Positions 1-64,000 of a stretch of 64,000 nucleotides of DNA are shown in pieces (position 1 is the stretch's first letter; the number at the start of each line of letters is the position of its first letter). The notes beneath the pieces are model-generated. The model was not told the origin of the DNA. It saw nothing but the letters and a program-made list of their open reading frames with translations, and ran no database searches. The translations under genes were made by a program, and so were the position numbers. This stretch comes from Photobacterium sp. DA100 (GTDB lineage: Bacteria > Pseudomonadota > Gammaproteobacteria > Enterobacterales > Vibrionaceae), in assembly GCF_029223585.1 (NCBI RefSeq), contig NZ_CP119423.1, positions 2,914,001 to 2,978,000 of the forward strand, read 5' to 3'.

Positions 1-937
1 CAATTTCATCTTCCAGGGTTAGGGTAATGGCCTGGCCTGCAAATGCGCTATCTAAGTCACAATCAGCGGTGACGATACGGGCAACTGATGATGATTTACC
101 TGAAGGGTAAGCAACAACATTGTCGCCGACATTAATCACACCACCGGCAATTGTGCCGCAGAAGCCACGGAAATCGAGATTTGGACGGTTAACGTACTGT
201 ACTGGCAGACGGAAAACATCCAGGTTTTTATCTTCATTGACTTTGACGGTTTCAAGGAGTTGCATCAATGTTGCACCAGGGTACCAATCCATCTGTGCCG
301 AGCGCTCTACTACGTTATCACCTCGTAGTGCAGAAATAGGCACAAAACGCACATCAGGGATATCAAGTTGCTCAGCAAATGCTTTGTAATCAGCTTTAAT
401 TTGACGGTAAGTGTCTTGGTTGTAATCGACCAAGTCCATTTTGTTTACCGCGACAATTATATGCTTAATACCTAGAAGTGAAGCAATGTATGAATGACGT
501 TTAGTCTGGGTTTGAACCCCTTTGCGGGCATCAATCATTACAATAGCCAAGTCACAGTTTGATGCACCGGTTGCCATGTTACGGGTATACTGCTCGTGTC
601 CTGGGCAGTCTGCGATAATAAACTTGCGCTTATCCGTTGAGAAGTAACGGTAAGCTACATCAATGGTAATGCCTTGCTCACGCTCTGACTGAAGACCGTC
701 TACTAGCAGCGCAAGGTCAAACTCACCATCTGTAGTATTAAACTTCTTGGAATCGTTTTTAATTGCCGCCATATGATCTTCAAAAATCATTTTTGAATCG
801 TGCAGCAAACGGCCAATCAATGTTGATTTACCGTCATCTACGTTACCACAGGTTAGGAAGCGCAGAAGATCTTTGTTTTCGTGTTGTTTTAGGTACGCTT
901 CGATGTCAGAAGCGATTAGGGAGGATTGGTTGGACAT
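1..937 (-). CDS. cysN: Sulfate adenylyltransferase GTPase subunit CysN (partial)
   Basis: Large regulatory subunit of ATP sulfurylase. Its GTP hydrolysis drives formation of adenosine phosphosulfate from ATP and sulfate by CysD in assimilatory sulfate reduction. Translation from the ATG at 937 reads [16 protein letters not shown], followed by an elongation-factor-like G domain with the P-loop GNVDDGKST (about residues 31-39), DCPGH and NKMD. About 312 residues are present and the C-terminal third lies off the left edge. cysN normally follows cysD closely, but here about 480 bp, holding a four-helix-bundle gene and a tandem array, separate the two. All are on the same strand, so they are probably still cotranscribed. 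Confidence 0.95.
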
Positions 938-973
938 ATTTTAATTCCAAATAAAATCTTAAATTCTGTGTAT

Positions 974-1018
974 ATGCTTGAATGCTTGAATGCTTGAATG
1001 CTTGAATGCTTGAATGCT
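974..1018. repeat. Tandem 8-bp array A (ATGCTTGA x5.6)
   Basis: Five full perfect copies of ATGCTTGA plus five bases of a sixth, between cysN and the four-helix-bundle gene. The last partial unit supplies the first two bases (minus-strand sense) of that gene's TAG stop codon at 1017-1019. It is one of only two arrays in the window with an 8-bp rather than 7-bp period. Confidence 0.97.
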
Positions 1019-1361
1019 ATCTAGGTTTTAATTTTTTCATTAAACCTTCAAGCATGGCTGCGATAAGCCTTGTCTGATTAAGCCAATTTTTACCAACTTC
1101 TTTTTCTATATATTGTACTTCTATACCAATATAGATTTGGGTTCTTAATTCAGCACAAGAGCCTTTTGCTATAGATAGATACCGGTATTTTTCTCGTTCT
1201 GTTTCTCTTGTCATTCCCTCTGCGATATTGCTAGGAACAGACAAGCCTGAACGAGTTATTTGATCTTTAAATCCGTAGTCTTTGCAGCTCTTAAAGTAAA
1301 GATATAAGTCAGCTGATAATCTAGAAGACTTTCTCCATACATCCAACTTTTCAAAATCCAT
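1017..1361 (-). CDS. Four-helix bundle protein, S23 / 23S rRNA intervening-sequence family (copy 1)
   Basis: 114 residues. The family hallmark is visible as FKDQITRSGLSVPSNIAEG (about residues 31-49), followed by RETEREKYRYLSIAKGSCAEL. Known members form a four-helix bundle that oligomerises; some are encoded in 23S rRNA intervening sequences, and the accessory protein Avd of diversity-generating retroelements shares the fold. The biochemical role of stand-alone members is not established. Here the gene is not inside an rRNA gene. It sits between cysD and cysN in the same orientation, and its 3' end runs into an 8-bp tandem array. The start is the ATG at 1361, giving MDFEKLDVW. It is clearly diverged from copy 2 at 13351-13683, so the two are not a recent duplication. 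Confidence 0.9.
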   Translation of the reverse strand: MDFEKLDVWRKSSRLSADLYLYFKSCKDYGFKDQITRSGLSVPSNIAEGMTRETEREKYRYLSIAKGSCAELRTQIYIGIEVQYIEKEVGKNWLNQTRLIAAMLEGLMKKLKPR

Positions 1362-1401
1362 TTACTTTCCCGCTTTCTAGCCTTTTAGCTTTCAAGCCGC
1401 T

Positions 1402-1424
1402 CTAAATTTCCTCTGGAAATTTAG
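1402..1424 (-). other. Hairpin overlapping the cysD stop codon
   Basis: Perfect 10-bp inverted repeat CTAAATTTCC / GGAAATTTAG with a 3-nt loop. It covers the cysD stop codon and lies just before the inserted four-helix-bundle gene. There is no T-tract, so termination is doubtful; partial attenuation or RNA processing is possible. Confidence 0.5.
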
Positions 1425-2335
1425 AAATAACCTTCCATCTTTTTCTTCTCCATGGAGCCGGCGGAGTCGTGGTCGATGACACGGCCTTGGCGTTCGGAGG
1501 TTTTGGTCAGAAGCATTTCTTGAATGACTTCTGGAAGGGTTGTTGCTTCAGATTCTACGGCGCCAGTAAGTGGGTAGCAGCCAAGGGTGCGGAAGCGGAC
1601 TTTCTTCATTTCTGGCTGTTCACCTTCACGAAGTGGCATACGCTCGTCGTCTACCATGATCAGTGTGCCGTCGCGCTCGACTACTGGGCGTTCATCAGCA
1701 AGGTATAGCGGTACAATTTCAATGTTTTCTAGGTAGATGTACTGCCAAATATCCAGCTCAGTCCAGTTCGAAAGCGGGAATACACGGATGCTCTCGCCTT
1801 TGTTTACTTTACCATTGAAGATGTTCCATAGCTCTGGACGCTGGCTTTTCGGGTCCCAACGGTGATTTTTATCACGGAACGAGTACACACGTTCTTTGGC
1901 ACGGGATTTTTCTTCATCACGGCGTGCGCCACCGAAAGCAGCATCGAACTGGTATTTATTCAGTGCTTGCTTTAGTGCCTGGGTCTTCATCACGTCAGTA
2001 TATTTGGCACTACCGTGGTCGAACGGGTTAATATTAGCTGCACGGCCTTCTTCATTGGTATGAACCAATAACTCCATGCCATATTTCTTTGCCATGCGAT
2101 CACGAAATTCAATCATCTCACGGAACTTCCATGTGGTATCCACATGCATCAATGGAAATGGTGGTTTGGCAGGAAAGAAAGCTTTCATGGTAAGGTGCAA
2201 CATTACCGCGGAGTCTTTACCTACTGAGTAAAGCATCACTGGATTATCAAATTCAGCGGCCACTTCACGAATAATGTGAATGGATTCTGCCTCAAGTTGT
2301 TTGAGGTGGGTCATTCTTGCTTGAGAAATTTCCAT
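1421..2335 (-). CDS. cysD: Sulfate adenylyltransferase subunit 2 (CysD)
   Basis: Catalytic small subunit of ATP sulfurylase, a cytoplasmic enzyme that adenylates sulfate in the first step of cysteine biosynthesis. The protein has 304 residues, the usual family length, and carries the PP-loop [13 protein letters not shown] (about residues 36-48). It ends in the typical [14 protein letters not shown]. The start is the ATG at 2335; an ATG seven codons further in is closer to the E. coli start and is also possible. Upstream lie two heptamer arrays, the nearer about 30 bp from the start. Downstream come the four-helix-bundle gene and cysN. Confidence 0.97.
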
Positions 2336-2365
2336 AATTATTTTCTGACTTAGATAAAAAAGAAG

Positions 2366-2438
2366 GCTACGAGCTACGAGCTACGAGCTACGAGCTACGA
2401 GCTACGAGCTACGAGCTACGAGCTACGAGCTACGAGCT
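2366..2438. repeat. Tandem 7-bp array B (GCTACGA x10)
   Basis: Ten perfect copies of GCTACGA plus three bases, between cysD and wzc. Read on the minus strand the unit is TCGTAGC. The sequence GCTCGTAGCT, about one and a half units of this array, also occurs singly in the flanks shared by arrays J and M. CTACGAGCTAC occurs singly just after array P. Confidence 0.98.
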
Positions 2439-2473
2439 TAATAGATTTTGATTTGAAGAAATATTAGAAGTAA

Positions 2474-2538
2474 AGCTATCAGCTATCAGCTATCAGCTAT
2501 CAGCTATCAGCTATCAGCTATCAGCTATCAGCTATCAG
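2474..2538. repeat. Tandem 7-bp array C (CAGCTAT x9)
   Basis: Nine perfect copies of AGCTATC (the CAGCTAT unit) plus two bases, lying 35 bp from array B. Together B and C fill most of the gap between wzc and cysD. The same unit in the same orientation recurs at 6083, 6176 and 11864. Confidence 0.98.
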
Positions 2539-2580
2539 GGAATTCTGACAGCTGAAGGCTGATTAGTTGCAACTTAAAGA

Positions 2581-4740
2581 TTATTTTTCGCTGCTGTAGC
2601 TGTAGTTGTAGTAACCATAGTTACCACCGTAATAACTACTTGCTTTGCGCACTACAGCATTAAGAATAAAGCCTTTTACTTCAATGCCGTTTTGCTCAAA
2701 GCGCTGCTTGGTCACTTCGATTTCCTTCACGGCATTTTGTCCAAAACGGCCAACTAGCAGTGTGGTACCTGCATGGGCACCGACAATAGCAGGGTCAGTC
2801 ACCGCTAGAATTGGTGGGGTATCGACAATGACGATATCGTAATTTTCTGATGCCCAGTCCATCAACTGCTTAAAGCGAGGATGCATTAGCAGTTCGGATG
2901 GATTAGGCGGTACTTCACCCCGGCCAATAAAGTCCATGCCATCAACACCCGGCTTTTTGAGTAAGTTTTCAATACTGGTTTGGCCGCTTAAGAAATCAGA
3001 CAGACCTGGTTTTGGGTTGACCGCCATCTGTTTTTCCATACGGCCTTTGCGCATATCCGCATCAATCACCAACACCTTTTGGCCTGATTTTGCAACGACT
3101 GCCGCCATGTTGGCAGAGACAAATGATTTACCGATACCCGGACTTGGGCCAGAAATCATCAGGATATTGTTCTTGGCTTCCATCATGGCAAAATGCAAGC
3201 TGGTTCGCAGACTACGCAGCGCTTCGATAGACAAGTCTGCAGGGTTTGACACCGCTAACAGAGTATCTTGCACCGATAACTGCTTTTTGCCCTTTTGTTT
3301 TTTCTCCAGCTCAATCTGCCAATCCGACATCGGCACGCTGGCATAAACCGGTAAGCCGATAGCTTCAATTTCATCAGGGTTTTCAACACCTCGATGGAAA
3401 GCTTGTTTCACCAAAGCAAATGCCACTGACAACACACCGCCCAACATAGTCGCTATAATAACGATAATGGCTTTTTTCGGTTTTACCGCTTCTTCCAAAG
3501 TCTCGGCATTATCAAGAATACGTACATTGCCGACCGCACTGGCCTTCATGACATTAAGTTCTTGTACCTTGTTGACCAACTGCAGGTAAATGGCCTGATT
3601 GACTTCGACATCTCGGCTGAGGCGAATGACTTCCTGCTGAGTTTTTGGCATTTTTGAGACCGTACGATCAATACGTGCTTTCTCAGCTTCTAATGTACGA
3701 CGCTTTTCAAGTAACGAGACATAAGCCGGGTGACTCTTGGTAAAACGCTGTGCAATATCTGATTCCTTAAAGGTCAACTCGTTAAGTTGTGCTTCTACCG
3801 TTACCATGGTATCCAGCACTGATTTCGCTTCTAAGGCTAAATCCACCGAATCGTTTTCAAGCTTATAAGCATTTAGCTTGGCTTCTGATTCATCCAGTTG
3901 CTGCTTAATATCTGGGAGGTGACCACGCAAAAACTGCAGACTTTTCTCCGCTTCTGCCGAAGTACGGTCGATATTTTGCATCAGGTAATCTTCAGTAATG
4001 CTATTCAAGATTGCCTGAATTTCCGCCGGTTCTTCGCCTTCCAAAGTGAGTTTCAGAATCCCCGTTTTCTTACCCAACTCAGAGACCGTAACTGCCTCTT
4101 GCAGTTCGCTAATAGTCACTAATCGGGCACGCTTAACGACAGTAAACTCTGTTTCTGGTTCAGCTTGAAGATCTGAGATTAAAATAGAAATTTCACCGAA
4201 TTGTGCCAATTCAGCTTTACGGCCATCTAGCAATTTCTCACCATCAAATGACAAGCTATAGCTCTCATCAGCATTTACGGTTAAAACCAGCTTCTCACCC
4301 ATCAATTCATGAGGCAGATCCAGTTTTGAAATAACCGCTAATGGTTTGTCTTCCCCTTTTAACCTTGCCAAGCCCTTACCAATAACGGGTAAATATTTAG
4401 GTTTTACATTGACAGTAAGGTTCAATTTATCAACGGTACTACCAATGACCATTCGAGATTTGATAATTTGAATCTCGGTATCAGCAGACGATTCAGAAGC
4501 AAACATTTCTGATATATCAGAAAGGCCAGGAACACCTGGACTTTTCTCTTCTACCTGCACTAACGCGTCCGCTTTGTAAATTGGTGTTGCTAGTAATGCA
4601 TAAACAACACCAATAGAAGCAAATACGAAGGTTGTTAAAATGATAATCCAGCGGTGATCTAACAACACGCCGAACAGCTTAACCAAATCGATTTCATCGG
4701 AATCGTTTTGAGAATTGTTAATAATTTGGGTTGTGGTCAT
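2581..4740 (-). CDS. wzc: Wzc-like polysaccharide co-polymerase / bacterial tyrosine autokinase
   Basis: Inner-membrane protein that controls chain length and export of capsule or exopolysaccharide and autophosphorylates on C-terminal tyrosines. It has 719 residues. Visible elements are an N-terminal Wzz domain with a membrane segment at 31-51, a periplasmic coiled-coil region at about 265-400, GNVR at 404-407, and a second membrane segment at 424-444. The BY-kinase domain follows, with Walker A GPSPGIGKS (531-539), Walker A' VLVIDADMR (556-564) and Walker B IVIVDTPP (636-643). The C-terminal cluster has seven tyrosines in residues 703-715. It lies downstream of wza, but no wzb-type phosphatase lies between the two and no glycosyltransferase genes follow. 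Confidence 0.95.
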   Translation of the reverse strand: MTTTQIINNSQNDSDEIDLVKLFGVLLDHRWIIILTTFVFASIGVVYALLATPIYKADALVQVEEKSPGVPGLSDISEMFASESSADTEIQIIKSRMVIGSTVDKLNLTVNVKPKYLPVIGKGLARLKGEDKPLAVISKLDLPHELMGEKLVLTVNADESYSLSFDGEKLLDGRKAELAQFGEISILISDLQAEPETEFTVVKRARLVTISELQEAVTVSELGKKTGILKLTLEGEEPAEIQAILNSITEDYLMQNIDRTSAEAEKSLQFLRGHLPDIKQQLDESEAKLNAYKLENDSVDLALEAKSVLDTMVTVEAQLNELTFKESDIAQRFTKSHPAYVSLLEKRRTLEAEKARIDRTVSKMPKTQQEVIRLSRDVEVNQAIYLQLVNKVQELNVMKASAVGNVRILDNAETLEEAVKPKKAIIVIIATMLGGVLSVAFALVKQAFHRGVENPDEIEAIGLPVYASVPMSDWQIELEKKQKGKKQLSVQDTLLAVSNPADLSIEALRSLRTSLHFAMMEAKNNILMISGPSPGIGKSFVSANMAAVVAKSGQKVLVIDADMRKGRMEKQMAVNPKPGLSDFLSGQTSIENLLKKPGVDGMDFIGRGEVPPNPSELLMHPRFKQLMDWASENYDIVIVDTPPILAVTDPAIVGAHAGTTLLVGRFGQNAVKEIEVTKQRFEQNGIEVKGFILNAVVRKASSYYGGNYGYYNYSYSSEK

Positions 4741-4762
4741 AGAATTACTTCTAGGTATAGAG

Positions 4763-4791
4763 TAGATCCTAGATCCTAGATCCTAGATCCT
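4763..4791. repeat. Tandem 7-bp array D (TAGATCC x4)
   Basis: Four perfect copies of TAGATCC (equivalently AGATCCT) in the 157-bp wza-wzc gap, starting 23 bp upstream of the wzc start codon. The unit contains GATC and differs by one base from the GGATCCT unit in array O. Confidence 0.95.
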
Positions 4792-4806
4792 TTCGTTAAT
4801 CGTTTA

Positions 4807-4826
4807 TGCTTCAGTTAGCTGAAGCA
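4807..4826. other. Hairpin between arrays D and E in the wza-wzc gap
   Basis: TGCTTCAG / CTGAAGCA forms an 8-bp perfect stem with a TTAG loop. It has no T-tract. It could be an intercistronic processing or pause structure. Confidence 0.4.
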
Positions 4827-4870
4827 ATTCATCAAAATAGTTACTAGCTTCTTCCCTACTTTCTATTTCC

Positions 4871-4893
4871 TAGGAACTAGGAACTAGGAACTA
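4871..4893. repeat. Tandem 7-bp array E (TAGGAAC x3)
   Basis: Three copies of TAGGAAC plus two bases, immediately after the wza stop in transcription order. The array is preceded by TTCC, giving TTCCTAGGAAC. This resembles the CCTAGGAACTGCTCTT unit found next to array M. Confidence 0.85.
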
Positions 4894-4897
4894 TAGC

Positions 4898-6040
4898 CTA
4901 CGGCCAATTACGTACGCGTAGCGCACCTTCAGTTAGATCATTGAAGCCGGTAATAGTCGGCAACAATTGACGGACTACACGATTCCAACGGCTAATTGGC
5001 GCAGCGGTGACATAAACAATGTCATAAGGCTGAAGCGCAAATTCGGTGCCAATCACCAGTGCTGAAGCATCTTTGATATTCAGCTGATAAATATTAGCCA
5101 ATGGCTGGCTTTCATCGGTGGTTGATAGCTCATTACCACGAATAACAAACACGCCTGTGGCATCAGCTTCTAGCTCATTAATGCCGCCAACATGGCTCAG
5201 CGCTTCGGTGAGGCTCATCCCGCTGCGATCAATTTTAAGCAGCTGTGGGTTATTGACTTCGCCCATCACGAAGACTTTCTGGGCATCGTTTCGTGGTACA
5301 TGAACAATATCACCTGGGCGTAGTAAACGGTTTTGAGTTAAATCACCACGTTGCATTAACGCATAAAGCGAAACACTTTCTTCAACACCATTGCGGGTCA
5401 ATGTGACATTACGCCAGTCCGCATTCTCTGCTAAGCCACCAGCCCGATTAATCGCATCGAGCATTGTAAGCGGTACATTGGTGATTGGCTGCTGACCAGG
5501 CTTGTTGATCTCACCGGTAATATAGGTTTTTTGCGAGCGGAAAGAGGCAACATTGACATCTACTTGTGGGCTTTCAATATACTTTGCCAAGCGCACAGCA
5601 ATTTCATCACGCACTTGGGTAACGGTTTTCCCTTCTACCTGTACCGACCCAATATAGGGATAAAAAATCGAACCATCAGCATGTACCCAGTTACCTGCTT
5701 CTGCCGAGCTACGATAAGAGCCAGCAGGTATGGTCAGTTCTGGGTGATCCCAAATGGTAATATTTAAGATATCACCAGGGCCAATCCGGTATTGGTAACG
5801 GGCAATTTCAGCGTCCAGGGCTGGATTTGCTTTTGAATACACCGCAGGCGCTTTGAACTGCCTCACCGCGCTGGCTGTCAACGGGTAGACATTGACCTGT
5901 TCGGAAATATCACTGTCTCTTTCTTGCTGAGAAGCAACGACATTTTTATCATCTATGGTTAAGTTTGAACCGGGCACAGTACAGCCCGCCAGCATAGCGG
6001 TTGCCATGGCCGGAATAAGGAGCTTCTTTGTGAAATGCAT
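4898..6040 (-). CDS. wza: Wza-like outer-membrane polysaccharide export lipoprotein
   Basis: Octameric outer-membrane channel of the Wzy-dependent capsule/EPS export machine. It has 380 residues, the typical Wza length. A lipoprotein signal [20 protein letters not shown] places the lipidated cysteine at 20. The polysaccharide-export domain ([17 protein letters not shown]) is followed by SLBB-type segments (for example [15 protein letters not shown] and [15 protein letters not shown]) and a C-terminal helix [12 protein letters not shown] that would form the outer-membrane barrel. The start ATG at 6040 fits the signal peptide. An ops element about 300 bp upstream suggests RfaH-type control. wzc follows after a gap holding arrays D and E. 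Confidence 0.95.
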
Positions 6041-6082
6041 ATTTGTTTTCGAAAATGTTGAGAGAAGGTGAAAAACAAAGAA

Positions 6083-6131
6083 TCAGCTATCAGCTATCAG
6101 CTATCAGCTATCAGCTATCAGCTATCAGCTA
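6083..6131. repeat. Tandem 7-bp array F (CAGCTAT x7)
   Basis: Seven perfect copies of TCAGCTA, 43 bp upstream of the wza start codon and therefore in its 5' untranslated region. The unit and orientation match arrays C, G and I. Confidence 0.98.
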
Positions 6132-6175
6132 AGATAATAAAGATTAAAACAAAAGGTGAAACTACCGTTGGGGGC

Positions 6176-6252
6176 TCAGCTATCAGCTATCAGCTATCAG
6201 CTATCAGCTATCAGCTATCAGCTATCAGCTATCAGCTATCAGCTATCAGCTA
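6176..6252. repeat. Tandem 7-bp array G (CAGCTAT x11)
   Basis: Eleven perfect copies of TCAGCTA, 44 bp from array F and in the same orientation. Read through on the plus strand the unit has no stop codon in any phase and would encode a repeating seven-residue SAISYQL. I regard the resulting small ORF as a consequence of the repeat, not a gene. Confidence 0.98.
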
Positions 6253-6899
6253 AAGATGAACGGAAGTTCAGGTTTGAAGCAAAAGATACTTGCGTATTTA
6301 TACAACGGTCGGCTTAGTTAGCAAAGTGGTTTAGACATGCTACCGCCCTTAGGTTGTGGTTCCTAATGACCGTCAAATTTTGAGTACGGGGTACACTATC
6401 GCAAATTTATGGCATTGAAATGTCAAATCTAGTCAACACAAGAGCAAACAGATTCAGTCCATTTCAACCTAGAAATAAAGCATTCATCTACCTTAAAATC
6501 TGGTTGATGATTTTACACTTTTTTTATGTTGATAGGAATATGAATTTGGTAGCTTACTTTCAGAAATTCTTAAATCATTCTTATATAGCATTGATTTTTA
6601 ATCTTTTTATCAGCATTCAGAAGCTTTCAAAAACGTTATAAATCCCTATAACCATTAGTAGCACACCTAAATCCCCATCAAGATACTCTTATCAGTCATT
6701 TCTTAATCATTTTTGGGAGTAAGTTCTCTTTTTGACACGTTCAAACTTAAGAAAAAAGAAAACTCTTATATGACAATTGGCTAGATGCATTGCGGATTTG
6801 TGTTAATCACAATATCATTGCATAGAAGGCGGTAACCGCTTGATTGATATTTTTTTATATACTTAACTGTTACTTTTGAACAACAAGTAAGGGAATGGG
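6253..6899. other. Divergent regulatory region between wza and yjbE
   Basis: About 650 bp without a convincing gene. It holds the ops element at 6336-6347 and AT-rich DNA expected to carry promoters in both directions. A possible minus-strand -35 TTGACA lies at 6421-6426, but its -10 is poor. The palindrome GCGGTAACCGC lies at 6829-6839, in front of yjbE. A 73-codon plus-strand ORF at 6420-6641 has no ribosome-binding site or recognisable domain, and I do not count it. Confidence 0.6.
6336..6347 (-). promoter_or_regulatory. ops / JUMPstart-type element upstream of wza
   Basis: On the minus strand this reads GGCGGTAGCATG, matching the ops core GGCGGTAG and most of the following bases of the E. 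coli element GGCGGTAGCGTG. It lies in the untranslated leader about 300 bp before wza. ops elements pause RNA polymerase and recruit RfaH, which suppresses termination in long polysaccharide operons. RfaH control here is an inference from the motif and its position. Confidence 0.75.
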
Positions 6900-7202
6900 A
6901 TGAAAAAAACAGCTTTAGCAATGATTGCTGCGCTATCACTAAGTGGTACAGCTTTCGCGGCAACTGAAACAGGTTCTACTGCCGCAGCATCCGGCGGTAC
7001 ATCTTCAACAGCAGCGACTGCAGGTACTACAGCGTCAACAACAGGTGCTGCAGCGGGTACTGCGGGTGCTTCAGCGGCAGCGGCCGGTGGTATTACAGCA
7101 ACAACTGTTGCAGTCGGTGCAGCAGTTGCAGTCGCTGGCGTTGCAGTGGCCGATTCAGGTGGTAGCACCAGTACAACAACAACAGCAACAGCAACTCGAT
7201 AA
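6900..7202 (+). CDS. yjbE: YjbE-like secreted low-complexity protein
   Basis: 100 residues. A Sec signal peptide MKKTALAMIAALSLSGTAFA is followed by an Ala/Thr/Gly/Ser-rich tail that ends in a threonine run. E. coli YjbE has the same make-up and is the first gene of yjbEFGH, an operon linked to exopolysaccharide production. Here too it is followed by yjbF, yjbG and yjbH. The start is the ATG at 6900, after AAGGGAATGGG. The exact molecular role is unknown; a small periplasmic or secreted matrix component is possible. Its low-complexity coding sequence also gives an open frame on the opposite strand, which is not a gene. Confidence 0.8.
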   Translation: MKKTALAMIAALSLSGTAFAATETGSTAAASGGTSSTAATAGTTASTTGAAAGTAGASAAAAGGITATTVAVGAAVAVAGVAVADSGGSTSTTTTATATR

Positions 7203-7227
7203 TTTATTTTGTTTGAGTTGATTATGT

Positions 7228-7258
7228 TTAACCGCGCCCTCTGGTGCGGTTAATTTTG
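7228..7258 (+). terminator. Intercistronic terminator-like hairpin between yjbE and yjbF
   Basis: TTAACCGC / GCGGTTAA, extended by an inner CC/GG pair, is followed by TTTTG. It probably acts as a partial terminator that lets yjbE be expressed above the downstream genes. Confidence 0.6.
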
Positions 7259-7370
7259 TTAATTGACCAAAAGTTTACACATCGGCAACTAGACAGCTAC
7301 CACCTTATTCTGACACTTTATTCTGAAACACTCTACTTATCTAGTATTAAGCAATTTGGATGCTATCTCC

Positions 7371-8090
7371 ATGTTTCGACACTGTTCAACTGCATTACTT
7401 CTGGTTTTATCTCTCGCTGGCTGCAGCCAAAAGTTTAAGGACGTTAACGATACGGTTAACCTCGCTTTTTTTGGCGACCAGGATGTAGCACTAAACGCCG
7501 AAGAGATTAGTCAACTACCTTATGCCAGCCTGTACGCTCGAGTAGATGATGGCCCTCAGGCTTTCATGGTATTGGCCTTTGCAGAAAATCGTTCCACTCT
7601 GGGTTTAACTCACCACAGTGACTTATCAAGCACAATCACTGCAGAACACATGAGTACTCAGCTAAAATGGGTGTCAGCAGATAAAGGGATGTTGATAACA
7701 GAAAGTGGGCGTATCGTAAAAACCCTTAACTTGCCAGCAGGTAACTTAGTTAGCAGTGATAGCTATCAACCCGACCCGCTAGCACTTGGACTGCACTTAG
7801 CCTCTACCCCAACCCAGTGGCAACGAACCATTGATTGGCAACCTGGCTACCATTTCGGCTATCCAGTCAAAAGTCAATTTGTCTTCGTTAGCGAAGAGAC
7901 TTTAGATATCAACGGCACCAATAAGCTAACCAAGCATTTTGTCGAACATGTCTCTATCCCAACACTGAATATCGAATACAACAACCACTGGTGGATTGAG
8001 CCCAACAACGGCATGGTCATCAAGAGCAAACAAAAATTGGCTCCTAACCTGCCTTATATCGAGCTGACCTTGCTTAAACCATTTGCCTAG
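7371..8090 (+). CDS. yjbF: YjbF-like outer-membrane lipoprotein
   Basis: 239 residues from the ATG at 7371. A TTG five codons upstream is a less likely start. The lipoprotein signal MFRHCSTALLLVLSLAGC ends in a LAGC lipobox with the lipidated cysteine at 18. The rest resembles the YjbF / GfcB family of group 4 capsule-type loci in its overall size and its place before a YjbG-like and a YjbH-like gene. It is part of the yjbEFGH operon for an exopolysaccharide. The precise role is not known; an outer-membrane export or assembly function is the usual suggestion. Confidence 0.8.
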   Translation: MFRHCSTALLLVLSLAGCSQKFKDVNDTVNLAFFGDQDVALNAEEISQLPYASLYARVDDGPQAFMVLAFAENRSTLGLTHHSDLSSTITAEHMSTQLKWVSADKGMLITESGRIVKTLNLPAGNLVSSDSYQPDPLALGLHLASTPTQWQRTIDWQPGYHFGYPVKSQFVFVSEETLDINGTNKLTKHFVEHVSIPTLNIEYNNHWWIEPNNGMVIKSKQKLAPNLPYIELTLLKPFA

Positions 8091-8170
8091 GGAATGCGAC
8101 TGTGAGTAATTTAACCTCTTACCCTATTTATCAAATATTGATCAATACTCTGCGTATTAGACGAAATATT

Positions 8171-8986
8171 ATGCAACAAGCAAGACTTTTCCTTCTCTTT
8201 TCACTTATCAGCGTTCTACTTGCCCCCTCTATGGCGGTAGCTCAAACCACAACCATAGCTCCAGAAGCAAAGTTAAGCGTGAGCATTTACAACCCAGAGA
8301 AAACACAGGCCTGGTCTCTGAATTATTCTGAACCAGCTCGCCTAAGCCAAGTAATAAGCGATAGCATTACAACGCAAATGCAAAATAATCTCAGCATACA
8401 GGGCAGCCACTTTTATACTGATCAGATTTACTGGCCTGGCAGCAGTTTGACGACAGGAGCAGCTCCACAGAATAAATCGACCGTCCTGAAAGCAATCGAC
8501 CAACTTGTTGATAAAGAACCGACCAGTTTTGCCTTGAAAGCAAGCCTTAGGGCTAACGAACGCTGGATAGCTAACAACATCTTGCACCAAAGGGAATTAA
8601 TCCCGCTTGATTTTGATGCCATTAGATTGAATAGAAAATTAAATCCTTTGCTTAATGGCGAATACCACCTCTATTTACCCAATCGTCCTAGTGATATCTT
8701 GGTCATTGGTGCGACCCAGAAACCAACTTTGCTGCGTTGGCAACCACGCCTATCGGCAAGGAACTACTTGGATAAAACCGCATTAATCGACAATCACCAG
8801 AAAGATTATGCTGCGGTGATACAGCCTGATGGCACCGTTGAGCAACACCCTATTGCCTATTGGAATAAAAATCATATGGATATTGCGCCGGGCGCAACCA
8901 TTTATATTGGCTATAACGATTTACCCGGTGATTACCTGTCATTGAACCAAGAAATGATTAAACTGCTAAGGAACAAGGTGCTGTGA
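8171..8986 (+). CDS. yjbG: YjbG / GfcC-like periplasmic polysaccharide protein
   Basis: About 271 residues from the ATG at 8171, which gives a good signal peptide (MQQARLFLLFSLISVLLAPSMAVAQ). A GTG at 8102, with AGGGA upstream, would add 23 residues in front, so the start is not settled. The protein matches the capsule-biosynthesis GfcC/YjbG type: a periplasmic protein of similar size with Wza-D2/D3-like architecture, judged mainly from its C-terminal part (IQPDGTVEQHPIAYW and APGATIYIGYNDLP). The next gene starts 2 bp after its stop, indicating tight coupling. Confidence 0.8.
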   Translation: MQQARLFLLFSLISVLLAPSMAVAQTTTIAPEAKLSVSIYNPEKTQAWSLNYSEPARLSQVISDSITTQMQNNLSIQGSHFYTDQIYWPGSSLTTGAAPQNKSTVLKAIDQLVDKEPTSFALKASLRANERWIANNILHQRELIPLDFDAIRLNRKLNPLLNGEYHLYLPNRPSDILVIGATQKPTLLRWQPRLSARNYLDKTALIDNHQKDYAAVIQPDGTVEQHPIAYWNKNHMDIAPGATIYIGYNDLPGDYLSLNQEMIKLLRNKVL

Positions 8987-8988
8987 TC

Positions 8989-11208
8989 ATGTCAAACAAG
9001 GATACCAATACAACTTTGCAAACACCTTGTGGCTTCTTTAGACTCTCTGCCATCGCTTTAGCGATACTGCCTGTTTACTCAGCCAATGCCGATGACTTTA
9101 GCTACCCAGTATTAAGGCCTTCACAGTCTGACTTTGGCGGTGTTGGCTTAATGCAAATGCCTACTGCGCGCATGAACCCCACTGGCGAGTTTAACGCAGG
9201 AGCAACCTATAACAATGAATATCATCACTACAATGCTTCGCTGCAACTCTTCCCTTGGTTTGAGGCAACGATTCGCTACACCATAGTCCAAGACTTACTC
9301 TACAGTAGCAACCCTGATTTTAGTGGTGATACCAAATACACAGATAAAGGGATCGACTTTAAAATTCGCTTATGGGAAGAAAGCTACTGGATGCCCGAGG
9401 TTGCTGTTGGTATTCGCGATTTTGGTGGTACAGGGCTCTTTGATGGCGAGTTTATCGCTGCCAATAAACAAATTGGCCCGGTGGATGTCACCCTCGGTGT
9501 TGCATGGGGTTACATGGGCAACAGCGGCAATGTCACTAACCCATTATGTGACTTAGCCGACCGCTTTTGTGAACGAGAAATCCGTGGCCAATGGGGTACG
9601 GCTAACTTTGATAATTTCTTCAGTGGGCCTATGTCTATCTATGGCGGTTTGGAATATCAAAGCCCTTGGGAGCCATTACGCTTCAAGCTTGAATATGATA
9701 CTAACGACTATAAGAGTGATTTTCCGGTTACGCATGGTGGTATTGAAATGCCACAGGACAGCAAATTTAACTATGGCGCGCTATACAGGCTTGGTAACTG
9801 GGGGGATCTACGGCTAAGTTATGAACGCGGCAATACCTGGACATTTGGCTTTAATCTATATACCAACTTCAACGACTTGAAATCCGGCTGGCAAGATGAG
9901 CCTGTACCAAATTATACCCCACGTAGTCATAGTCAGCCTGATACTAACGAGCTGAGCAATGCGGAATGGCAAGTGCTGGCTGATGAACTGCATACTATTG
10001 CGGGTTATAAAAACCCAACTATTCATTACACTGACACCAGCGTTACGGTAAGTGCCGATCAAAACAAATACCGTGATCGTAATGAAGCACACGAGCGTGC
10101 AGCAACCGTATTGGCCAACCGTGGCCCAGATGTGACTGAGTATCGTTTAATTGAAACCAACAACCGTCAGGCAATCACCGAAACCCGAATTGATGCCGAT
10201 AAATTCAGCCAAGTCGCCAATATTGAATACATCGGCGCAAATGTTACAGACAGCAGTTCGGTTTCTACACCAAATGAACCTGAAGGAAGGCTAGTTGCCG
10301 AACCAAGTAAACGGTGGGATGTCAGCCTATCACCGACATTACAGCAGTCTATTGGCGGTTCTGAAAATTTCTACATGTTCAATATTGGTATCAATGCCGG
10401 AGCGAATTACTGGTTTACCGATAATATTGAACTAGGCGGTTCGGTCTACTTCAATATTTATGACAATTATGACAAGTTCTTGTACGACGTACCGCCAGAT
10501 GGCACGGACTTGAAACGTGTTCGCACCCTGGTTCGCCAATACATCAGTGATAATCCTGTGCGCCTCGACAACCTTCAGCTTACTTGGATGGATAAATTAG
10601 GTGATAACTGGTACAGCCAAGCCTACGGTGGCTACCTAGAAATGATGTTCGGCGGTGTTGGTGGTGAGGTATTGTATCGCCCACTAGGTGCAAACTGGGC
10701 TATCGGCATGGATGTCAACTATGTTGTCCAGCGCGATCCGGACTCAGCGTTTGGTTTCTTTACTGAAGAAGATCAGTTTGATCCAATCACTAATCGCCCA
10801 TATCGAGTACAAACCGGAGCGATGACAGGCCATGTTACCGGTTACTACCAACCACAGTGGGATTGGCTACCAAACACCTTGTTCAAGGTTAGCGCTGGTC
10901 AATACTTGACTGAAGATATCGGTGTTACCGTTGATTTCTCGAAGCAGTTTGATAGTGGCATTACTGCCGGTGCCTTTGCCACCTTCACAGATCTGTCCTC
11001 CGATGAATACGGTGAAGGTAGTTACACCAAAGGCTTCTACATCTCGATTCCGTTTGACGTAATGACAGTCAAACCAAGCACCAACCGAGCGACGATATCC
11101 TGGTTACCTCTTACACGCGATGGCGGCCAAATGCTGAATCGCAAATACCAGCTGTTTGGGGTAACGGATGCGAGATATCCGTGGTACAGCCGCAGAGCGG
11201 TTGAGTAG
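8989..11208 (+). CDS. yjbH: YjbH-like outer-membrane beta-barrel protein
   Basis: 739 residues from the ATG at 8989; a GTG two codons earlier overlaps the yjbG stop. The signal peptide reads FFRLSAIALAILPVYSANA. The mature part opens with the family signature YPVLRPSQSDFGGVGLMQMPTARM and continues as alternating aromatic beta-strands expected of a large outer-membrane barrel. It ends MLNRKYQLFGVTDARYPWYSRRAVE. YjbH is the last gene of E. coli yjbEFGH and is predicted to be an outer-membrane component for exopolysaccharide secretion. AAGGTG lies eight bases before the start. Confidence 0.88.
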   Translation: MSNKDTNTTLQTPCGFFRLSAIALAILPVYSANADDFSYPVLRPSQSDFGGVGLMQMPTARMNPTGEFNAGATYNNEYHHYNASLQLFPWFEATIRYTIVQDLLYSSNPDFSGDTKYTDKGIDFKIRLWEESYWMPEVAVGIRDFGGTGLFDGEFIAANKQIGPVDVTLGVAWGYMGNSGNVTNPLCDLADRFCEREIRGQWGTANFDNFFSGPMSIYGGLEYQSPWEPLRFKLEYDTNDYKSDFPVTHGGIEMPQDSKFNYGALYRLGNWGDLRLSYERGNTWTFGFNLYTNFNDLKSGWQDEPVPNYTPRSHSQPDTNELSNAEWQVLADELHTIAGYKNPTIHYTDTSVTVSADQNKYRDRNEAHERAATVLANRGPDVTEYRLIETNNRQAITETRIDADKFSQVANIEYIGANVTDSSSVSTPNEPEGRLVAEPSKRWDVSLSPTLQQSIGGSENFYMFNIGINAGANYWFTDNIELGGSVYFNIYDNYDKFLYDVPPDGTDLKRVRTLVRQYISDNPVRLDNLQLTWMDKLGDNWYSQAYGGYLEMMFGGVGGEVLYRPLGANWAIGMDVNYVVQRDPDSAFGFFTEEDQFDPITNRPYRVQTGAMTGHVTGYYQPQWDWLPNTLFKVSAGQYLTEDIGVTVDFSKQFDSGITAGAFATFTDLSSDEYGEGSYTKGFYISIPFDVMTVKPSTNRATISWLPLTRDGGQMLNRKYQLFGVTDARYPWYSRRAVE

Positions 11209-11214
11209 GAACGA

Positions 11215-11330
11215 GGAAGAGCAATCTTGGGAAGAGCTGGTTCTGGGACCTAGGAAGAGCAGGTTAGAGATCCTGGGGCCTGGGTCCTAGAACCTAGAAC
11301 CTAGAACCTTCTCTAGGTTCTAGGTTCTTC
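11215..11330. repeat. Degenerate element H with opposed heptamer repeats and a 14-bp hairpin
   Basis: Downstream of yjbH, three GGAAGAGC motifs are followed by TCCTGGG/TCCTAG-like pieces and three copies of CCTAGAA. A perfect 14-bp inverted repeat then follows: AGAACCTAGAACCT (11296-11309), loop TCTCT, AGGTTCTAGGTTCT (11315-11328). Here the heptamer runs in opposite directions on the two sides of the loop. GGAAGAGC is the reverse complement of the GCTCTTCC motif found around arrays J and M. There is no T-tract. Confidence 0.85.
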
Positions 11331-11645
11331 CCAACAAATAAATACATCCATTTTGTTTTACATGCAGAACCAATAATCAATGCAGCCCTAATAGAGCAAA
11401 CAAAGAAAAAACTTAAAAAGCACTTAAGAAAATAAAGGCTTAATCAACTCGGTTCACATTAATATTTTTCAATTTCAAATATTCTGTCTCAAAAATGTGA
11501 CATTGCACTAAGAATATTTTCAGTTTCCGACATCATTTTGCGAACTGAGCTATCATATATAAATAATAAGATTGTCAGTAAATTGACAACCTGATAATAA
11601 ATGACACTTTTTTGACGACAGAAGATATTAATAGAAGGAAAGAGC
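11331..11645. other. AT-rich intergenic region before the small membrane ORF
   Basis: About 315 bp of AT-rich sequence with no coding potential that I recognise. TTGACA at 11583-11588 could be part of a promoter for the next ORF, but I see no good -10 at the right distance. Confidence 0.4.
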
Positions 11646-11861
11646 ATGTTTAGGGCATATGCTCACTTTTCAGTGAAATACCCAGCCATACATATAGCTA
11701 ACTTGTTGATTGTATTGTCTGTTTTTATTATTAGCTGCTACCAACTACTGGCCAATGAAAACTTGCAATATGCCGCTGGTTTTGTGTTTGTAATATTACC
11801 TATCATTGTTTTTGCTAAATCTTCTGATTACAAACGCAAGTATATGAGTGCAAATAGTTAA
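11646..11861 (+). CDS. Small two-segment membrane protein, unrecognised
   Basis: 71 residues starting MFRAYAHFSVKYPAIH. Two hydrophobic stretches, at about 19-33 and 43-56, would span the membrane, followed by a basic tail SDYKRKYMSANS. GAAGGAAAGAGC before the ATG is a plausible ribosome-binding site. It stands alone between the yjb operon and yfcL, with array I beginning two bases after its stop. I do not recognise a family. It could be a genuine small inner-membrane protein carried with the polysaccharide region. Confidence 0.55.
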   Translation: MFRAYAHFSVKYPAIHIANLLIVLSVFIISCYQLLANENLQYAAGFVFVILPIIVFAKSSDYKRKYMSANS

Positions 11862-11863
11862 AG

Positions 11864-11943
11864 TCAGCTATCAGCTATCAGCTATCAGCTATCAGCTATC
11901 AGCTATCAGCTATCAGCTATCAGCTATCAGCTATCAGCTATCA
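11864..11943. repeat. Tandem 7-bp array I (CAGCTAT x11)
   Basis: Eleven perfect copies of TCAGCTA plus three bases, directly after the small membrane ORF and just before a bidirectional terminator. The unit and orientation match arrays C, F and G. Confidence 0.98.
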
Positions 11944-11951
11944 AGAATAAT

Positions 11952-11985
11952 AAAAAATCGGCATACCAATGTATGCCGATTTTTT
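11952..11985. terminator. Bidirectional intrinsic terminator
   Basis: The perfect 15-bp stem AAAAAATCGGCATAC / GTATGCCGATTTTTT with a CAAT loop has T-runs in both directions. It ends transcription of the convergent small membrane ORF and yfcL. Confidence 0.92.
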
Positions 11986-12003
11986 TATTAATATGAGCGC
12001 TTA

Positions 12004-12270
12004 TTAAATCGCTTGCATTTTAAGCTGTTGCCACATCTCTTTGACAATAAGCTGATCGGCTGGGTTAAGCTCCGATTGCGCTTCCGCCATGCTCGCTTCA
12101 ACCTTGGCATTCATGGCTTCGATACTTGTCGCCCCTTCCAGCTCACAATTGGCAGCAGAAAGTGAAATATGGCCGCGTAAGTAACCGCCTGCAAAGAGCT
12201 CGTCGTCTGATGCCGTCTCAACCATCTGGTCGATCAGGGTTAGTAGTTTATCTTCGTATTGGTGGATCAT
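12004..12270 (-). CDS. yfcL: YfcL family protein
   Basis: 88 residues with the family signature ASDDELFAGGYLRGHISL (about residues 19-36) and the terminal DQLIVKEMWQQL. YfcL is a small conserved gammaproteobacterial protein of unknown function, usually encoded next to epmC (yfcM), as here. The two are normally close together, but here an approximately 340-bp insertion with array J and 16-bp repeats separates them. The start is the ATG at 12270. Confidence 0.9.
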   Translation of the reverse strand: MIHQYEDKLLTLIDQMVETASDDELFAGGYLRGHISLSAANCELEGATSIEAMNAKVEASMAEAQSELNPADQLIVKEMWQQLKMQAI

Positions 12271-12295
12271 AATATCTTTTGGGGTTCGGGATTCT

Positions 12296-12319
12296 GGGTC
12301 CTAGGGCCTAGGAAGAGCA
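12296..12319. repeat. Left arm of an inverted repeat around array J
   Basis: Reads GGGTCCTAGGGCCTAGGAAGAGCA. Its last 13 bases (12307-12319) are the exact reverse complement of TGCTCTTCCTAGG at 12521-12533 on the other side of array J. The further match to GGACCC is interrupted by one extra 7-mer. Confidence 0.85.
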
Positions 12320-12366
12320 AAGCCCAAATTACTACGCCATATATAACAGAATCAAGTTAGTATTAA

Positions 12367-12442
12367 GTCCTGGGTCCTGGGTCCTGGGTCCTGGGTCCTG
12401 GGTCCTGGGTCCTGGGTCCTGGGTCCTGGGTCCTGGGTCCTG
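12367..12442. repeat. Tandem 7-bp array J (GTCCTGG x10.9)
   Basis: Ten perfect copies of GTCCTGG plus six bases, between yfcL and the 3' end of epmC. The unit (GGGTCCT in another phase) is identical to that of array L on the other side of epmC. It is followed directly by a flank that is also found after array M. Confidence 0.98.
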
Positions 12443-12527
12443 CAAAAGCGTTTGCTCGTAGCTGAACGATGTCAAGCTCCTCGCTCTTATTCTTTCGCTC
12501 TTCCCGCTTCTCCTAGGGCCTGCTCTT
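12441..12527. repeat. Conserved flank of array J (copy 1)
   Basis: Begins TGCAAAAGCGTTTGCTCGTA and continues to CCTGCTCTT. It matches 13757-13829 next to array M over about 73 bp, with a handful of substitutions and one 14-bp insertion (ATTCTTTCGCTCTT) in this copy. The two arrays have different heptamers, so the flank was not created by the array sequence. Confidence 0.93.
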
Positions 12528-12607
12528 CCTAGGACCCGCTTTTCCTAGGACCCGCTTTTCCTAGGGCCTGCTCTTCCAAGGGTCAGTTATTCCTAGGGCT
12601 CAGTCCC
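12512..12607. repeat. Degenerate 16-bp tandem repeats K (CCTAGGRCCYGCTYTT x6)
   Basis: Six consecutive 16-bp units starting at 12512, 12528, 12544, 12560, 12576 and 12592. Units 2 and 3 are identical (CCTAGGACCCGCTTTT), units 1 and 4 are identical (CCTAGGGCCTGCTCTT), and the last two are degraded. The block runs up to the epmC stop. A looser version lies at 13814-13939. Confidence 0.92.
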
Positions 12608-12612
12608 CGCTT

Positions 12613-13137
12613 TTATTCAAACATCCCCGCCACTAGCGGTTCTACCCCGTAGTGACTGCGTAATGCTTCCGATAAGGTTTTGGCGCGCGTTGGCATACCG
12701 TTTTCGAGGTAAACCAATACTTGCTCGCGTACTTTATTCGTAAACCCTACTCGGTCTGGCTCACAATTGCCGCTTAGGTTATCACAGCTCACTTGGAAGC
12801 GAAAACCACAGCTAACGGCAAGGATCCACTCTACCGCCTGCGGCTTGATTTCTACCTTTTCGAATTCAGCCTGGACTTCCGCCGTTCGACCATCGGGCTC
12901 GTACCAGTAACCGTAATCTTCCAGTAGCCTGCGCTGCGGGCCAGCAATACACCAGTGGGCAATTTCATGCAGTGCCGAGGCAAAGTAACCTCGGGCGAAT
13001 ATGACCCTATGATACGGGTACTCTTCATCTGCAGGCAGGTAAATCGGCTCATCACCACCAAGGATCAGTTCGGTGTTGAAGGAGTCTAAAAACGTTTGGT
13101 TGAAGATGTTGATGATGTCGGTGTTTTTATGGGGCAT
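12613..13137 (-). CDS. epmC: Elongation factor P hydroxylase EpmC (YfcM)
   Basis: 174 residues. EpmC hydroxylates the modified lysine of elongation factor P after the EpmA/EpmB steps, in the cytoplasm. The family sequence is clear: DEPIYLPADEEYPYHRVIFARGYFASALHEIAHWCIAG, with the putative metal-binding HEIAHW at about residues 58-63, then YWYEPDGRTAEVQ and VSCDNL. The start ATG at 13137 matches the usual N-terminus. I see no Shine-Dalgarno sequence. The upstream bases are CCGCTTTTTTAAA, and array L begins 11 bp from the start, so the array may have replaced the normal leader. Confidence 0.94.
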   Translation of the reverse strand: MPHKNTDIINIFNQTFLDSFNTELILGGDEPIYLPADEEYPYHRVIFARGYFASALHEIAHWCIAGPQRRLLEDYGYWYEPDGRTAEVQAEFEKVEIKPQAVEWILAVSCGFRFQVSCDNLSGNCEPDRVGFTNKVREQVLVYLENGMPTRAKTLSEALRSHYGVEPLVAGMFE

Positions 13138-13148
13138 TTTAAAAAAGC

Positions 13149-13225
13149 GGGTCCTGGGTCCTGGGTCCTGGGTCCTGGGTCCTGGGTCCTGGGTCCTGGG
13201 TCCTGGGTCCTGGGTCCTGGGTCCT
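13149..13225. repeat. Tandem 7-bp array L (GGGTCCT x11)
   Basis: Eleven perfect copies of GGGTCCT between the epmC start codon and the 3' end of four-helix-bundle copy 2. The heptamer has no stop codon in any phase on either strand, which produces open frames of repeated GSWVLGP-type peptide. Its unit and orientation match array J. Confidence 0.98.
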
Positions 13226-13350
13226 GTAGTATTAGTTGCTAATGCAGCGATATTATCAAGAACAACCTGCTATTTCTAATCTTGATATTTCTCAGAGATG
13301 CCAAACTCAGAGACATCATAAATTCCTCTAGATTCTTTTACCTGTCCACT

Positions 13351-13683
13351 TCAAAATTTGATTAGACTCGCTATTTTGCGGCTAACAAGGTTAGCTCTTA
13401 CTACTAATTCATCGGCTTCACCCTGACCGATATAGCCAAACTCCTTCGCCAACAGTAACTGTGTAACTAACTCACCACATGAGCCTTTAGCGTAATATAA
13501 GAAACGGACAGATTCCTTACGTGTTTCTCGTTCTTCGCCTTCTGCGATATTCGAAGGAACAGATACAGAAGACCGACTTATTTGATCTTTGAAGCCAAAA
13601 TCCTTACATGAAACAAATAATCGATGAACGATCACTGCTATCTGAAAGCTTTCCTTCCAAATATGAAGTTTTCGGTATTCCAT
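13351..13683 (-). CDS. Four-helix bundle protein, S23 / 23S rRNA intervening-sequence family (copy 2)
   Basis: 110 residues from the ATG at 13683 (MEYRKLHIW), preceded by GGAGGGGGA. The longer open frame to 13833 runs through array M and is not a credible start. The hallmark FKDQISRSSVSVPSNIAEG (about residues 31-49) and RETRKESVRFLYYAKGSCGEL are present, and the C-terminus is helical. The fold is shared with 23S rRNA intervening-sequence proteins and with the Avd accessory protein of diversity-generating retroelements; no function is proven for stand-alone copies. The gene is bracketed by heptamer arrays L and M and lies between epmC and mlaA. No reverse transcriptase is nearby. Confidence 0.92.
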   Translation of the reverse strand: MEYRKLHIWKESFQIAVIVHRLFVSCKDFGFKDQISRSSVSVPSNIAEGEERETRKESVRFLYYAKGSCGELVTQLLLAKEFGYIGQGEADELVVRANLVSRKIASLIKF

Positions 13684-13694
13684 TCCCCCTCCAT

Positions 13695-13757
13695 GGGTAC
13701 TGGGTACTGGGTACTGGGTACTGGGTACTGGGTACTGGGTACTGGGTACTGGGTACT
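13695..13757. repeat. Tandem 7-bp array M (GGGTACT x9)
   Basis: Nine perfect copies of GGGTACT, starting 11 bp upstream of the start codon of four-helix-bundle copy 2. The unit differs from arrays J and L by one base (GGGTCCT). It is followed by the flank shared with array J. Confidence 0.98.
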
Positions 13758-13829
13758 GCAAAAGCGTTTGCTCGTAGCTAAACGATGTCAAGCTCTTCGC
13801 TCTTCCCGCTTCTCCTAGGAACTGCTCTT
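13757..13829. repeat. Conserved flank of array M (copy 2)
   Basis: Matches 12441-12527 beside array J over about 73 bp, including GCTCGTAGCT, AACGATGTCAAGCTC and CCCGCTTCTCCTAGG. It lacks a 14-bp segment present in the J copy. Confidence 0.93.
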
Positions 13830-13939
13830 CCAAGCACCCCGTTCCCGATCTTCCTGAGCCTTCTTTTCCTACGACCTGCTTTCGCTCTTCCTAGGGCCGC
13901 ATTTCCTAGGCCCCAGGACCCGCTCCTCCCAGGGCCGCT
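13814..13939. repeat. Degenerate CCTAGG / GCTCTTCC region (N)
   Basis: A loose series of CCTAGG-like starts followed by GCTCTT-like ends. It includes CCTAGGAACTGCTCTT at 13814-13829 and CCTAGGGCC near 13890. It fills the space between array M's flank and the mlaA stop and resembles a decayed form of block K. Confidence 0.65.
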
Positions 13940-14929
13940 CTAATACTCATCTATCTCATCCATAAAATCATCCAGATACGCGTCGTCTTGCTGCTCTGGT
14001 AGCTCGACGTTGCCGCCACTGGCGCGGAAGTTCTTGTTCTGGATGTAGGCATCACGGGTGAAGATGTAGGCATCTGGCGAGTCCTTCAGGATAGCTTCTT
14101 GCTTGACCAGTGCCGCCCGATCTTCCATCCCTTCAAACGCCCACTTACCCAGGCTCTGCCAGAAGTTCAACGCACTTAATGGCAAGTACAATCCGTCAAC
14201 AAAATCACCGGCGCCTTCGCGCAATGTCAGCGGGCCGTAAACCGGGAACATGAAGTAAGGGCCGTTGGCGACGCCGTATTTACCCAGGGTGTCACCGAAC
14301 TGTTTGTCGACCGGCTTGCGAATATCCGCCGCGGAGGCGATGTCGATCAAGCCGAGCAAACCAAAGGTGGAGTTGATCCAAAAACGGTTGAAATGGCGCA
14401 CAGCCTCTTCGCCGTTGAGCATCAGGGCACTGTTGACCATGCTGGCTGGCTCATCGAGGTTGGCCAGAAAATTCCTGATGCCGGTCCGGATGAATGAAGG
14501 CGTGTAGTCGACGTACGCCAGTGAGATCGGCCTGGCCAAGTAAGGGTCCAAGTAGTCGTAGTTCAAGTTCCACATAGCGCGGTTGAAGCCTTCGAACGGA
14601 TCATACACACCCGGTACCGAATACTCCCCACCACCCTGCTCGACTTCTTCCAGCACTGCCGCGAGATCTTCGTCATACTCGTCATCGTAATCGCCAAACT
14701 CATCAATGCCATCGGCTGGCGCAGTGACGCTCTCTGTAGCTACAGCTCCGGGATCTACAACATCGGTATCAACGGCATCAAGGTCGACAGCACCCTGCTC
14801 CGCAAGGGAACCTGGCTGCTCGATGTTAGTGGTATCCGGTAATGTTTGCTCATCAGGCGATTGCGCACACGCTGTCAGTGTCAATGAAATAGCGATAGCA
14901 AGTAGGTGTTTTTTCAATGTGGTATCCAT
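13940..14929 (-). CDS. mlaA: Phospholipid-binding lipoprotein MlaA (VacJ)
   Basis: Outer-membrane lipoprotein that removes mislocalised phospholipids from the outer leaflet and passes them to MlaC for return to the inner membrane. It has 329 residues, longer than the roughly 250 of E. coli MlaA. The lipoprotein signal ends in LTLTAC (lipidated cysteine at 21). It is followed by about 90 residues of acidic, Asp/Glu-rich linker, which accounts for the extra length. The core starts at YDPFEGFNRAMWNLNYDYLDPYLARP and includes FRTGIRNFLANLDEPASMVNSAL-like and GNGPYFMFPVYGP-like family segments. The start is the ATG at 14929. It is monocistronic. Confidence 0.95.
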   Translation of the reverse strand: MDTTLKKHLLAIAISLTLTACAQSPDEQTLPDTTNIEQPGSLAEQGAVDLDAVDTDVVDPGAVATESVTAPADGIDEFGDYDDEYDEDLAAVLEEVEQGGGEYSVPGVYDPFEGFNRAMWNLNYDYLDPYLARPISLAYVDYTPSFIRTGIRNFLANLDEPASMVNSALMLNGEEAVRHFNRFWINSTFGLLGLIDIASAADIRKPVDKQFGDTLGKYGVANGPYFMFPVYGPLTLREGAGDFVDGLYLPLSALNFWQSLGKWAFEGMEDRAALVKQEAILKDSPDAYIFTRDAYIQNKNFRASGGNVELPEQQDDAYLDDFMDEIDEY

Positions 14930-15063
14930 GGCATATCAGGCTGAAACGCGCTAAATGGTAATATCGGCGAACCCAAACATCTAGCACTTTTGCGCTAGCC
15001 GCTAAAGACATCGGTCAATTGAGGATCACTACCTATACGTTGATGCTCTTTTCTTTATAGCCT

Positions 15064-15101
15064 AAAAAACAACAGGCCAGATACTTATAGTATCTGGCCT
15101 G
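15064..15101 (-). terminator. Intrinsic terminator of the ccm operon
   Basis: The perfect 13-bp stem CAGGCCAGATACT / AGTATCTGGCCTG with a 3-nt loop is followed on the minus strand by TTGTTTTTT. It lies 34 bp after the ccmI stop. Confidence 0.93.
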
Positions 15102-15134
15102 CTTCATCTCTACCACTTCAAGTGGCAGATTTTA

Positions 15135-16343
15135 TTAATATTTTGCATTTATCACGACGTTTGTCGAGCCGCCTAACGGAATGATCTCACTTTGACCGTA
15201 CCAGTCCCCTTTACGGGTGGTGACATTACCGTCGGTATCGATACGGGCCTTGATGATCATGTCCTGCAGCGAGGTCATCGGGCGCTCAGGGATCATGCTG
15301 TCATTGTCGTCCAATGTCAGGCTGATCGGGAACGACGACAGCGGTACGCGGCGTGCGGCCACCGGCATCGGTGCACCGTCTGCTGAATGAACCGAGATGA
15401 TCACCAAGCCTTGCTCCGGCAACTCCACGTTCGGATCCAGCTCAACCGTTACCGACACTGACGTGGCAGTGTTGTTGCTGCGCTCCAGCTGAGACTGGGC
15501 ACGGGCAATACTGCGGTCAAGCATGTCAGCACGCGGATCATCGGCACCGATCACCTGCTTCATCATGTTCCAGTAGTTGATGGCCTGCTGGAAGTTGCCA
15601 GCTTCAAAGGCATCAAATGCCAATAGCGACAGGGCACGAATGTTGGTGTGATCGACACGCAGGACGCTGCGAAGCAGCAGACGAGCACGCTCGCTCTGCG
15701 CTGGATCGCCAATCATCATCAAGGTCTGGCCATAGCTCAGCATCACTTCCGGATTACTTGGGTCAAGGCGGTAGGCGCGAGCCATCGCATCCTGCGCCGT
15801 TTCCGCATCGCGGTTGGCCATGCCGATGCGGCCCAGCAGCAACCAGCCCGTCGCATCATTTGGCTCACTGTGCAAGCGGGTACGCAATGCCAGTGTCAAA
15901 TCATCCATTTCCTGATCGCTGAGCGGATTGGACTCGTCCATCAAACGCTGAGACAGCTCCGGCAAGCGAGAAACGGTTTCATTCCAAGCCTGAACTTTAT
16001 CCAAGCTACCGACTTTCATGTACATGCCAAAGCTGACGCCAACCAACACAATCAACCCCGGGATAAGCATTGCGGTGCTTACCTGAGTTTTCTTCTGCTC
16101 GGCACTGGCCAGAACATCGTCCAGCAATGACTGCTGGAGCTCAACCACCAGCTCGTCTTTGTTTTCGACCAGCCCTTCGCTGCTTTCTTCCTTAAGCTCG
16201 TCCATACGATCTTTGAAGAACGCTTTGTTCAGCTCATCGCGGCTTGCCACTTCATCTTGCTCTTTGCCTTTGTACATAGGCACGACAAAAATGACCATCG
16301 CGACCAGCACCAAGAGGGTGGAAATTACCCAAAACATCGTCAT
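15135..16343 (-). CDS. ccmI: Cytochrome c maturation protein CcmI (TPR apocytochrome chaperone)
   Basis: Holds apocytochrome c for haem ligation by CcmF/CcmH at the inner membrane. It has 402 residues. An N-terminal membrane segment (FWVISTLLVLVAMVIFVVPMY) and a cytoplasmic loop are followed by a second segment (STAMLIPGLIVLVGVSFGMYM, about residues 90-110). TPR repeats come next, for example GWLLLGRIGMANRDAETAQ and NPEVMLSYGQTLMM, then a C-terminal beta-rich domain. The start overlaps the ccmH stop (TAATG), indicating translational coupling. It is the last gene of the ccmABCDEFGHI order. Confidence 0.93.
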   Translation of the reverse strand: MTMFWVISTLLVLVAMVIFVVPMYKGKEQDEVASRDELNKAFFKDRMDELKEESSEGLVENKDELVVELQQSLLDDVLASAEQKKTQVSTAMLIPGLIVLVGVSFGMYMKVGSLDKVQAWNETVSRLPELSQRLMDESNPLSDQEMDDLTLALRTRLHSEPNDATGWLLLGRIGMANRDAETAQDAMARAYRLDPSNPEVMLSYGQTLMMIGDPAQSERARLLLRSVLRVDHTNIRALSLLAFDAFEAGNFQQAINYWNMMKQVIGADDPRADMLDRSIARAQSQLERSNNTATSVSVTVELDPNVELPEQGLVIISVHSADGAPMPVAARRVPLSSFPISLTLDDNDSMIPERPMTSLQDMIIKARIDTDGNVTTRKGDWYGQSEIIPLGGSTNVVINAKY

Positions 16344-16903
16344 TATTTCACCTTACCGTCTTGGTTTGTCTGCGAAGAGGCCTTGTCGGCCTCGGTACCC
16401 ATTTCGGCCATCAGCGCCTGCAAACGGGCTTGCTCTTGCGCGTCCAACTCTGAGTCAGTCACTTTTTCCGTGCTTTTGCGCGAACGCATCACCAAGATGG
16501 TAAAGCCCACGACGATAAAGAACAGTGGACCTAGCCACAGGATCAGGGTTGATGCCATCACAGGCGGGTTGTATGTCACAAAGTTGCCGTAGCGGGCAAT
16601 CATGTAATCCACAACATCCTGCTTGCTCTTGCCTTCCTGAAGCAGCTCGTAGGTTTTCTGGCGCATATCTTGCGCCAAGGCCGCATTCGAATCAGCAATG
16701 TTGTTGTTCTGACACTTAGGGCAGCGTAGCGTGGCAGCCAGCTCCTGGAAGTCCTTCTCCTGCTGCAGAGAATCGAACTCGTAGACATCAATAGAAGCGA
16801 GCGCCGGTGCCGGCGCGGTCACCAACGCAGCACCTGTGAACACCATCGCCATCGCGAGGATAGGACCGGTGAACAAGCGGGTCATTCGACGAGAAATCAT
16901 CAT
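16343..16903 (-). CDS. ccmH: Cytochrome c maturation thiol protein CcmH
   Basis: Periplasm-facing, membrane-anchored thioredox protein that reduces apocytochrome c for haem attachment. It has 186 residues. It carries a signal peptide, the family motif LRCPKCQNNNIADSNA with the redox cysteines at 61 and 64, and a membrane anchor ASTLILWLGPLFFIVVGFTILV near residues 116-138. The C-terminus is charged. This is the short CcmH form, with the TPR part encoded separately as ccmI. Its start overlaps the ccmG stop (TAATG). Confidence 0.95.
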   Translation of the reverse strand: MMISRRMTRLFTGPILAMAMVFTGAALVTAPAPALASIDVYEFDSLQQEKDFQELAATLRCPKCQNNNIADSNAALAQDMRQKTYELLQEGKSKQDVVDYMIARYGNFVTYNPPVMASTLILWLGPLFFIVVGFTILVMRSRKSTEKVTDSELDAQEQARLQALMAEMGTEADKASSQTNQDGKVK

Positions 16904-17457
16904 TATCCCTGCGCCTCCTCAATCAGCGCCTCGTACATCGGTTTCAATGTCTCGTTCCAGTTACGGTCGTTGACATCACCGACATGGCGATAGCGAATAA
17001 TACCGTTAGCATCAATCAGGAAAGTTTCCGGTGCGCCGTACACGCCCAGATCCATCCCCAGCATCCCGTTACCGTCAAACAGGCTATGCAGGTAAGGGTT
17101 ACCCAGCTCGTTGAGCCAGCGTACTGCTTTCAGGCGCTCGTCCTTGTAGTTGAGGCCGATGATCTTCACGCCTTCGCTTGCTAGCTGGTTAAGGTAAGTG
17201 TGCTCGGCATAACAGGTCGGACACCAGGTCGCCCATACGTTAAGCAGCAGAGGCTCACCCTTGAAGATGTCCTGCTCGTACAGCTTGCCGGCTTCCACCA
17301 AGTCCTCGAGCTTGAACTGCGGGACCGGCTTGCCCACCAGCACCGATTCCAACTTGGTTGGATCATCGCCGCCGGCGTTACGGCTGAGCTGGATCATGAA
17401 CATCACGACCAGCCCCATGAACAGGACTAATGGGATAAAAAGTAACTTCTTGTTCAT
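16903..17457 (-). CDS. ccmG: Thiol:disulfide interchange protein CcmG / DsbE
   Basis: Membrane-anchored periplasmic thioredoxin that keeps CcmH and apocytochrome c reduced. It has 184 residues, with an N-terminal anchor (LLFIPLVLFMGLVVMFMIQL), a thioredoxin fold and the active site WATWCPTC with cysteines at 79 and 82. The cis-proline segment YGAPETFLID is present. The start codon overlaps the ccmF stop. Confidence 0.96.
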   Translation of the reverse strand: MNKKLLFIPLVLFMGLVVMFMIQLSRNAGGDDPTKLESVLVGKPVPQFKLEDLVEAGKLYEQDIFKGEPLLLNVWATWCPTCYAEHTYLNQLASEGVKIIGLNYKDERLKAVRWLNELGNPYLHSLFDGNGMLGMDLGVYGAPETFLIDANGIIRYRHVGDVNDRNWNETLKPMYEALIEEAQG

Positions 17458-19442
17458 CAGTTTGCCTTCGCCTCCTGCTTCGCAACCACAGACTCACCTT
17501 TCTCTTCCTTGCGGCGGAAACGGTAGCGCTTGTCACTAATGGCAAATGCACCGCCCAGAGCCATCAAGGCCGAGCCGAACCAAATCCAGTTTACAAACGG
17601 CTTAAAGTAGATACGTACCGCCCAAGCACCGTCGGTCAGCTTCTCACCCATTGCCACGTATAGGTCACGGGTTACGCCGCTGTCGATGGCCGCTTCGGTC
17701 ATCATAGAGCCCGCCACCGAGTAGAAACGCTTCTCGGCATGCAGGGTCGTTACACGTCTACCGTCGCGGGTAATATTGAAGTCCGCAATGTAACCGTCGT
17801 AGTTAGGGCCGTCGGCATCACGCAAACCGGCAAAGTGGAAATCGTAGCCTTGAACTTGCACCGTCTCACCCGGTGCCATGCGCACGTCACGCTCGATATC
17901 GTAGTTCGATACCAGAGTAATACCGATAACGGAAACAGCCAGACCAATATGGCCCAGTACCATCGCCCAGTGACTACGGCCCAGCTTGGTAAGTCCTTTC
18001 CACAGGGTATGGCGGTGTGTCGCACGCTCATACAACTCAAAACCGTGCATCACGATGATCCACACGGCCATCGCCATACCAAGTACCGCCAATGGCTCAA
18101 GCACTTCGGTGAACAGCCATACCGACAGGAATGCAAACGGGATAGTGACCAGGGCAGAGATGATCATCTGCTTGCTGATGTTCGAGACCTTGTCGCGCTT
18201 CCAGCGAACCAGTGGGCCGACACCCAGAATGAAGGCAAACGGGATCATCAGCCAGGTGAACAGGGTATTAAAGAACGGCACCCCGATAGACACCGAGCCC
18301 AAACCGATTTGCTTGTGGACCAGTGGCAGCAAAGTACCAATAAGAACAACAAGCAGTGCGGCAACCAACAGCAGGTTGTTCGCCAGTAGCAGGTTCTCGC
18401 GCGAGAACAAGGCGTAGTTACCACGGGAGCGGATCTGGGCGCCGCGCAGTGCGTAAAGCAACAATGAACCGCCGATCACCACCACCAGGAAGCCAAGGAT
18501 GAACATGCCGCGAGCCGGATCGGATGCAAACGCGTGCACCGAGACCAAGACGCCGGAACGGACCAGGAAGGTGCCCAGCAGGCTCAATGAGAAGGCAGAA
18601 ATCGCCAGCAGCACCGTCCATGCTTTGAACGTACCGCGTTTTTCAGTCACAGCCAGCGAGTGCATCAAGGCCGTACCGGCTAGCCATGGCATAAAGGAGG
18701 CGTTTTCTACTGGATCCCAGAACCACCAGCCACCCCAGCCAAGCTCATAGTAAGCCCACCAAGAGCCCAGTGCGATACCCAATGTTAGGAATGCCCATGC
18801 CGCAATCGTCCAAGGACGAGACCAGCGTGCCCAAGCCGTATCCAAACGACCTGTCATTAGCGAGGCAATCGCAAAAGCAAAAGCGACCGAGAAGCCCACA
18901 TAACCCATGTAGAGCAGCGGCGGGTGAATGATCAGCCCCGGATCCTGCAACAGCGGGTTGAGGTCACGGCCATCGACCGGGAAGAACGGCAGGGTACGCA
19001 AGAATGGGTTGGAGGTCGCAATGATGAACAGCAAGAAGCCGATCGCAATCATCCCCATGACAGACAGTACGCGCGCCAGTGATTCCAGCGGCATGCCACG
19101 GCTAAACACCGCAACAGCAACGGCCCAGCCAGCTTGGATCAGCGCCCAAAGCAGCAACGAGCCTTCGTGGCCGCCCCATACTGCCGACAAGCGGTAGTAC
19201 CAAGGCAGCAAGGTGTTAGAGTTACTGGCAACATACGCTACCGTGAAATCATTGCTGTAAAAAGCCCAGCTTAGAACGATAAACGACACTAAAGTCATGC
19301 CGAAAATACCATACGTCAGCGGACGGGCCATTCGCATTAGTGCCTGATTCCCAACGGATGCGCCGTAGAGGGGATAGATGCTGACCAGGATGGATAATCC
19401 CAGTGCAACAATCAGGCTAAAGTTGCCTATTTCTGCAATCAT
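17457..19442 (-). CDS. ccmF: Haem lyase subunit CcmF
   Basis: Large polytopic inner-membrane subunit that takes haem from holo-CcmE and ligates it to apocytochrome c. It has 661 residues and many membrane segments. The tryptophan-rich motif GWGGWWFWDPVENASFMPW (about residues 234-252) and the family sequence NPLLQDPGLIIHPPLLYMGYVGFSVAFAFA are present. The start ATG at 19442 overlaps the ccmE stop (TAATG). Confidence 0.97.
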   Translation of the reverse strand: MIAEIGNFSLIVALGLSILVSIYPLYGASVGNQALMRMARPLTYGIFGMTLVSFIVLSWAFYSNDFTVAYVASNSNTLLPWYYRLSAVWGGHEGSLLLWALIQAGWAVAVAVFSRGMPLESLARVLSVMGMIAIGFLLFIIATSNPFLRTLPFFPVDGRDLNPLLQDPGLIIHPPLLYMGYVGFSVAFAFAIASLMTGRLDTAWARWSRPWTIAAWAFLTLGIALGSWWAYYELGWGGWWFWDPVENASFMPWLAGTALMHSLAVTEKRGTFKAWTVLLAISAFSLSLLGTFLVRSGVLVSVHAFASDPARGMFILGFLVVVIGGSLLLYALRGAQIRSRGNYALFSRENLLLANNLLLVAALLVVLIGTLLPLVHKQIGLGSVSIGVPFFNTLFTWLMIPFAFILGVGPLVRWKRDKVSNISKQMIISALVTIPFAFLSVWLFTEVLEPLAVLGMAMAVWIIVMHGFELYERATHRHTLWKGLTKLGRSHWAMVLGHIGLAVSVIGITLVSNYDIERDVRMAPGETVQVQGYDFHFAGLRDADGPNYDGYIADFNITRDGRRVTTLHAEKRFYSVAGSMMTEAAIDSGVTRDLYVAMGEKLTDGAWAVRIYFKPFVNWIWFGSALMALGGAFAISDKRYRFRRKEEKGESVVAKQEAKAN

Positions 19443-19927
19443 TATTGAGCACTACCCTGTAGTTGTTCTTCGGTGTACTGAAGCGGCGCGTGGGTACGCT
19501 CCATTGCTTCTGCTACTTCGGGTGGCAAATACTCTTCATCGTGTTTCGCCAGCACTTCATGGGCTTCAATGGTGGTTGAGTCAACCAACACACCCTGAGC
19601 AACGATGCCCTGTCCTTCACGGAATAGATCCGGCAAGATGCCGTTATACTTAATCGTTACCGCCGGACCAACATCAGCCACGTCGAAGGTTACTTGCAAA
19701 GACTGGGGATCACGAACCACGGAGCCTTCCACAACCATGCCGCCAATCCGCAAACGCTGACCGACTTCCGGCTTGCTTCCATCCCGCTTACCCTCGACCA
19801 ACTCGGTCGGAGTATAGAATAGATCCATATTCTGGTTTAGAGCATATAGCAGCAACCCGATGGTTGCACCGAGGCCAACTACCAACGCCAATACCAACGT
19901 CAGGCGCTTTTTACGTCTCGGGTTCAT
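19442..19927 (-). CDS. ccmE: Haem chaperone CcmE
   Basis: Periplasmic haem carrier anchored in the inner membrane. It binds haem covalently through a histidine and hands it to CcmF. It has 161 residues with an N-terminal anchor ([22 protein letters not shown]) and an OB-fold. The haem-binding segment [12 protein letters not shown] places the ligand histidine at 129 and the conserved tyrosine at 133. It overlaps ccmD by 4 bp. Confidence 0.97.
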
Positions 19928-20130
19928 AATGTGTTCTCCAGTTTTTCAGCTTCTTTAATACGCTTTTCACGCGCAATCTTGTTCTTGATCTCTGCTGCCA
20001 GACGACGCTTGGTATTCAAGCTCGAAACAATCAACCACAGCAAGGCCGCAAAGGAAATACCGTAGGCACTCCAGACGAAAGAGGCATAGCCTCCCATCGC
20101 CAAAAAGTCACTAAAAGAGTCAAAATGCAT
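19924..20130 (-). CDS. ccmD: Haem exporter accessory protein CcmD
   Basis: 68-residue single-span membrane protein that releases holo-CcmE from the CcmABC complex. The membrane segment ([22 protein letters not shown], about residues 17-38) precedes a highly charged cytoplasmic tail, as in the family. It lies 7 bp after ccmC and overlaps ccmE by 4 bp. Confidence 0.92.
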
Positions 20131-20137
20131 AATGGCC

Positions 20138-20869
20138 TCACTTCATCAGGGCACGCACCCAAGGGCGGTGACTTTCACGGGCAACAATTTCATTGCGCAA
20201 ACGGATCATGGTCAGCGCACCAAAGAAACAAGCAAAACCAAGAAGGTTAAGTAGCAGAGGCCACAACATGGAAGTTGCAATTGACGGTTTTGCAAATTTA
20301 GTGATCGTCGCACCCTGGTGCAACGTGTTCCACCACTCTACCGAGAAGTGGATGATAGGCAGGTTGATCACACCAACAATCGCCAAGATACCGGCAGCTT
20401 TGCCCGCTGTTTTCTGGTCGTCAAAGGCGTTGTACAAGGCAATCACGCCCAGGTAGAGGAATAGCAGAATCAACTCGGAAGTCAGGCGCGCATCCCATAC
20501 CCACCAAGCACCCCACATTGGCTTGCCCCAGATAGCACCGGTCAGCAGAGCGATCACGGTGAATACGGCCCCGATAGGTGCCATGGCCAGCGCGGCCATG
20601 TTGGATAGGCGAATTTGCCACACCAAACCGATAAAGGCGGCAATCGCCATCGACATGTAAGCGCCCATCGACCATATCGCTGCAGGAACATGCAGGTAAA
20701 TGATTCGGAAACTATCGCCCTGCTGGTAGTCTGTCGGGGCAAACATCAGTCCCCAAACTGTACCGATCAGGATGGATAACAAAGCAATGACGGAAAACCA
20801 AGGCAATAACGTACCGCACAGACGGTAACAATTCTCAGCTTTCGCGTATGGGTGTAACCACTTCCACAT
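20138..20869 (-). CDS. ccmC: Haem-handling membrane protein CcmC
   Basis: Loads haem onto CcmE. It has 243 residues from the ATG at 20869 (MWKWLHPYA), matching the E. coli start; a TTG four codons upstream is unlikely. It has six membrane segments, the family stretch WGKPMWGAWWVWDARLTSEL with the tryptophan-rich WWVWD motif, and the histidine-bearing IIYLHVPAAIWSM and NLPIIHFSVEWWNTLHQG. A 278-bp gap separates it from ccmB upstream. Confidence 0.97.
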   Translation of the reverse strand: MWKWLHPYAKAENCYRLCGTLLPWFSVIALLSILIGTVWGLMFAPTDYQQGDSFRIIYLHVPAAIWSMGAYMSMAIAAFIGLVWQIRLSNMAALAMAPIGAVFTVIALLTGAIWGKPMWGAWWVWDARLTSELILLFLYLGVIALYNAFDDQKTAGKAAGILAIVGVINLPIIHFSVEWWNTLHQGATITKFAKPSIATSMLWPLLLNLLGFACFFGALTMIRLRNEIVARESHRPWVRALMK

Positions 20870-21147
20870 AATTTTGCTCAACTCATCTAATAAGAATAAT
20901 TACGTTGCCAAACAGCTCTTAGCTCAAACACTCTGTCTAGCGTCATCAAAAAGCCTGTTTATTGATCTTGACGACTATGCACCTTGAATGAGGTCAGAAC
21001 TCCCTCATCATCCAAAATGTCATACCGACATAAATACCCCTTCGGGGGTATTGCATCAGATATCGTCTGCTTCCTTGTTCTTGCTCAAAATTGTCTCATG
21101 AGATCCATTCTCATGAAAAAGTACAAACACCAGTTAATTGTAATCAG
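20870..21147. other. Non-coding gap between ccmB and ccmC with a UUCG hairpin
   Basis: An unusually long gap (278 bp) inside an operon whose other genes overlap or nearly touch. It contains AATACCCC / GGGGTATT (21033-21052), an 8-bp stem with a TTCG tetraloop on the plus strand. No T-run follows on either strand. It could hold an internal promoter for ccmC-I or a structured RNA element. I see no gene. Confidence 0.5.
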
Positions 21148-21813
21148 TTATTGCACACTAATTCGTAGTGAAGCTGCGACAGCAAATGGAGAAAGTGTCG
21201 CCGAGGCCACCAACATAGCCCCCATCAGTGCCAATTGCCCGTTATAAGGCATGCCCAAACCGGCCGCATCAATCGCCGAGGTCGCAAATATAAGCACAGG
21301 AATATAGAGCGGCAATATGAGCAGGCTCAATAAAACGCCACCCTTGCGCAGTCCGACCGTCAGGGCAACCCCAATTGCCCCCAGAAAGCTTAACGTCGGT
21401 GTCCCGATAAGTAGGGTAAGCACCACAGCCTTCCACGTTTCCCACTCCAGCGAGAGCAAAATCGCCAGCAGCGGGCTGATCAGCAACAGCGGCAAGCCTG
21501 TCAGCAACCAATGGGCAATCATCTTGGCAAAAGCCAATACCGGCAGCGGTGTCGGCATCAGCAGCATTTGCTCCAGCGAGCCATCGACAAAGTCATCCCG
21601 GAACAGGCGCTCCATCGAGAGCAAGGCCGCCAACAGCGCCGCAACCCATACAATACCCGGCGCAATCCGCGCCAACAGGTTAGGCTCGGGGCCGACCCCC
21701 AGCGGAAAAAGGGTGATAACAATGATAAAGAACCACAGCGGGTTGAACACTTCGGCCTGACGGCGGAAAGCAATCAAGAGTTCGCGGCGGATCACTTGGA
21801 AAATCGCACTCAT
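21148..21813 (-). CDS. ccmB: Haem exporter membrane subunit CcmB
   Basis: Membrane subunit of the CcmAB ABC transporter, which drives release of holo-CcmE. It has 221 residues, the usual size, with six hydrophobic segments. Family sequences RRELLIAFRRQAEVFNPLWFF, MERLFRDDFVDGSLEQMLLMP and LPLYIPVLIFATSAI are present. It starts 6 bp after ccmA. Confidence 0.96.
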   Translation of the reverse strand: MSAIFQVIRRELLIAFRRQAEVFNPLWFFIIVITLFPLGVGPEPNLLARIAPGIVWVAALLAALLSMERLFRDDFVDGSLEQMLLMPTPLPVLAFAKMIAHWLLTGLPLLLISPLLAILLSLEWETWKAVVLTLLIGTPTLSFLGAIGVALTVGLRKGGVLLSLLILPLYIPVLIFATSAIDAAGLGMPYNGQLALMGAMLVASATLSPFAVAASLRISVQ

Positions 21814-21819
21814 CGTCTG

Positions 21820-22470
21820 TTACCGCCCCAACTTTATTTTTCTTAGCTTGTCGCTGTCTGTGAACATATCCTGATGGGTCGTCAATACCACAATCCCACC
21901 GCGCTTGGCATGGGCCAGGAACAAACGCTCCAGTACCTTCACGCCTTGTTTATCAATCGCCGTCAGTGGCTCATCCAAGATCCACAACTTGTGGTTGCTC
22001 AGCCACAGCCGGGCCAAGGCCACACGGCGCTGCTGACCGGCAGACAACTGACCGGCAGGCACATCTTCCCGCCCGGCCAGGCCAACCTGGGCCAAGGCCT
22101 GCCACAAGCTGTCATCGCCAGATACCTGAGGCGCGCCCGCTAGATCAGAGCTTTCGTTGCATTGGTGCATCGACTGAAAAAAAGCCAGGTTCTCGAAGGC
22201 TGTCAGCTCACGCTTAACCCCGGTCTGGTGCCCCAGAAACAACAATTCTTGGTGGTAGTCTTCGCGAGCTGATTCAATATCTTCATCCAGCCAGCAAACC
22301 CGCCCGTTATCTGCGCGGCCAAGCCCAGCAAGGATCCGTAACAAGGTCGTTTTCCCTGCGCCGTTGTGGCCTTCAATCTGGACTAGTTCCCCCGACGAGA
22401 CCGTAAAATACAGATCCTCAAACAATACCCTTTCGTCCCGGGTACAACTTAACTCTTCAACAGACAACAT
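21820..22470 (-). CDS. ccmA: Haem exporter ATP-binding subunit CcmA
   Basis: ABC ATPase of the CcmAB complex and first gene of the ccm operon. It has 216 residues with Walker [13 protein letters not shown] (about residues 35-46), signature [13 protein letters not shown], Walker [13 protein letters not shown] and a switch histidine in LTTHQD. The start is the ATG at 22470. The preceding gap contains array O and the terminator of the chemotaxis operon, so ccm should have its own promoter. Confidence 0.97.
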
Positions 22471-22820
22471 AAAAATGATGTATCCTAGGTGTCACAAATA
22501 GACTCGCATAGTACCACAGCCCCCCCTCGGGTTGTTAGAGACTAGGGGTCGTAATTGTGACTTCAATGCTAAGCCCGCGATTCGCTTCTCCACATTGCCA
22601 CTGTGCGACAAGCAAACATTAAAAAAGTGCCACAAGAAATATAAAAAATAGCAAAATCGTTAATTATGCGCACACTTTCATCGCAACTTGTTCAGCCAGA
22701 CACCACCCGCCAAATACCTCTTCCAGCGTAAAAATATTAAAAGTGAAAAAAATGCTTACAAGTTAGAAGCGGAAGCAAGCCCTTAAAAAGCGAAGGAAGA
22801 GCTGGAAGTGCAGGCCCGAG
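22471..22820. other. AT-rich intergenic region upstream of ccmA
   Basis: About 350 bp with no gene that I can support; it should contain the ccm promoter. No -35/-10 pair stood out. Its distal end is purine-rich, with GGAAGAGC, in front of array O. Confidence 0.4.
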
Positions 22821-22867
22821 GTTCTGGATCCTGGATCCTGGGTTCTGGGTTCTGGGTTCTGGGTTCT
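22821..22867. repeat. Composite 7-bp array O (GGATCCT x2, then GGGTTCT x4)
   Basis: Two copies of GGATCCT (22826-22839) run without a break into four copies of GGGTTCT (22840-22867). Two units differing by two bases share one register. GGAAGAGC and CAGGCCC just before it resemble, in reverse complement, the GCTCTTCC / GGGCCTG flank of arrays J and M. Confidence 0.93.
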
Positions 22868-22882
22868 AGCATCTCAATATAC

Positions 22883-22913
22883 AAAAAAGCCCCTCCATAA
22901 CCGGAAGGGCTTT
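22883..22913 (-). terminator. Intrinsic terminator of the flagellar/chemotaxis operon
   Basis: AAAGCCC..TCC / GGA.GGGCTTT forms a stem with a short loop, followed on the minus strand by TTTTTT. It lies 30 bp after the last gene of the cluster. Confidence 0.9.
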
Positions 22914-22942
22914 ATGTCATAAAAGCACGTTGGTAATTTCAA

Positions 22943-23371
22943 CTACCGACGGGAATGGTGCATCTGCTGCAGCCGGAGTAGCAACTCGGCTTCGGCTTTT
23001 GGCAAGTCGCACTCACGCATCAGTTCATTGACATCCGCACCGAGTTCGACCATTTTGCTGGCACGGCTGTACAGGCGGCTGTCGGGATCTTGCATTGCCA
23101 GCTCACCCTGGCGATCAGCCAGCTCTTCCAGGTGACGGGCCATGTCGGCCAACTTCTGGCTCATCCCCATGGTACCAGCGCGCAGCTCGTTGAACTGCTT
23201 GACCAAACTTTCCTGCTGCTGGCGGGCATTTTTCAACACCAGCTCTGTCGCTGCAAATTTGGTTTCAAGGGCCTGGCGGGCAGTACGCTCACGCTTTACC
23301 ATCAGCCAGGCGACCACAATCGCCAACAGCGACAAGGCCAGCGGTAACCATTGCAACAACATCTCTAGCAT
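22943..23371 (-). CDS. DUF2802 coiled-coil membrane protein
   Basis: 142 residues from the ATG at 23371, which overlaps the cheW stop (TAATG); an upstream frame to 23395 is unlikely. An N-terminal membrane segment (WLPLALSLLAIVVAWLMV) is followed by a long coiled coil (about residues 25-95) and a C-terminal DUF2802-type helical segment (YSRASKMVELGADVNELMRECDLPKAEAELLLRL). The same family follows cheW in the V. cholerae cluster. Its function is not established; the position suggests a role with polar chemotaxis or flagella. Confidence 0.85.
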   Translation of the reverse strand: MLEMLLQWLPLALSLLAIVVAWLMVKRERTARQALETKFAATELVLKNARQQQESLVKQFNELRAGTMGMSQKLADMARHLEELADRQGELAMQDPDSRLYSRASKMVELGADVNELMRECDLPKAEAELLLRLQQMHHSRR

Positions 23372-23865
23372 TACAGGTACGCCATCTCGTCCCATTCTTC
23401 ATCTGATAATAGCTTATTGAGATCAACCAAGATCAACAACTGGCCGTCACGGTTGCTCACGCCCTGAATGAACTTCGCGCTCTCTTCCGTGCCGACGCTT
23501 GGCGTACTGTCGATCTCGGAGCTGCGCAGGTACACCACTTCTGCCACGCTATCCACCAAGATACCGATCACCTGCTTTTCTGCCTCGATGATCACAATAC
23601 GGGTATTGTCTGAAATTTCGCCCGGCATCAGTCCGAAACGGGAGCGGGTATCGATAACGGTCACAACGTTACCACGCAGGTTGATGATCCCCAGTACGTA
23701 GTCAGGCGCGCCCGGTACCGGGGCAATTTCGGAATAGCGCAACACTTCGCGAACCTGCATGACGTTAATACCGTAGGTTTCGTCTTCCAGCTGGAAGGTC
23801 ACCCACTGCAGGACCTGATCATTACTGTCTTCTTTTTGTATTTCAGCGACACTCACCTGTGACAT
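23371..23865 (-). CDS. cheW: Chemotaxis coupling protein CheW
   Basis: Scaffold that links chemoreceptors to CheA in polar arrays. It has 164 residues, with a single CheW domain covering VLQWVTFQLEDETYGINVMQVREVLRYSEIAPVPGAPDYVLGIINLRGNVVTVID and beyond. The N-terminal extension is short. The last base of its TAA stop doubles as the start of the DUF2802 gene. Confidence 0.96.
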   Translation of the reverse strand: MSQVSVAEIQKEDSNDQVLQWVTFQLEDETYGINVMQVREVLRYSEIAPVPGAPDYVLGIINLRGNVVTVIDTRSRFGLMPGEISDNTRIVIIEAEKQVIGILVDSVAEVVYLRSSEIDSTPSVGTEESAKFIQGVSNRDGQLLILVDLNKLLSDEEWDEMAYL

Positions 23866-23929
23866 GCTGTTTCCTCTTTGATCTATTTTGCTGCATTCAA
23901 CGCATTAGCGCCTGCGATGATACAGGAGC

Positions 23930-25063
23930 CTAACATGATTGCCTAAGTTTGGTATTAACATCTAATCCCGCTTTGAGCATGGAAATTAGCTCACTAACAT
24001 GAATTAGCGCACACATTTTTTCTTTTACCATGCCAGCCAGCCAAGGGCGCTTACCTGCTTTCTCGCGCCAGCGGACACTGTGTTCGGACAAGGTTTCGGT
24101 TCCCAGCAGGGTACTGCATGCCAGCCCCCAACGGCTTTCGCCCAGCACCACGACGTACTTATATTGCTCGCGGTACTCCTCGCCATCGAGTTTGTCGGGC
24201 ATCGCCCAGCACGCGGTGTCAACCACATCGAGCTGGTGCTCGCGGCTGCTCATCAAACCAAGGTACCACGGCGGGCGCCCCATCAGGCGGCTCACGTCAC
24301 CCAGTTGGTGGATCCCACCCAGCTCGGTAAGCGGCACGGCAAAGGTCACCCCGTTTACCTCGAAGAACAAAGCCTGGAACTCATCACCTTGGTGGATCTG
24401 CTGCGACCAATTATCGGGCGGCAAATCCTCCGAAGCTTGGGTCTTTGGTTCATACTCGGCTTCAGGCAGCGGCTCAGCGGCTACACCATCGACTTGCTGG
24501 GCCGGTAAGGGCGCGGCAGGCTGATCTTTTGCCTGTTCATGTGCCATCACCAACTGCCATTCATCCGCCAGCTCGGCATCCATCGTACTCGCTTCGGCCT
24601 CACTCGCTGCCTGCGGGTTGAGCTGGCTAACCTGGTTCAGCAAACGCTGGACATTATGGAGCACTGGCGATGGCATACCACGGCCACCTTCGGCCCCCTC
24701 GCCGTCCAGGCTGGCAAAATCAAACGGCTTGGCTGCCGGCAGGGACTTTCCGACCGGTTTTGCCAATTCCGCTGCCTTGGCTACCTGTGATGTCAGCACC
24801 CCAGCATCTTGAGATAGCGCGAAACCTCGCCTGGGAGAGTCCTCACCACGCACCTCATCACGATCTGGGGCCGGGATATCCTTGCTATCGACTGCGGGCT
24901 GCGCCGTCTCTGACTCCGGTTGCTCGGCGATATAGCCTGGCTCTGGCTCTGGTGCTGGCTCTGGGACAGGCTCGGGCTCAAGCTCGAGTTCTGGCTCAAG
25001 CAGTAAATCATCAAAGTAGTCTTCCAGCGCCTGGGAGCTGGATAAACGGGTGTTATCGCTCAT
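23930..25063 (-). CDS. parP: ParP-like CheW-domain protein for polar chemotaxis arrays
   Basis: 377 residues. The N-terminal half is low-complexity and Pro/Glu-rich (EPELELEPEPVPEPAPEPEP near residues 22-42). The C-terminal part, from about 225, is a degenerate CheW-like domain (FQALFFEVNGVTFAVPLTELGGIHQLGDVSRLMGRPPWYLGLM). In Vibrio, ParP sits between parC and cheW. It tethers CheA and receptors to the pole with ParC. The frame overlaps parC by 11 bp. Assignment rests on domain and gene order. Confidence 0.88.
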   Translation of the reverse strand: MSDNTRLSSSQALEDYFDDLLLEPELELEPEPVPEPAPEPEPGYIAEQPESETAQPAVDSKDIPAPDRDEVRGEDSPRRGFALSQDAGVLTSQVAKAAELAKPVGKSLPAAKPFDFASLDGEGAEGGRGMPSPVLHNVQRLLNQVSQLNPQAASEAEASTMDAELADEWQLVMAHEQAKDQPAAPLPAQQVDGVAAEPLPEAEYEPKTQASEDLPPDNWSQQIHQGDEFQALFFEVNGVTFAVPLTELGGIHQLGDVSRLMGRPPWYLGLMSSREHQLDVVDTACWAMPDKLDGEEYREQYKYVVVLGESRWGLACSTLLGTETLSEHSVRWREKAGKRPWLAGMVKEKMCALIHVSELISMLKAGLDVNTKLRQSC

Positions 25064-25832
25064 CCTGTTGCAGACGCCCCAAATAGTTCAATAATGTTTT
25101 ATATGCGAAAACCCCACGGCTGCTGCGTGAGTAGAGTGAAGGCGGCATGTGCTTGATGCTCGCATCACGGAATTTGGTATCAATCGGTACCGCAGATGCC
25201 CAGACTTTATCCGGAAAACGCAGCTTCAGCTCCTGCAGTGTCTGCAGCGAGGCCCGTGTCCGCTTGTCATACATAGTCGGCACAATCGTCACCTTGAACG
25301 GCGAACGGCGGGATTTCTGCATAATCTGCAAGGTACGCATCATACGCTCGAGCCCCTTCATCGCCAGGAACTCGGTCTGCACCGGGATCAGGATACGGTC
25401 ACTGGCCGCCAGCGCATTGACCATCATCACCCCGAGGATCGGCGGACAATCGATCAACACGTAATCATAATCGTCGGCCAGACACTGCAGGGCTTTTTTG
25501 AGGATCAACCCCATCCCACCCCGGTTGCCCATGACCCTGTCGAGCGTCGCCAGCGACATATGGGCGGGTATAATATCGATGTTGTTAAACTGGGTGCGCA
25601 AGATCACCGGCATAACGGTATCGCGGTTGATCTCGGTTAGCTGGAACAGATCGAACAAGCTTGCCGATACGCCATCGGCATCAAAGTTCAGATAGGTCGT
25701 CAAGGACGCATGCGGATCGGTATCGACCAGCAGCACCCGCTTGTTGCGCTCGCTCAGCAACCCCGCCAGTGAAACGGTTGTGGTGGTCTTACCGACGCCA
25801 CCCTTCTGGTTAGCAATACTCCAGACTATCAA
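25053..25832 (-). CDS. parC: ParC-like ParA-family ATPase for chemotaxis array positioning
   Basis: 259 residues. A Walker-type ATPase with the deviant Walker A QKGGVGKTTTTVSLAG at residues 8-23, VLLVDTDPHASLT, and Walker B YVLIDCPPILG. In Vibrio this ParA homologue directs chemotaxis arrays to the cell pole and works with ParP, whose gene overlaps it here. It is not the chromosome-partition ParA: there is no parB or parS nearby, and it lies within the che cluster. Confidence 0.92.
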   Translation of the reverse strand: MIVWSIANQKGGVGKTTTTVSLAGLLSERNKRVLLVDTDPHASLTTYLNFDADGVSASLFDLFQLTEINRDTVMPVILRTQFNNIDIIPAHMSLATLDRVMGNRGGMGLILKKALQCLADDYDYVLIDCPPILGVMMVNALAASDRILIPVQTEFLAMKGLERMMRTLQIMQKSRRSPFKVTIVPTMYDKRTRASLQTLQELKLRFPDKVWASAVPIDTKFRDASIKHMPPSLYSRSSRGVFAYKTLLNYLGRLQQDER

Positions 25833-25842
25833 GGCCTACTCC

Positions 25843-27024
25843 CTATACCAGCCCGAGCTCTACCGAAATACGCTCGGCAATTCGCTCCAGCGGCAGATCT
25901 TCTGATGAGATACCCGCCTTGGCCACGGCCTGGGGCATACCGTAGACCACACAGCTGTCTTCGTCTTGCGCCCAAATAGTCGCACCACTGTTCTTCAGCA
26001 TCCGCGCCCCTTCACGGCCGTCAGCCCCCATGCCGGTCAGCACCATCGACAAGACCTTGTCATGGTACACCTTGGCGGCAGAGCCGAAAGTCACATCAAC
26101 ACACGGTTTGTAATTCATCCTGTCGCCCCCGTCGATGATCCGAAGGCGTGCCGCTCCCGGACGGCCATCGAGCATCATCTGCATCCCGCCCGGAGCCAAA
26201 TAAGCCATGCCCGGCCTCAGCACATCGCCATCCTGGGCTTCCTTGACGCCAATCTTGCAAAGATTATCAAGACGAGCGGCAAACGCGGCGGTAAAAGTCG
26301 CGGGCATATGCTGGACCAACACGATCGGCAACGGAAAATTCGCCGGTAGCGCGGTCAGGATCTTCTGCAGCGCCACCGGGCCGCCGGTCGAGGTACCAAT
26401 CGCCATCAGCTGGTATTTTTTACCGGATGGTTTAAAGCGGGCAGCAGGCTTGGCGGCCACAGGACGAGCGGCAGGCTGGCGCAGGGCCGATGGCTGGCTG
26501 GCCGCCTTCAAACCAGGCGACGATGCCAAGCTCTGGCTCCCCAACGCACTGCGCGTTGCCATCGGACGTGTAGTTTCAGCGGCAGTCTCACGCGCTGTCG
26601 TGCGTGCCGGACGGCGCATAAACACCCGCTTGCGAGCAAGCTCTGTCACCCGCTTTTGCAGCAGGCTAACCGCTTCATCACGGTTGCGGGCAATGTCTTC
26701 AAACTTTTTCGGCAGGAAGTCCAGCGCGCCGGCATCGAGGGCATCAAGGGTCGCTTTTGCCCCCTCGTGTGTCAGGGAAGAGAACATCAAAATCGGGGTT
26801 GGATTGGCCTGCATGATCTCACGGACCGCGGTAATACCATCCATCACTGGCATTTCAATATCCATGGTGATCACATCAGGATGTAAGCGGGAAGCCATCT
26901 CGACCGCTTCCTTGCCGTTAACGGCATTGCCAACCACTTCCAACCTTGCGTCAGCATTGAGGATTTCACTTACGCGCCGGCGGAAAAAGCTTGAATCATC
27001 CACCACCAATACTTTTACTGCCAT
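25843..27024 (-). CDS. cheB: Chemotaxis glutamate methylesterase CheB
   Basis: Removes methyl groups from, and deamidates, chemoreceptors during adaptation. It has 393 residues. The receiver domain has phospho-acceptor Asp55 in [13 protein letters not shown]. An Ala/Pro/Arg-rich linker spans about residues 140-200. The catalytic domain carries the serine in [12 protein letters not shown], the histidine in LVQHMP and the aspartate in LTGMGADG. It is separated from cheA by about 150 bp containing a hairpin. Confidence 0.96.
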
Positions 27025-27124
27025 GTCAATTTATCCTGTTGATGACAAACCTTGCGCCTTTGGACAGGCTTTCTATGAGTTATGTTGTGCAGCGTTGTGC
27101 GTTACGCCATTTGAAGTAACGACA

Positions 27125-27151
27125 ATGGCTTCCCGTTTCCAGGGAAGCCAT
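27125..27151 (-). other. Intercistronic hairpin between cheA and cheB
   Basis: Perfect 10-bp stem ATGGCTTCCC / GGGAAGCCAT with a 7-nt loop and no T-run. It sits in the longest gap of the che operon and could act as a processing or partial-attenuation site. Confidence 0.5.
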
Positions 27152-27175
27152 CTTGGTCTTGCTACTGCTGGGACT

Positions 27176-29476
27176 CTAGCGACCTGCGTAGTGCTTGAGC
27201 AGGTTCGGCACATCGAGGATCAACGCAATATGACCGTCACTGGTAATGGTCGCTCCCGCCATACCCGGCGTACCCTGCAGCAATTCATCCAGCGGCTTGA
27301 TCACCACTTCTTCCTGGCCAATCAGGGTATCAACCACAAAACCAATCCGCTGATGGCCAATCTGGACAATCACCACATGACCATGGTCACGCTCGCGTTT
27401 CGGCACACCGACACCCGATAACCAGTCTTGCAGATAGAACAGCGGGATCGCTTTGTCGCGCACGATAATCGTCAGCTGACCATCGACCGTATTGGTCTTG
27501 CGCAAGTCAAGGTGGAAGATCTCATTCACGCTGGCCAGCGGCAGGGCGAACGGCTGCTCTGCCACGCCAACCATCAGGGTCGGCAGAATCGCCAAGGTCA
27601 GCGGGACCTTGATATCAATACGGGTCCCTTTGCCCATAGCCGAATCAATGGAGATTGAGCCATTGAGCTGGCTGATCCCGGTCTTCACCACATCCATGCC
27701 CACACCGCGACCGGAGATATCGGAGATCTCTTTCTTGGTCGAGAAACCCGGGGCAAAGATCAGGTTGTAGCATTCACTGTCGGTCAGGCGGGAAGCCGCA
27801 TCGGCATCCATCACACCACGCTCAACTGCAATGCCGCGCAGCTTATCCGGATCCATACCGCCACCGTCATCCTCGATGGTCAGCAAGATGTGGTCACCCT
27901 CTTGGGACGCCGACAGCAGCACGGTGCCAACCCTCGGCTTGCCGGCTTTCTCGCGCACGTCCGGCATTTCAATGCCGTGGTCAACCGAGTTACGCACCAG
28001 GTGGATCAGCGGATCGGCCAGTGCCTCGACCAGGTTCTTGTCGAGATCGGTTTCCTCGCCGCGCATTTCCAATACAATCTCTTTGCTGAGGTTGCGGGCC
28101 AAGTCGCGTACCACGCGAGGGAAACGGCCAAACACTTTCTTGATGGGCTGCATGCGGGTTTTCATCACCGCACCCTGGAGATCTGCCGTTACCACATCGA
28201 GGTTGGCAACCGCTTTGGACATCTCTTCGTCATTGGTGTTGAGGCCAAGGCTAACCAGACGGTTGCGCACCAGCACCAGTTCACCAACCATGTTCATAAT
28301 GGTATCGAGCGTTGAGGTATCAACGCGCACAGTAGCTTCAGCCGCTTTGCTTTTTTCTTTACCGGGCGCAGGCTTGGCGCGTCGTTCAGCCGCTGGTTTT
28401 ACCGCGGCTACCGGTTGTGGTGCCGGCGCTTGCTGAATTTGAGCTTGAGGCGGCACCGATGCAGACTGAATATGCGGCTGGCGCTGAGGGTTATCCTCTT
28501 CCAGCATATCGACGACCGATTTGGTGGCCGCTTCCAGCTCTTCATCCGACGGCCCTTTGCCGACACCGTGAAGCTCATCGAGCAAGCGCTCGAACTCGTC
28601 ATCGGTCATCAGGTCATCGCTGCCATCATCACTATTGGCCGCTGTCGGCGCAGCTGGCACTGGCTCGGCAGGCGTCTCGCTGACGGCTGCGCTGTAGTCA
28701 CTGTTGCCCGGGCCTTTGCCGGCGCCGTGCAGTTCATCGAGCAGGCGCTCGAATTCATCATCGGTAATATCGCCGCTTTCGGACTGGATTTGATCAACGA
28801 TGTCCGCACCGGCAACAGGGGAAAGGGAAGCGGAGGCCGCCTCCTTTGCAGAGGCCGCGGCAGAAGGGCCACGACCTTGACCATGTAGCTCATCAAGTAG
28901 ACGGTCGAATTCATCCTGGGTGATATCATCAACTGAATCACCCGCAATCGCTGAGGCCGAAACAGGCTCAGCGGGCGCTTCGACTACAGGCTCCGTGAAA
29001 ACAGGCTCGCTCACTACATCGGCGACTGCAGCAACCTCCGCGCTATGAACTTGGGGAGCATTGGCCTGTGCCAACTCTTGTTCTGTCGGTGGCTGGCTAA
29101 ACCGGTGCAGGGCTTCAAGCAGCGCAGGCTCGGCCGGCTCAACCGGTTCACGCTCTTGCACCTGGCCAAACATCACGTTAATGGTATCCAGCGCTTCAAG
29201 AATCACATCCATCAGTTCAGGAGTGACGGTGCGTTTACCTGTTCTTAGCAAATCGAAGATATTCTCGGCACCATGACACGCATCCACCAGCTCGGTCAGG
29301 GAAAGGAAGCCCGCCCCGCCCTTTACGGTGTGGAAGCCACGGAAAATCGCATTGAGCAGATCCGAGTCATCCGGACTGCGTTCCAGCTCAACCAACTGCT
29401 CCGAAAGCAGTTCGAGAATTTCGCCTGCTTCAATCAAAAAATCCTGTAGGATATCTTCGTCTAAATCAAAGCTCAT
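27176..29476 (-). CDS. cheA: Chemotaxis histidine kinase CheA
   Basis: Phosphorylates CheY and CheB in response to chemoreceptors. It has 766 residues. The P1 domain has the phosphorylated His49 in GFHTVKGGAGFL. A long acidic linker follows (about residues 110-385). Then come the dimerisation domain (VDTSTLDTIMNMVGELVLVRNRLV), the ATPase with HLVRNSVDHG (N box), DDGGGMD (G1), FAPGFST and GRGVGMDVVKTGI (G2), and a C-terminal CheW-like P5 domain. The linker contains three near-identical copies of DDEFERLLDELHGxGKGP at about 183-204, 235-256 and 288-309. No conventional P2 domain is obvious. Confidence 0.96.
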   Translation of the reverse strand: MSFDLDEDILQDFLIEAGEILELLSEQLVELERSPDDSDLLNAIFRGFHTVKGGAGFLSLTELVDACHGAENIFDLLRTGKRTVTPELMDVILEALDTINVMFGQVQEREPVEPAEPALLEALHRFSQPPTEQELAQANAPQVHSAEVAAVADVVSEPVFTEPVVEAPAEPVSASAIAGDSVDDITQDEFDRLLDELHGQGRGPSAAASAKEAASASLSPVAGADIVDQIQSESGDITDDEFERLLDELHGAGKGPGNSDYSAAVSETPAEPVPAAPTAANSDDGSDDLMTDDEFERLLDELHGVGKGPSDEELEAATKSVVDMLEEDNPQRQPHIQSASVPPQAQIQQAPAPQPVAAVKPAAERRAKPAPGKEKSKAAEATVRVDTSTLDTIMNMVGELVLVRNRLVSLGLNTNDEEMSKAVANLDVVTADLQGAVMKTRMQPIKKVFGRFPRVVRDLARNLSKEIVLEMRGEETDLDKNLVEALADPLIHLVRNSVDHGIEMPDVREKAGKPRVGTVLLSASQEGDHILLTIEDDGGGMDPDKLRGIAVERGVMDADAASRLTDSECYNLIFAPGFSTKKEISDISGRGVGMDVVKTGISQLNGSISIDSAMGKGTRIDIKVPLTLAILPTLMVGVAEQPFALPLASVNEIFHLDLRKTNTVDGQLTIIVRDKAIPLFYLQDWLSGVGVPKRERDHGHVVIVQIGHQRIGFVVDTLIGQEEVVIKPLDELLQGTPGMAGATITSDGHIALILDVPNLLKHYAGR

Positions 29477-29485
29477 AATGTTCCC

Positions 29486-30205
29486 TTAAAATCCTAGGCT
29501 CGACAGCAGGTCGTCAACATCATCCTGGGTGGACATAACATCCTCACGGCTTTCACTGTTGACGATAGGCCCTTCCGGAGAAAGGATCCGCTCCTCGCGC
29601 AGCTCGTCGGTTCGGTCTTCTTGTTCCATGCCAAACGCTTTGAGAATTTCGACCAGTTGATCTTCAACTTCATGCACCAACTCAATCACCCGGCGAATAA
29701 TCTGGCCGGTCAGATCCTGGAAATCCTGGGCCATGAGAATTTCCGTCAACTGGGCGCGCAGTACATTGCTATCACTCTCAACCTGAGTGAGCAACCCGTC
29801 GATATCGTGGCAGAGCGACTTAAATTCATTAAGTGCGATCTCCCCCCCCATCAAACGCTGCCATCTTGGATAAACCTGCTGTAGGGTATCCCCAAGCTGC
29901 TCTGCCACCGGCTGAATGCTGTCGACAGCATCCATGGTTTTGTTGGCAGCGGACTCGGTTTTGTCTATCACATAAGACAACCGATCGCGTGCGTCAGGGA
30001 TTTCCGTTTTTGCTAAATCGGTAATACGGGGATCAAGGCGGAAGTTGGCCAGCGAGTCATGAAGTTGGCGGGTGAGTTTGCCCACTTCTTCATAGACGGG
30101 ATCACGACTATCCGACACCAGACGGGCGAATAGTGTATTTGCTCCATCCTGATCGCCAGATTCAAGCATACTGACAAGCTGCTTTGCCTGTTCAAGTGTA
30201 ATCAT
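29486..30205 (-). CDS. cheZ: Chemotaxis phosphatase CheZ
   Basis: Dephosphorylates CheY-P. It has 239 residues from the ATG at 30205 (MITLEQAKQLV); the open frame extends 21 codons further, but without family similarity. The catalytic region LMAQDFQDLTGQIIRRVIELV contains the Asp-Phe-Gln-Asp-Leu-Thr-Gly-Gln active-site core. The C-terminal DDVDDLLSSLGF is the CheY-binding tail. It follows cheY by about 35 bp. Confidence 0.96.
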   Translation of the reverse strand: MITLEQAKQLVSMLESGDQDGANTLFARLVSDSRDPVYEEVGKLTRQLHDSLANFRLDPRITDLAKTEIPDARDRLSYVIDKTESAANKTMDAVDSIQPVAEQLGDTLQQVYPRWQRLMGGEIALNEFKSLCHDIDGLLTQVESDSNVLRAQLTEILMAQDFQDLTGQIIRRVIELVHEVEDQLVEILKAFGMEQEDRTDELREERILSPEGPIVNSESREDVMSTQDDVDDLLSSLGF

Positions 30206-30239
30206 TGTTATTATTGTCCTTTGATGCCCGAAAAGTGTC

Positions 30240-30635
30240 TTACTGCATACGCTCGAAGATTTTATCAAGCTTCTCTTTTAGCGTGGCTGCAGTAAATGGC
30301 TTCACGATATAGCCATTAACACCGGCTTGGGCGGCTTCGATGATCTGCTCGCGCTTGGCTTCCGCCGTGATCATCAGCACAGGCAAGTGCTTAAGCTCGG
30401 CATCGGCGCGGATATGCTTGAGTAGATCGATGCCCTGCATGCCCGGCATATTCCAGTCCGTGACCACAAAGTCAAAACCGCCCTTTTTAAGCATTGGTAG
30501 CGCAGTCAATCCATCATCCGCCTCCTGGGTATTGTTAAAGCCCAGATCACGCAGCAAATTCTTTACGATTCGGCGCATTGTTGAAAAGTCATCAACAATG
30601 AGGATTTTCATGTTTTTATTCAAAGTTGCCCCCAC
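30240..30635 (-). CDS. cheY: Chemotaxis response regulator CheY
   Basis: Single receiver domain that, when phosphorylated, binds FliM and changes motor rotation. It has 131 residues from a GTG at 30635. An internal ATG eight codons later (MKILIVDD) would also give a complete domain, but the LNKN extension is conserved in V. cholerae. Active-site residues are Asp15, Asp16, phospho-acceptor Asp60 in VTDWNMPG, Thr90 and Lys112 in VKPF. Confidence 0.96.
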
Positions 30636-30664
30636 TGAATTATCAGTGTCTTATAGTGTGATTA

Positions 30665-31387
30665 TTACGAAGTCCACGCAGTCAACTTGGACCGCAAACG
30701 TTGCATCGCCTGACTGTGAATCTGGCAAACTCGGGATTCACTCACCCCGATAACCGCCCCTATCTCCTTGAGGTTCAGTTCCTCGTCGTAGTACAGGGAC
30801 AAAACTAGTGCTTCTCTTTCAGGCAGGGTTTTTATCGCTTCGGCCAAGGATTGGCGAAAATTATCATCCACAACCCCCTGAAAGGGAAGATTTTCTTCAA
30901 CCGACTCTTCATTTGCAACCGCGTCTTCCGATACACCCAGATCATCCATACCCACTAAGCGACCACAATTAACATCATTTAAGGCCTGGTGGTACTGTTC
31001 GAGCGTCATTTCGAGATATGCCGCAATTTCCTGATCGTTCGGATCCCGGCCGAGCGTGCTTTCGAGGGCAGAAATGGCCTCGGAAATCCGTCGGTTGTTT
31101 TTGTATACAGAGCGAGGCACCCAGTCCCCGCGGCGAATATCGTCCAGCATTGCCCCGCGAATACGGATCCCGGCAAAGGTTTCGAAGCTCGCCCCCTTGG
31201 TAGGGTCATAGTTCTGCTGCGCCTCGAGCAGGCCAATCATCCCGGCCTGTATGAGATCTTCAAGCATGACGCTCGGCGGCAAACGCCCCATCAGGTGATG
31301 GGCGATGCGCTTGACCAAAGACGAGTAACGTTCGATAAACGCCTGCGGGCTCTGCTGGTAGCGTCCGTAGGTTAGGGCCTTATTCAC
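30665..31387 (-). CDS. fliA: Flagellar sigma factor FliA (sigma28)
   Basis: RNA polymerase sigma factor for late flagellar genes. It has 240 residues from the GTG at 31387 (VNKALTYG), which overlaps the flhG end by 8 bp and has GGAGG nine bases upstream. Region 2 (IERYSSLVKRIAHHLMGRLPPSVMLEDLIQAGMIGLLEA), the region 3 helix and the region 4 helix-turn-helix (LNLKEIGAVIGVSESRVCQIHSQAMQRLR) are all present. Its likely target in this window is the flagellin promoter at 58098-58124. Confidence 0.96.
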   Translation of the reverse strand: MNKALTYGRYQQSPQAFIERYSSLVKRIAHHLMGRLPPSVMLEDLIQAGMIGLLEAQQNYDPTKGASFETFAGIRIRGAMLDDIRRGDWVPRSVYKNNRRISEAISALESTLGRDPNDQEIAAYLEMTLEQYHQALNDVNCGRLVGMDDLGVSEDAVANEESVEENLPFQGVVDDNFRQSLAEAIKTLPEREALVLSLYYDEELNLKEIGAVIGVSESRVCQIHSQAMQRLRSKLTAWTS

Positions 31388-32270
31388 TGACCGGCACCTC
31401 CCGCGGACGGCGGTTGTTGACCAACAGCCTTTCCACAAAGAACTCCAGGTGGCCACCCGGGCTCTGCGGCACCGGCCACATGGCGGCCTTGTTGGCAAGT
31501 GCCCCCAGAGCCAGCGCGGCCGGGCTGCGCGGGAAGGCCTCCACCACCAGCTTCTGGCGTTTCACCGACTGGCGGACTCGGTCGTCAAGCGGGATGCAGG
31601 CCACCAGTTCAAGGTTGGCCTCCAGGAAACGCTCGGTAACCCGGGTCAGCTTGATAAACAGTTCGCGCCCCTCGCGGTAGCTGCGCACCATGTTGGCAAC
31701 AATCTTGAAGCGCTGGACATCGTACTCCCGGCTGAGGATCTTGATCAGCGCATAGGCATCGGTGATCGATGTCGGCTCATCACACACCACGACCACCACA
31801 TCCTGGGCGGCGCGGGAGAAACTCAATACCATGTCGGAGATCCCTGCGGCAGTATCGACCAGCAAGACGTCGATATCTTCCTCGAGGGTACTGAACGCCC
31901 TGATCAGCCCCATGTGCTGGGCCGTGGTCAGTTCGGCCATATTTTGCGTACCGGAAGCCGCCGGCACAATCTTCACCCCGTAAGGGCCTTCGACAATGAT
32001 GTCCTTGAGCTCGCACATTCCCGCCAGCACGTGCGACAGGTTGCGCCTAGCCCGCAGTCCCAGCATGACATCGACATTCGCCAGCCCCAGGTCGGCATCC
32101 AGCACCATCACCCGCTTGCCCTGGCGGGCCATTGAAATCGCCATGTTGAGGGTTACGTTGGTTTTGCCCACGCCTCCCTTACCGCCGGTTACGGTAATCA
32201 CTTTGGTTGAAGTTAGCTGTGTCATACGGCGTAAACCGCTAGCTTGATCGTACATGGCGTTCTCAGTCAT
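31380..32270 (-). CDS. flhG: Flagellar number regulator FlhG (FleN)
   Basis: MinD-type ATPase that restricts polar flagellar number, acting against FlhF and, in Vibrio and Pseudomonas, on the FlrA/FleQ master regulator. It has 296 residues, with the N-terminal activating segment DQASGLRRM (about residues 8-16), Walker A TGGKGGVGKTNVTLNMA, VLDADLGLANVD and Walker B LLVDTAAGIS. It overlaps flhF by 8 bp and fliA by 8 bp. Confidence 0.96.
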   Translation of the reverse strand: MTENAMYDQASGLRRMTQLTSTKVITVTGGKGGVGKTNVTLNMAISMARQGKRVMVLDADLGLANVDVMLGLRARRNLSHVLAGMCELKDIIVEGPYGVKIVPAASGTQNMAELTTAQHMGLIRAFSTLEEDIDVLLVDTAAGISDMVLSFSRAAQDVVVVVCDEPTSITDAYALIKILSREYDVQRFKIVANMVRSYREGRELFIKLTRVTERFLEANLELVACIPLDDRVRQSVKRQKLVVEAFPRSPAALALGALANKAAMWPVPQSPGGHLEFFVERLLVNNRRPREVPVSE

Positions 32271-33939
32271 AAAAGTCTGCCCCCTGGCTTTCAGAGCTTT
32301 CGCTACTCCAGAAGTGGGTCTGCTGGCTTAACTCTTGTTCAAGTAATTCATTTGCCCGGGCAACCAGATAGTTCCCCGAGGCGACCTTAATGTCTTCCGG
32401 CACCCGCTGCCCGTCGGCAAGGTAAGCAATCGGCAGTGCGTGCTGAATAGACACACTGATCACCTCACCCAAGCTCAGCGACTCATCCAGCTTGGTCAGG
32501 ACGCAGCCCGAAAGCGGAATACGGCGGAAGTGCTCGATGGTTTCATGCAGCACCCGACGCTGAGCCGTTGATGGCAGTACCAAGAAGCTGCGAATTTGCG
32601 AGCCGCTGTTTTGCATCAGGGTATCGAGTTGCTCGGACAACCTAATATCACGCTGCCCCATTCCGGCGGTATCGAGCAGAACCAATCGGCGATGGCGCAA
32701 CTGATGTAATATATCGGCCAATTCCTCGGCATCTTTAGCAACTCGAACCGGACAGCCCATAATTCGGCCATAAGTAGCCAACTGCTCGTGGGCACCAATA
32801 CGGAAGGTATCGGTCGTGACCATGGCAATTTGGTCGGGACCGAACTCCATTGCCGCCCGTGCAGCCAGCTTGGCAATCGTCGTTGTCTTGCCGACACCGG
32901 TCGGCCCCAGCAGGGCGACTACCCCGCCGGTTTCCAGAATGCTGTCTTTGGCGGTGATAATTTGATCGGACAGCAGATCGAGCAGTGCCGGCCACGCTTC
33001 GTTCGCCGGTACGTCTTCAGGGATATAACATGCCAGCTGATCGGCCAGCTCCTGCGACAGGCCCATTTTCTCCAGCCGTTTGATCATCATCGCCCGCATT
33101 GGCTCGCGGCGCTCCATCTCCTGCCACATCAAGCCCGAGACCTGATGTTCAAGCAAGCGGCGGATGGAGGCCATCTCATTGCGCATCGCATCGATTTCAT
33201 CGGCACTATGACTTCGCGCCTTGGGATCATAGCGGCTTGGATCCAAGCGGTTTTTCGGCTGCGACGAGGCACCAAAGCGTGACTCGGCGCGGTATGAATC
33301 CTTACGGTTATCTACTGAACGGGAACCATAAAGCGGCTCGGCCTGCGGCACTGCCGGGCGGCGGTAATCGCCAATATCTAGCTGATGCCTCGCTTGCTGA
33401 CGGCCGTTGGGCTGGCGAGCGGCCCCATCGTTAAAATAAGACTCCGGTTGCTGGCGGGCAGCTTCCTGTGCCCGGCCACCACCAACATAGCCTCGCTCGC
33501 CGTATGAGTGGTTGCTTGGCTGCGGCTCATCGCGCCGGCCATGGCGCTGGTCATCACCGTAGTGTTTCGACTGGCGTTGCAGCAGTGCCGATAACGAGTC
33601 TGCCTCACTGCCTTGGCCACTGTCCTGCTCGGTATCGCCAGACTGGCCGGTGAAATTGTGCAGCACTTTGGCAAAACGGCTCGAGGACGACTGCAGTTGG
33701 ACTTTGTCATCTGCCAACTGTCGCTTGGCAGAATCAAACCGTCCGGCGAGTTCTTCACGTGCTTTAGTGGCAGCCGGGGATGGCTGGGAACGAGGCTCTT
33801 CACTATCGAGGGCCGCAACAATCTCCACCCCGCCGGTGACCTTTTTATTCGACATGATCACCGCATCGGCACCCAGCTCTTCCTTGACTTGGGTAAGTGC
33901 AGCACGCATATCCTTGGCAAAAAAACGTTTAATTTTCAA
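32263..33939 (-). CDS. flhF: Flagellar placement GTPase FlhF
   Basis: SRP-type GTPase that places the flagellum at the cell pole and recruits FliF. It has 558 residues. The N-terminal basic segment (MKIKRFFAKDMRAALTQVKEELGADAVIMSNKK) is followed by a variable Gln/Arg/Ser-rich middle (about residues 60-265). The NG domain then has P-loop GPTGVGKTTTIAKLAAR, VTTDTFRIGAHEQL, LDTAGMGQRD and LTKLDES. It overlaps flhG by 8 bp. Confidence 0.96.
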   Translation of the reverse strand: MKIKRFFAKDMRAALTQVKEELGADAVIMSNKKVTGGVEIVAALDSEEPRSQPSPAATKAREELAGRFDSAKRQLADDKVQLQSSSSRFAKVLHNFTGQSGDTEQDSGQGSEADSLSALLQRQSKHYGDDQRHGRRDEPQPSNHSYGERGYVGGGRAQEAARQQPESYFNDGAARQPNGRQQARHQLDIGDYRRPAVPQAEPLYGSRSVDNRKDSYRAESRFGASSQPKNRLDPSRYDPKARSHSADEIDAMRNEMASIRRLLEHQVSGLMWQEMERREPMRAMMIKRLEKMGLSQELADQLACYIPEDVPANEAWPALLDLLSDQIITAKDSILETGGVVALLGPTGVGKTTTIAKLAARAAMEFGPDQIAMVTTDTFRIGAHEQLATYGRIMGCPVRVAKDAEELADILHQLRHRRLVLLDTAGMGQRDIRLSEQLDTLMQNSGSQIRSFLVLPSTAQRRVLHETIEHFRRIPLSGCVLTKLDESLSLGEVISVSIQHALPIAYLADGQRVPEDIKVASGNYLVARANELLEQELSQQTHFWSSESSESQGADFYD

Positions 33940-34020
33940 TGTGACCTTCCCGTTATTTCAGGCCGAGAGGTGATAACTGCCCTGAAGCCATCTCCATCAG
34001 CGTCATCGCCATAAACTTCA

Positions 34021-36120
34021 TTATGAATTCCCAACTGCATTGACAATACGGATCTGCTTCTCATCAGGGACTTCCTGATAGGACAGCACACGCAATGAAG
34101 GAATTGTATTCTTGACAAATTTCGCAAGCGTCAGTCTCAATACCCCCGAGGTCAACAAGACTGCAGGTTCACCTTTCAGCTCTTGCTGCTGGGTGGCATC
34201 AATCAAGGAACGCTGCAGGCGTTCAGCCAGACCAGGTTCAATACCGGTCGACTCGCCGCCGGAAGACTGCATGGTTTGATGCAAGATTTGCTCCAACTCT
34301 GGCACCAGGGTGATAACTGGCAACTCCGGCTCTATACCATTGATTTCTTGGCAAATTAGTCGTTTCAAGCTAACCCGGACGGCCGCCGTCAAAATGTCAG
34401 GATCTTGACTCTTGGTGGAATATTCGGCCAGCGTCTGGACAATCGTCCGGATATCACGGATCGGAATGGCTTCATTGAGCAGGTTCTGCAGTACTTTGAC
34501 AATCACCCCCAGACTGAGCTGATCCGGCACCAAGCCCTCTACCAAGCGAGGAGCCGATTTACCCAGCAGGTCGAGGAGATTCTGGACTTCTTCGTAACCA
34601 ATCAACTGCGCCGCACGGTTGGTCAGAATTTGACTCAGGTGGGTGGCCAACACGGTTGCAGAATCGACCACGGTATAACCCAGCGCCTGGGCATGTTCGC
34701 GCTGCGACTCGTTTATCCATACCGCTTCGAGACCGAAGGCCGGATCCACCGAGCGCTCCCCGTCGACATTGCCAAACACCTGGCCTGGGTTAATGGCCAG
34801 CTCACGGTTAGGATGAATATTGGCCTCGCCGCAGGCAACGCCCATCAGGCTGATGCGATAGGTATTCGGCGGTAGCTCAAGGTTATCGCGAATATGGACG
34901 GCCGGGATCAAGAACCCGAAGTCCTGCGACAGTTTCTTCCTCACGCCCTTAACCCGCTCGAGCAGCTCTCCGCCCTGATCTTTGTCCACCATCGGAATGA
35001 GGCGGTAGCCGACTTCCAGCCCGATGACATCAATCGGTTTGACATCGTCCCACGACAACTCTTTAGGCAATTGCGGTGCCACCACATCGGTAGAGGCTTC
35101 CTGCTCTTGGATTTCTGCCGCTGCGCGCTGGGACTTGATCCGCCAATAGGCCACCCCGCCAATCAGCAACGCCAATAGCAAAAACGGAATATGCGGCATG
35201 CCCGGCACAATCCCCATGACAAACAGGATCCCGCCGGTGATGATCAACGCCTGCGGGTTGTTGAACATCTGGAAAATCATTTGCTGGCCCATGTCTTCGT
35301 CAGTATTTTGACGTGTCACCATCATGGCGGCACCGATGGACAGCAGCAGTGATGGGATTTGGGCAACCAGGCCATCACCGATGGTCAGCAAACTATAGAT
35401 TTCAATCGCCTCACCGAAACCCAGCCCATGCTGGCCCATACCGATGACCAGCCCGCCGATGATATTGATACAGAGGATCAGGATACCGGCAATGGCATCC
35501 CCCTTCACGAACTTGGAGGCACCGTCCATCGAGCCGTAGAAGTCCGCTTCCTTGGTCACTTCAAAACGGCGGGTACGGGCCTGCTCCTGATCAATCAAAC
35601 CGGCATTCAAGTCGGCATCAATCGCCATCTGCTTGCCGGGCAAGGCATCAAGGGTAAAGCGGGCACTCACCTCGGAAATACGCCCGGCACCTTTGGTCAC
35701 CACCATGAAGTTGATAATCATCAAGATCAGGAAGACCACCAAACCGACGGCATAGTTGCCGCCGATGACCACCGAACCAAAGGCATCAATCACCTGGCCG
35801 GCCGCATCCGGCCCTTCATGGCCATACAGCAAGACAACCCGGGTGGAGGCAACATTGAGTGCCAGGCGCAACAAGGTGGCGATCAGCAGAACGGTCGGGA
35901 ATGCGGCAAAATCCAGCGGACGGCGGGTATAGACAGTGACCAGCAACACCACCAGCGCCAGCGCAATGTTAAACGAGAATGCCATGTCCAGCAGCAACGG
36001 CGGCATCGGCAATATGACCATTGCCAGGGTTGCCAGTACCAAGACAGGCGCACCGATCGCAGGCATGCTCTGCAGGCGTGCTGGATTAAACTTATCGGCA
36101 AAGGGTAAAGATAGCTTCAT
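34021..36120 (-). CDS. flhA: Flagellar export gate protein FlhA
   Basis: Core of the flagellar type III export gate. It has 699 residues: eight N-terminal membrane segments in the first roughly 330 residues, the FHIPEP-family cytoplasmic loop (RFTLDALPGKQMAIDADLNAGLI), and a cytoplasmic domain of about 350 residues that binds export chaperones. A sigma54-type promoter lies about 230 bp upstream, with an inverted repeat between the two, so flhA appears to start its own transcript (flhA-flhF-flhG-fliA-che). Confidence 0.97.
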   Translation of the reverse strand: MKLSLPFADKFNPARLQSMPAIGAPVLVLATLAMVILPMPPLLLDMAFSFNIALALVVLLVTVYTRRPLDFAAFPTVLLIATLLRLALNVASTRVVLLYGHEGPDAAGQVIDAFGSVVIGGNYAVGLVVFLILMIINFMVVTKGAGRISEVSARFTLDALPGKQMAIDADLNAGLIDQEQARTRRFEVTKEADFYGSMDGASKFVKGDAIAGILILCINIIGGLVIGMGQHGLGFGEAIEIYSLLTIGDGLVAQIPSLLLSIGAAMMVTRQNTDEDMGQQMIFQMFNNPQALIITGGILFVMGIVPGMPHIPFLLLALLIGGVAYWRIKSQRAAAEIQEQEASTDVVAPQLPKELSWDDVKPIDVIGLEVGYRLIPMVDKDQGGELLERVKGVRKKLSQDFGFLIPAVHIRDNLELPPNTYRISLMGVACGEANIHPNRELAINPGQVFGNVDGERSVDPAFGLEAVWINESQREHAQALGYTVVDSATVLATHLSQILTNRAAQLIGYEEVQNLLDLLGKSAPRLVEGLVPDQLSLGVIVKVLQNLLNEAIPIRDIRTIVQTLAEYSTKSQDPDILTAAVRVSLKRLICQEINGIEPELPVITLVPELEQILHQTMQSSGGESTGIEPGLAERLQRSLIDATQQQELKGEPAVLLTSGVLRLTLAKFVKNTIPSLRVLSYQEVPDEKQIRIVNAVGNS

Positions 36121-36445
36121 GCAATATCTGTAATGGTTCTGTTCCCGCCAAACCGAAATGCCTTCAATAAACCGGTAACCATTACCGACAATACTGTATC
36201 GAGAGGGATCTGCGAGGAATAATTATTAGAATCTAAGTAATACCAAACTAAGTAAAATTCTGGATTATCCGCAATGAAGATCACTTAGTTTGGAATTTGT
36301 TATTGTACCGTTTTCGCCGCCAAACAAAAAGCGACCGACCGCAACTTAAAAGCAATTATCACGCCACTATTTTTGCCATATTTTTGACGCTATTGCTGGG
36401 ATTTTACAAGGGGGAGAAGATATACCTAACTTCTAGCCTGACAGA
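36121..36445. other. flhA leader / flhB-flhA intergenic region
   Basis: 325 bp without a gene. It holds the sigma54 site at 36351-36366 and an 11-bp inverted repeat, CCAAACTAAGT (36243-36253) / ACTTAGTTTGG (36283-36293), with a 29-nt spacer between the promoter and flhA. The inverted repeat could be an operator or an RNA structure in the leader. Confidence 0.6.
36351..36366 (-). promoter_or_regulatory. Sigma54 promoter upstream of flhA
   Basis: Minus-strand TGGCGTGATAATTGCT matches TGGCACGNNNNTTGCW with the exact GG-N10-GC spacing; two bases of the -24 element differ. Sigma54 plus FlrA or FlrC control of flhA is consistent with Vibrio flagellar hierarchy. Which activator is used cannot be seen here. 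Confidence 0.75.
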
Positions 36446-37576
36446 TTAATAACGGAACTCATTGGGTAGATCCGATGCTTCCTTGGATAAAGTCGGCTTG
36501 CGGCCCCGGCCTTTCTGGTATTGCTTGAGCTGGTAGATATATGCCAGCACCTGCGCCACCGCTGCAAACAGGCCGTCAGGGATCTGCTGCTCCAGCTCGG
36601 TAGTGTGATAAAGTGCCCTGGCAAGTGGCGGGGCCGGGACAATTTCAATCTCGTGCTCGTTGGCAATCTCCCGGATTTTCAATGCCAAAAAGTCGGTCCC
36701 TTTGGCCACGACCACCGGCGCCGAGTCTATCTTGGAGTCATAGCGCAGTGCCACCGAAAAGTGCTCGGGGTTAGTGATCACCACATCGGCCTGCGGAACA
36801 TCCGCCATCATCCGTCGCTGTGCCATCTCGCGCTGGAGCATACGGATCCGCCCCTTCACTTCCGGTTTACCTTCCGAGTCCTTGAACTCATCCTTCACTT
36901 CCTGCTTGGTCATCTTGAGCTGCTCGTTGTGCTGCCAGATCTGGAAAGGAATATCGATAGCCACCACGACCAGCAGTGAGCAGCTGATCAGCAAGATAAA
37001 GTTGAGCAAGATATCGAGCGCATGGGTGATATTCTGCGGATACATCTCGCGGCTGAGCTGGTAAAAGTCGGTCAGGCTGGCCTTAAGCAGGAAAAAGGCA
37101 ACCCCGACCACCAGCAAGACCTTGAGGATAGACTTGATCAGCTCGACCAGGCTCTGCTTGCCGACCATCCGCTTGAAGCCGTTGATCGGGTTGAGCTTGG
37201 ATAGCTTCGGAGCCGCCGCCTGCGACGAGAAGCGGATCCCGCCAAGGCCCGTCGCGCCAATAAACGCGGCCACATAGACAAACAACAGGAAGGTAAACAG
37301 CGGAAACAGCACATTGCCGACCGCCACCACAACCAGGTTGAGCAGCTGGGATAGGTCAAAGACTTCATCACGGGTCAGGCTAAACAGCCGGGTCATGACC
37401 TCGCCGAGGCCACGGCCAATCGCCTCGCCGAACCACATCAGCCCCACCGCACCGGCGACCAGCACAGCGATCGATGCCAGCTCCCTCGAACGGGGAACCT
37501 GTCCTTTTTCGCGGGCCTGCTCCCGCCTTCGGGGCGTGGCCTCTTCGGTTCTTTCTTGTCCGTCAGACTCAGCCAT
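36446..37576 (-). CDS. flhB: Flagellar export switch protein FlhB
   Basis: Export-gate protein that switches substrate specificity from hook to filament by self-cleavage. It has 376 residues from the ATG at 37576, whose A is shared with the fliR TGA stop; a TTG two codons earlier is less likely. It starts MAESDGQERTEEATPRRREQ and has four membrane segments. The autocleavage motif NPEH (in VVITNPEHFSVAL) is at about residues 266-269. Confidence 0.96.
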   Translation of the reverse strand: MAESDGQERTEEATPRRREQAREKGQVPRSRELASIAVLVAGAVGLMWFGEAIGRGLGEVMTRLFSLTRDEVFDLSQLLNLVVVAVGNVLFPLFTFLLFVYVAAFIGATGLGGIRFSSQAAAPKLSKLNPINGFKRMVGKQSLVELIKSILKVLLVVGVAFFLLKASLTDFYQLSREMYPQNITHALDILLNFILLISCSLLVVVAIDIPFQIWQHNEQLKMTKQEVKDEFKDSEGKPEVKGRIRMLQREMAQRRMMADVPQADVVITNPEHFSVALRYDSKIDSAPVVVAKGTDFLALKIREIANEHEIEIVPAPPLARALYHTTELEQQIPDGLFAAVAQVLAYIYQLKQYQKGRGRKPTLSKEASDLPNEFRY

Positions 37577-38361
37577 CAGCAATCCAACCGAATTAAACTA
37601 CACACTTGCTCGACACCGACCTGCCAAATGGCCTCGTAGTGCGGCAATATCCCACCAATCAAAAACCAACTGATCACAAAGCCCAGCACCAGCGCAAAGG
37701 AAAAACCCAGGGCAAAAATATTCAGCTGCGGCGCGGCACGGGTCATCACACCAAACGACATATTGACCACCAGCAGGGCCACCACACCGGCAATCGCCAT
37801 GGTCAGGGCAAACTTGAACATATGGCCAAACCACTGCGCCAGCTGGTAATAATCCCCGGCTTCGAGCATCGACTCGCCAACAGGCAGGGTATGAAAACTC
37901 ATTGCCACCAGTTTGAGCATCATCAGATGGCCATCGGTGGCCAGGAAGATCATCACCACCAGGAACATATAGAACTGGCCCAGTACCGGGGTATTTTGCC
38001 CGTTGGAAGGGTCAACCATGGAGGCAAAGCCCAAGCTCGACTGCATCCCCAAGATCTGCCCCAGCAAGATAAAGGTCTGGGTCACAAAGGTGGTGACCGT
38101 TCCCATCGCCACCCCTATCACCACCTGCTGGCCGGTTGTGATAAACCCCTGCAGCGACAGCAGCGGAATGTCGACCGGGGCCACCGGCAAGACCGGCAAC
38201 AATGCAAAGGTGAACAGCAGCGAAACATACAGCCGGATTTTCGGTGCCACATAACGGGCGCCGAAAAACGTCATCACCATCAGCATGGCCGAGATCCGTG
38301 TCAGCGGCCAGAAAACGGTCGCCAGCCAGTCCAGTATCAGCGGTGCAGAATAATTGAGCAT
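37576..38361 (-). CDS. fliR: Flagellar export protein FliR
   Basis: Export-gate membrane protein that co-assembles with FliP and FliQ. It has 261 residues and six hydrophobic segments, with the family sequence LGFASMVDPSNGQNTPVLGQFY. Its start and stop both overlap the neighbouring genes (fliQ TGA/ATG and flhB TGA/ATG). Confidence 0.95.
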   Translation of the reverse strand: MLNYSAPLILDWLATVFWPLTRISAMLMVMTFFGARYVAPKIRLYVSLLFTFALLPVLPVAPVDIPLLSLQGFITTGQQVVIGVAMGTVTTFVTQTFILLGQILGMQSSLGFASMVDPSNGQNTPVLGQFYMFLVVMIFLATDGHLMMLKLVAMSFHTLPVGESMLEAGDYYQLAQWFGHMFKFALTMAIAGVVALLVVNMSFGVMTRAAPQLNIFALGFSFALVLGFVISWFLIGGILPHYEAIWQVGVEQVCSLIRLDC

Positions 38362-38630
38362 CAGTGCAACAGCCGCGGGATGTATTCAATCATCTGGTGG
38401 AAGTAGTCCATCAGCATCTGGGTCATCATGTGGCCGAAAAACATCAGCGCCAGCAAGGTGACAATCAGCCTCGGCAAGAAGCTCAGCGTCTGCTCGTTTA
38501 TCGAGGTCGCCGCCTGGAAAATGGCCACCACCAGGCCGATCAGCAGCCCCGGCACCACGATGGCACTGACCATCAGCAGTACCATGTAGAGTGCATCCTG
38601 GAAGATTTCGACAAAAAACTCCGGCGTCAC
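38361..38630 (-). CDS. fliQ: Flagellar export protein FliQ
   Basis: 89-residue export-gate protein with two membrane segments ([23 protein letters not shown] and [19 protein letters not shown]) joined by the conserved [14 protein letters not shown]. It overlaps fliP by 4 bp and fliR by 1 bp. Confidence 0.96.
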
Positions 38631-39460
38631 GTGCCAAAACTCCCCGCCAACGTTGATAGGATCAAGTTCCAGCCATCCACCAACACGAACAGCATCAGCT
38701 TGAACGGCAACGAGACTATCATCGGCGAGAGCATCATCATACCCATCGCCATCAGCACCGATGCGACCACCAAATCAATGATCAGGAACGGCAAAAACAG
38801 CATGAAGCCGATTTGGAACGCGGTTTTCAGCTCGGAGGTGACGAAGGCCGGGATCAACACGGTCATCGGCACGTCCTGCGGATCGGTCGCATTGGAGCCT
38901 GACATTTCGACGAAAGTTTCGAGATCTTTGACCCGAGTCTGCTTGAGCATGAACTGGCGCAACGGCTCTTGTGCCGCTTCCAAGGCCTGGGCGGCACTCA
39001 TCTGCTCGTTGATATAGGGCTGAACCGCATCGGTATTGATTTTATCCAATACCGGTGACATCACGAAAAAAGTCAGGAACATGGCAATACCGATGATCAC
39101 CTGGTTAGACGGGGTCTGCTGCAGCCCCATCGCCTGGCGCAAGATCGACATCACCACCACGATCCGGGTAAACGAGGTCATCAGGATCACGATGGCCGGC
39201 AAGAACCCCAGTGCGGTCATCAGAGCAAGGATCTGCAGGGTAACCGAATAGTCCTCGCTGCCGTCAGGGTTCACCGTAACCGAAAAGGCAGGAATACCGC
39301 TGCCGCCACCTTGGGTCAACGACATCTGCGTCGAGCCGGCTTCGCCTTGCATCTCGCTCAGGGTCATGCCCGGCTGGACCGCCGTTTCAGCCGCAGCAGG
39401 AAAAACCAACAACAGCGAAAAAGCCGCCAATAAGGCGGCAATGAAATTAGTTCTTATCAT
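38627..39460 (-). CDS. fliP: Flagellar export protein FliP
   Basis: 277 residues. The signal peptide ([19 protein letters not shown]) and the family sequences [41 protein letters not shown] and [25 protein letters not shown] mark the core export-pore subunit, which assembles with FliQ and FliR. It overlaps the fliO end by 14 bp. Confidence 0.97.
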
Positions 39461-39782
39461 TTTTTCTCAACAGCTTTCCCAGCTGGCTGGCAAACTCGGC
39501 ACCGTCCTGGCCCGTCTCGGCGACGATGGGCGAGTCCAGCTTGCCAAGCAGTGAAATATTATGCTGTGTCACCCCGACCAGCATCTGCTCTTCACCCACC
39601 TGCAGCAGCACGATGCGCTCGCGCTGGCCGACCGGCAGCTGGCGCAGAATACGAATGGCGCTATCGCCGCCCTGCAGGCCCGGCAACTTCATTCTCTTCA
39701 TCAGCCATGCCAACAAGACAATCACGGCCACAACCAGCATCAGGGACGCAAGGGTGGTGGCTAAATTCAGTTCTGGTGCCAT
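39447..39782 (-). CDS. fliO: Flagellar export assembly protein FliO
   Basis: 111 residues with one membrane segment ([20 protein letters not shown]) and a small cytoplasmic domain ([31 protein letters not shown]) typical of FliO, which helps FliP assemble. It starts 2 bp after the fliN stop and overlaps fliP. Confidence 0.93.
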
Positions 39783-39784
39783 GA

Positions 39785-40177
39785 TTAACGTAACTTCTTA
39801 ATGCGCTCTGTCTGGCTGATCACATCAGTCAGGCGGATACCAAACTTATCATTGACCACCACCACTTCACCGTGGGCGATCAGCGTACCGTTCACCATGA
39901 CATCCAGAGACTCACCGGCAACGCGATCGAGTTCAACCACTGAGCCCTGGTTAAGCTGCAGCAGGTTCCGGATACTTATCTGGGTCCGGCCGACCTCCAT
40001 TGAGATAGTTACCGGAATATCCAGAATGGTGTCGAGCTTGCGGCGCTCATCGTCGCCAATCGGCGCAGATTCATCGGTCAGCTCTTCCAGCGGCGCTGGC
40101 TGCACCCCTTCGTCACTGGCCTGCTCAGCAAGTGCCGCCGCCCAATCGTCGGCAATTTGTTGATCATTATTAGACAT
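39785..40177 (-). CDS. fliN: Flagellar motor switch protein FliN
   Basis: 130-residue C-ring component. The C-terminal SpoA domain (ILDIPVTISMEVGRTQISIRNLLQLNQGSVVELDRVAGESLDVMVNG) follows an acidic N-terminal extension. It is encoded between fliM and fliO in the standard order. Confidence 0.97.
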   Translation of the reverse strand: MSNNDQQIADDWAAALAEQASDEGVQPAPLEELTDESAPIGDDERRKLDTILDIPVTISMEVGRTQISIRNLLQLNQGSVVELDRVAGESLDVMVNGTLIAHGEVVVVNDKFGIRLTDVISQTERIKKLR

Positions 40178-40203
40178 GTTTTGTACCTATTCGGATCTCG
40201 TCC

Positions 40204-41256
40204 TTAATTGTCTGTATCGTCACTGTGGAGGTTCAACAGTGCCGAGCCTAATTCATCGCGATCGAGGAACGCCAAATCGCTTTTCACCATATCCGGACGC
40301 TTCAACTTATCGGTGATCTTGAGCGCGACATTTTCCCCGGCCTTACCCATCTTGGCGCGGTATGTCGGCAGATCTTCGACAAAAACCGTCGCCGCCTCCG
40401 GCATATCAATCGGGATCACATCCCCCGGCTGGAGCTCCATCAAGTCACGCAGTGTCAGGTCAACATCCAGCAGCTTGGCCCGGAGGTTCACCGGCACATC
40501 CATTATTTCGTCACGCAGCGCCTTGCTCCAGCGCACATCGGTATCCATCTTGTCACTCTGGACACCGGCATCGAGCAACTCACGGATCGGCTCTACCATG
40601 GAGTACGGCATGACCACATGGAAATCTCCGCCACCACCGTCAACTTCGATATGGAACGAGCTGACCACGATCACCTCGGTCGGGCTGACGATATTGGCCA
40701 TGGTCGGGTTCACTTCCGAGTCGAGGTATTCGAACTCGACGCCCATCACCGGTGACCAAGCCTCGCGGTAGTCTTCAAATACCAGCTTGAGCAGCATCTG
40801 CACAATGCGGCGCTCGGTCGGAGTGAACTCCCGCCCTTCGATCTTGGCGTGGAAACGGCCGTCACCACCGAAGAAGTTCTCCACCAGAATGAAGACCAGG
40901 CGAGCCTCCATGGTGATCAAGGCCGTCCCCTTGAGTGGACGGAAACGCACCATGTTCAAGCTGGTCGGGACATACAGGGTATTCTGATACTCGCCAAACT
41001 TGAGCATCTGTACCCCGTTGATGGAGACCTCGGCGGTTTTTCGCAACATATTAAACAAGCTGATCCGCATATGGCGGGCAAAGCGCTCGTTAATCAGCTC
41101 CAGTGTGGGCATCCGCCCACGGACTATTCTGTCTTGTGATGAAAAATCAAAGGTAATCACGCCAGTTTCATTCTGGCCACCGTCATCATCATCATCGACA
41201 TCGTCGACGCCGTGTAATAGCGCGTCAATTTCGTCCTGGGTTAATAAGTCACTCAC
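40204..41256 (-). CDS. fliM: Flagellar motor switch protein FliM
   Basis: 350-residue C-ring protein that receives CheY-P. The N-terminal CheY-binding peptide (LLTQDEIDALLHG, residues 4-16) is followed by an acidic linker, a CheC-like middle domain (including IKFGEYQNTLYVPTSLNMVR-type and GGDGRFHAKIEGREFTPTERR sequences) and a C-terminal SpoA domain. Confidence 0.97.
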   Translation of the reverse strand: MSDLLTQDEIDALLHGVDDVDDDDDGGQNETGVITFDFSSQDRIVRGRMPTLELINERFARHMRISLFNMLRKTAEVSINGVQMLKFGEYQNTLYVPTSLNMVRFRPLKGTALITMEARLVFILVENFFGGDGRFHAKIEGREFTPTERRIVQMLLKLVFEDYREAWSPVMGVEFEYLDSEVNPTMANIVSPTEVIVVSSFHIEVDGGGGDFHVVMPYSMVEPIRELLDAGVQSDKMDTDVRWSKALRDEIMDVPVNLRAKLLDVDLTLRDLMELQPGDVIPIDMPEAATVFVEDLPTYRAKMGKAGENVALKITDKLKRPDMVKSDLAFLDRDELGSALLNLHSDDTDN

Positions 41257-41263
41257 ATAAAAC

Positions 41264-41758
41264 CTATTGCATTACAAAACCAGTAAATAGAACCCGCTCA
41301 ACCGCCTGGCGACCGGATACCTTAACCAGAGCATCTTGGACTGCCGCCAGCGACTGGCCGCGTAAATCCAGCCTCCCTGTCGGCGTTCTCAATTGCTCGA
41401 CCGTTGCAGCACCAAAGGTCTGCAACAGCGTACTTTCTATCAGCGGAATATGCTGGCGGGCAATCGCCTCGTTGCGATCCCCCCTGACCATCAGCTGTAC
41501 CTTAACCTGCACCAGCCGGTCACGGGCATCGCCGGTCACGTTGAAGATAAAAGGCTGGGGAAGAATGACATAGTATGCGGATTCCACCGCGGCCGGTGCC
41601 GCAGAGGACGCCGAGCCAGACTGAGCCGTTTCCGGTTCAGGCGACGAACTGCCAAAGAAAAACCACGCTCCTGCCCCTGCACCACCAAGCAGAACAACAG
41701 CCAGTACGGCAATGATTATCAGCTTCTTCTTACCGCCGGCTTGTGCTTCATCTGCCAT
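41264..41758 (-). CDS. fliL: Flagellar basal-body protein FliL
   Basis: 164-residue single-span inner-membrane protein that supports stator function. Membrane segment KKLIIIAVLAVVLLGGAGAGAWFFFG (about residues 10-35), a Ser/Pro/Glu linker, and a periplasmic FliL domain (YYVILPQPFIFNVTGDARDRLVQVKVQLMVRG). It starts the fliLMNOPQR-flhB block 7 bp before fliM. Confidence 0.96.
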   Translation of the reverse strand: MADEAQAGGKKKLIIIAVLAVVLLGGAGAGAWFFFGSSSPEPETAQSGSASSAAPAAVESAYYVILPQPFIFNVTGDARDRLVQVKVQLMVRGDRNEAIARQHIPLIESTLLQTFGAATVEQLRTPTGRLDLRGQSLAAVQDALVKVSGRQAVERVLFTGFVMQ

Positions 41759-41806
41759 CTTTGAATCATCCTTTGCTATTAATTTTTTCCAGTGCCAGTT
41801 TACCCG

Positions 41807-43381
41807 TTAGGCATAATAATCAACACCTTCTTTTGGTGCTGCCATCCATAAATCTGCTGCATGGCCTGGCGTACCGTTGCCCGGTACCATCTCATGACCT
41901 GCCACCTGGCCATTACCCTGCTGGCCATGCGGGTGCTGCTGCCCCGGCTGGCTGTTATGTTGCGGCGAGCGACTGCTGTCTTGCTGGACCGTGCTCTGAG
42001 CTAACTGGAGCCCCTGCTGCTGCAGCAGTTCACGCAATCGCGGCATGGCTTGTTCGACCAGATCTCTAGACTGCTGGTTGGCGACCGTGATCTGTACCGA
42101 TGCCTGATCGTTGTTCATCGATAGTTTGATCTGCAGTTTGCCAAGCTCGGGCGGATCAAGCCGGATATCGACATGCTTGAGGTTCTTCGACATCATCATC
42201 TGAACCCGGTCAGCCAGCTGCTCCCCGGCCTGCTCTTTGCTAAGCAGCATCGGGGGCTGGGCACTCGGCTTTTCCCCCTCGGCGGTCAGCAAGGTTGCTG
42301 TTGCCGTCCGAAGGGCATGCGGCCCATGGAGCTCTGCCGGGTTAGTCCCGGCACCATCATCGCCCTTGGCGCCCAAGGCCTCATCGAGCGAAGCGCCAGC
42401 CAAAACTCCGGCCCCCGCTTTTAGCCCCTGCGTACTTTTCGCCGACATGACGGGAGAAGACCCTTCCAAGGCGGCTGATTGACTGTTCGCTGTTGACTGG
42501 AGGACACCATTTGCCGTTACGCCTGACGACAGTGGCGATGCTCCCTGGTTGTTCTTGAGCTCGGCCAGCTCGCTGCCGGACAAGGTCATGCCCGCTAACA
42601 CCGCCTTACCGGCCGGCTCGCTTTTGGCCGGCTTTGCTTCGCCGTTGGCTAATGCGTCCTTGGCCGACATCTCCTTTGCCGCTTGCGCTTCTTGAGTAAC
42701 AGACACTCCCGCTTTGCTTACCTCATCAGAGAGCTTGGCTTTGCCATCAGCCTCAACGGCGCTGCATGTTGCCATAACTCCGGGCGGCAACACTTTGCCC
42801 TCCTCCCCGGTTGCGACTTGTTTACCGTCAGCGGCCTGAGCGTGCCCGACACCGGACGCACCGGCCAGTTGGCTATGCGATGCCGACAAGCGCTGAAGCA
42901 GCTCTTCGCCTTCGCTCATTGATGCCTTGGTGCTATCAGGGGCGGCTACCTGCGGCTGGGCTACCTGCGCCGAACTCGCTGCAATAATGGCGATATCGCC
43001 ATCCGGTGCCGTACCGGATACTTCCGGCTTTTCTTTTTTGCCTGTAGTACCTGAGCCAGCCAGTTCTTCAGCCACCTCACCCTGAACGAGTTCTGTGTTT
43101 TCAATATCCTGCAGAGCTATTTCGCTACTTTGCCCAGCAACAGCAGCAGAGTCCGGGGCAACGTTTTTTCCGCTATTCTCTTTACCTTCAGCCACAGAGA
43201 CCGTGCGGCGCGAGGACAGCCCATTGCCCGTGTCATTGCCGATCGCCCCCTGCAGGGTTTCAGTAAAGCCCGTTGCCGAACTTGACTGGGCAGCTTGCTC
43301 TTTCGACTGGCTATCCGTTGCCGACGGGCGCTTTGCCGTTGCCGAAGAGGGATCCGCCGCGAGTAATTGAGATAGAAACAT
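41807..43381 (-). CDS. fliK: Flagellar hook-length control protein FliK
   Basis: 524 residues. The long variable N-terminal part, rich in Ala/Ser/Gly/Gln, acts as the molecular ruler. The conserved C-terminal domain (ADRVQMMMSKNLKHVDIRLDPPELGKLQIKLSMNNDQASVQITVANQQSRDLVEQAMPRLRELL, about residues 390-455) interacts with FlhB. A Gln/His-rich tail follows. It is encoded between fliJ and fliL, its usual place. Confidence 0.94.
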   Translation of the reverse strand: MFLSQLLAADPSSATAKRPSATDSQSKEQAAQSSSATGFTETLQGAIGNDTGNGLSSRRTVSVAEGKENSGKNVAPDSAAVAGQSSEIALQDIENTELVQGEVAEELAGSGTTGKKEKPEVSGTAPDGDIAIIAASSAQVAQPQVAAPDSTKASMSEGEELLQRLSASHSQLAGASGVGHAQAADGKQVATGEEGKVLPPGVMATCSAVEADGKAKLSDEVSKAGVSVTQEAQAAKEMSAKDALANGEAKPAKSEPAGKAVLAGMTLSGSELAELKNNQGASPLSSGVTANGVLQSTANSQSAALEGSSPVMSAKSTQGLKAGAGVLAGASLDEALGAKGDDGAGTNPAELHGPHALRTATATLLTAEGEKPSAQPPMLLSKEQAGEQLADRVQMMMSKNLKHVDIRLDPPELGKLQIKLSMNNDQASVQITVANQQSRDLVEQAMPRLRELLQQQGLQLAQSTVQQDSSRSPQHNSQPGQQHPHGQQGNGQVAGHEMVPGNGTPGHAADLWMAAPKEGVDYYA

Positions 43382-43471
43382 AATGGTGTTCGCGCTTTGA
43401 CTGTGGCCTATGGTTTAAACAGATGCAAAAACTAAGCCAATAGGCTTTGGCGACGACTCACAGAGCCGCCA

Positions 43472-43921
43472 TTAACGGGTCATCGAGCGGCGGGCGTATT
43501 GCATAGTGGCAAACTCATCCATCATCTTCTGCTCTTGCTTATCCAGCAAGCGCTGCCGCTCTTCCTGCTTCTTCTCGATCAACCACTCTATCGAGCGCCG
43601 CTGCTTGCGCATCTCCTGCCAGTGCTGGCTGCACTGCTCGACCTGCTGGTCGAAATGGGCGCCCGCGCTCTTTTGCTTGACCAGGGTTTCATCCAGCTGG
43701 TTTAAAAATTTCTGCAGGTGGCTATAGGCACTGGCCGTGAGACCCTGCTGGCCGCGCTCGGATAATTGGCGGCAGTAATCCAAACGGTACTGTTCAATTT
43801 GCTGCAGCTGCTGGAGGTAATTTTCACGCTCGATACGGGCTTGGTTCAGCGCCAGCGACGCCTTGTGCTCCGCATCGGCGGCCTGGGTCAAAATCAGATC
43901 GAGTGCACTATCGGCCGCCAT
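43472..43921 (-). CDS. fliJ: Flagellar export chaperone FliJ
   Basis: 149-residue, almost entirely helical coiled-coil protein that fits into the FliI ring and couples export to the proton motive force. It starts MAADSALDLILTQAADAEHKASLALNQ. Sequence conservation is low in this family, so the call rests on size, coiled-coil character and the position between fliI and fliK. Confidence 0.92.
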   Translation of the reverse strand: MAADSALDLILTQAADAEHKASLALNQARIERENYLQQLQQIEQYRLDYCRQLSERGQQGLTASAYSHLQKFLNQLDETLVKQKSAGAHFDQQVEQCSQHWQEMRKQRRSIEWLIEKKQEERQRLLDKQEQKMMDEFATMQYARRSMTR

Positions 43922-43962
43922 TACCGCCTCCCGGTATATCCATCAACACGCTATTACCCCTG

Positions 43963-45285
43963 CTATTGGCCGCTAAGCACGGCGCGCAACATGTTCACAC
44001 ACATCTCGTAAGGCACCGCTTCTTTCATTGACTGCTGCAGATAGCCGTCCAACCTCGGTTTGAGGGCAAATGACTGATCAATGGCCTGATCGGTACCTGG
44101 CTTGTAGGCACCGATAGACACCAGGTCCTGGTTCTTGCGGCAAATCGACAGCACCTGCCTCACCGCCTTGGACATCATCATATGCTCCTCGCTGACAATC
44201 GCCGGCATGACACGGCTCACCGAGCGCTCGACATCAATGGCCGGATAGTGGCCCGCATCGGCAAGCTCGCGTGAGAGTACGATGTGGCCGTCCAATATCG
44301 CCCGTGACGCATCGGCAATCGGATCCTGCAGGTCGTCCCCCTCGGTCAGTACGGTGAAAAAGGCGGTAATCGAGCCCTGATGCTCACCGCCGTTACCGGC
44401 CCGCTCCACCAAGGCGGGCAACTTGGCAAATACCGAGGGCGGATAGCCCTTGGTTGCCGGCGGCTCACCGACAGAAAGTGCGATCTCCCGCTGCGCCTGA
44501 GCAAAGCGGGTTAGCGAATCCATCAGCAGCAGGACATCCAGCCCCTGGTCACGGAAATACTCCGCGATGGTCAGGGCCGTTTGGCACCCCTTAAGGCGCA
44601 TCAGCGGAGAGGCATCGGCCGGTGCGGCAACAACCACCGCCCGCTGCCGGCCTTCGCTGCCGAGGATCTCGTCAATAAATTCTTTAACTTCGCGACCACG
44701 CTCACCAATCAGCCCGACCACTACGACCTGTGCCGTGGTCCCCCGGGTCATCATCCCCAAGGTCACCGACTTGCCCACGCCCGAGCCGGCAAACAGGCCG
44801 ATACGCTGGCCCTTGCCAACGGTCAGCAGGCCGTTAACCGCTTTCAGCCCCACATCCAGCGGCTCCTTGATCGGCTTTCTGGCCAGCGGGTTAATCGGCT
44901 CGGCATTGAACGCCGCCCGCTCGCCGGTAAAAATATCACCAAGGCCATCAAGGGGGTTACCAACGCCATCAATCACCCGGCCGAGCAGCTCCATGCCCAC
45001 CGGGATCCCGCCCGCTTCGGTAAGCGGCGTGACCCTCGCACCGGGCATCACACCGGTCAGTTGCTCGCTGGGCATCAAGAATAGGGTTTCGCCGGAAAAG
45101 CCAACCACTTCGGCTTCCATCTCGCCGGTCAGGGTTTCCACCTTGCACAGACTGCCGACAGGTGCCCGGCAGCCGACCGCTTCCAGGGTCAAGCCAACCA
45201 CCCGCACCAAGCGGCCGGATGCGACCGGCCGACAGGCGGTATTGGCAGTTTGATAACGGGATAGGCGTTCAGCCAGACTGGCCAT
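43963..45285 (-). CDS. fliI: Flagellar export ATPase FliI
   Basis: 440 residues from the ATG at 45285, which shares its A with the fliH TGA; a GTG one codon earlier is an alternative. F1-beta-like ATPase with P-loop [15 protein letters not shown], Walker [26 protein letters not shown], and the family sequence [20 protein letters not shown]. It powers delivery of export substrates to the FlhA/FlhB gate. Confidence 0.97.
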
Positions 45286-46124
45286 CACCCTTCCCCGTGC
45301 TCGTTATTAGGCAAAGGTTGAGGCTGGTTGTTGAGGCCGACAAATTGCTCAAGCTGATGCCGCAAGCGGTTTTCCATCTGGTAGTCGACGGTCGAATTGC
45401 CAGATGCCACGAACAGGTCACCGCGATTCATTGCCGGCTCGGCCTGCAGTGTCCAGTGGCGTTCAGCCAAACTCTCGGCACCATAGGCTTGTTTGATAAT
45501 GTCCAGATCGTCTGGGTGCAGTTGAATGGTCGTCTGCTGGCCTGCCATCGGCAGCGCGGCAATCCCTTCACGCAGGGTTTGCAAAATCACCTGCGGGTTG
45601 GTCTTGAGTTCAACCTGAACCAATTCGCGCGCCAAGCTCGTGGCAAGCTGGACCAACTGCTGCTCAACCGCGCTATCCACTTGCTGGAGCGGGGTTGCCA
45701 GCTTCTCCACCAGTTGGGTCAAATAGCCAACTTGCTCGTCTATTTGCGCCTTGCCCTGTTCCAGCCCCTGCGCCAAGCCCTGAGCCAAACCCTGCTCAAG
45801 CCCTTGCTGCTGGCCTTGTTCCAGCCCTTGCTGTTGGCCTTGCTCAAAGCCCTCACTGTGCCCAGCCGCACGCCCTTCAGCGATACCTTCTTCGTAGGCA
45901 GAGTGACGGATATCATCCAAGTCTGCCGCCGTCAGCGGTGGCAGTTCTGGCTCGTCATCGAGCGGTTCGACTTGCCAGTCGGGATCATAATTAAGGGCAT
46001 TTTCAGCCATCCCCTCATGCTCGGGGGAGTAATCCGGATAGGCCCAGCGCTCAAGCTCTTGGGCCTGATGCTCAGACACTCGCAGGAAACCGCGACGGCG
46101 ATCCATAGGGCGGTCAGAAGACAT
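45285..46124 (-). CDS. fliH: Flagellar export ATPase regulator FliH
   Basis: 279 residues. The middle (about 95-155) is a strongly repetitive GxxxG helix ([20 protein letters not shown] and onward), a known feature of FliH. It is followed by the C-terminal V/A-ATPase E-subunit-like domain ([36 protein letters not shown]), which binds FliI. The N-terminus holds conserved tryptophans. It overlaps fliI. Confidence 0.95.
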
Positions 46125-46174
46125 AGCTGGCCTTTACACATTGCAGTGGTCGCGGGGTAGCGGCGATACCACGG

Positions 46175-47215
46175 TTACAGGAATTCATCCGCTCCGCCTC
46201 CGCTCAGCATCAGCTCGCCGGCATCGGCCAGGCGACGGGCAATCGACAAGATTTCTTTCTGGGCTGATTCCACATCGGCCACACGAATTGGCCCCATCGC
46301 TTCAAGATCGTCCTGCAGCATCTCAGCCGCCCGCTTGGACATGTTGCGCATAATTTTCTCGCGCAGCATATCGTCGGCACCCTTGAGGGCTTTTTGCAGC
46401 AGATCTTGCGGCACATCGCGCAGCAAGGTCTGGATACCGCGGTCGTCCACTTCGGCCAGGTTATCAAAGACAAACATCAGATCTTCAATCTGGGTCGCCA
46501 TATCCTCGTCGTTATCGCGAATTTGATCCATGAGCGCCCCCTCAACATTGTTGTCGAGGTAGTTCATGATTTCGGCAGCCGCTTTCAGGCCACCAATTTT
46601 CGCTGCCTGCGCGCCAGCCTGGCCGGCAAACTGTTTCTCCATGATATCGTTCAGCTCGTGCAGGGCTGCTGGCTGGACTTCCTCGAGGTTGGCAATTCGC
46701 ATCATCAAATCCAAACGGACCCGCTCGGGGAATTGCGCCAGAATTTCGGCCGACTGCTCCGGCTCAAGGTAGGACAGCACGATAGTTTGGATCTGCGGGT
46801 GTTCATTGAGGATGATGCTGGCCACCTGGCGCGGATCCATCCACTTGAGGGAATCCAGGCCACGCGAGCCGCTCCCCATCAGGATCTGATCAACCAGGTT
46901 ATTGGCCTTGTCTTCGCCCAGCGCCGCAATCAGGGTATTGCGAACAAAGTCCTCGCTGCCCATACCAATGCTGGTGTATTTCTGGATATCTTCCAGGAAG
47001 TGGCGATGAACCGCAGACACTTTCTCCTGGTTCAGATCGGCCATTTGCGCCATCACCCCACCCACCCGCTGGACCTGTTTCGGCTCAAGGTGGCGGATAA
47101 TGCTGGCCGCATCCTGCTCGTTGAGGCTCAACAGCAAAATCGCTGCCTTGTCGGCCCCAGTCAGGGTGGAGATATCAAATTTCTTGCCGTCTGTAGTTGC
47201 TACTTCATTAGCCAT
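46175..47215 (-). CDS. fliG: Flagellar motor switch protein FliG
   Basis: 346-residue rotor protein that contacts FliF, FliM and the stators. It contains the middle-domain EHPQ motif (ILNEHPQIQTIVLSYL) and C-terminal torque-helix residues (LPDVPQDLLQKALKGADDMLREKIMRNMSKRAAEMLQDDLE-type sequence). The N-terminal domain starts LTGADKAAILLLSLNEQDAA. It overlaps the fliF end by 8 bp. Confidence 0.97.
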   Translation of the reverse strand: MANEVATTDGKKFDISTLTGADKAAILLLSLNEQDAASIIRHLEPKQVQRVGGVMAQMADLNQEKVSAVHRHFLEDIQKYTSIGMGSEDFVRNTLIAALGEDKANNLVDQILMGSGSRGLDSLKWMDPRQVASIILNEHPQIQTIVLSYLEPEQSAEILAQFPERVRLDLMMRIANLEEVQPAALHELNDIMEKQFAGQAGAQAAKIGGLKAAAEIMNYLDNNVEGALMDQIRDNDEDMATQIEDLMFVFDNLAEVDDRGIQTLLRDVPQDLLQKALKGADDMLREKIMRNMSKRAAEMLQDDLEAMGPIRVADVESAQKEILSIARRLADAGELMLSGGGADEFL

Positions 47216-48959
47216 CTTCAGTTACCCAACTCTTAACAACCTGCGCCGCCAGATCCGGTTCATTCGCAACCAGTGCACGCACGGCTTTGAGCAGATCTTC
47301 GTCTTTATGCAGGTTTGGTAGATCCAAGTTGCTGCTGCTCAGCTCCAGCGTTTCCACGCCATCAAGCTCGCTACCGATCAGGTCAACCGAGTCCTGACCA
47401 CCGACCGGTACCGGCAACCCGTTTTCATCCAGCGGCGTACCATCTGCCGCTTGGTTTGGATAAAGCAACTTGCGCATTGCCGGGCGCACCATCACCACCA
47501 TGATCACCACAATCACCAGCGCCGCGGCAAGCCAACGGACCCAGGTGTTGAAATTCGGATGATCCCAAATCGGCAAGTCGGCCACCATTTGCTCTTCCGG
47601 CACGGCAAACGGTACCGAGATCACTTCCAGCATATCGCCGCGCATTTCAGAAAAACCGACGCCACCTTTGAGCAAGCGGGCAATTTTTGCCAACTCGGCT
47701 TCACTCAGCGCAACCCGGGTGACCTCGCCGGTTTCCGGATTAACAACCTGCTTGTAGTCAATGGCAACCGAGACCGTCTGGCGGTCCACTGTACCGGTTT
47801 GGGCCCGGCGGTGCCTGATGGTGGTATCAAGTTCGTAGTTTCGGGTCGCCTCGCGGTGCACCGAGTTATTCCCGCCAGTGCTGCCCGACTGCAGCTCGGC
47901 CACCTCCTGGGGAATCGCACTGTCTGCCGGCGGCTGGTTGCTGAGCGCCCCCGGGATGCCGGCTACGATGCGGCCATTGTTAATATCTTCTAGGGTGTAT
48001 TCACTGCGGGTCGAGCGCGTCGCCGGATCATACTGCTTGCGGGTCTCTTCCACCGCACTGAAATCCATCGAGACATCCACCTGAGCGGTATAGTTGCCAA
48101 GGCCCAGAACCGGGATCAGGATCGCATCGATTTTCTCGCGCAGTGCTTGCTCCTGCTTGCGCTGAAGCTCATATTCTTTGCGCCGGGCAGTGGCCTGTGG
48201 ATCGGCTGTACCCGAGCTGAGCAGGCGCCCGTGCTGATCGGTCACGGTAACCCGGGTTGGCCTTAGCCCCGGTACCGCGGTGGCGACCATATCAACGATC
48301 GAGTCGACCTCTTGCTGGCCCAGCGACGCCCCGCTGGACAGGGTCAAAAAGACGGTGGCTGAAGCCTCCTGGTTATGGCGGACAAACACACTTTGCTTTG
48401 GCATCGCCAGCAGTACCTGGGCCTGGCGAACCTGGCGGATCTGCTCGATCGCCCGTGCCAACTGCCGCTCACGGCTCAGCTTCAAGCGCTCTTGCTCAAG
48501 GCGCTGCGATACGCCAAACCCCATGTCCTGCAGCAGGATGTCATCGCCCACAGACGCCGTTTGGTTCAGTCCCGCCCGAGTCAGCTCGAGTTTGATGGCC
48601 GAGAAGTTATCGGCTGGCACCCGGATGGTATTGCCATCGAGGGTATAGTTGATTTTTTTCTGGTCAAAGTGATCAAGAATAGGGATAAGCTCTGCGGTTT
48701 CATAGGTACCGAGAGGGCGCATTTCCGGCTCTTTGATCCAAGAAACGACAAGGACAATCAAAGCGACACAAATGGCCACCGACAAAACCAGAACAACCTG
48801 GCGAAGCACATCAAGGTTGCCAAGCATGTTATCGACACGCGAGGCACTCTTCTCTCCGGCATCCGGGTTCTGGAGATCCAGTTCACTATCGGCCATTACC
48901 GCGGTTGACGGAGAATGGCCAGCAACAGCGAGCTCATTGTTAGTTGATGATTCCGACAC
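47208..48959 (-). CDS. fliF: Flagellar MS-ring protein FliF
   Basis: 583-residue ring protein at the base of the flagellum. Two membrane segments, at about 52-73 and 467-487 (LAAALVIVVIMVVMV), enclose the periplasmic YscJ-like and MS-ring domains. The C-terminus (LHKDEDLLKAVRALVANEPDLAAQVVKSWV) binds FliG. The start is taken as the GTG at 48959; an internal ATG at codon 22 (MADSELDLQNPD) is an alternative. Confidence 0.95.
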   Translation of the reverse strand: MSESSTNNELAVAGHSPSTAVMADSELDLQNPDAGEKSASRVDNMLGNLDVLRQVVLVLSVAICVALIVLVVSWIKEPEMRPLGTYETAELIPILDHFDQKKINYTLDGNTIRVPADNFSAIKLELTRAGLNQTASVGDDILLQDMGFGVSQRLEQERLKLSRERQLARAIEQIRQVRQAQVLLAMPKQSVFVRHNQEASATVFLTLSSGASLGQQEVDSIVDMVATAVPGLRPTRVTVTDQHGRLLSSGTADPQATARRKEYELQRKQEQALREKIDAILIPVLGLGNYTAQVDVSMDFSAVEETRKQYDPATRSTRSEYTLEDINNGRIVAGIPGALSNQPPADSAIPQEVAELQSGSTGGNNSVHREATRNYELDTTIRHRRAQTGTVDRQTVSVAIDYKQVVNPETGEVTRVALSEAELAKIARLLKGGVGFSEMRGDMLEVISVPFAVPEEQMVADLPIWDHPNFNTWVRWLAAALVIVVIMVVMVRPAMRKLLYPNQAADGTPLDENGLPVPVGGQDSVDLIGSELDGVETLELSSSNLDLPNLHKDEDLLKAVRALVANEPDLAAQVVKSWVTEDG

Positions 48960-48989
48960 GTACTATTTTCCTACATTATCCAGTCGAAA

Positions 48990-49301
48990 TTAAACCGGCA
49001 TATTCATGAGCTCTTTGTACGCTTCGACCATTTTATTGCGCACCTGAACCGTTGCTTCGAAGGCAACGCTCGACTTGTTTCGCGCGATCATGACATCAGA
49101 CAGGGAAACACTGCGGTCCCCTTGGTCAAAGCGTGTCGCTAGCTCACTGGATTGTGATTGGAGTTGGTTGACACCTTTAATGGCATCGCCCAGCATCGCC
49201 CCGAAATCTGCACTGACCTGCTGCCCTGTTGCCGGGCGGGATGCATTGGTGGCTTCCAGTTTCATCGCCTGCATTTCGGCCTGAAGTCCATTTACTTTCA
49301 T
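48990..49301 (-). CDS. fliE: Flagellar rod-base protein FliE
   Basis: 103-residue rod adaptor connecting the MS ring to the rod. The family sequence FGAMLGDAIKGVNQLQSQSSELATRFDQGDRSVSLSDVMIARNKSSVAFEATVQVRNKMVEAYKELMNMPV is complete. GGGAGAGACAA precedes the ATG at 49301. It begins the fliEFGHIJ block after a 93-bp gap downstream of flrC, in which I did not find a clear sigma54 site. Confidence 0.97.
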   Translation of the reverse strand: MKVNGLQAEMQAMKLEATNASRPATGQQVSADFGAMLGDAIKGVNQLQSQSSELATRFDQGDRSVSLSDVMIARNKSSVAFEATVQVRNKMVEAYKELMNMPV

Positions 49302-49394
49302 TTGTCTCTCCCACCCGTCAAAATAGTGTCAGTCAGATTTCTTTATTAATATGATTACGTTAAGTATGAAGGATTTCGTCCGTCATTGCGGTGG

Positions 49395-50825
49395 TCAAAC
49401 TGGGATATCTATCCCAGCATCACGCATTTTTGCCAATTTATAGCGCAATGTTCTTGGGCTGATGCCAAGTTTTTCTGCGACATCCTTGCGGCGCCCATCG
49501 CAAGCACGAATGGTGTCTAGAATAATCGAAAACTCTTGTTCCCGCAGCTCATTTCCTAACCCATCCGCTGGCATGGCGATTTTGGTCTTATCCGCAACCT
49601 GCTGCTCTGTGGCAATATTTGGCGCAACTGTGTCATCGCTTTCCGAAGGAGAGCCGACAGTCGGCGCGAGCAATGTTTGCAAACCGTCTGCCTGCAACCA
49701 ATCGAGCCCCTCCAGCAAAATATCAGATTCTGCCACCGAGTGGCCCTGGCACAAAATCAGCGCACGCTGAATCACATTATCGAGCTCACGGACATTGCCC
49801 GGCCAGGTATACTGCTTAAGCTTGCCGACCGCCGCAGGGGAGAGTTCGGGCACCGGCTGCCCCTGCTTTGTACAATGGCGTTTCATCAAATACTGGGCCA
49901 GCGGCTCGATATCACCCGGGCGTTCGGCCAGGGCCGGCCACATCAACGGAAAAACATTGAGGCGGTAATACAAGTCCTCGCGGAAATGGCCCTTGGCCAC
50001 ATAGTCTTTGAGATCCCGGTTACTGGTTGCCAGTACCCGGACATCCAGCTTGATACTCTTGCGGCTCCCCAAGCGCTCCACCTCACGCTCCTGCAATACC
50101 CGCAGCAGCTTGGCTTGCAAGTTCAAGTCCATTTCGCTGATTTCATCGAGCAAAATGGTCCCGCCCTGTGCCTGTTCAAACTTACCGGGACAGGCCTGTA
50201 CCGCGCCGGTAAATGCCCCTTTCTCGTAGCCGAACAGGGTCGCCTCCAGCATATTCTCCGGAATGGCGGCACAGTTAATGGCGACAAAAGGCCCATCACT
50301 GCGGTTCGAGTTGTGGTGAATATAGCGCGACATCACTTCCTTACCCGAGCCGCTCGGACCAAGTACCATCACACTGGCATTGGTCTTGGCGACTTTCTCG
50401 GCCAACGCCAATAGCTTCAGGGATTTCTCGTCGGCCGCGATCGTCTGGCCACTTTCCGTACTCACCGGTGCATAGCGACTGACCATATTAAGCAGCACTT
50501 CAGGGGCAAACGGCTTGGCCATGTAGTCAATCGCGCCCTCTTTCATCGCCGAGACCGCATCTTCAATGTTGGCATAGGCGGTCATCAGCAATACCGGCAA
50601 CTTCGGCCAGTGCTGCTTGATACTACGAAGCAGGCCCAGCCCATCCATACCGGCCATTTGAACATCCGACACCACGAGATCAACCGTATTGGCTTTGAGC
50701 AGCAACAGCGCCTGCTCGGCACTGTCGGCTTCGAGCGAGTGGTAGCCGGCCAAGGCCAACGTATCAACCAAGGCTTCTCGCAAACCCTCGTCATCCTCGA
50801 CGACTAACACACGGCTTTGGTTCAT
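49395..50825 (-). CDS. flrC: Sigma54-dependent flagellar response regulator FlrC
   Basis: Activator of middle (hook-basal body) flagellar genes with sigma54, phosphorylated by FlrB. It has 476 residues from the ATG at 50825, which overlaps the flrB stop by 4 bp (ATGA); an open frame upstream is spurious. The receiver domain has Asp54 in [12 protein letters not shown]. The AAA+ domain has GPSGSGKE (Walker A) and [14 protein letters not shown] (GAFTGA loop), and a Fis-type helix-turn-helix forms the C-terminus ([22 protein letters not shown]). Confidence 0.96.
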
Positions 50826-51931
50826 AGGGTCACTCCTGTCGGATCCAATTGATGTTCGTTTTGTTGTGGCTCTTGGCCCGGCGCGATATTCAGGCTTTCC
50901 GCTTGCGGCACTGACAGGGTAAAGCATGCCCCTTTGCCAAGCTCAGATTCCAGTGTCAGCCTTCCTTTGTGGGCATTGGCAACCATCTGCACCACGGCCA
51001 GCCCGAGCCCCGTTCCCTGTTTGCGGGTGGTATAAAAGGGTTCCAAGATTTTCTTCTGCATTTCCGGCGCAATACCAGGGCCGTTATCCAGTACCGCCAG
51101 ATGGATCCAGTCCCCCTGGGCGATCACCTTGACCGCGACCCGGCACTGCTTGCCAGCCATCTGGATAGCATTGGTGATCAAATTACTGATGGCGCTGGCC
51201 AGCGCATTGGCATTGCCCAGCAAGGTCAGGGATTCGTCATCGCAATCAATACTGAAATCAACCTGGCTATTGATCACCTGCGCTTCAACCATACCGTCGA
51301 GCTCATTGAGCAGGGTCTCCAGGGTAAAGCACTCCACCACCTTGTTGTCGCCGCCCTTGGCAAACAGCAGCATGTCATTGACCTGTTTTTCCAAGTCATG
51401 CAGGCGATCAACCAGCTTGCTCTGGAAGCGCTCACGTATCGGCGGTGTCAGGTTTGGTGCCGCCAGATTGGAGGCGTACAGCATAGCACTGGACAAAGGC
51501 GTCCTGACCTGATGCGCCAAGGACGCGACCATCTTGCCGAGCGAAGACAGGCGCTGCATCTCGCTGACCCGGGACTGCAACAAACGGGTCTCTGTCATAT
51601 CGGTGATAAAAATCAATTGGCCGCTGTTGGACGCAGAAATCGCCAACCTTACCCTGCGGCCATTTTTCAATGAAATCTCATGGCCATCATCGTCACGGGG
51701 TGAGAAAGCGCGCTGAATCACATCAACCCAACGCTGATCCTGTAGCGGCTCGCCGAGCAGTCGGATGGCTTCAGGGTTGGCCTCACGGACAATGCCACCA
51801 GAATCCAAGAAGATCACCCCGGAAGGCATGACCTCCAGCATCTGCTGGTAGCGACTGACCTGTTGTGACAATGTGCCCAAAGCAGAACTTGTACTGTGCG
51901 GGGTGCTCTGAGCCGGCTGATTATCATCCAT
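50822..51931 (-). CDS. flrB: Flagellar sensor histidine kinase FlrB
   Basis: Cytoplasmic kinase that phosphorylates FlrC. It has 369 residues and no membrane segment. A PAS domain spans about 30-115, His140 is the phospho-acceptor in SLAHQVRTPLSSAML, and the ATPase boxes are NLITNAIQMA, DNGPGI and GTGLGLAVVQMV. A sigma54-type promoter lies about 100 bp upstream, consistent with FlrA control of flrBC as in V. cholerae. Confidence 0.96.
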   Translation of the reverse strand: MDDNQPAQSTPHSTSSALGTLSQQVSRYQQMLEVMPSGVIFLDSGGIVREANPEAIRLLGEPLQDQRWVDVIQRAFSPRDDDGHEISLKNGRRVRLAISASNSGQLIFITDMTETRLLQSRVSEMQRLSSLGKMVASLAHQVRTPLSSAMLYASNLAAPNLTPPIRERFQSKLVDRLHDLEKQVNDMLLFAKGGDNKVVECFTLETLLNELDGMVEAQVINSQVDFSIDCDDESLTLLGNANALASAISNLITNAIQMAGKQCRVAVKVIAQGDWIHLAVLDNGPGIAPEMQKKILEPFYTTRKQGTGLGLAVVQMVANAHKGRLTLESELGKGACFTLSVPQAESLNIAPGQEPQQNEHQLDPTGVTL

Positions 51932-52030
51932 GGAAAACCTAAAACTAAAATTGGGCTTATCACGACGCGTAAAGCAAAATGGTATGTTCGGTACTGAACA
52001 CCCAGCGATACACTGTCAAAAAACGAGTAA

Positions 52031-52046
52031 TGCATGAATAGTGCCA
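52031..52046 (-). promoter_or_regulatory. Sigma54 promoter upstream of flrBC
   Basis: Minus-strand TGGCACTATTCATGCA matches TGGCACGNNNNTTGCW at all positions but two, with correct GG-N10-GC spacing. It lies between the flrA terminator and flrB, where the FlrA-dependent promoter is expected. Confidence 0.85.
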
Positions 52047-52091
52047 AAATTATATCTTTATTATCAGCACTTTATCTACAAGAAGGGATAT

Positions 52092-52116
52092 AAAAAGGCG
52101 CCAATATATTGGCGCC
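52092..52116 (-). terminator. Intrinsic terminator after flrA
   Basis: The 20-bp perfect palindrome GGCGCCAATATATTGGCGCC is followed by TTTTT on the minus strand, 21 bp after the flrA stop. It separates flrA from the flrBC transcript. Confidence 0.93.
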
Positions 52117-52137
52117 AGAAAGAAGATAGTGTTTTGA

Positions 52138-53577
52138 CTAGCGACTTAAGCCATATTTGCGCATTTTTTCAACCAGTGTGGTTCGGCGCATACCCAGCAT
52201 ATCTGCGGCTCGGGCCACGACTCCACCTTGCGCCTCCAGTGCCTGGCTGATCATGTCTACTTCCAGCTCGGCCAGCATTTCCTTCAAGTTCACCCCTTCA
52301 GGCGGCAAATCACTGTGACTCTGTGTATTGTCGAGTTCCGATGCTTGGCTGCTGAACATATCGGCCAAGGCCAATCTTTCATGATCATCAACCGACATAA
52401 AGCTCTCTTCCGGCTGGAATTCAGGGAACTGGCTATAGCGGTACTTCATCGGCAGGTGGCTGATATCCACCATTTCGCCCGGATAAAGAATGATCAAACG
52501 CTCAACCAAGTTCGCCAACTCCCGGATATTGCCCGGCCAGTCGTGCTCCATCAACGAGGTCACGGCTCGCGGGGTAAAGTGGATCGGTTTTGCGCCCTGG
52601 GCTTCCATCCGCGCCAACAGCTCCTGCAGCAACAATGGAATATCTTCCATTCGCTCGCGCAGTGCCGGCATCTCGATTGGGAACACATTCAACCGGTAGT
52701 AGAGATCCTCGCGGAACTTCTCTTCGGCAATCATCGATTCAAGATCGCGGTGCGTCGCCGCCACGATGCGTACATCGGCTTTGATGGTCTCGCTGCCACC
52801 CACACGCTCGAAGCAACGCTCCTGCAGCACACGCAGCAGCTTCACCTGCATCGACATAGGCATATCGCCAATCTCGTCAAGGAACAGGGTGCCGCCTTCA
52901 GCCAGCTCAAAACGGCCCTTACGCGCCGATACCGCACCGGTAAACGCGCCTTTCTCATGGCCGAACAATTCGCTTTCCAACAAGTCCGGCGGGATTGCGC
53001 CACAGTTGACCGGAACAAACGGCCCTTTGCCGCGCGTCGAATGATAATGGATATTGCGCGCAACCACTTCTTTGCCGGTACCCGACTCGCCAAAGATCAG
53101 CACACTGGCATCGGTCGCAGCAACCTGCTCCATCAAATGGCGGATCTGGCTGATCGCTTCACTGCGGCCAACCATGCTGCGGAACAGGGTGTTTTTACGG
53201 CCGAAAGTGGGCATCTGGAAAGTTTGCTTGCCCAGGAACTCTTTGCAGTGGCGGAAGGCATCCATCAACTGGCCATAGTGCAATGGCTTATCGAGGTTGC
53301 CTACATAGTTGGACAATGCCGCGAGCTCGTTTTCATGATCGCCCATCGAGATCACCGGGATATGGTGATGGGTACGCAGGAAGTTCAGCAGTGTGCTGAG
53401 TGACTGGCTAGAAGAGATCTTACCGAGTAAACACGCGCCCCACTCTTTTTCCCAGTGCGAACTGTTAACCTCTTGAGACGAATAGGCCTCATATTGCTCA
53501 CCGATAAAGGTAAGGATCACGCTTAAATCATGGCGATGCTGTTGGTCATCATCAATAACGAGGGTATGAACTTGCAT
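52138..53577 (-). CDS. flrA: Flagellar master regulator FlrA
   Basis: Sigma54-dependent activator at the top of the polar flagellar hierarchy; its FleQ-type relatives respond to cyclic di-GMP and FlhG. It has 479 residues. The N-terminal FleQ domain ([20 protein letters not shown] onward) has a degenerate receiver fold. The AAA+ domain has Walker A GESGTGKE and the [15 protein letters not shown] loop, and the C-terminal helix-turn-helix ends [22 protein letters not shown]. It is monocistronic: a terminator follows and a 237-bp AT-rich promoter region precedes. Confidence 0.96.
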
Positions 53578-53814
53578 AGAAAAGAGTTTGCCTGCCTACT
53601 TAAGAGTTATTTCGTGCTGGCATTATCGACATTCATATTAAAAATTATGAAAAGAACTGCGTAATGCGACGAGAAACCACTTCAAATCTAATCTGACCAT
53701 TGTAATTAAAGTACAGAATAAGGCAACCAACGGGGGGCAAAAGCTGTGAAGCTATCCCAATGAAAAGCAAGCTTGAGATAGCTTTGGGGTAAAAAACCCG
53801 GTAAAAAGCAGAGC

Positions 53815-53843
53815 AAAAACTTCACAATAACATTGTGAAGTTT
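53815..53843 (-). terminator. Intrinsic terminator after fliS
   Basis: The 12-bp stem AAACTTCACAAT / ATTGTGAAGTTT with a 3-nt loop is followed by TTTTT on the minus strand. It ends the flaG-fliD-flaI-fliS transcript. Confidence 0.92.
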
Positions 53844-53849
53844 CTCCTA

Positions 53850-54245
53850 TTATTCTGCCAGGTGGTGGTACTCAGCAGGAATTTGCTCCCACGCTGACTT
53901 GATTTCACGCAGTAAATCTACCACCTCGGTGAAGTTGTCCGGCTTGTTATTAGAGCTACCGTCAATAACATGGCGCATCATAAAATCGTACAAACTATCG
54001 AGGTTGGTCGCAATTTCACCGCCATCTTCCATCGATAGGCTGTCGCGCAATGTACCGATGATCGCCAGCGCTTTAGACACTCGCTCCCCTTTCATTGCCA
54101 CATTGCCCATTTCCATTGCCGCCTTGGCCTGGATCAAACGCTCGATGGCACCACCAAGCAGCATCAACACCACACGGTGCGGCGACGCACTGGCCAACTG
54201 AGAATTAACTGACACTTGTTTATATGCCTGAAGTGAACCACGCAT
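53850..54245 (-). CDS. fliS: Flagellin export chaperone FliS
   Basis: 131-residue helical chaperone that binds the flagellin C-terminus. The N-terminal family sequence YKQVSVNSQLASASPHRVVLMLLGGAIERLIQAKAAM is present. It is the last gene of the flaG-fliD-flaI-fliS group; the terminator stem begins 6 bp after its stop. Confidence 0.95.
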   Translation of the reverse strand: MRGSLQAYKQVSVNSQLASASPHRVVLMLLGGAIERLIQAKAAMEMGNVAMKGERVSKALAIIGTLRDSLSMEDGGEIATNLDSLYDFMMRHVIDGSSNNKPDNFTEVVDLLREIKSAWEQIPAEYHHLAE

Positions 54246-54254
54246 AATTCTTTC

Positions 54255-54551
54255 CTATTTATTTTGATACATTTGATAGACAGAGACAGACTTCTTGCCT
54301 TGCTTGGCGGTCAATAACTTCTGTCTAATTCGGGCTTTATTCTGTTCAAGAAGCGCTTTTAGATCGCGGGTCCGCTGCTGGACATCCTCAAAGGTCTCCC
54401 GGCTCAGCGTCTCCCGGTCTGCCAGGATCATCTTGACCCGCTCATGCCTTGCCGCAACGAGTTGCTCGAGCTGCTCGGGAAAATCATCTGGATACTCATC
54501 GAGTGCGAGAAGGGCTTCGATCTGCTTCTCTAAAACGGTTAATTCTTTCAT
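54255..54551 (-). CDS. flaI: FlaI / FliT-like flagellar chaperone
   Basis: 98-residue helical protein between fliD and fliS, the position of flaI in Vibrio and fliT in enterics. It starts MKELTVLEKQIEALLALDEYPDD and continues as a charged helix. A FliT-like role as chaperone for the FliD cap is likely from position and size; sequence conservation is too low to prove it by eye. Confidence 0.8.
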   Translation of the reverse strand: MKELTVLEKQIEALLALDEYPDDFPEQLEQLVAARHERVKMILADRETLSRETFEDVQQRTRDLKALLEQNKARIRQKLLTAKQGKKSVSVYQMYQNK

Positions 54552-54560
54552 GCTTCAACC

Positions 54561-55967
54561 TTAGAACACCAGCAAGCTCATCATAGTATTCAGTTCATTG
54601 TTCATTTTGTAGATGGCGGCATCCATGGCCGACAATTGTTTGTAGGTTCGCTCTTCGTAAGCTTTCATCCGCTCATTTAGCGTAACCATATCATCGTCAA
54701 GCCGCTTTTGCTGCTCTTTGAGGCTGTCTTCCCGGCTGGTAATCGAGCCCTCGCGGCCAACAAAACCATCGAGTAAATCATCGGCTTTTTTCAGAAACCC
54801 TTCATCGCCGTTAAAGAAGCGACCAAAGTTGACAAAGTTTTCATCCAATTGATCATTAAGGATTTCATCATCGACCTCAAGCTTGCCGTATCTGTCGGTC
54901 GTTACACCAAACTCGGATAACAGATAACTTCTGCCGTTGACTTCGACGGGTTCGTTAAGCAAGTTACGCATCTGCCCTAGGAGCGAACGTGAAATACTGT
55001 CACCAACTAACGGACCGCCACTCTCTTCTTCTACATTGTATTTTGACTGAGAGTCAACCATTTCAAATAAGCTATTGTAAGCCTCGACAAACTCATCAAT
55101 CGCGGTCTTAGGCTTACCGGTGTCATTTTCTATCTCGATGATGGCATTTTTAACATCAATATCATCGGTGTCATTACCCGTACCATAAGTACCGGTAATT
55201 TTTTTTGCATTGAAGGTGACCCCATCAATTGCATCGGTAAAGGTATTCGTCGCATTGGTCACGGTAGAGAAGCCGTCAATCACAATGATTGCGTCCTTGG
55301 CTTCTTGCATTTCCATCATATTCGGGTTGCCGGTAATATTATCTGGATCAAAGTCCAAATCGCCCAAATCCCCAGTAGCCCCTGACGCATCGATACTGAT
55401 CTTGTTTTCTTCACCCGTTTTGGTACTGGAAAATACCAACTTGGCACCCGTATCATCGGTGATGATAGTCGCTGTAATTCCAGGATTATCATCAGCATCG
55501 TTAATCGCCTGCGCGACGTCTTTTAGGCTACTCTTATTTGAAGAGATATTGAGAGTCATTGAGTTGCTACCTACCCCAATGACCAAATCGCCAGAACCCA
55601 AACTGGCATCGGGATCAGCCGTCAAACTGGTACTGGCAACTTTATGGCTTTCTGCCAGTTGCTTGACCTCAACGGAATAGCGGCCATTTTGTGCATTACT
55701 CTCGACACTGACATCTAAGTAGCCAGACTCTGAGGAAGAGGCTGATTTGCTGGTAAAAGCTTCATCTTCATCAAAAGACTCGAGCAAATCCTGCAGTGAA
55801 CTTGCCGAGGATTTCACCAGGCCATAGGCACTCAGGCTGGCATCAACTTTCGACTTTTCGTTGGTGATCCGGATTTCTTTCGGCGTACGCTCAGCCGCAA
55901 CTAGTTGTTGGGTCATTCCCGCAACATCCAAGCCAGAGCCTAAACCGCCTACCGATAAACCTGCCAT
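54561..55967 (-). CDS. fliD: Flagellar filament cap protein FliD
   Basis: 468-residue HAP2 protein that caps the filament and folds flagellin at the tip. The N-terminal GLGSGLDVAGMTQQLVAAERTP and the C-terminal helical part (LKEQQKRLDDDMVTLNERMKAYEERTYKQLSAMDAAIYKMNNELNTMMSLL) are typical. The variable middle contains calcium-like acidic stretches of unclear meaning. Confidence 0.96.
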   Translation of the reverse strand: MAGLSVGGLGSGLDVAGMTQQLVAAERTPKEIRITNEKSKVDASLSAYGLVKSSASSLQDLLESFDEDEAFTSKSASSSESGYLDVSVESNAQNGRYSVEVKQLAESHKVASTSLTADPDASLGSGDLVIGVGSNSMTLNISSNKSSLKDVAQAINDADDNPGITATIITDDTGAKLVFSSTKTGEENKISIDASGATGDLGDLDFDPDNITGNPNMMEMQEAKDAIIVIDGFSTVTNATNTFTDAIDGVTFNAKKITGTYGTGNDTDDIDVKNAIIEIENDTGKPKTAIDEFVEAYNSLFEMVDSQSKYNVEEESGGPLVGDSISRSLLGQMRNLLNEPVEVNGRSYLLSEFGVTTDRYGKLEVDDEILNDQLDENFVNFGRFFNGDEGFLKKADDLLDGFVGREGSITSREDSLKEQQKRLDDDMVTLNERMKAYEERTYKQLSAMDAAIYKMNNELNTMMSLLVF

Positions 55968-56045
55968 GTGAAACCTCTACCCCATTCAGTCGTTGTGACT
56001 TGACGCTTATTGCGGATACGGAACTAATGCAAAAAACAAGCCAAG

Positions 56046-56465
56046 TTAGATTTTCTCTTGAAATGAACTCACGGAATATTTAGCCAAATTTTCATTTAGC
56101 TCCAATAACTCCTGTGCCGGGATCTGCCGGATCAGATCACCACTGGTTTTGTCATAGATGTAGACGACCTGCTCGCCGTGCTCGTCGTCATATTCAAACT
56201 TAAGCTCACGGTTAATACGCTTTGACAAAGCTTCAATCTGCTCCCGGTGAAATTCATTGAGTTCATCTGCTGAAGGCTCACTCATCAGTCGAGATGAATC
56301 AGCTTTTTCTGTTTGATTAACCGCGGACTTAAACGGCAACTCTGTTTTGGCAGCATCAGTTGGCTTTGAGCTACCTAATTTACTTGGGGAAAGGTTCAGC
56401 TTTGCTTTTGCGGAGAAAGCTGAATTAAGAGAAGAAGCTGAGGGGTTATCTGATAATTTATCCAT
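56046..56465 (-). CDS. flaG: FlaG family flagellar protein
   Basis: 139 residues from the ATG at 56465 (MDKLSDNPSASS). AAGGAG lies 11 bases upstream; a GTG three codons earlier is too close to it. The C-terminal FlaG domain (LSKRINRELKFEYDDEHGEQVVYIYDKTSGDLIRQIPAQELLEL) is clear, and the N-terminal half is Ser/Lys-rich and variable. FlaG influences filament length. The gene lies between flagellin and fliD as in Vibrio. Confidence 0.93.
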   Translation of the reverse strand: MDKLSDNPSASSLNSAFSAKAKLNLSPSKLGSSKPTDAAKTELPFKSAVNQTEKADSSRLMSEPSADELNEFHREQIEALSKRINRELKFEYDDEHGEQVVYIYDKTSGDLIRQIPAQELLELNENLAKYSVSSFQEKI

Positions 56466-56502
56466 GATAATCACTTCTCCTTAATGTTTACAAAAAGTGA
56501 AT

Positions 56503-56530
56503 AGAGGCATGGCTACGCAGCCATGCCTCT
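56503..56530 (-). terminator. Terminator-like hairpin after flagellin
   Basis: Perfect 12-bp stem AGAGGCATGGCT / AGCCATGCCTCT with a 4-nt loop, 15 bp after the flagellin stop. The T-run is interrupted, so some read-through into flaG is likely. Confidence 0.8.
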
Positions 56531-56544
56531 TTTCATTTAATGAA

Positions 56545-58023
56545 TTACAGTAGGCTCAATGCTGCCTGTGGATTCATTTTCGCCTGGGCAAGAATCGAAG
56601 TAGACGCCTGTTGTAGGATCTGGTTCTTAGTCAGGTCTGTGGTTTCTTTTGCAAAGTCAACGTCTTTGATACGGCTGTTTGACGCATTTACGTTTTCGTT
56701 GATGTTCGAAAGGTTGTTCAGGGTGTGGTTCATTCGGTTTTGGAATGCACCAAGGTCGGCACGCTGATCATCAATTTGAGCGATTGCTGAGTCAATGGTA
56801 TCAATTGCGCTCTGGGCACCATTTGCTGTTGAAATATCAATAGAGTCCACTGAGTTTAATGACTTAGCTTCAGAGCCTGTAGTAATCGCGTTAGCTGGCG
56901 TACCTTCAGATGTTGTAATTTCCAAACGATCACTATCTTTAATACTTGTCTGGACTTCAACTTTACCAGTTAAAATTTGTTCGGCAGCACCAGTTACAAT
57001 AGTCGCAGTATCACCACCAGTCGTTGTCATATCAGAGTTCAACTCAGTAAGTCCCAAACTAAAGTTAGTCAAAGTACCAGTTGCTTCAATATGGATATCA
57101 TCTCCTTTATCAGAAACAATATCGAGTGTACCGTCATCATTAGCAACAGCTCTGAGTCCAGTATCTTTACTATCTGCATTTATTCGGTCTGCTAGGTCAG
57201 TAATTTCACTGCCTGTTGGCATTGAATAGCTTTTCACACCTGAACCGGAGTCAATATCAATGGTATTGTCTCCTGCAGGATCTAATGTCAAACTATCAAG
57301 CCTAACACCAGTAAACGCCTCTGCAGTAACACCAGTATCAGAAGAAACATTATTGATGGCTTCAGCAATATCACCTGCAGTTGCATTTGCAGATACATTG
57401 ACATCTTTTTGACCACTAGCACCTGTAATCGTTAGATCCTGGTCAGTGACAGCATTAGCAGCACCTTGCACAAAAGCACCAATAGCCGCTCCACCAAGTT
57501 CCATAGTAGAGTTACCTAATGAAGTTGACCTAACATCAGACAATGATAAATCAACTGTTTCATTAGCATTAGAACCAACTTGGAAAGCTTGGGTGCCGTA
57601 CGAGCCATCAAGCAAATTCTGGCCACCAAACGTTGTGGTTTCAGCAATACGTGTTAATTCTTCTTGCAGTGCACCAACTTCTTTCTGCAGTGCAGCACGG
57701 TCATCATCAGAGTTCGAGCCGTTAGCGGCCTGTAGAGACAGGTCACGCATACGCTGCATGATGTTGGTTGACTCCTGCATTGCACCTTCAGCAGTCTGTG
57801 CAATCGAGATACCGTCGTTGGCGTTACGCATTGCTACGTTAAGGCCGTTGCTCTGGCTGGTTAGACGGTTAGAGATTTGCAGACCCGCCGCATCATCTTT
57901 CGCACTGTTGATACGCAAACCAGAAGACAAACGCTCCATGCTGCTGCTTACGTTGTTAGTGGCATTACCTAGGTGACGCTGGGCCGTCATCGCTGAAACG
58001 TTAGTATTTACGGTAACAGACAT
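56545..58023 (-). CDS. Flagellin
   Basis: 492-residue filament subunit, larger than the roughly 380 residues common in Vibrio. The D0/D1 N-terminus ([50 protein letters not shown]) and C-terminus ([37 protein letters not shown]) are conserved. The extra length is in a central D2/D3 region, roughly residues 180-400, with Flagellin_IN-like segments rich in Thr/Asp/Ser. It is the only flagellin gene in the window. A sigma28 promoter precedes it. The paralogue letter (flaA, flaC and so on) cannot be assigned. Confidence 0.96.
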
Positions 58024-58097
58024 ATTTCGCTCCTTGTTGAGTTACAACCCAGCCTATAAGCGGGGGGTAAATATCTATTTTTGTTTAAGTACTTCTA

Positions 58098-58124
58098 TTA
58101 ACGGCACAAGCAAAAATACCTTTA
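58098..58124 (-). promoter_or_regulatory. Sigma28 (FliA) promoter of the flagellin gene
   Basis: Minus strand TAAAGGTA - 11 bases - GCCGTTAA, against the consensus TAAAGTTT-N11-GCCGATAA. Spacing is exact and the -10 matches at seven of eight positions. It lies about 75 bp before the start codon. An 8-bp tandem array begins 27 bp upstream of the -35. Confidence 0.85.
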
Positions 58125-58150
58125 GGAATTTTTTTAAAAAAATTTCAGAG

Positions 58151-58198
58151 TGGGTCTGTGGGTCTGTGGGTCTGTGGGTCTGTGGGTCTGTGGGTCTG
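58151..58198. repeat. Tandem 8-bp array P (TGGGTCTG x6)
   Basis: Six perfect copies of TGGGTCTG, 26 bp upstream of the flagellin sigma28 promoter. It is followed by CAATAAGA and, 10 bp further, CTACGAGCTAC, which is one and a half units of array B. It is one of two 8-bp arrays in the window. Confidence 0.97.
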
Positions 58199-58317
58199 CA
58201 ATAAGACTCTACGAGCTACACTTCCCAGTCAAACTCTAACTTTATATGCCATGTATCGCCGCAAACTGTCCCATAGGGCCATAGCACCGCTCTTCACTCC
58301 ACAGTACCGGTGATTTT

Positions 58318-58341
58318 AAAGCGGCAAAACTCTGCCGCTTT
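58318..58341 (-). terminator. Terminator-like hairpin after flgL
   Basis: Stem AAAGCGGCA / TGCCGCTTT with a 6-nt loop, 21 bp after the flgL stop. Downstream bases on the minus strand (AAAATC) form a poor T-run, so termination is probable but not certain. Confidence 0.7.
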
Positions 58342-58362
58342 AATCCCGAAAGGAGAGGAAAA

Positions 58363-59583
58363 TTATAAGTAGTTAAACAAACTGAGCTGCTTGGTTTGGT
58401 TGAAGGCAGCCTGGGAGGCCTGCAGGGCCAGCATGTCTTCGTTGAGTTCAATGATTGCCTTGCTGTAGTCCAGATCTTCCAAGCTTCCCTTGGCCTTGTT
58501 GAGACTCAATTCGAAATCTTGATGCTGAGCCTCATAGGTTTCGAGGGTTTTCAAGCCAGTGCCGACTTCTGCCCGACGTTGGTTCATGTGGACATAAGCC
58601 GAGTTTAGCTCTTCAATGGAACGTTGCAGGCTCGCCCTAGCCTCAGGAGAAGCCGAATCAAATTCTGAGTACTTAATGACATCATTCATGGTCTGGAACA
58701 AATCAATGGTGTCAGTTTTGTCAAAGGAAACACTATCACCTGGTTTTATCTCACCATCGAACTTAAGATCGAGATTTGCCTCCGAGCCCGGTGTTGTGTC
58801 GACAAACTGGATACCAACACTAGGATCATAGGCGGAAGGGCCGTAAGGCGTACCATCCCGAATCAAAACATAGTTTAGGCCACCAGCACCATCGTCTTGA
58901 AAATCTACTTCATAAATAGAATTATCACCGGACTCACTGTTGGTCGCTGACAACAGCGACAAACCCGACTCACTCTGAAGCCCTTTATAGTCGGGACGAT
59001 AATCCCCGAAAGGATTATCGATTTCCATGAATACCTGGCTGCCGGGCTGGCTCGTTTGAACATGAACCGATGTATCTATGCGTGCTTCACGATAACCAGC
59101 ATCCCCCATGTAAACCACTTCACCCAAAGAGTTTTCAACAAAAGGTTGAGTCGAGGACTGGTTTCCGGCAAACACATAATTGCCGCCTTCATCCTGGGTA
59201 TTGGCAAGGTTCAGCAGGCCCTCATACAAACTTTCCAACTCATTTTTAAAAGCGGTCTTGTCATCGCCAGCCATTGCACCATTGATCATGCCGATCACTT
59301 TCTGCTTGGAGCTATCAATGTGGCTTTCCACATTCTTGAGGGAGGTTTCAAGGGTGCCCAAACGGTTATTGGCTAGAGTGATAGATTTTTGAAACTGTTC
59401 GATTTGTACCAGTTGCTGTTTATAGTTTTGGGTCGACACCGAGGCAATCGGATCGTCTCCGGCGGTTTTGATACGCTTACCCGTGGCCAGTTGCTCATTG
59501 GTGTTGTTTACCGCCCCTTGCTTGCGCATAAGGTTAGAAGTCAGGTTCTGATACTGGGAAAAGGTAGATACACGATTGATCAT
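58363..59583 (-). CDS. flgL: Hook-filament junction protein FlgL
   Basis: 406-residue HAP3 protein linking hook to filament. The flagellin-like N-terminus (MINRVSTFSQYQNLTSNLMRKQGAVNNTNEQLATGKRI) and C-terminus (YSKAIIELNEDMLALQASQAAFNQTKQLSLFNYL) are conserved. It lies 14 bp after flgK and is cotranscribed with it. Confidence 0.96.
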   Translation of the reverse strand: MINRVSTFSQYQNLTSNLMRKQGAVNNTNEQLATGKRIKTAGDDPIASVSTQNYKQQLVQIEQFQKSITLANNRLGTLETSLKNVESHIDSSKQKVIGMINGAMAGDDKTAFKNELESLYEGLLNLANTQDEGGNYVFAGNQSSTQPFVENSLGEVVYMGDAGYREARIDTSVHVQTSQPGSQVFMEIDNPFGDYRPDYKGLQSESGLSLLSATNSESGDNSIYEVDFQDDGAGGLNYVLIRDGTPYGPSAYDPSVGIQFVDTTPGSEANLDLKFDGEIKPGDSVSFDKTDTIDLFQTMNDVIKYSEFDSASPEARASLQRSIEELNSAYVHMNQRRAEVGTGLKTLETYEAQHQDFELSLNKAKGSLEDLDYSKAIIELNEDMLALQASQAAFNQTKQLSLFNYL

Positions 59584-59597
59584 AATGCCTCCTATCC

Positions 59598-61574
59598 TTA
59601 AACAGCACGCAACAGCGTATCAAAGGTTTCGCGGGCCACGCTCATAATGCGAGAGGAAGCCATATACGCTTGCTGGAACTTCATCAGGTTTGCCGCCTCC
59701 TCATCCAAGTTGACACCGGACACACTGGACACCCGCTCACTGGCGGCGTCAAAATCCAGTTGGCTGATCTGGCCAAACTTCTCAGCATTCATTTTCTGGA
59801 TACCGACATCGGTGGTCAGTGTCTGGAACAAATCAATGACGCTAGAGCGGCCGTTGTTCATGGTTTTCTCTGTTTGCAGGTGCTGAATTTCCAGCAAATT
59901 GCTGTTGTCCCCTTCTGCAGGCTTTGCCCCCAAAGTTACCGTAAAGCTGTCATTGGCCGCCGCACCACTGCTAAGTGCCAACGTTGGCACCGGAGTGTTC
60001 GGGGCACCCTCAAAGTGGATAACACCATTGGTTACTGGATAAGCAATACTTGTGCTGGGCGGCAATGCATTGCCCTGAGCGTCATAACCAATCAAGCTGA
60101 TCGGGTTATCCTGATCATCCAGCACTGATAGTGCATCGCCGGTCCCATTAATCTCAACCCGAAATGTGCCACTAACTTGTGCTGACGGTAACGGCTCTAG
60201 TTGTGCTGTACCTTGGTTTGCCTCCGCTGCCATTACTACCCGCTGGGCGGCAATATCTGATGCTTCTGTGGCATTCATGGTCATCTGCGCGCCGCCAAGC
60301 CTTACAGGACGGATGGTAAAGGTTTCATCAGACGGGGCCGCTGATAAATTATTAACGTTGATTTGCATACCATCCACCTGCAGTACTTGCGGGTCAGTTG
60401 CTGCAATGGTTTGGTTCAAGACTTCTTCGCCTTTGGCATTAAACATCTGATAGCTATTGGTTATCCCATCAGTGTTCGCCTTTAACTGGTAATCACCCAC
60501 TTGAAGTTTGGAGACATCATCAATGGCTACGGTCATATCGGCACTACTGCCCATCGGTTTAAGCACCCGCTGCTGCATCGCAATCGGATCATTGATATCG
60601 GCAAACATGTTCTTGCCCTGCTCACCTTTCAAATCCAAGCCCTGGCGCTGGATGGTATTCACCTGCCCGGCAAAACCGATAGCCATTCGCCCGACTTCAT
60701 CGATGCTGCGCTCGACAACATCACGGCGAAAGCCAATCATGGCGCCAAGAATACCGCCCATATTATCGGCATCCAGCGGGGTGGCATTGTGGCCATCATC
60801 TACCGCGATTTGTGTCTGTAGCGGGTCGGGCTCACCCGGTATCACTGTAAGGCGAGATGATTCTGTGCCCGACACAAGAGTTTGCCCATCACCGATGATC
60901 ACCGTATTCGCCAGGTTATCTTTACCCTTGAGTACAGTCACTTTGGTGTGCTGCGCCAGTTCATTGACCAAGCTCTGCTGCTGGTCAAACAAATCATTTT
61001 TCTCCCCTGCCGGATTTTCCTGAATACGCTTATTCAAAGTGGCAATTTCTTGCCCCAGGCTATTTACCCGATCAACTGTTGCAACTAGCTGATCATTTAC
61101 ATCCCGTTGCATACCGGCAAGGGTATCGTATGTGCTATTGACGGTTTGGCTGACAAGAGCGGCATTTTCCAATACCGCTTTGCGTGAGCCAAGATCGTTG
61201 GGATGATCAGCAAGGCTTTTCACTGAATCGTAGTAGTCGTTCATGCTGGAGATGGTCTTGCTGGCATTGTTGGAAATGAACTCATCCATCACAGCTAGCT
61301 GGGCATGGCTTTCATTGGCTTGGTGGAGTTGGGTAGTCGACTGGGTTAGCTCTCTTGCAGCAAACTGATCGTAAGCTCGACGGACATTATCGATATAAGC
61401 GCCCGTGCCATACTGGCTACCACCAATCCAGTGTGCATCATCTGCTTTCTGTTCTGCACTCTGGCGGCTGTATCCAGGCGTATTGACGTTACTGATATTG
61501 TGGCTGGTCACATTCAGTTGTTTCTGAGAGGTTCTCAGCCCACTCATACCAATATTGAGCAAATCTAACGCCAT
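59598..61574 (-). CDS. flgK: Hook-associated protein FlgK
   Basis: 658-residue HAP1 protein at the hook-filament junction. The N-terminal rod/hook motif (LDLLNIGMSGLRTSQKQLNVTSHNISNVNTPGYSRQ) and the C-terminal SVSGVNLDEEAANLMKFQQAYMASSRIMSVARETFDTLLRAV are complete. A sigma54-type site lies about 60 bp upstream. It is separated from flgJ by about 870 bp containing an orphan ORF on the other strand. Confidence 0.97.
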   Translation of the reverse strand: MALDLLNIGMSGLRTSQKQLNVTSHNISNVNTPGYSRQSAEQKADDAHWIGGSQYGTGAYIDNVRRAYDQFAARELTQSTTQLHQANESHAQLAVMDEFISNNASKTISSMNDYYDSVKSLADHPNDLGSRKAVLENAALVSQTVNSTYDTLAGMQRDVNDQLVATVDRVNSLGQEIATLNKRIQENPAGEKNDLFDQQQSLVNELAQHTKVTVLKGKDNLANTVIIGDGQTLVSGTESSRLTVIPGEPDPLQTQIAVDDGHNATPLDADNMGGILGAMIGFRRDVVERSIDEVGRMAIGFAGQVNTIQRQGLDLKGEQGKNMFADINDPIAMQQRVLKPMGSSADMTVAIDDVSKLQVGDYQLKANTDGITNSYQMFNAKGEEVLNQTIAATDPQVLQVDGMQINVNNLSAAPSDETFTIRPVRLGGAQMTMNATEASDIAAQRVVMAAEANQGTAQLEPLPSAQVSGTFRVEINGTGDALSVLDDQDNPISLIGYDAQGNALPPSTSIAYPVTNGVIHFEGAPNTPVPTLALSSGAAANDSFTVTLGAKPAEGDNSNLLEIQHLQTEKTMNNGRSSVIDLFQTLTTDVGIQKMNAEKFGQISQLDFDAASERVSSVSGVNLDEEAANLMKFQQAYMASSRIMSVARETFDTLLRAV

Positions 61575-61635
61575 GTACTTAATCTCCAGCCATTACCAGC
61601 AGCAATCACTATCATTGCTTCGACAAGGATAACAA

Positions 61636-61651
61636 TGCAAATTTTAGGCCA
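61636..61651 (-). promoter_or_regulatory. Sigma54 promoter upstream of flgK
   Basis: Minus-strand TGGCCTAAAATTTGCA matches the -24 GG and -12 GC with correct spacing and a full TTGCA; the -24 hexamer differs at two bases. It lies 62 bp before the flgK start. FlrC-dependent transcription of flgKL would fit Vibrio regulation. Confidence 0.75.
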
Positions 61652-62243
61652 AGTCAAGGACACAGCGAGTTAACGCCTTTATCATTCCAGCTATAATAAT
61701 CAAGACATCAAACTTCCTGACAGGCTTCCTGATATTGTTAGATATATCCCCGCCAACCACATAAAGCCTTTTCAACTTTAAGCGCTCCTTTCTCTGCAAA
61801 CTTATTACAGGAAAACTATCGAAGTAATATTTTCAGTATTCCATACTTTTAAATATTAAATTTTTCAGAATCTAGCCTGAAAATCGACTATTTAGGGATA
61901 TGAAAGAAAGTGTTCGATCCGTTTATTCATTCACACCTGTTCATTGACGCATAATTAGCCATTTTTTTGGCTAGGTAAAATCATCAACTTTCCTAAAAAA
62001 CAAAAAAATCAAACTAAACCATTGATTTAAAATAAATATAAATAAATGCGGGCGCTTAGCCTTTATAAAATAATGATAATTTTTTAGCAAAAAACAAAGC
62101 AACGCACATAACAGCAACATCACCACCACCAAGTGATAACCAGATCTAACATTTATAATTTATTTAGATTTACACTAGATAAACAGTATAACTTGTATAT
62201 ATAATAAATATAAATTGACACGCACAATTCATAGGCAGGGTGT
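61652..62243. other. AT-rich intergenic region between flgK and an orphan ORF
   Basis: About 590 bp of AT-rich DNA, less GC-rich than the flanking flagellar genes, with no gene that I can support. It may carry a promoter for the small plus-strand ORF. The base composition suggests acquired or relaxed sequence between flgJ and flgK. Confidence 0.5.
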
Positions 62244-62426
62244 ATGAATATTGGTATTGCAACATTGCTGGGTTATGCCATCAAGGAGATCATTGCACCT
62301 GTGGTGCTTGATAATATTCGTGAAGGAAACCAGGAAAAGGTAGAGACCAACGAAATTAAGTCGGCGCTGTCTGAGAGTGAGGATACGCTGAAGATTATCT
62401 CTTCAATTGTAGATATTTTTGTCTAA
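62244..62426 (+). CDS. Small orphan protein between flgK and flgJ
   Basis: 60 residues. The N-terminal half is hydrophobic to amphipathic (MNIGIATLLGYAIKEIIAPVV); the rest is charged (REGNQEKVETNEIKSALSESED) and ends in a hydrophobic helix (LKIISSIVDIFV). AGGCAGGG before the ATG is a usable ribosome-binding site. It is the only plus-strand ORF in the flagellar cluster that I consider plausible, and it converges on flgJ with 20 bp between them. I do not recognise a family. Confidence 0.5.
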   Translation: MNIGIATLLGYAIKEIIAPVVLDNIREGNQEKVETNEIKSALSESEDTLKIISSIVDIFV

Positions 62427-62446
62427 CCTATTTTTGATAGGCTCAA

Positions 62447-63532
62447 TTACTGTTCTTGCTCCATCAAATCACTCACCTGCTCGTATACCCGCATGACCTT
62501 CTCACTGTACCTCGGATCAGTCGCATAGCCAGCCTTGTGGATCTCATTGATAAAAGCTTTCGGATCTTGGGTATTTTCCAAAGCCACTGAGTATCTAGGA
62601 TTCTGCTTCAAAAACTGTGCGTAGTCATTGAAGCTGGCGTCAAAAGAATCATAAGAACGAAACGCCGCGCGCTCTTGGACGGCAATACCCTGATGATACT
62701 CCAAGGTTTGTGTCGTTACTCGCTCCCCTTTCCAGCTCGGATCAGCCTTGATATTAAATAAGTTGTTGCTGTTACCGGCCGCATTGCTGATCACTTTTTT
62801 GCCCCACCCCGTTTCCAAGGCAGCCTGGGCTATCAGTACCGCGGGATCAACACCCAAGACACCGGCAGTACGGCGCGCATAGGGTGCCATATGGGAAACA
62901 AATGCTTGCGGCGTATCGAAACTTTGCGGCTGAGGTGATGGCTGAACCAGACCAGGCGTATTCGGGCCGGAGGCACCATTGGCCGCGGTACGCTGGGCGA
63001 TCGCCTTGTTGGCTATCTGGATGATTTCCTCTTCACTCATCGCAGACTGTGCAGGCGCATTGCTGGCTGGCAACGACAGGCTTGAGTTGCTCACCGTACG
63101 GTTATCCGCACCGACGTCTTGCCGCTCGAAGGGCAGGAAATTGCCGCCCCTGTCCAGCTCAACAAAGTGCGGCTCTTTGGCCAGCGTACCATCACTCTGC
63201 TGAACAGTGCTGTCCTCTTGGTGGGCGCCGAGCTGCTGGACAATCATATCGGCCAGTCCGAGCGAGTTGCTGCGGCTCAGTTCACTGGCCATCTGCTCGT
63301 CATGCATCTGCTCAAAAAATTTGGCGTTGCGGCTGCTCATCAAGTCCGACTCGAACGCAGAGTTGGCCTCGCGCATCGATTTGAATATCATCTGGGTAAA
63401 GATGGCCTCAAACTGCTCGGCGGCGGCTCGCAGGCTGGCCTGCTCTCCCTCTTTTCCCGTTTTCACCCCTGCACGCAAGCGATCAAGGCTTGAGATATCG
63501 AGGATAAAACTGGTGTCGGTCGGACTTTTCAC
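62447..63532 (-). CDS. flgJ: Peptidoglycan hydrolase / rod-capping protein FlgJ
   Basis: 361 residues from a GTG at 63532. The N-terminal rod-binding domain (AAEQFEAIFTQMIFKSMREANSAFESDLMSSRNAKFFEQMHDEQMASELS, about residues 36-85) is followed by a linker. The C-terminal glucosaminidase domain (about 210-355) includes VLIAQAALETGWGKKVI with the expected catalytic glutamate. It cuts peptidoglycan so the rod can cross the periplasm. Confidence 0.95.
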   Translation of the reverse strand: MKSPTDTSFILDISSLDRLRAGVKTGKEGEQASLRAAAEQFEAIFTQMIFKSMREANSAFESDLMSSRNAKFFEQMHDEQMASELSRSNSLGLADMIVQQLGAHQEDSTVQQSDGTLAKEPHFVELDRGGNFLPFERQDVGADNRTVSNSSLSLPASNAPAQSAMSEEEIIQIANKAIAQRTAANGASGPNTPGLVQPSPQPQSFDTPQAFVSHMAPYARRTAGVLGVDPAVLIAQAALETGWGKKVISNAAGNSNNLFNIKADPSWKGERVTTQTLEYHQGIAVQERAAFRSYDSFDASFNDYAQFLKQNPRYSVALENTQDPKAFINEIHKAGYATDPRYSEKVMRVYEQVSDLMEQEQ

Positions 63533-63546
63533 CTTGCCTGCTCCCG

Positions 63547-64000
63547 TTAGATAATGATCAGCTGGCCTTCAATCGCACCAGCTTGTTTCAATGCCTGCAG
63601 AATCGCCATCAGATCTGACGGTGCCGCGCCAACCTGATTCACAGCCCGAACCAGATCATCGAGTGTCACGCCCGGTTCGAACAAAAACATCCGCGAATCT
63701 TCTTCGGTCACCGTGATCTCACTATTGGGCACCACCACCGTTTGCCCTCCGGAGAACGCGTTCGGCTGGCTGGCCGACAGGTTTTCCTTGATGGACACCG
63801 TCATACCGCCATGGGTAATGGCGGCAGGCTTCAAACGAACATGCTGGCCAATAACAATGGTGCCGGTACGCGAGTTGACAATGATCCTCGCCCCCGAATC
63901 TGCCGTTTCGAATTCAACATTCTCAATGGTGGAAAGAAAAGCCACCCGCTGGCTGACATCACGCGGGGCGCGCACGCGAACCGATGTAGCATCCATTGCC
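63547..64000 (-). CDS. flgI: Flagellar P-ring protein FlgI (partial, C-terminal part)
   Basis: The last approximately 151 residues of the P-ring protein, which forms the bushing around the rod in the peptidoglycan. The rest lies off the right edge. Visible family sequence includes [32 protein letters not shown] and the C-terminus [38 protein letters not shown]. It ends 14 bp before flgJ. Confidence 0.96.

Follow-up and report, generated by a model that had tools for sequence, protein, structure and literature searches.

The gap between mlaA and epmC in the genome of Photobacterium sp. DA100 contains a small gene of the S23 (23S_rRNA_IVP) family that is bracketed by two perfect heptamer arrays. 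This arrangement raises the question of whether gene and repeats belong together and, if they do, what kind of unit they form. To our knowledge S23 proteins have no known function, and we know of no enzyme activity for them. We analyzed the 64,000-nucleotide stretch around this gene (the window; positions 2,914,001 to 2,978,000 of contig NZ_CP119423.1), the remainder of the genome and S23 loci from other bacteria. Our data suggest that the S23 gene is probably the core of an operon-embedded cassette with inverted repeat arms, of which the rRNA intervening sequence (IVS) is one case. The features of the mlaA-epmC region are as follows.

12367..12442: array K, GGTCCTG x 10.9, with the same unit as array L
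12443..12600: second copy of the flank found beyond array M, with degenerate C-rich repeats of period about 16
12613..13137, minus strand: epmC (PF04315)
13149..13226: array L, GGGTCCT x 11.1, perfect, reading CAGGACC on the gene strand; C-rich downstream arm
13351..13683, minus strand: S23 / 23S_rRNA_IVP gene, 110 aa, in the mlaA-epmC gap (PF05635, E 3.4e-30, 104.8 bits against a cut-off of 33.8)
13694..13758: array M, GGGTACT x 9.3, perfect; upstream of the gene yet C-rich on the gene strand
13759..13939: flank in common with block K, then degenerate repeats, G-rich on the S23 strand
13940..14929, minus strand: mlaA (PF04333)

The S23 gene also scored 102.8 bits against TIGR02436 (cut-off 24), and its ATG is separated from array M by 10 nt. 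The sequence and the array detection placed the gene and arrays L and M where the original prediction had put them. The conserved flank that it had described beyond M is likewise real, recurring at block K (12367-12600) beside array K and, more weakly or in part, at four other sites in the genome. At three of these four sites (loci L030-L032) the flank comes straight after a heptamer array and before C-rich degenerate repeats; the arrays are GGTCCTG x 14, GGTCCTG x 11 and, with 3.9 copies, one of GGGCCCT type. By eye, these layouts begin just past terminator-like hairpins. The M-flank block, block K and L030-L032 look like S23-less derivatives. The period-16 degenerate repeats adjoining array K, CCCGCTCTTCCTAGGG, occupy 12503-12599, and similar words occur again at 13796-13939.

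Arrays L and M are in direct, not inverted, orientation, which makes the copy in the mlaA-epmC gap atypical. Array M does not qualify as a typical arm because it is C-rich on the gene strand although it lies upstream, and it may be part of a separate, S23-less unit. On the S23 strand, GGGTCCTGGGGCCTAGGAA at 13903-13921 contains the reverse complement of the array L unit and is likely to be a degraded upstream arm; arm L has only this degenerate upstream counterpart as terminal complementarity. In the mlaA-epmC cassette the C-rich downstream arm, L, would thus be in good condition and the G-rich upstream arm degraded, with M as an extra block between them.

The two contigs of the genome (3.87 and 2.14 Mb, 6.01 Mb in all) contain two TIGR02436 matches, both inside the window. 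The second S23 gene and the other window arrays are as follows.

974..1018: octamer array ATGCTTGA, 5.6 copies, abutting the second S23 gene at its stop codon
1017..1361, minus strand: second S23 gene, 114 aa, in the cysD-cysN gap (PF05635, E 2.7e-31)
1421..2335, minus strand: cysD, for which the genome has one further good match (the names cysD and cysN are from NCBIfam)
2366..2538: two heptamer arrays, GCTACGA x 10.4 and AGCTATC x 9.3
4763..4893: two heptamer arrays, both short: TAGATCC x 4.1 and CTAGGAA x 3.4
6082..6252: heptamer unit TCAGCTA in two direct arrays, x 7.1 and x 11
11286..11309: CCTAGAA x 3.4, then inverted TTCTAGG words
11864..11943: heptamer array TCAGCTA x 11.4

The second genomic cysD match, at C1:3532912, is 80% identical to cysD of the window; the window cysDN looks like an accessory copy.

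Perfect arrays numbered 12 in the first 14 kb of the window, around both S23 genes, and 2 in the other 50 kb. A genome sample of 20 stretches of 20 kb (400 kb) yielded 4 perfect arrays, of which one was a heptamer, and stretches of relatives yielded 1 in 357 kb. A period-7 signal was found in 1 of 190 intergenic gaps of 60-600 bp in the genome sample and in 0 of 160 in the relatives' sample. The signal is thus uncommon in gaps sampled elsewhere in this genome, and the observation behind the original prediction withstands the refuting condition that had been set for it. We dropped chance, or a plain genome-wide abundance of arrays, as an explanation, since the genome sample and the gap controls speak against it. 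Two loci of the genome sample had arrays of their own: L174 has two octamer arrays of one unit, ACAGCACC, at 4636-4692 (7 copies) and 19067-19243 (22 copies), and L176 has a pentamer array, GCCAA x 29.6, at 14456-14603.

S23 genes were present in 21 relatives out of 119; in a class sample they occurred in 72 of 369 genomes and in a phylum sample in 60 of 398. The fetched loci were mostly the best-scoring S23 matches of each search and not a random draw; 80 further named loci were the best 80 of 564 confirmed in a scan of species genomes, and further class- and phylum-sample matches added 59 S23 places. Counted by distance from the S23 match, perfect arrays (period 5 to 12, length at least 24 nt, at least three copies) numbered 62 in 34.9 kb within 100 bp, 8 in 34.5 kb at 100-200 bp, 0 in 100.8 kb at 200-500 bp, 25 in 320 kb at 500-1500 bp and 33 in 945 kb at 1.5-10 kb, a density within 100 bp that is 20 to 50 times that at 0.5-10 kb (the table is not de-duplicated, L005 and L093 being the same gene, and it omits L028-L033, which were fetched for the flank, and L021, which has no profile match). 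The 70 perfect arrays within 200 bp, also counted without de-duplication, had period 7 in 65 cases, 8 in 4 and 9 in 1.

A mismatch-tolerant detector applied to 340 flanks of 170 distinct genes found period 7 in 157, period 8 in 18, period 9 in 5 and any other period from 4 to 13 in at most 2; the signals at lags 14 and 15 (122 and 13) are harmonics. In control windows 600-800 bp away from S23, period 7 was detected in 8 of 325. Among the named loci (best 80 of 564), 19 of 89 S23 genes had a perfect array within 200 bp, compared with 36 of 830 ORFs not adjoining S23 (Fisher p 1.4e-7). Non-redundant counts were made after exact duplicates had been dropped and proteins clustered at 70% identity; genes whose flank on either side was shorter than 150 nt were excluded, and 196 of the 201 clusters were counted. 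Periodicity was seen on at least one flank in 118 of these 196 genes and on both flanks in 52, and 78 had none at threshold. The enrichment near S23 genes that the original prediction had anticipated across genomes is thus present, and in distant phyla.

In the named loci (best 80 of 564, chosen for S23), period 7 was found in 13 of 31 gaps adjoining S23 and also in 37 of 365 gaps away from it, which indicates that the signal is not confined to cassettes and that arrays cluster in a wider neighborhood. Within these loci (again the best 80 of 564), pairs of arrays without S23 were inverted with at most one mismatch in 1 of 13 cases. A Pseudomaricurvus contig (L133) carries very long perfect arrays less than 5 kb from S23, TAGAACC x 97 (1473-2151) and TAGTCCC x 83 (9128-9711).

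By groups assigned from record titles, period 7 was found in 12 of 23 genes of Gammaproteobacteria, 3 of 4 of other Proteobacteria, 9 of 13 of Verrucomicrobiota and Kiritimatiellota, 5 of 7 of Desulfobacterota, 3 of 3 of Planctomycetota, 3 of 3 of Clostridia, 2 of 3 of Acidobacteriota, 1 of 2 of Nitrospirota, 1 of 1 of Campylobacterota, 0 of 1 of Chloroflexi, 2 of 3 of Caldiserica and Caldithrix, 12 of 14 on cyanobacterial plasmids and 3 of 3 at loci without a group label. Bacteroidota and Ignavibacteriota had period 7 in 4 of 20 and inverted arms in 13 of 20. Their best period was 8 in 8, 7 in 7 and 9 in 2 of 25 genes, and in the other clusters it was 7 in 132 of 186, 8 in 6, 9 in 1 and 6 in 1. 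Plasmid matches for S23 came from 15 cyanobacterial and 4 Riemerella records; a tblastn search of phage records gave zero S23 matches, and we set a phage link aside.

The arms on the two sides of the gene are related to one another. Among 74 non-redundant genes with period-7 segments on both sides, the upstream unit was the reverse complement of the downstream unit in 28 and differed from it by one mismatch in 23. These 51 compare with a mean of 2.6 and a maximum of 9 in 2000 trials of a re-paired null, and a direct-orientation unit match was found in 4 of 74. Local alignment of both flanks exceeded the 99% level of the null in inverted orientation in 112 of 196 genes and in direct orientation in 21. 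The arms also have polarity: G exceeded C in 77 of 99 upstream units (the reverse in 8), and C exceeded G in 94 of 116 downstream units (the reverse in 12). A rotation-free motif search recovered a weak core, AG[T/G], beyond that of letter-shuffled units, with a log-likelihood of 261.5 upstream, against at most 238.4 for shuffled units, and of 302.8 downstream, against at most 275.2. The original prediction had described a cassette bracketed by two different arrays; that S23 genes and short tandem arrays go together is upheld by these data, whereas a difference between the two arrays is not the rule, the arms mostly being one unit inverted.

One of 235 S23 genes is located within 23S rRNA, at a point bounded by E. 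coli positions 1159 and 1185. Its upstream flank reads TCAGGAA TCAGAGT TCAGGAA TTAGGTA TCAGAA (by eye; the lag-7 score of 5 is below threshold) and its downstream flank CTGATCC CTGATCC CTGACCT CTGATTC CTGAG (detector score 12). This copy is a classical IVS with degenerate inverted heptamer arms, of the same kind as the operon cassettes. The two window copies are located in the mlaA-epmC and cysD-cysN gaps, outside rRNA genes, which sets them apart from an IVS by location. According to the part of the account considered here, the S23 ORF of the Coxiella IVS is immediately preceded by tandem heptamers, the ends are complementary and RNase III processes the element (PMC4990558). The cassettes resemble the IVS in that account in having a sense S23 ORF, heptamers adjoining the ORF and a sporadic distribution and, as far as the inverted flanks of 112 of 196 genes indicate, in terminal complementary sequences, but differ from it in being located in protein-coding operons; two-sided heptamer arms, unit diversity and many host operons are not described in that part of the account (PMC4990558). 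A solved S23 relative is a pentamer, according to the same part (PMC4990558). Relatives of S23 in the PDB are 2GSC and 2RLD.

The neighbors of 187 non-redundant S23 genes were examined for orientation. The S23 gene lay between same-strand genes in 120 cases and between opposite-strand genes in 20, and 47 were mixed; neighbors were taken as mechanical ORFs of at least 80 aa, some of which are antisense shadows in GC-rich loci (for example, upstream of L096), so these counts are approximate. NCBIfam naming, which covered 19 neighbor genes and gave no clear name for the neighbors at L017, identified hosts including cysD, cysN, nuoC, nuoD, metK, ahcY, metF, rpsI, gmd, hisF, hisIE and groEL, as well as a nucleotide-sugar dehydrogenase and, one after the other, a Wza-type export protein and a Wzb-like phosphatase (the latter below its curated cut-off).

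Filled and empty versions of the same site were found within the genus. Of 30 loci, 23 have cysD and cysN 16-17 bp apart and one has them 98 bp apart, in each case with no S23 gene between; in the window the gap, with S23 inside, is 483 bp. For the remaining 5 of the 30, the piece retrieved gave no cysN match; one of them, L341, has an S23 gene following cysD. In three relatives lacking S23 there, epmC and mlaA are about 7, 96 and 131 bp apart, and the gap measures 708, 806 and 1088 bp in the three genomes that have S23, the window's included; in the other two filled gaps S23 has the opposite orientation to that in the window. In 24 of the 30 loci searched, no mlaA turned up next to epmC, and these loci are therefore uninformative. 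As to target-site duplication and defined ends, the hallmarks of a classical transposon or MITE, the filled and empty sites were too diverged for junctions to be defined by eye.

CysD and CysN were both encoded within 1.5 kb of S23 in 14 of 250 genes, and one of them in 2. For 8 of these 16 S23 genes the nearest relative was at another site, and these sites include some with hisF, groEL, gmd or a nucleotide-sugar dehydrogenase upstream. Within the limits of the sampling and at protein identities of 59-69%, this favors the view that S23 arrived at cysD/cysN repeatedly. In the 26 genomes with several fetched copies, the nearest relative was in the same genome for 5 of 62 genes, at least two of these five being one gene in overlapping pieces, and the median best identity was 44%. 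Recent transposition within genomes was not found among the fetched copies, and we dropped it.

Several explanations have to be weighed against these observations. S23 might be a normal host gene encoding an RNA-binding regulator, with the arms as sites on its own mRNA for autoregulation and nothing mobile. The strong purifying selection on the protein (dN/dS median 0.08, maximum 0.166, in 29 usable of 66 pairs), the mostly sense orientation in operons and the lack of visible recent copying within genomes are what such a gene would lead one to expect. However, one family interrupts several unrelated conserved operons and 23S rRNA, and its sites are empty in relatives, and we regard this explanation as rather doubtful. 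The arms might, on the other hand, be passive, a hairpin in a tolerated gap growing by replication slippage while template switching keeps its arms alike, with S23 unrelated to the repeats. Unit identity falls from 87% of 15 pairs at above 85% protein identity to 10% of 199 at 60-70% and 0.1% of 8013 below 40%, and this fall, together with the inverted match, indicates rapid turnover of units with both arms of one cassette still matched, as a passive process would allow. Mismatches between arms showed no excess of the G-U type (187 G-U type against 233 A-C type), as a DNA-level process predicts; selection on an RNA stem is accordingly not visible, and the hairpin step of the model below stays putative. 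Predicted arm-to-arm pairing of at least 15 pairs was obtained in 46 of 60 cases, compared with 26 of 60 with swapped flanks. Given this moderate gain and the lack of G-U bias, homogenizing of the arms at the DNA level is as possible as selection on RNA. Slippage alone nevertheless leaves unexplained a period of 7 with almost no 5, 6, 9 or 10, the G-rich/C-rich polarity and the rarity of such arrays in the genome sample, and we consider a purely passive origin improbable.

The original prediction had gone further, proposing that S23 acts in the manner of Avd and that heptamer arrays are created, copied or maintained with its help and that of a polymerase supplied in trans. The fold that S23 and Avd have in common, as that prediction stated, and the decay of array density over several kilobases from S23 would be in keeping with a reverse transcriptase (RT) in this role. 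However, an RT domain was found in 9 of 12 S23 genomes and in 31 of 40 without S23 in the genus, and two S23 genomes rated complete (G007 and G009) had no RVT_1 match. The genome of the window has 18 RVT_1 matches; the closest of them to an S23 gene lies about 110 kb away from the second copy and 122 kb away from the first, so that a reverse transcriptase beside an Avd-like gene, the arrangement of a diversity-generating retroelement, was not found there. Since the presence of an RT does not follow S23 in the genus, RT in trans was dropped, and we now hold a role of this kind to be very unlikely. The genome of the window and two relatives (G004 and G025) have many RT matches in 442-aa frames with near-equal scores, which are putative group II introns.

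The reading that we favor, and consider the probable one, is the operon-embedded S23 cassette; it builds on the observed arms with their period and inverted match, the prevailing sense orientation, the filled and empty sites, the purifying selection and the anatomy of the 23S rRNA IVS. Such a cassette would consist of the S23 ORF and, on either side of it, inverted arms of 7-nt tandem repeats (often 8-nt in Bacteroidota), rich in G upstream and in C downstream, and would be lodged mostly sense in gaps between operon genes. It would presumably be co-transcribed with the host operon. By analogy with the Coxiella IVS, the arms may form a hairpin with S23 in the loop that is cut by RNase III, and we propose that this cutting would let the neighboring cistrons tolerate the cassette. 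An S23 pentamer may recognize the repeated unit, with its weak core, in its own arms. Over evolutionary time, S23 lineages would pass from operon to operon and from species to species, and S23-less arrays such as those of the window would be derivatives. The sense orientation would weaken this model to the extent that a native operon gene is also expected to be mostly sense. Counting against it as well are the missing G-U excess, the 78 of 196 genes with no periodicity at threshold, the direct arrays of the window copy, the lack of visible recent copying within genomes, the rarely inverted S23-less pairs and the period-7 signal in 37 of 365 other gaps of the named loci. S23 proteins are conserved in many phyla, and the recurrent inverted heptamer arms provide a concrete hypothesis for what they bind. 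This association ties together three separate observations, rRNA IVSs, G-rich heptamer repeats and S23 genes in cas loci, and would account for the interruption of conserved operons, cysDN and nuoCD among them, by one and the same small gene in bacteria that are far apart.

Other short repeats offer points of comparison. REP/REPIN elements with RAYT are short dispersed repeats that flank a protein gene and have non-autonomous derivatives, as S23 cassettes appear to; unlike S23 cassettes, they have palindromic repeats and a Y1 transposase. G-rich heptamers in Xanthomonas and Nostoc lie mostly between co-directional ORFs and are mostly transcribed, according to the available part of the report (Rehm et al. 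2015, PMC4692102), with the G-rich strand sense just past the stop codon and antisense just before the start codon; two Xanthomonas genomes have 70 and 75 inverted heptamer pairs (PMC4692102). The Xanthomonas heptamers share the geometry of the S23 arms, but the Xanthomonas and Nostoc repeats differ in using one or two fixed units and in being tied to G-quadruplexes, and the word S23 does not occur in the available text (PMC4692102). Arrays L and M, with GGGTCCT x 11 and GGGTACT x 9, contain the at least four GGG heptamers by which G4 heptamers are defined, and may putatively fold into quadruplexes. Their units differ from GGGAATC of Xanthomonas and GGGGA(C/T)T of Nostoc, and GGGAATC x 3 was found in 0 of 339 class-sample genomes.

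It is possible, and we put it forward tentatively, that S23 cassettes are a bacterium-wide class of mobile elements whose tandem 7-nt ends are read by the S23 pentamer, one unit per subunit, and that rRNA IVSs, operon cassettes and the heptamers of Xanthomonas, Nostoc and the present genome are autonomous and non-autonomous members of one family. The parts are known singly; among the matches listed from the open-licence literature, no title or abstract linked S23 with inverted heptamer arms in operons, and we did not meet the general association, the inverted arms or the operon cassettes in that literature.

Genes of the 23S_rRNA_IVP family are known in cas loci and have been discussed as having a CRISPR-Cas-associated function, in the available part of that report (PMC3936711). 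Like the cassettes, these genes lie inside operons; unlike them, they are presented there with no mention of repeats in the part available (PMC3936711). In the present set, cas operons are one of many S23 hosts. We observed S23 inside cas operons of cyanobacterial plasmids (L333, L335 and L337), in the orders cas6-S23-cas4 and cas10-S23-cmr3, and at L333 the arms were direct, with units AAAAGCT and AAAAGCC.
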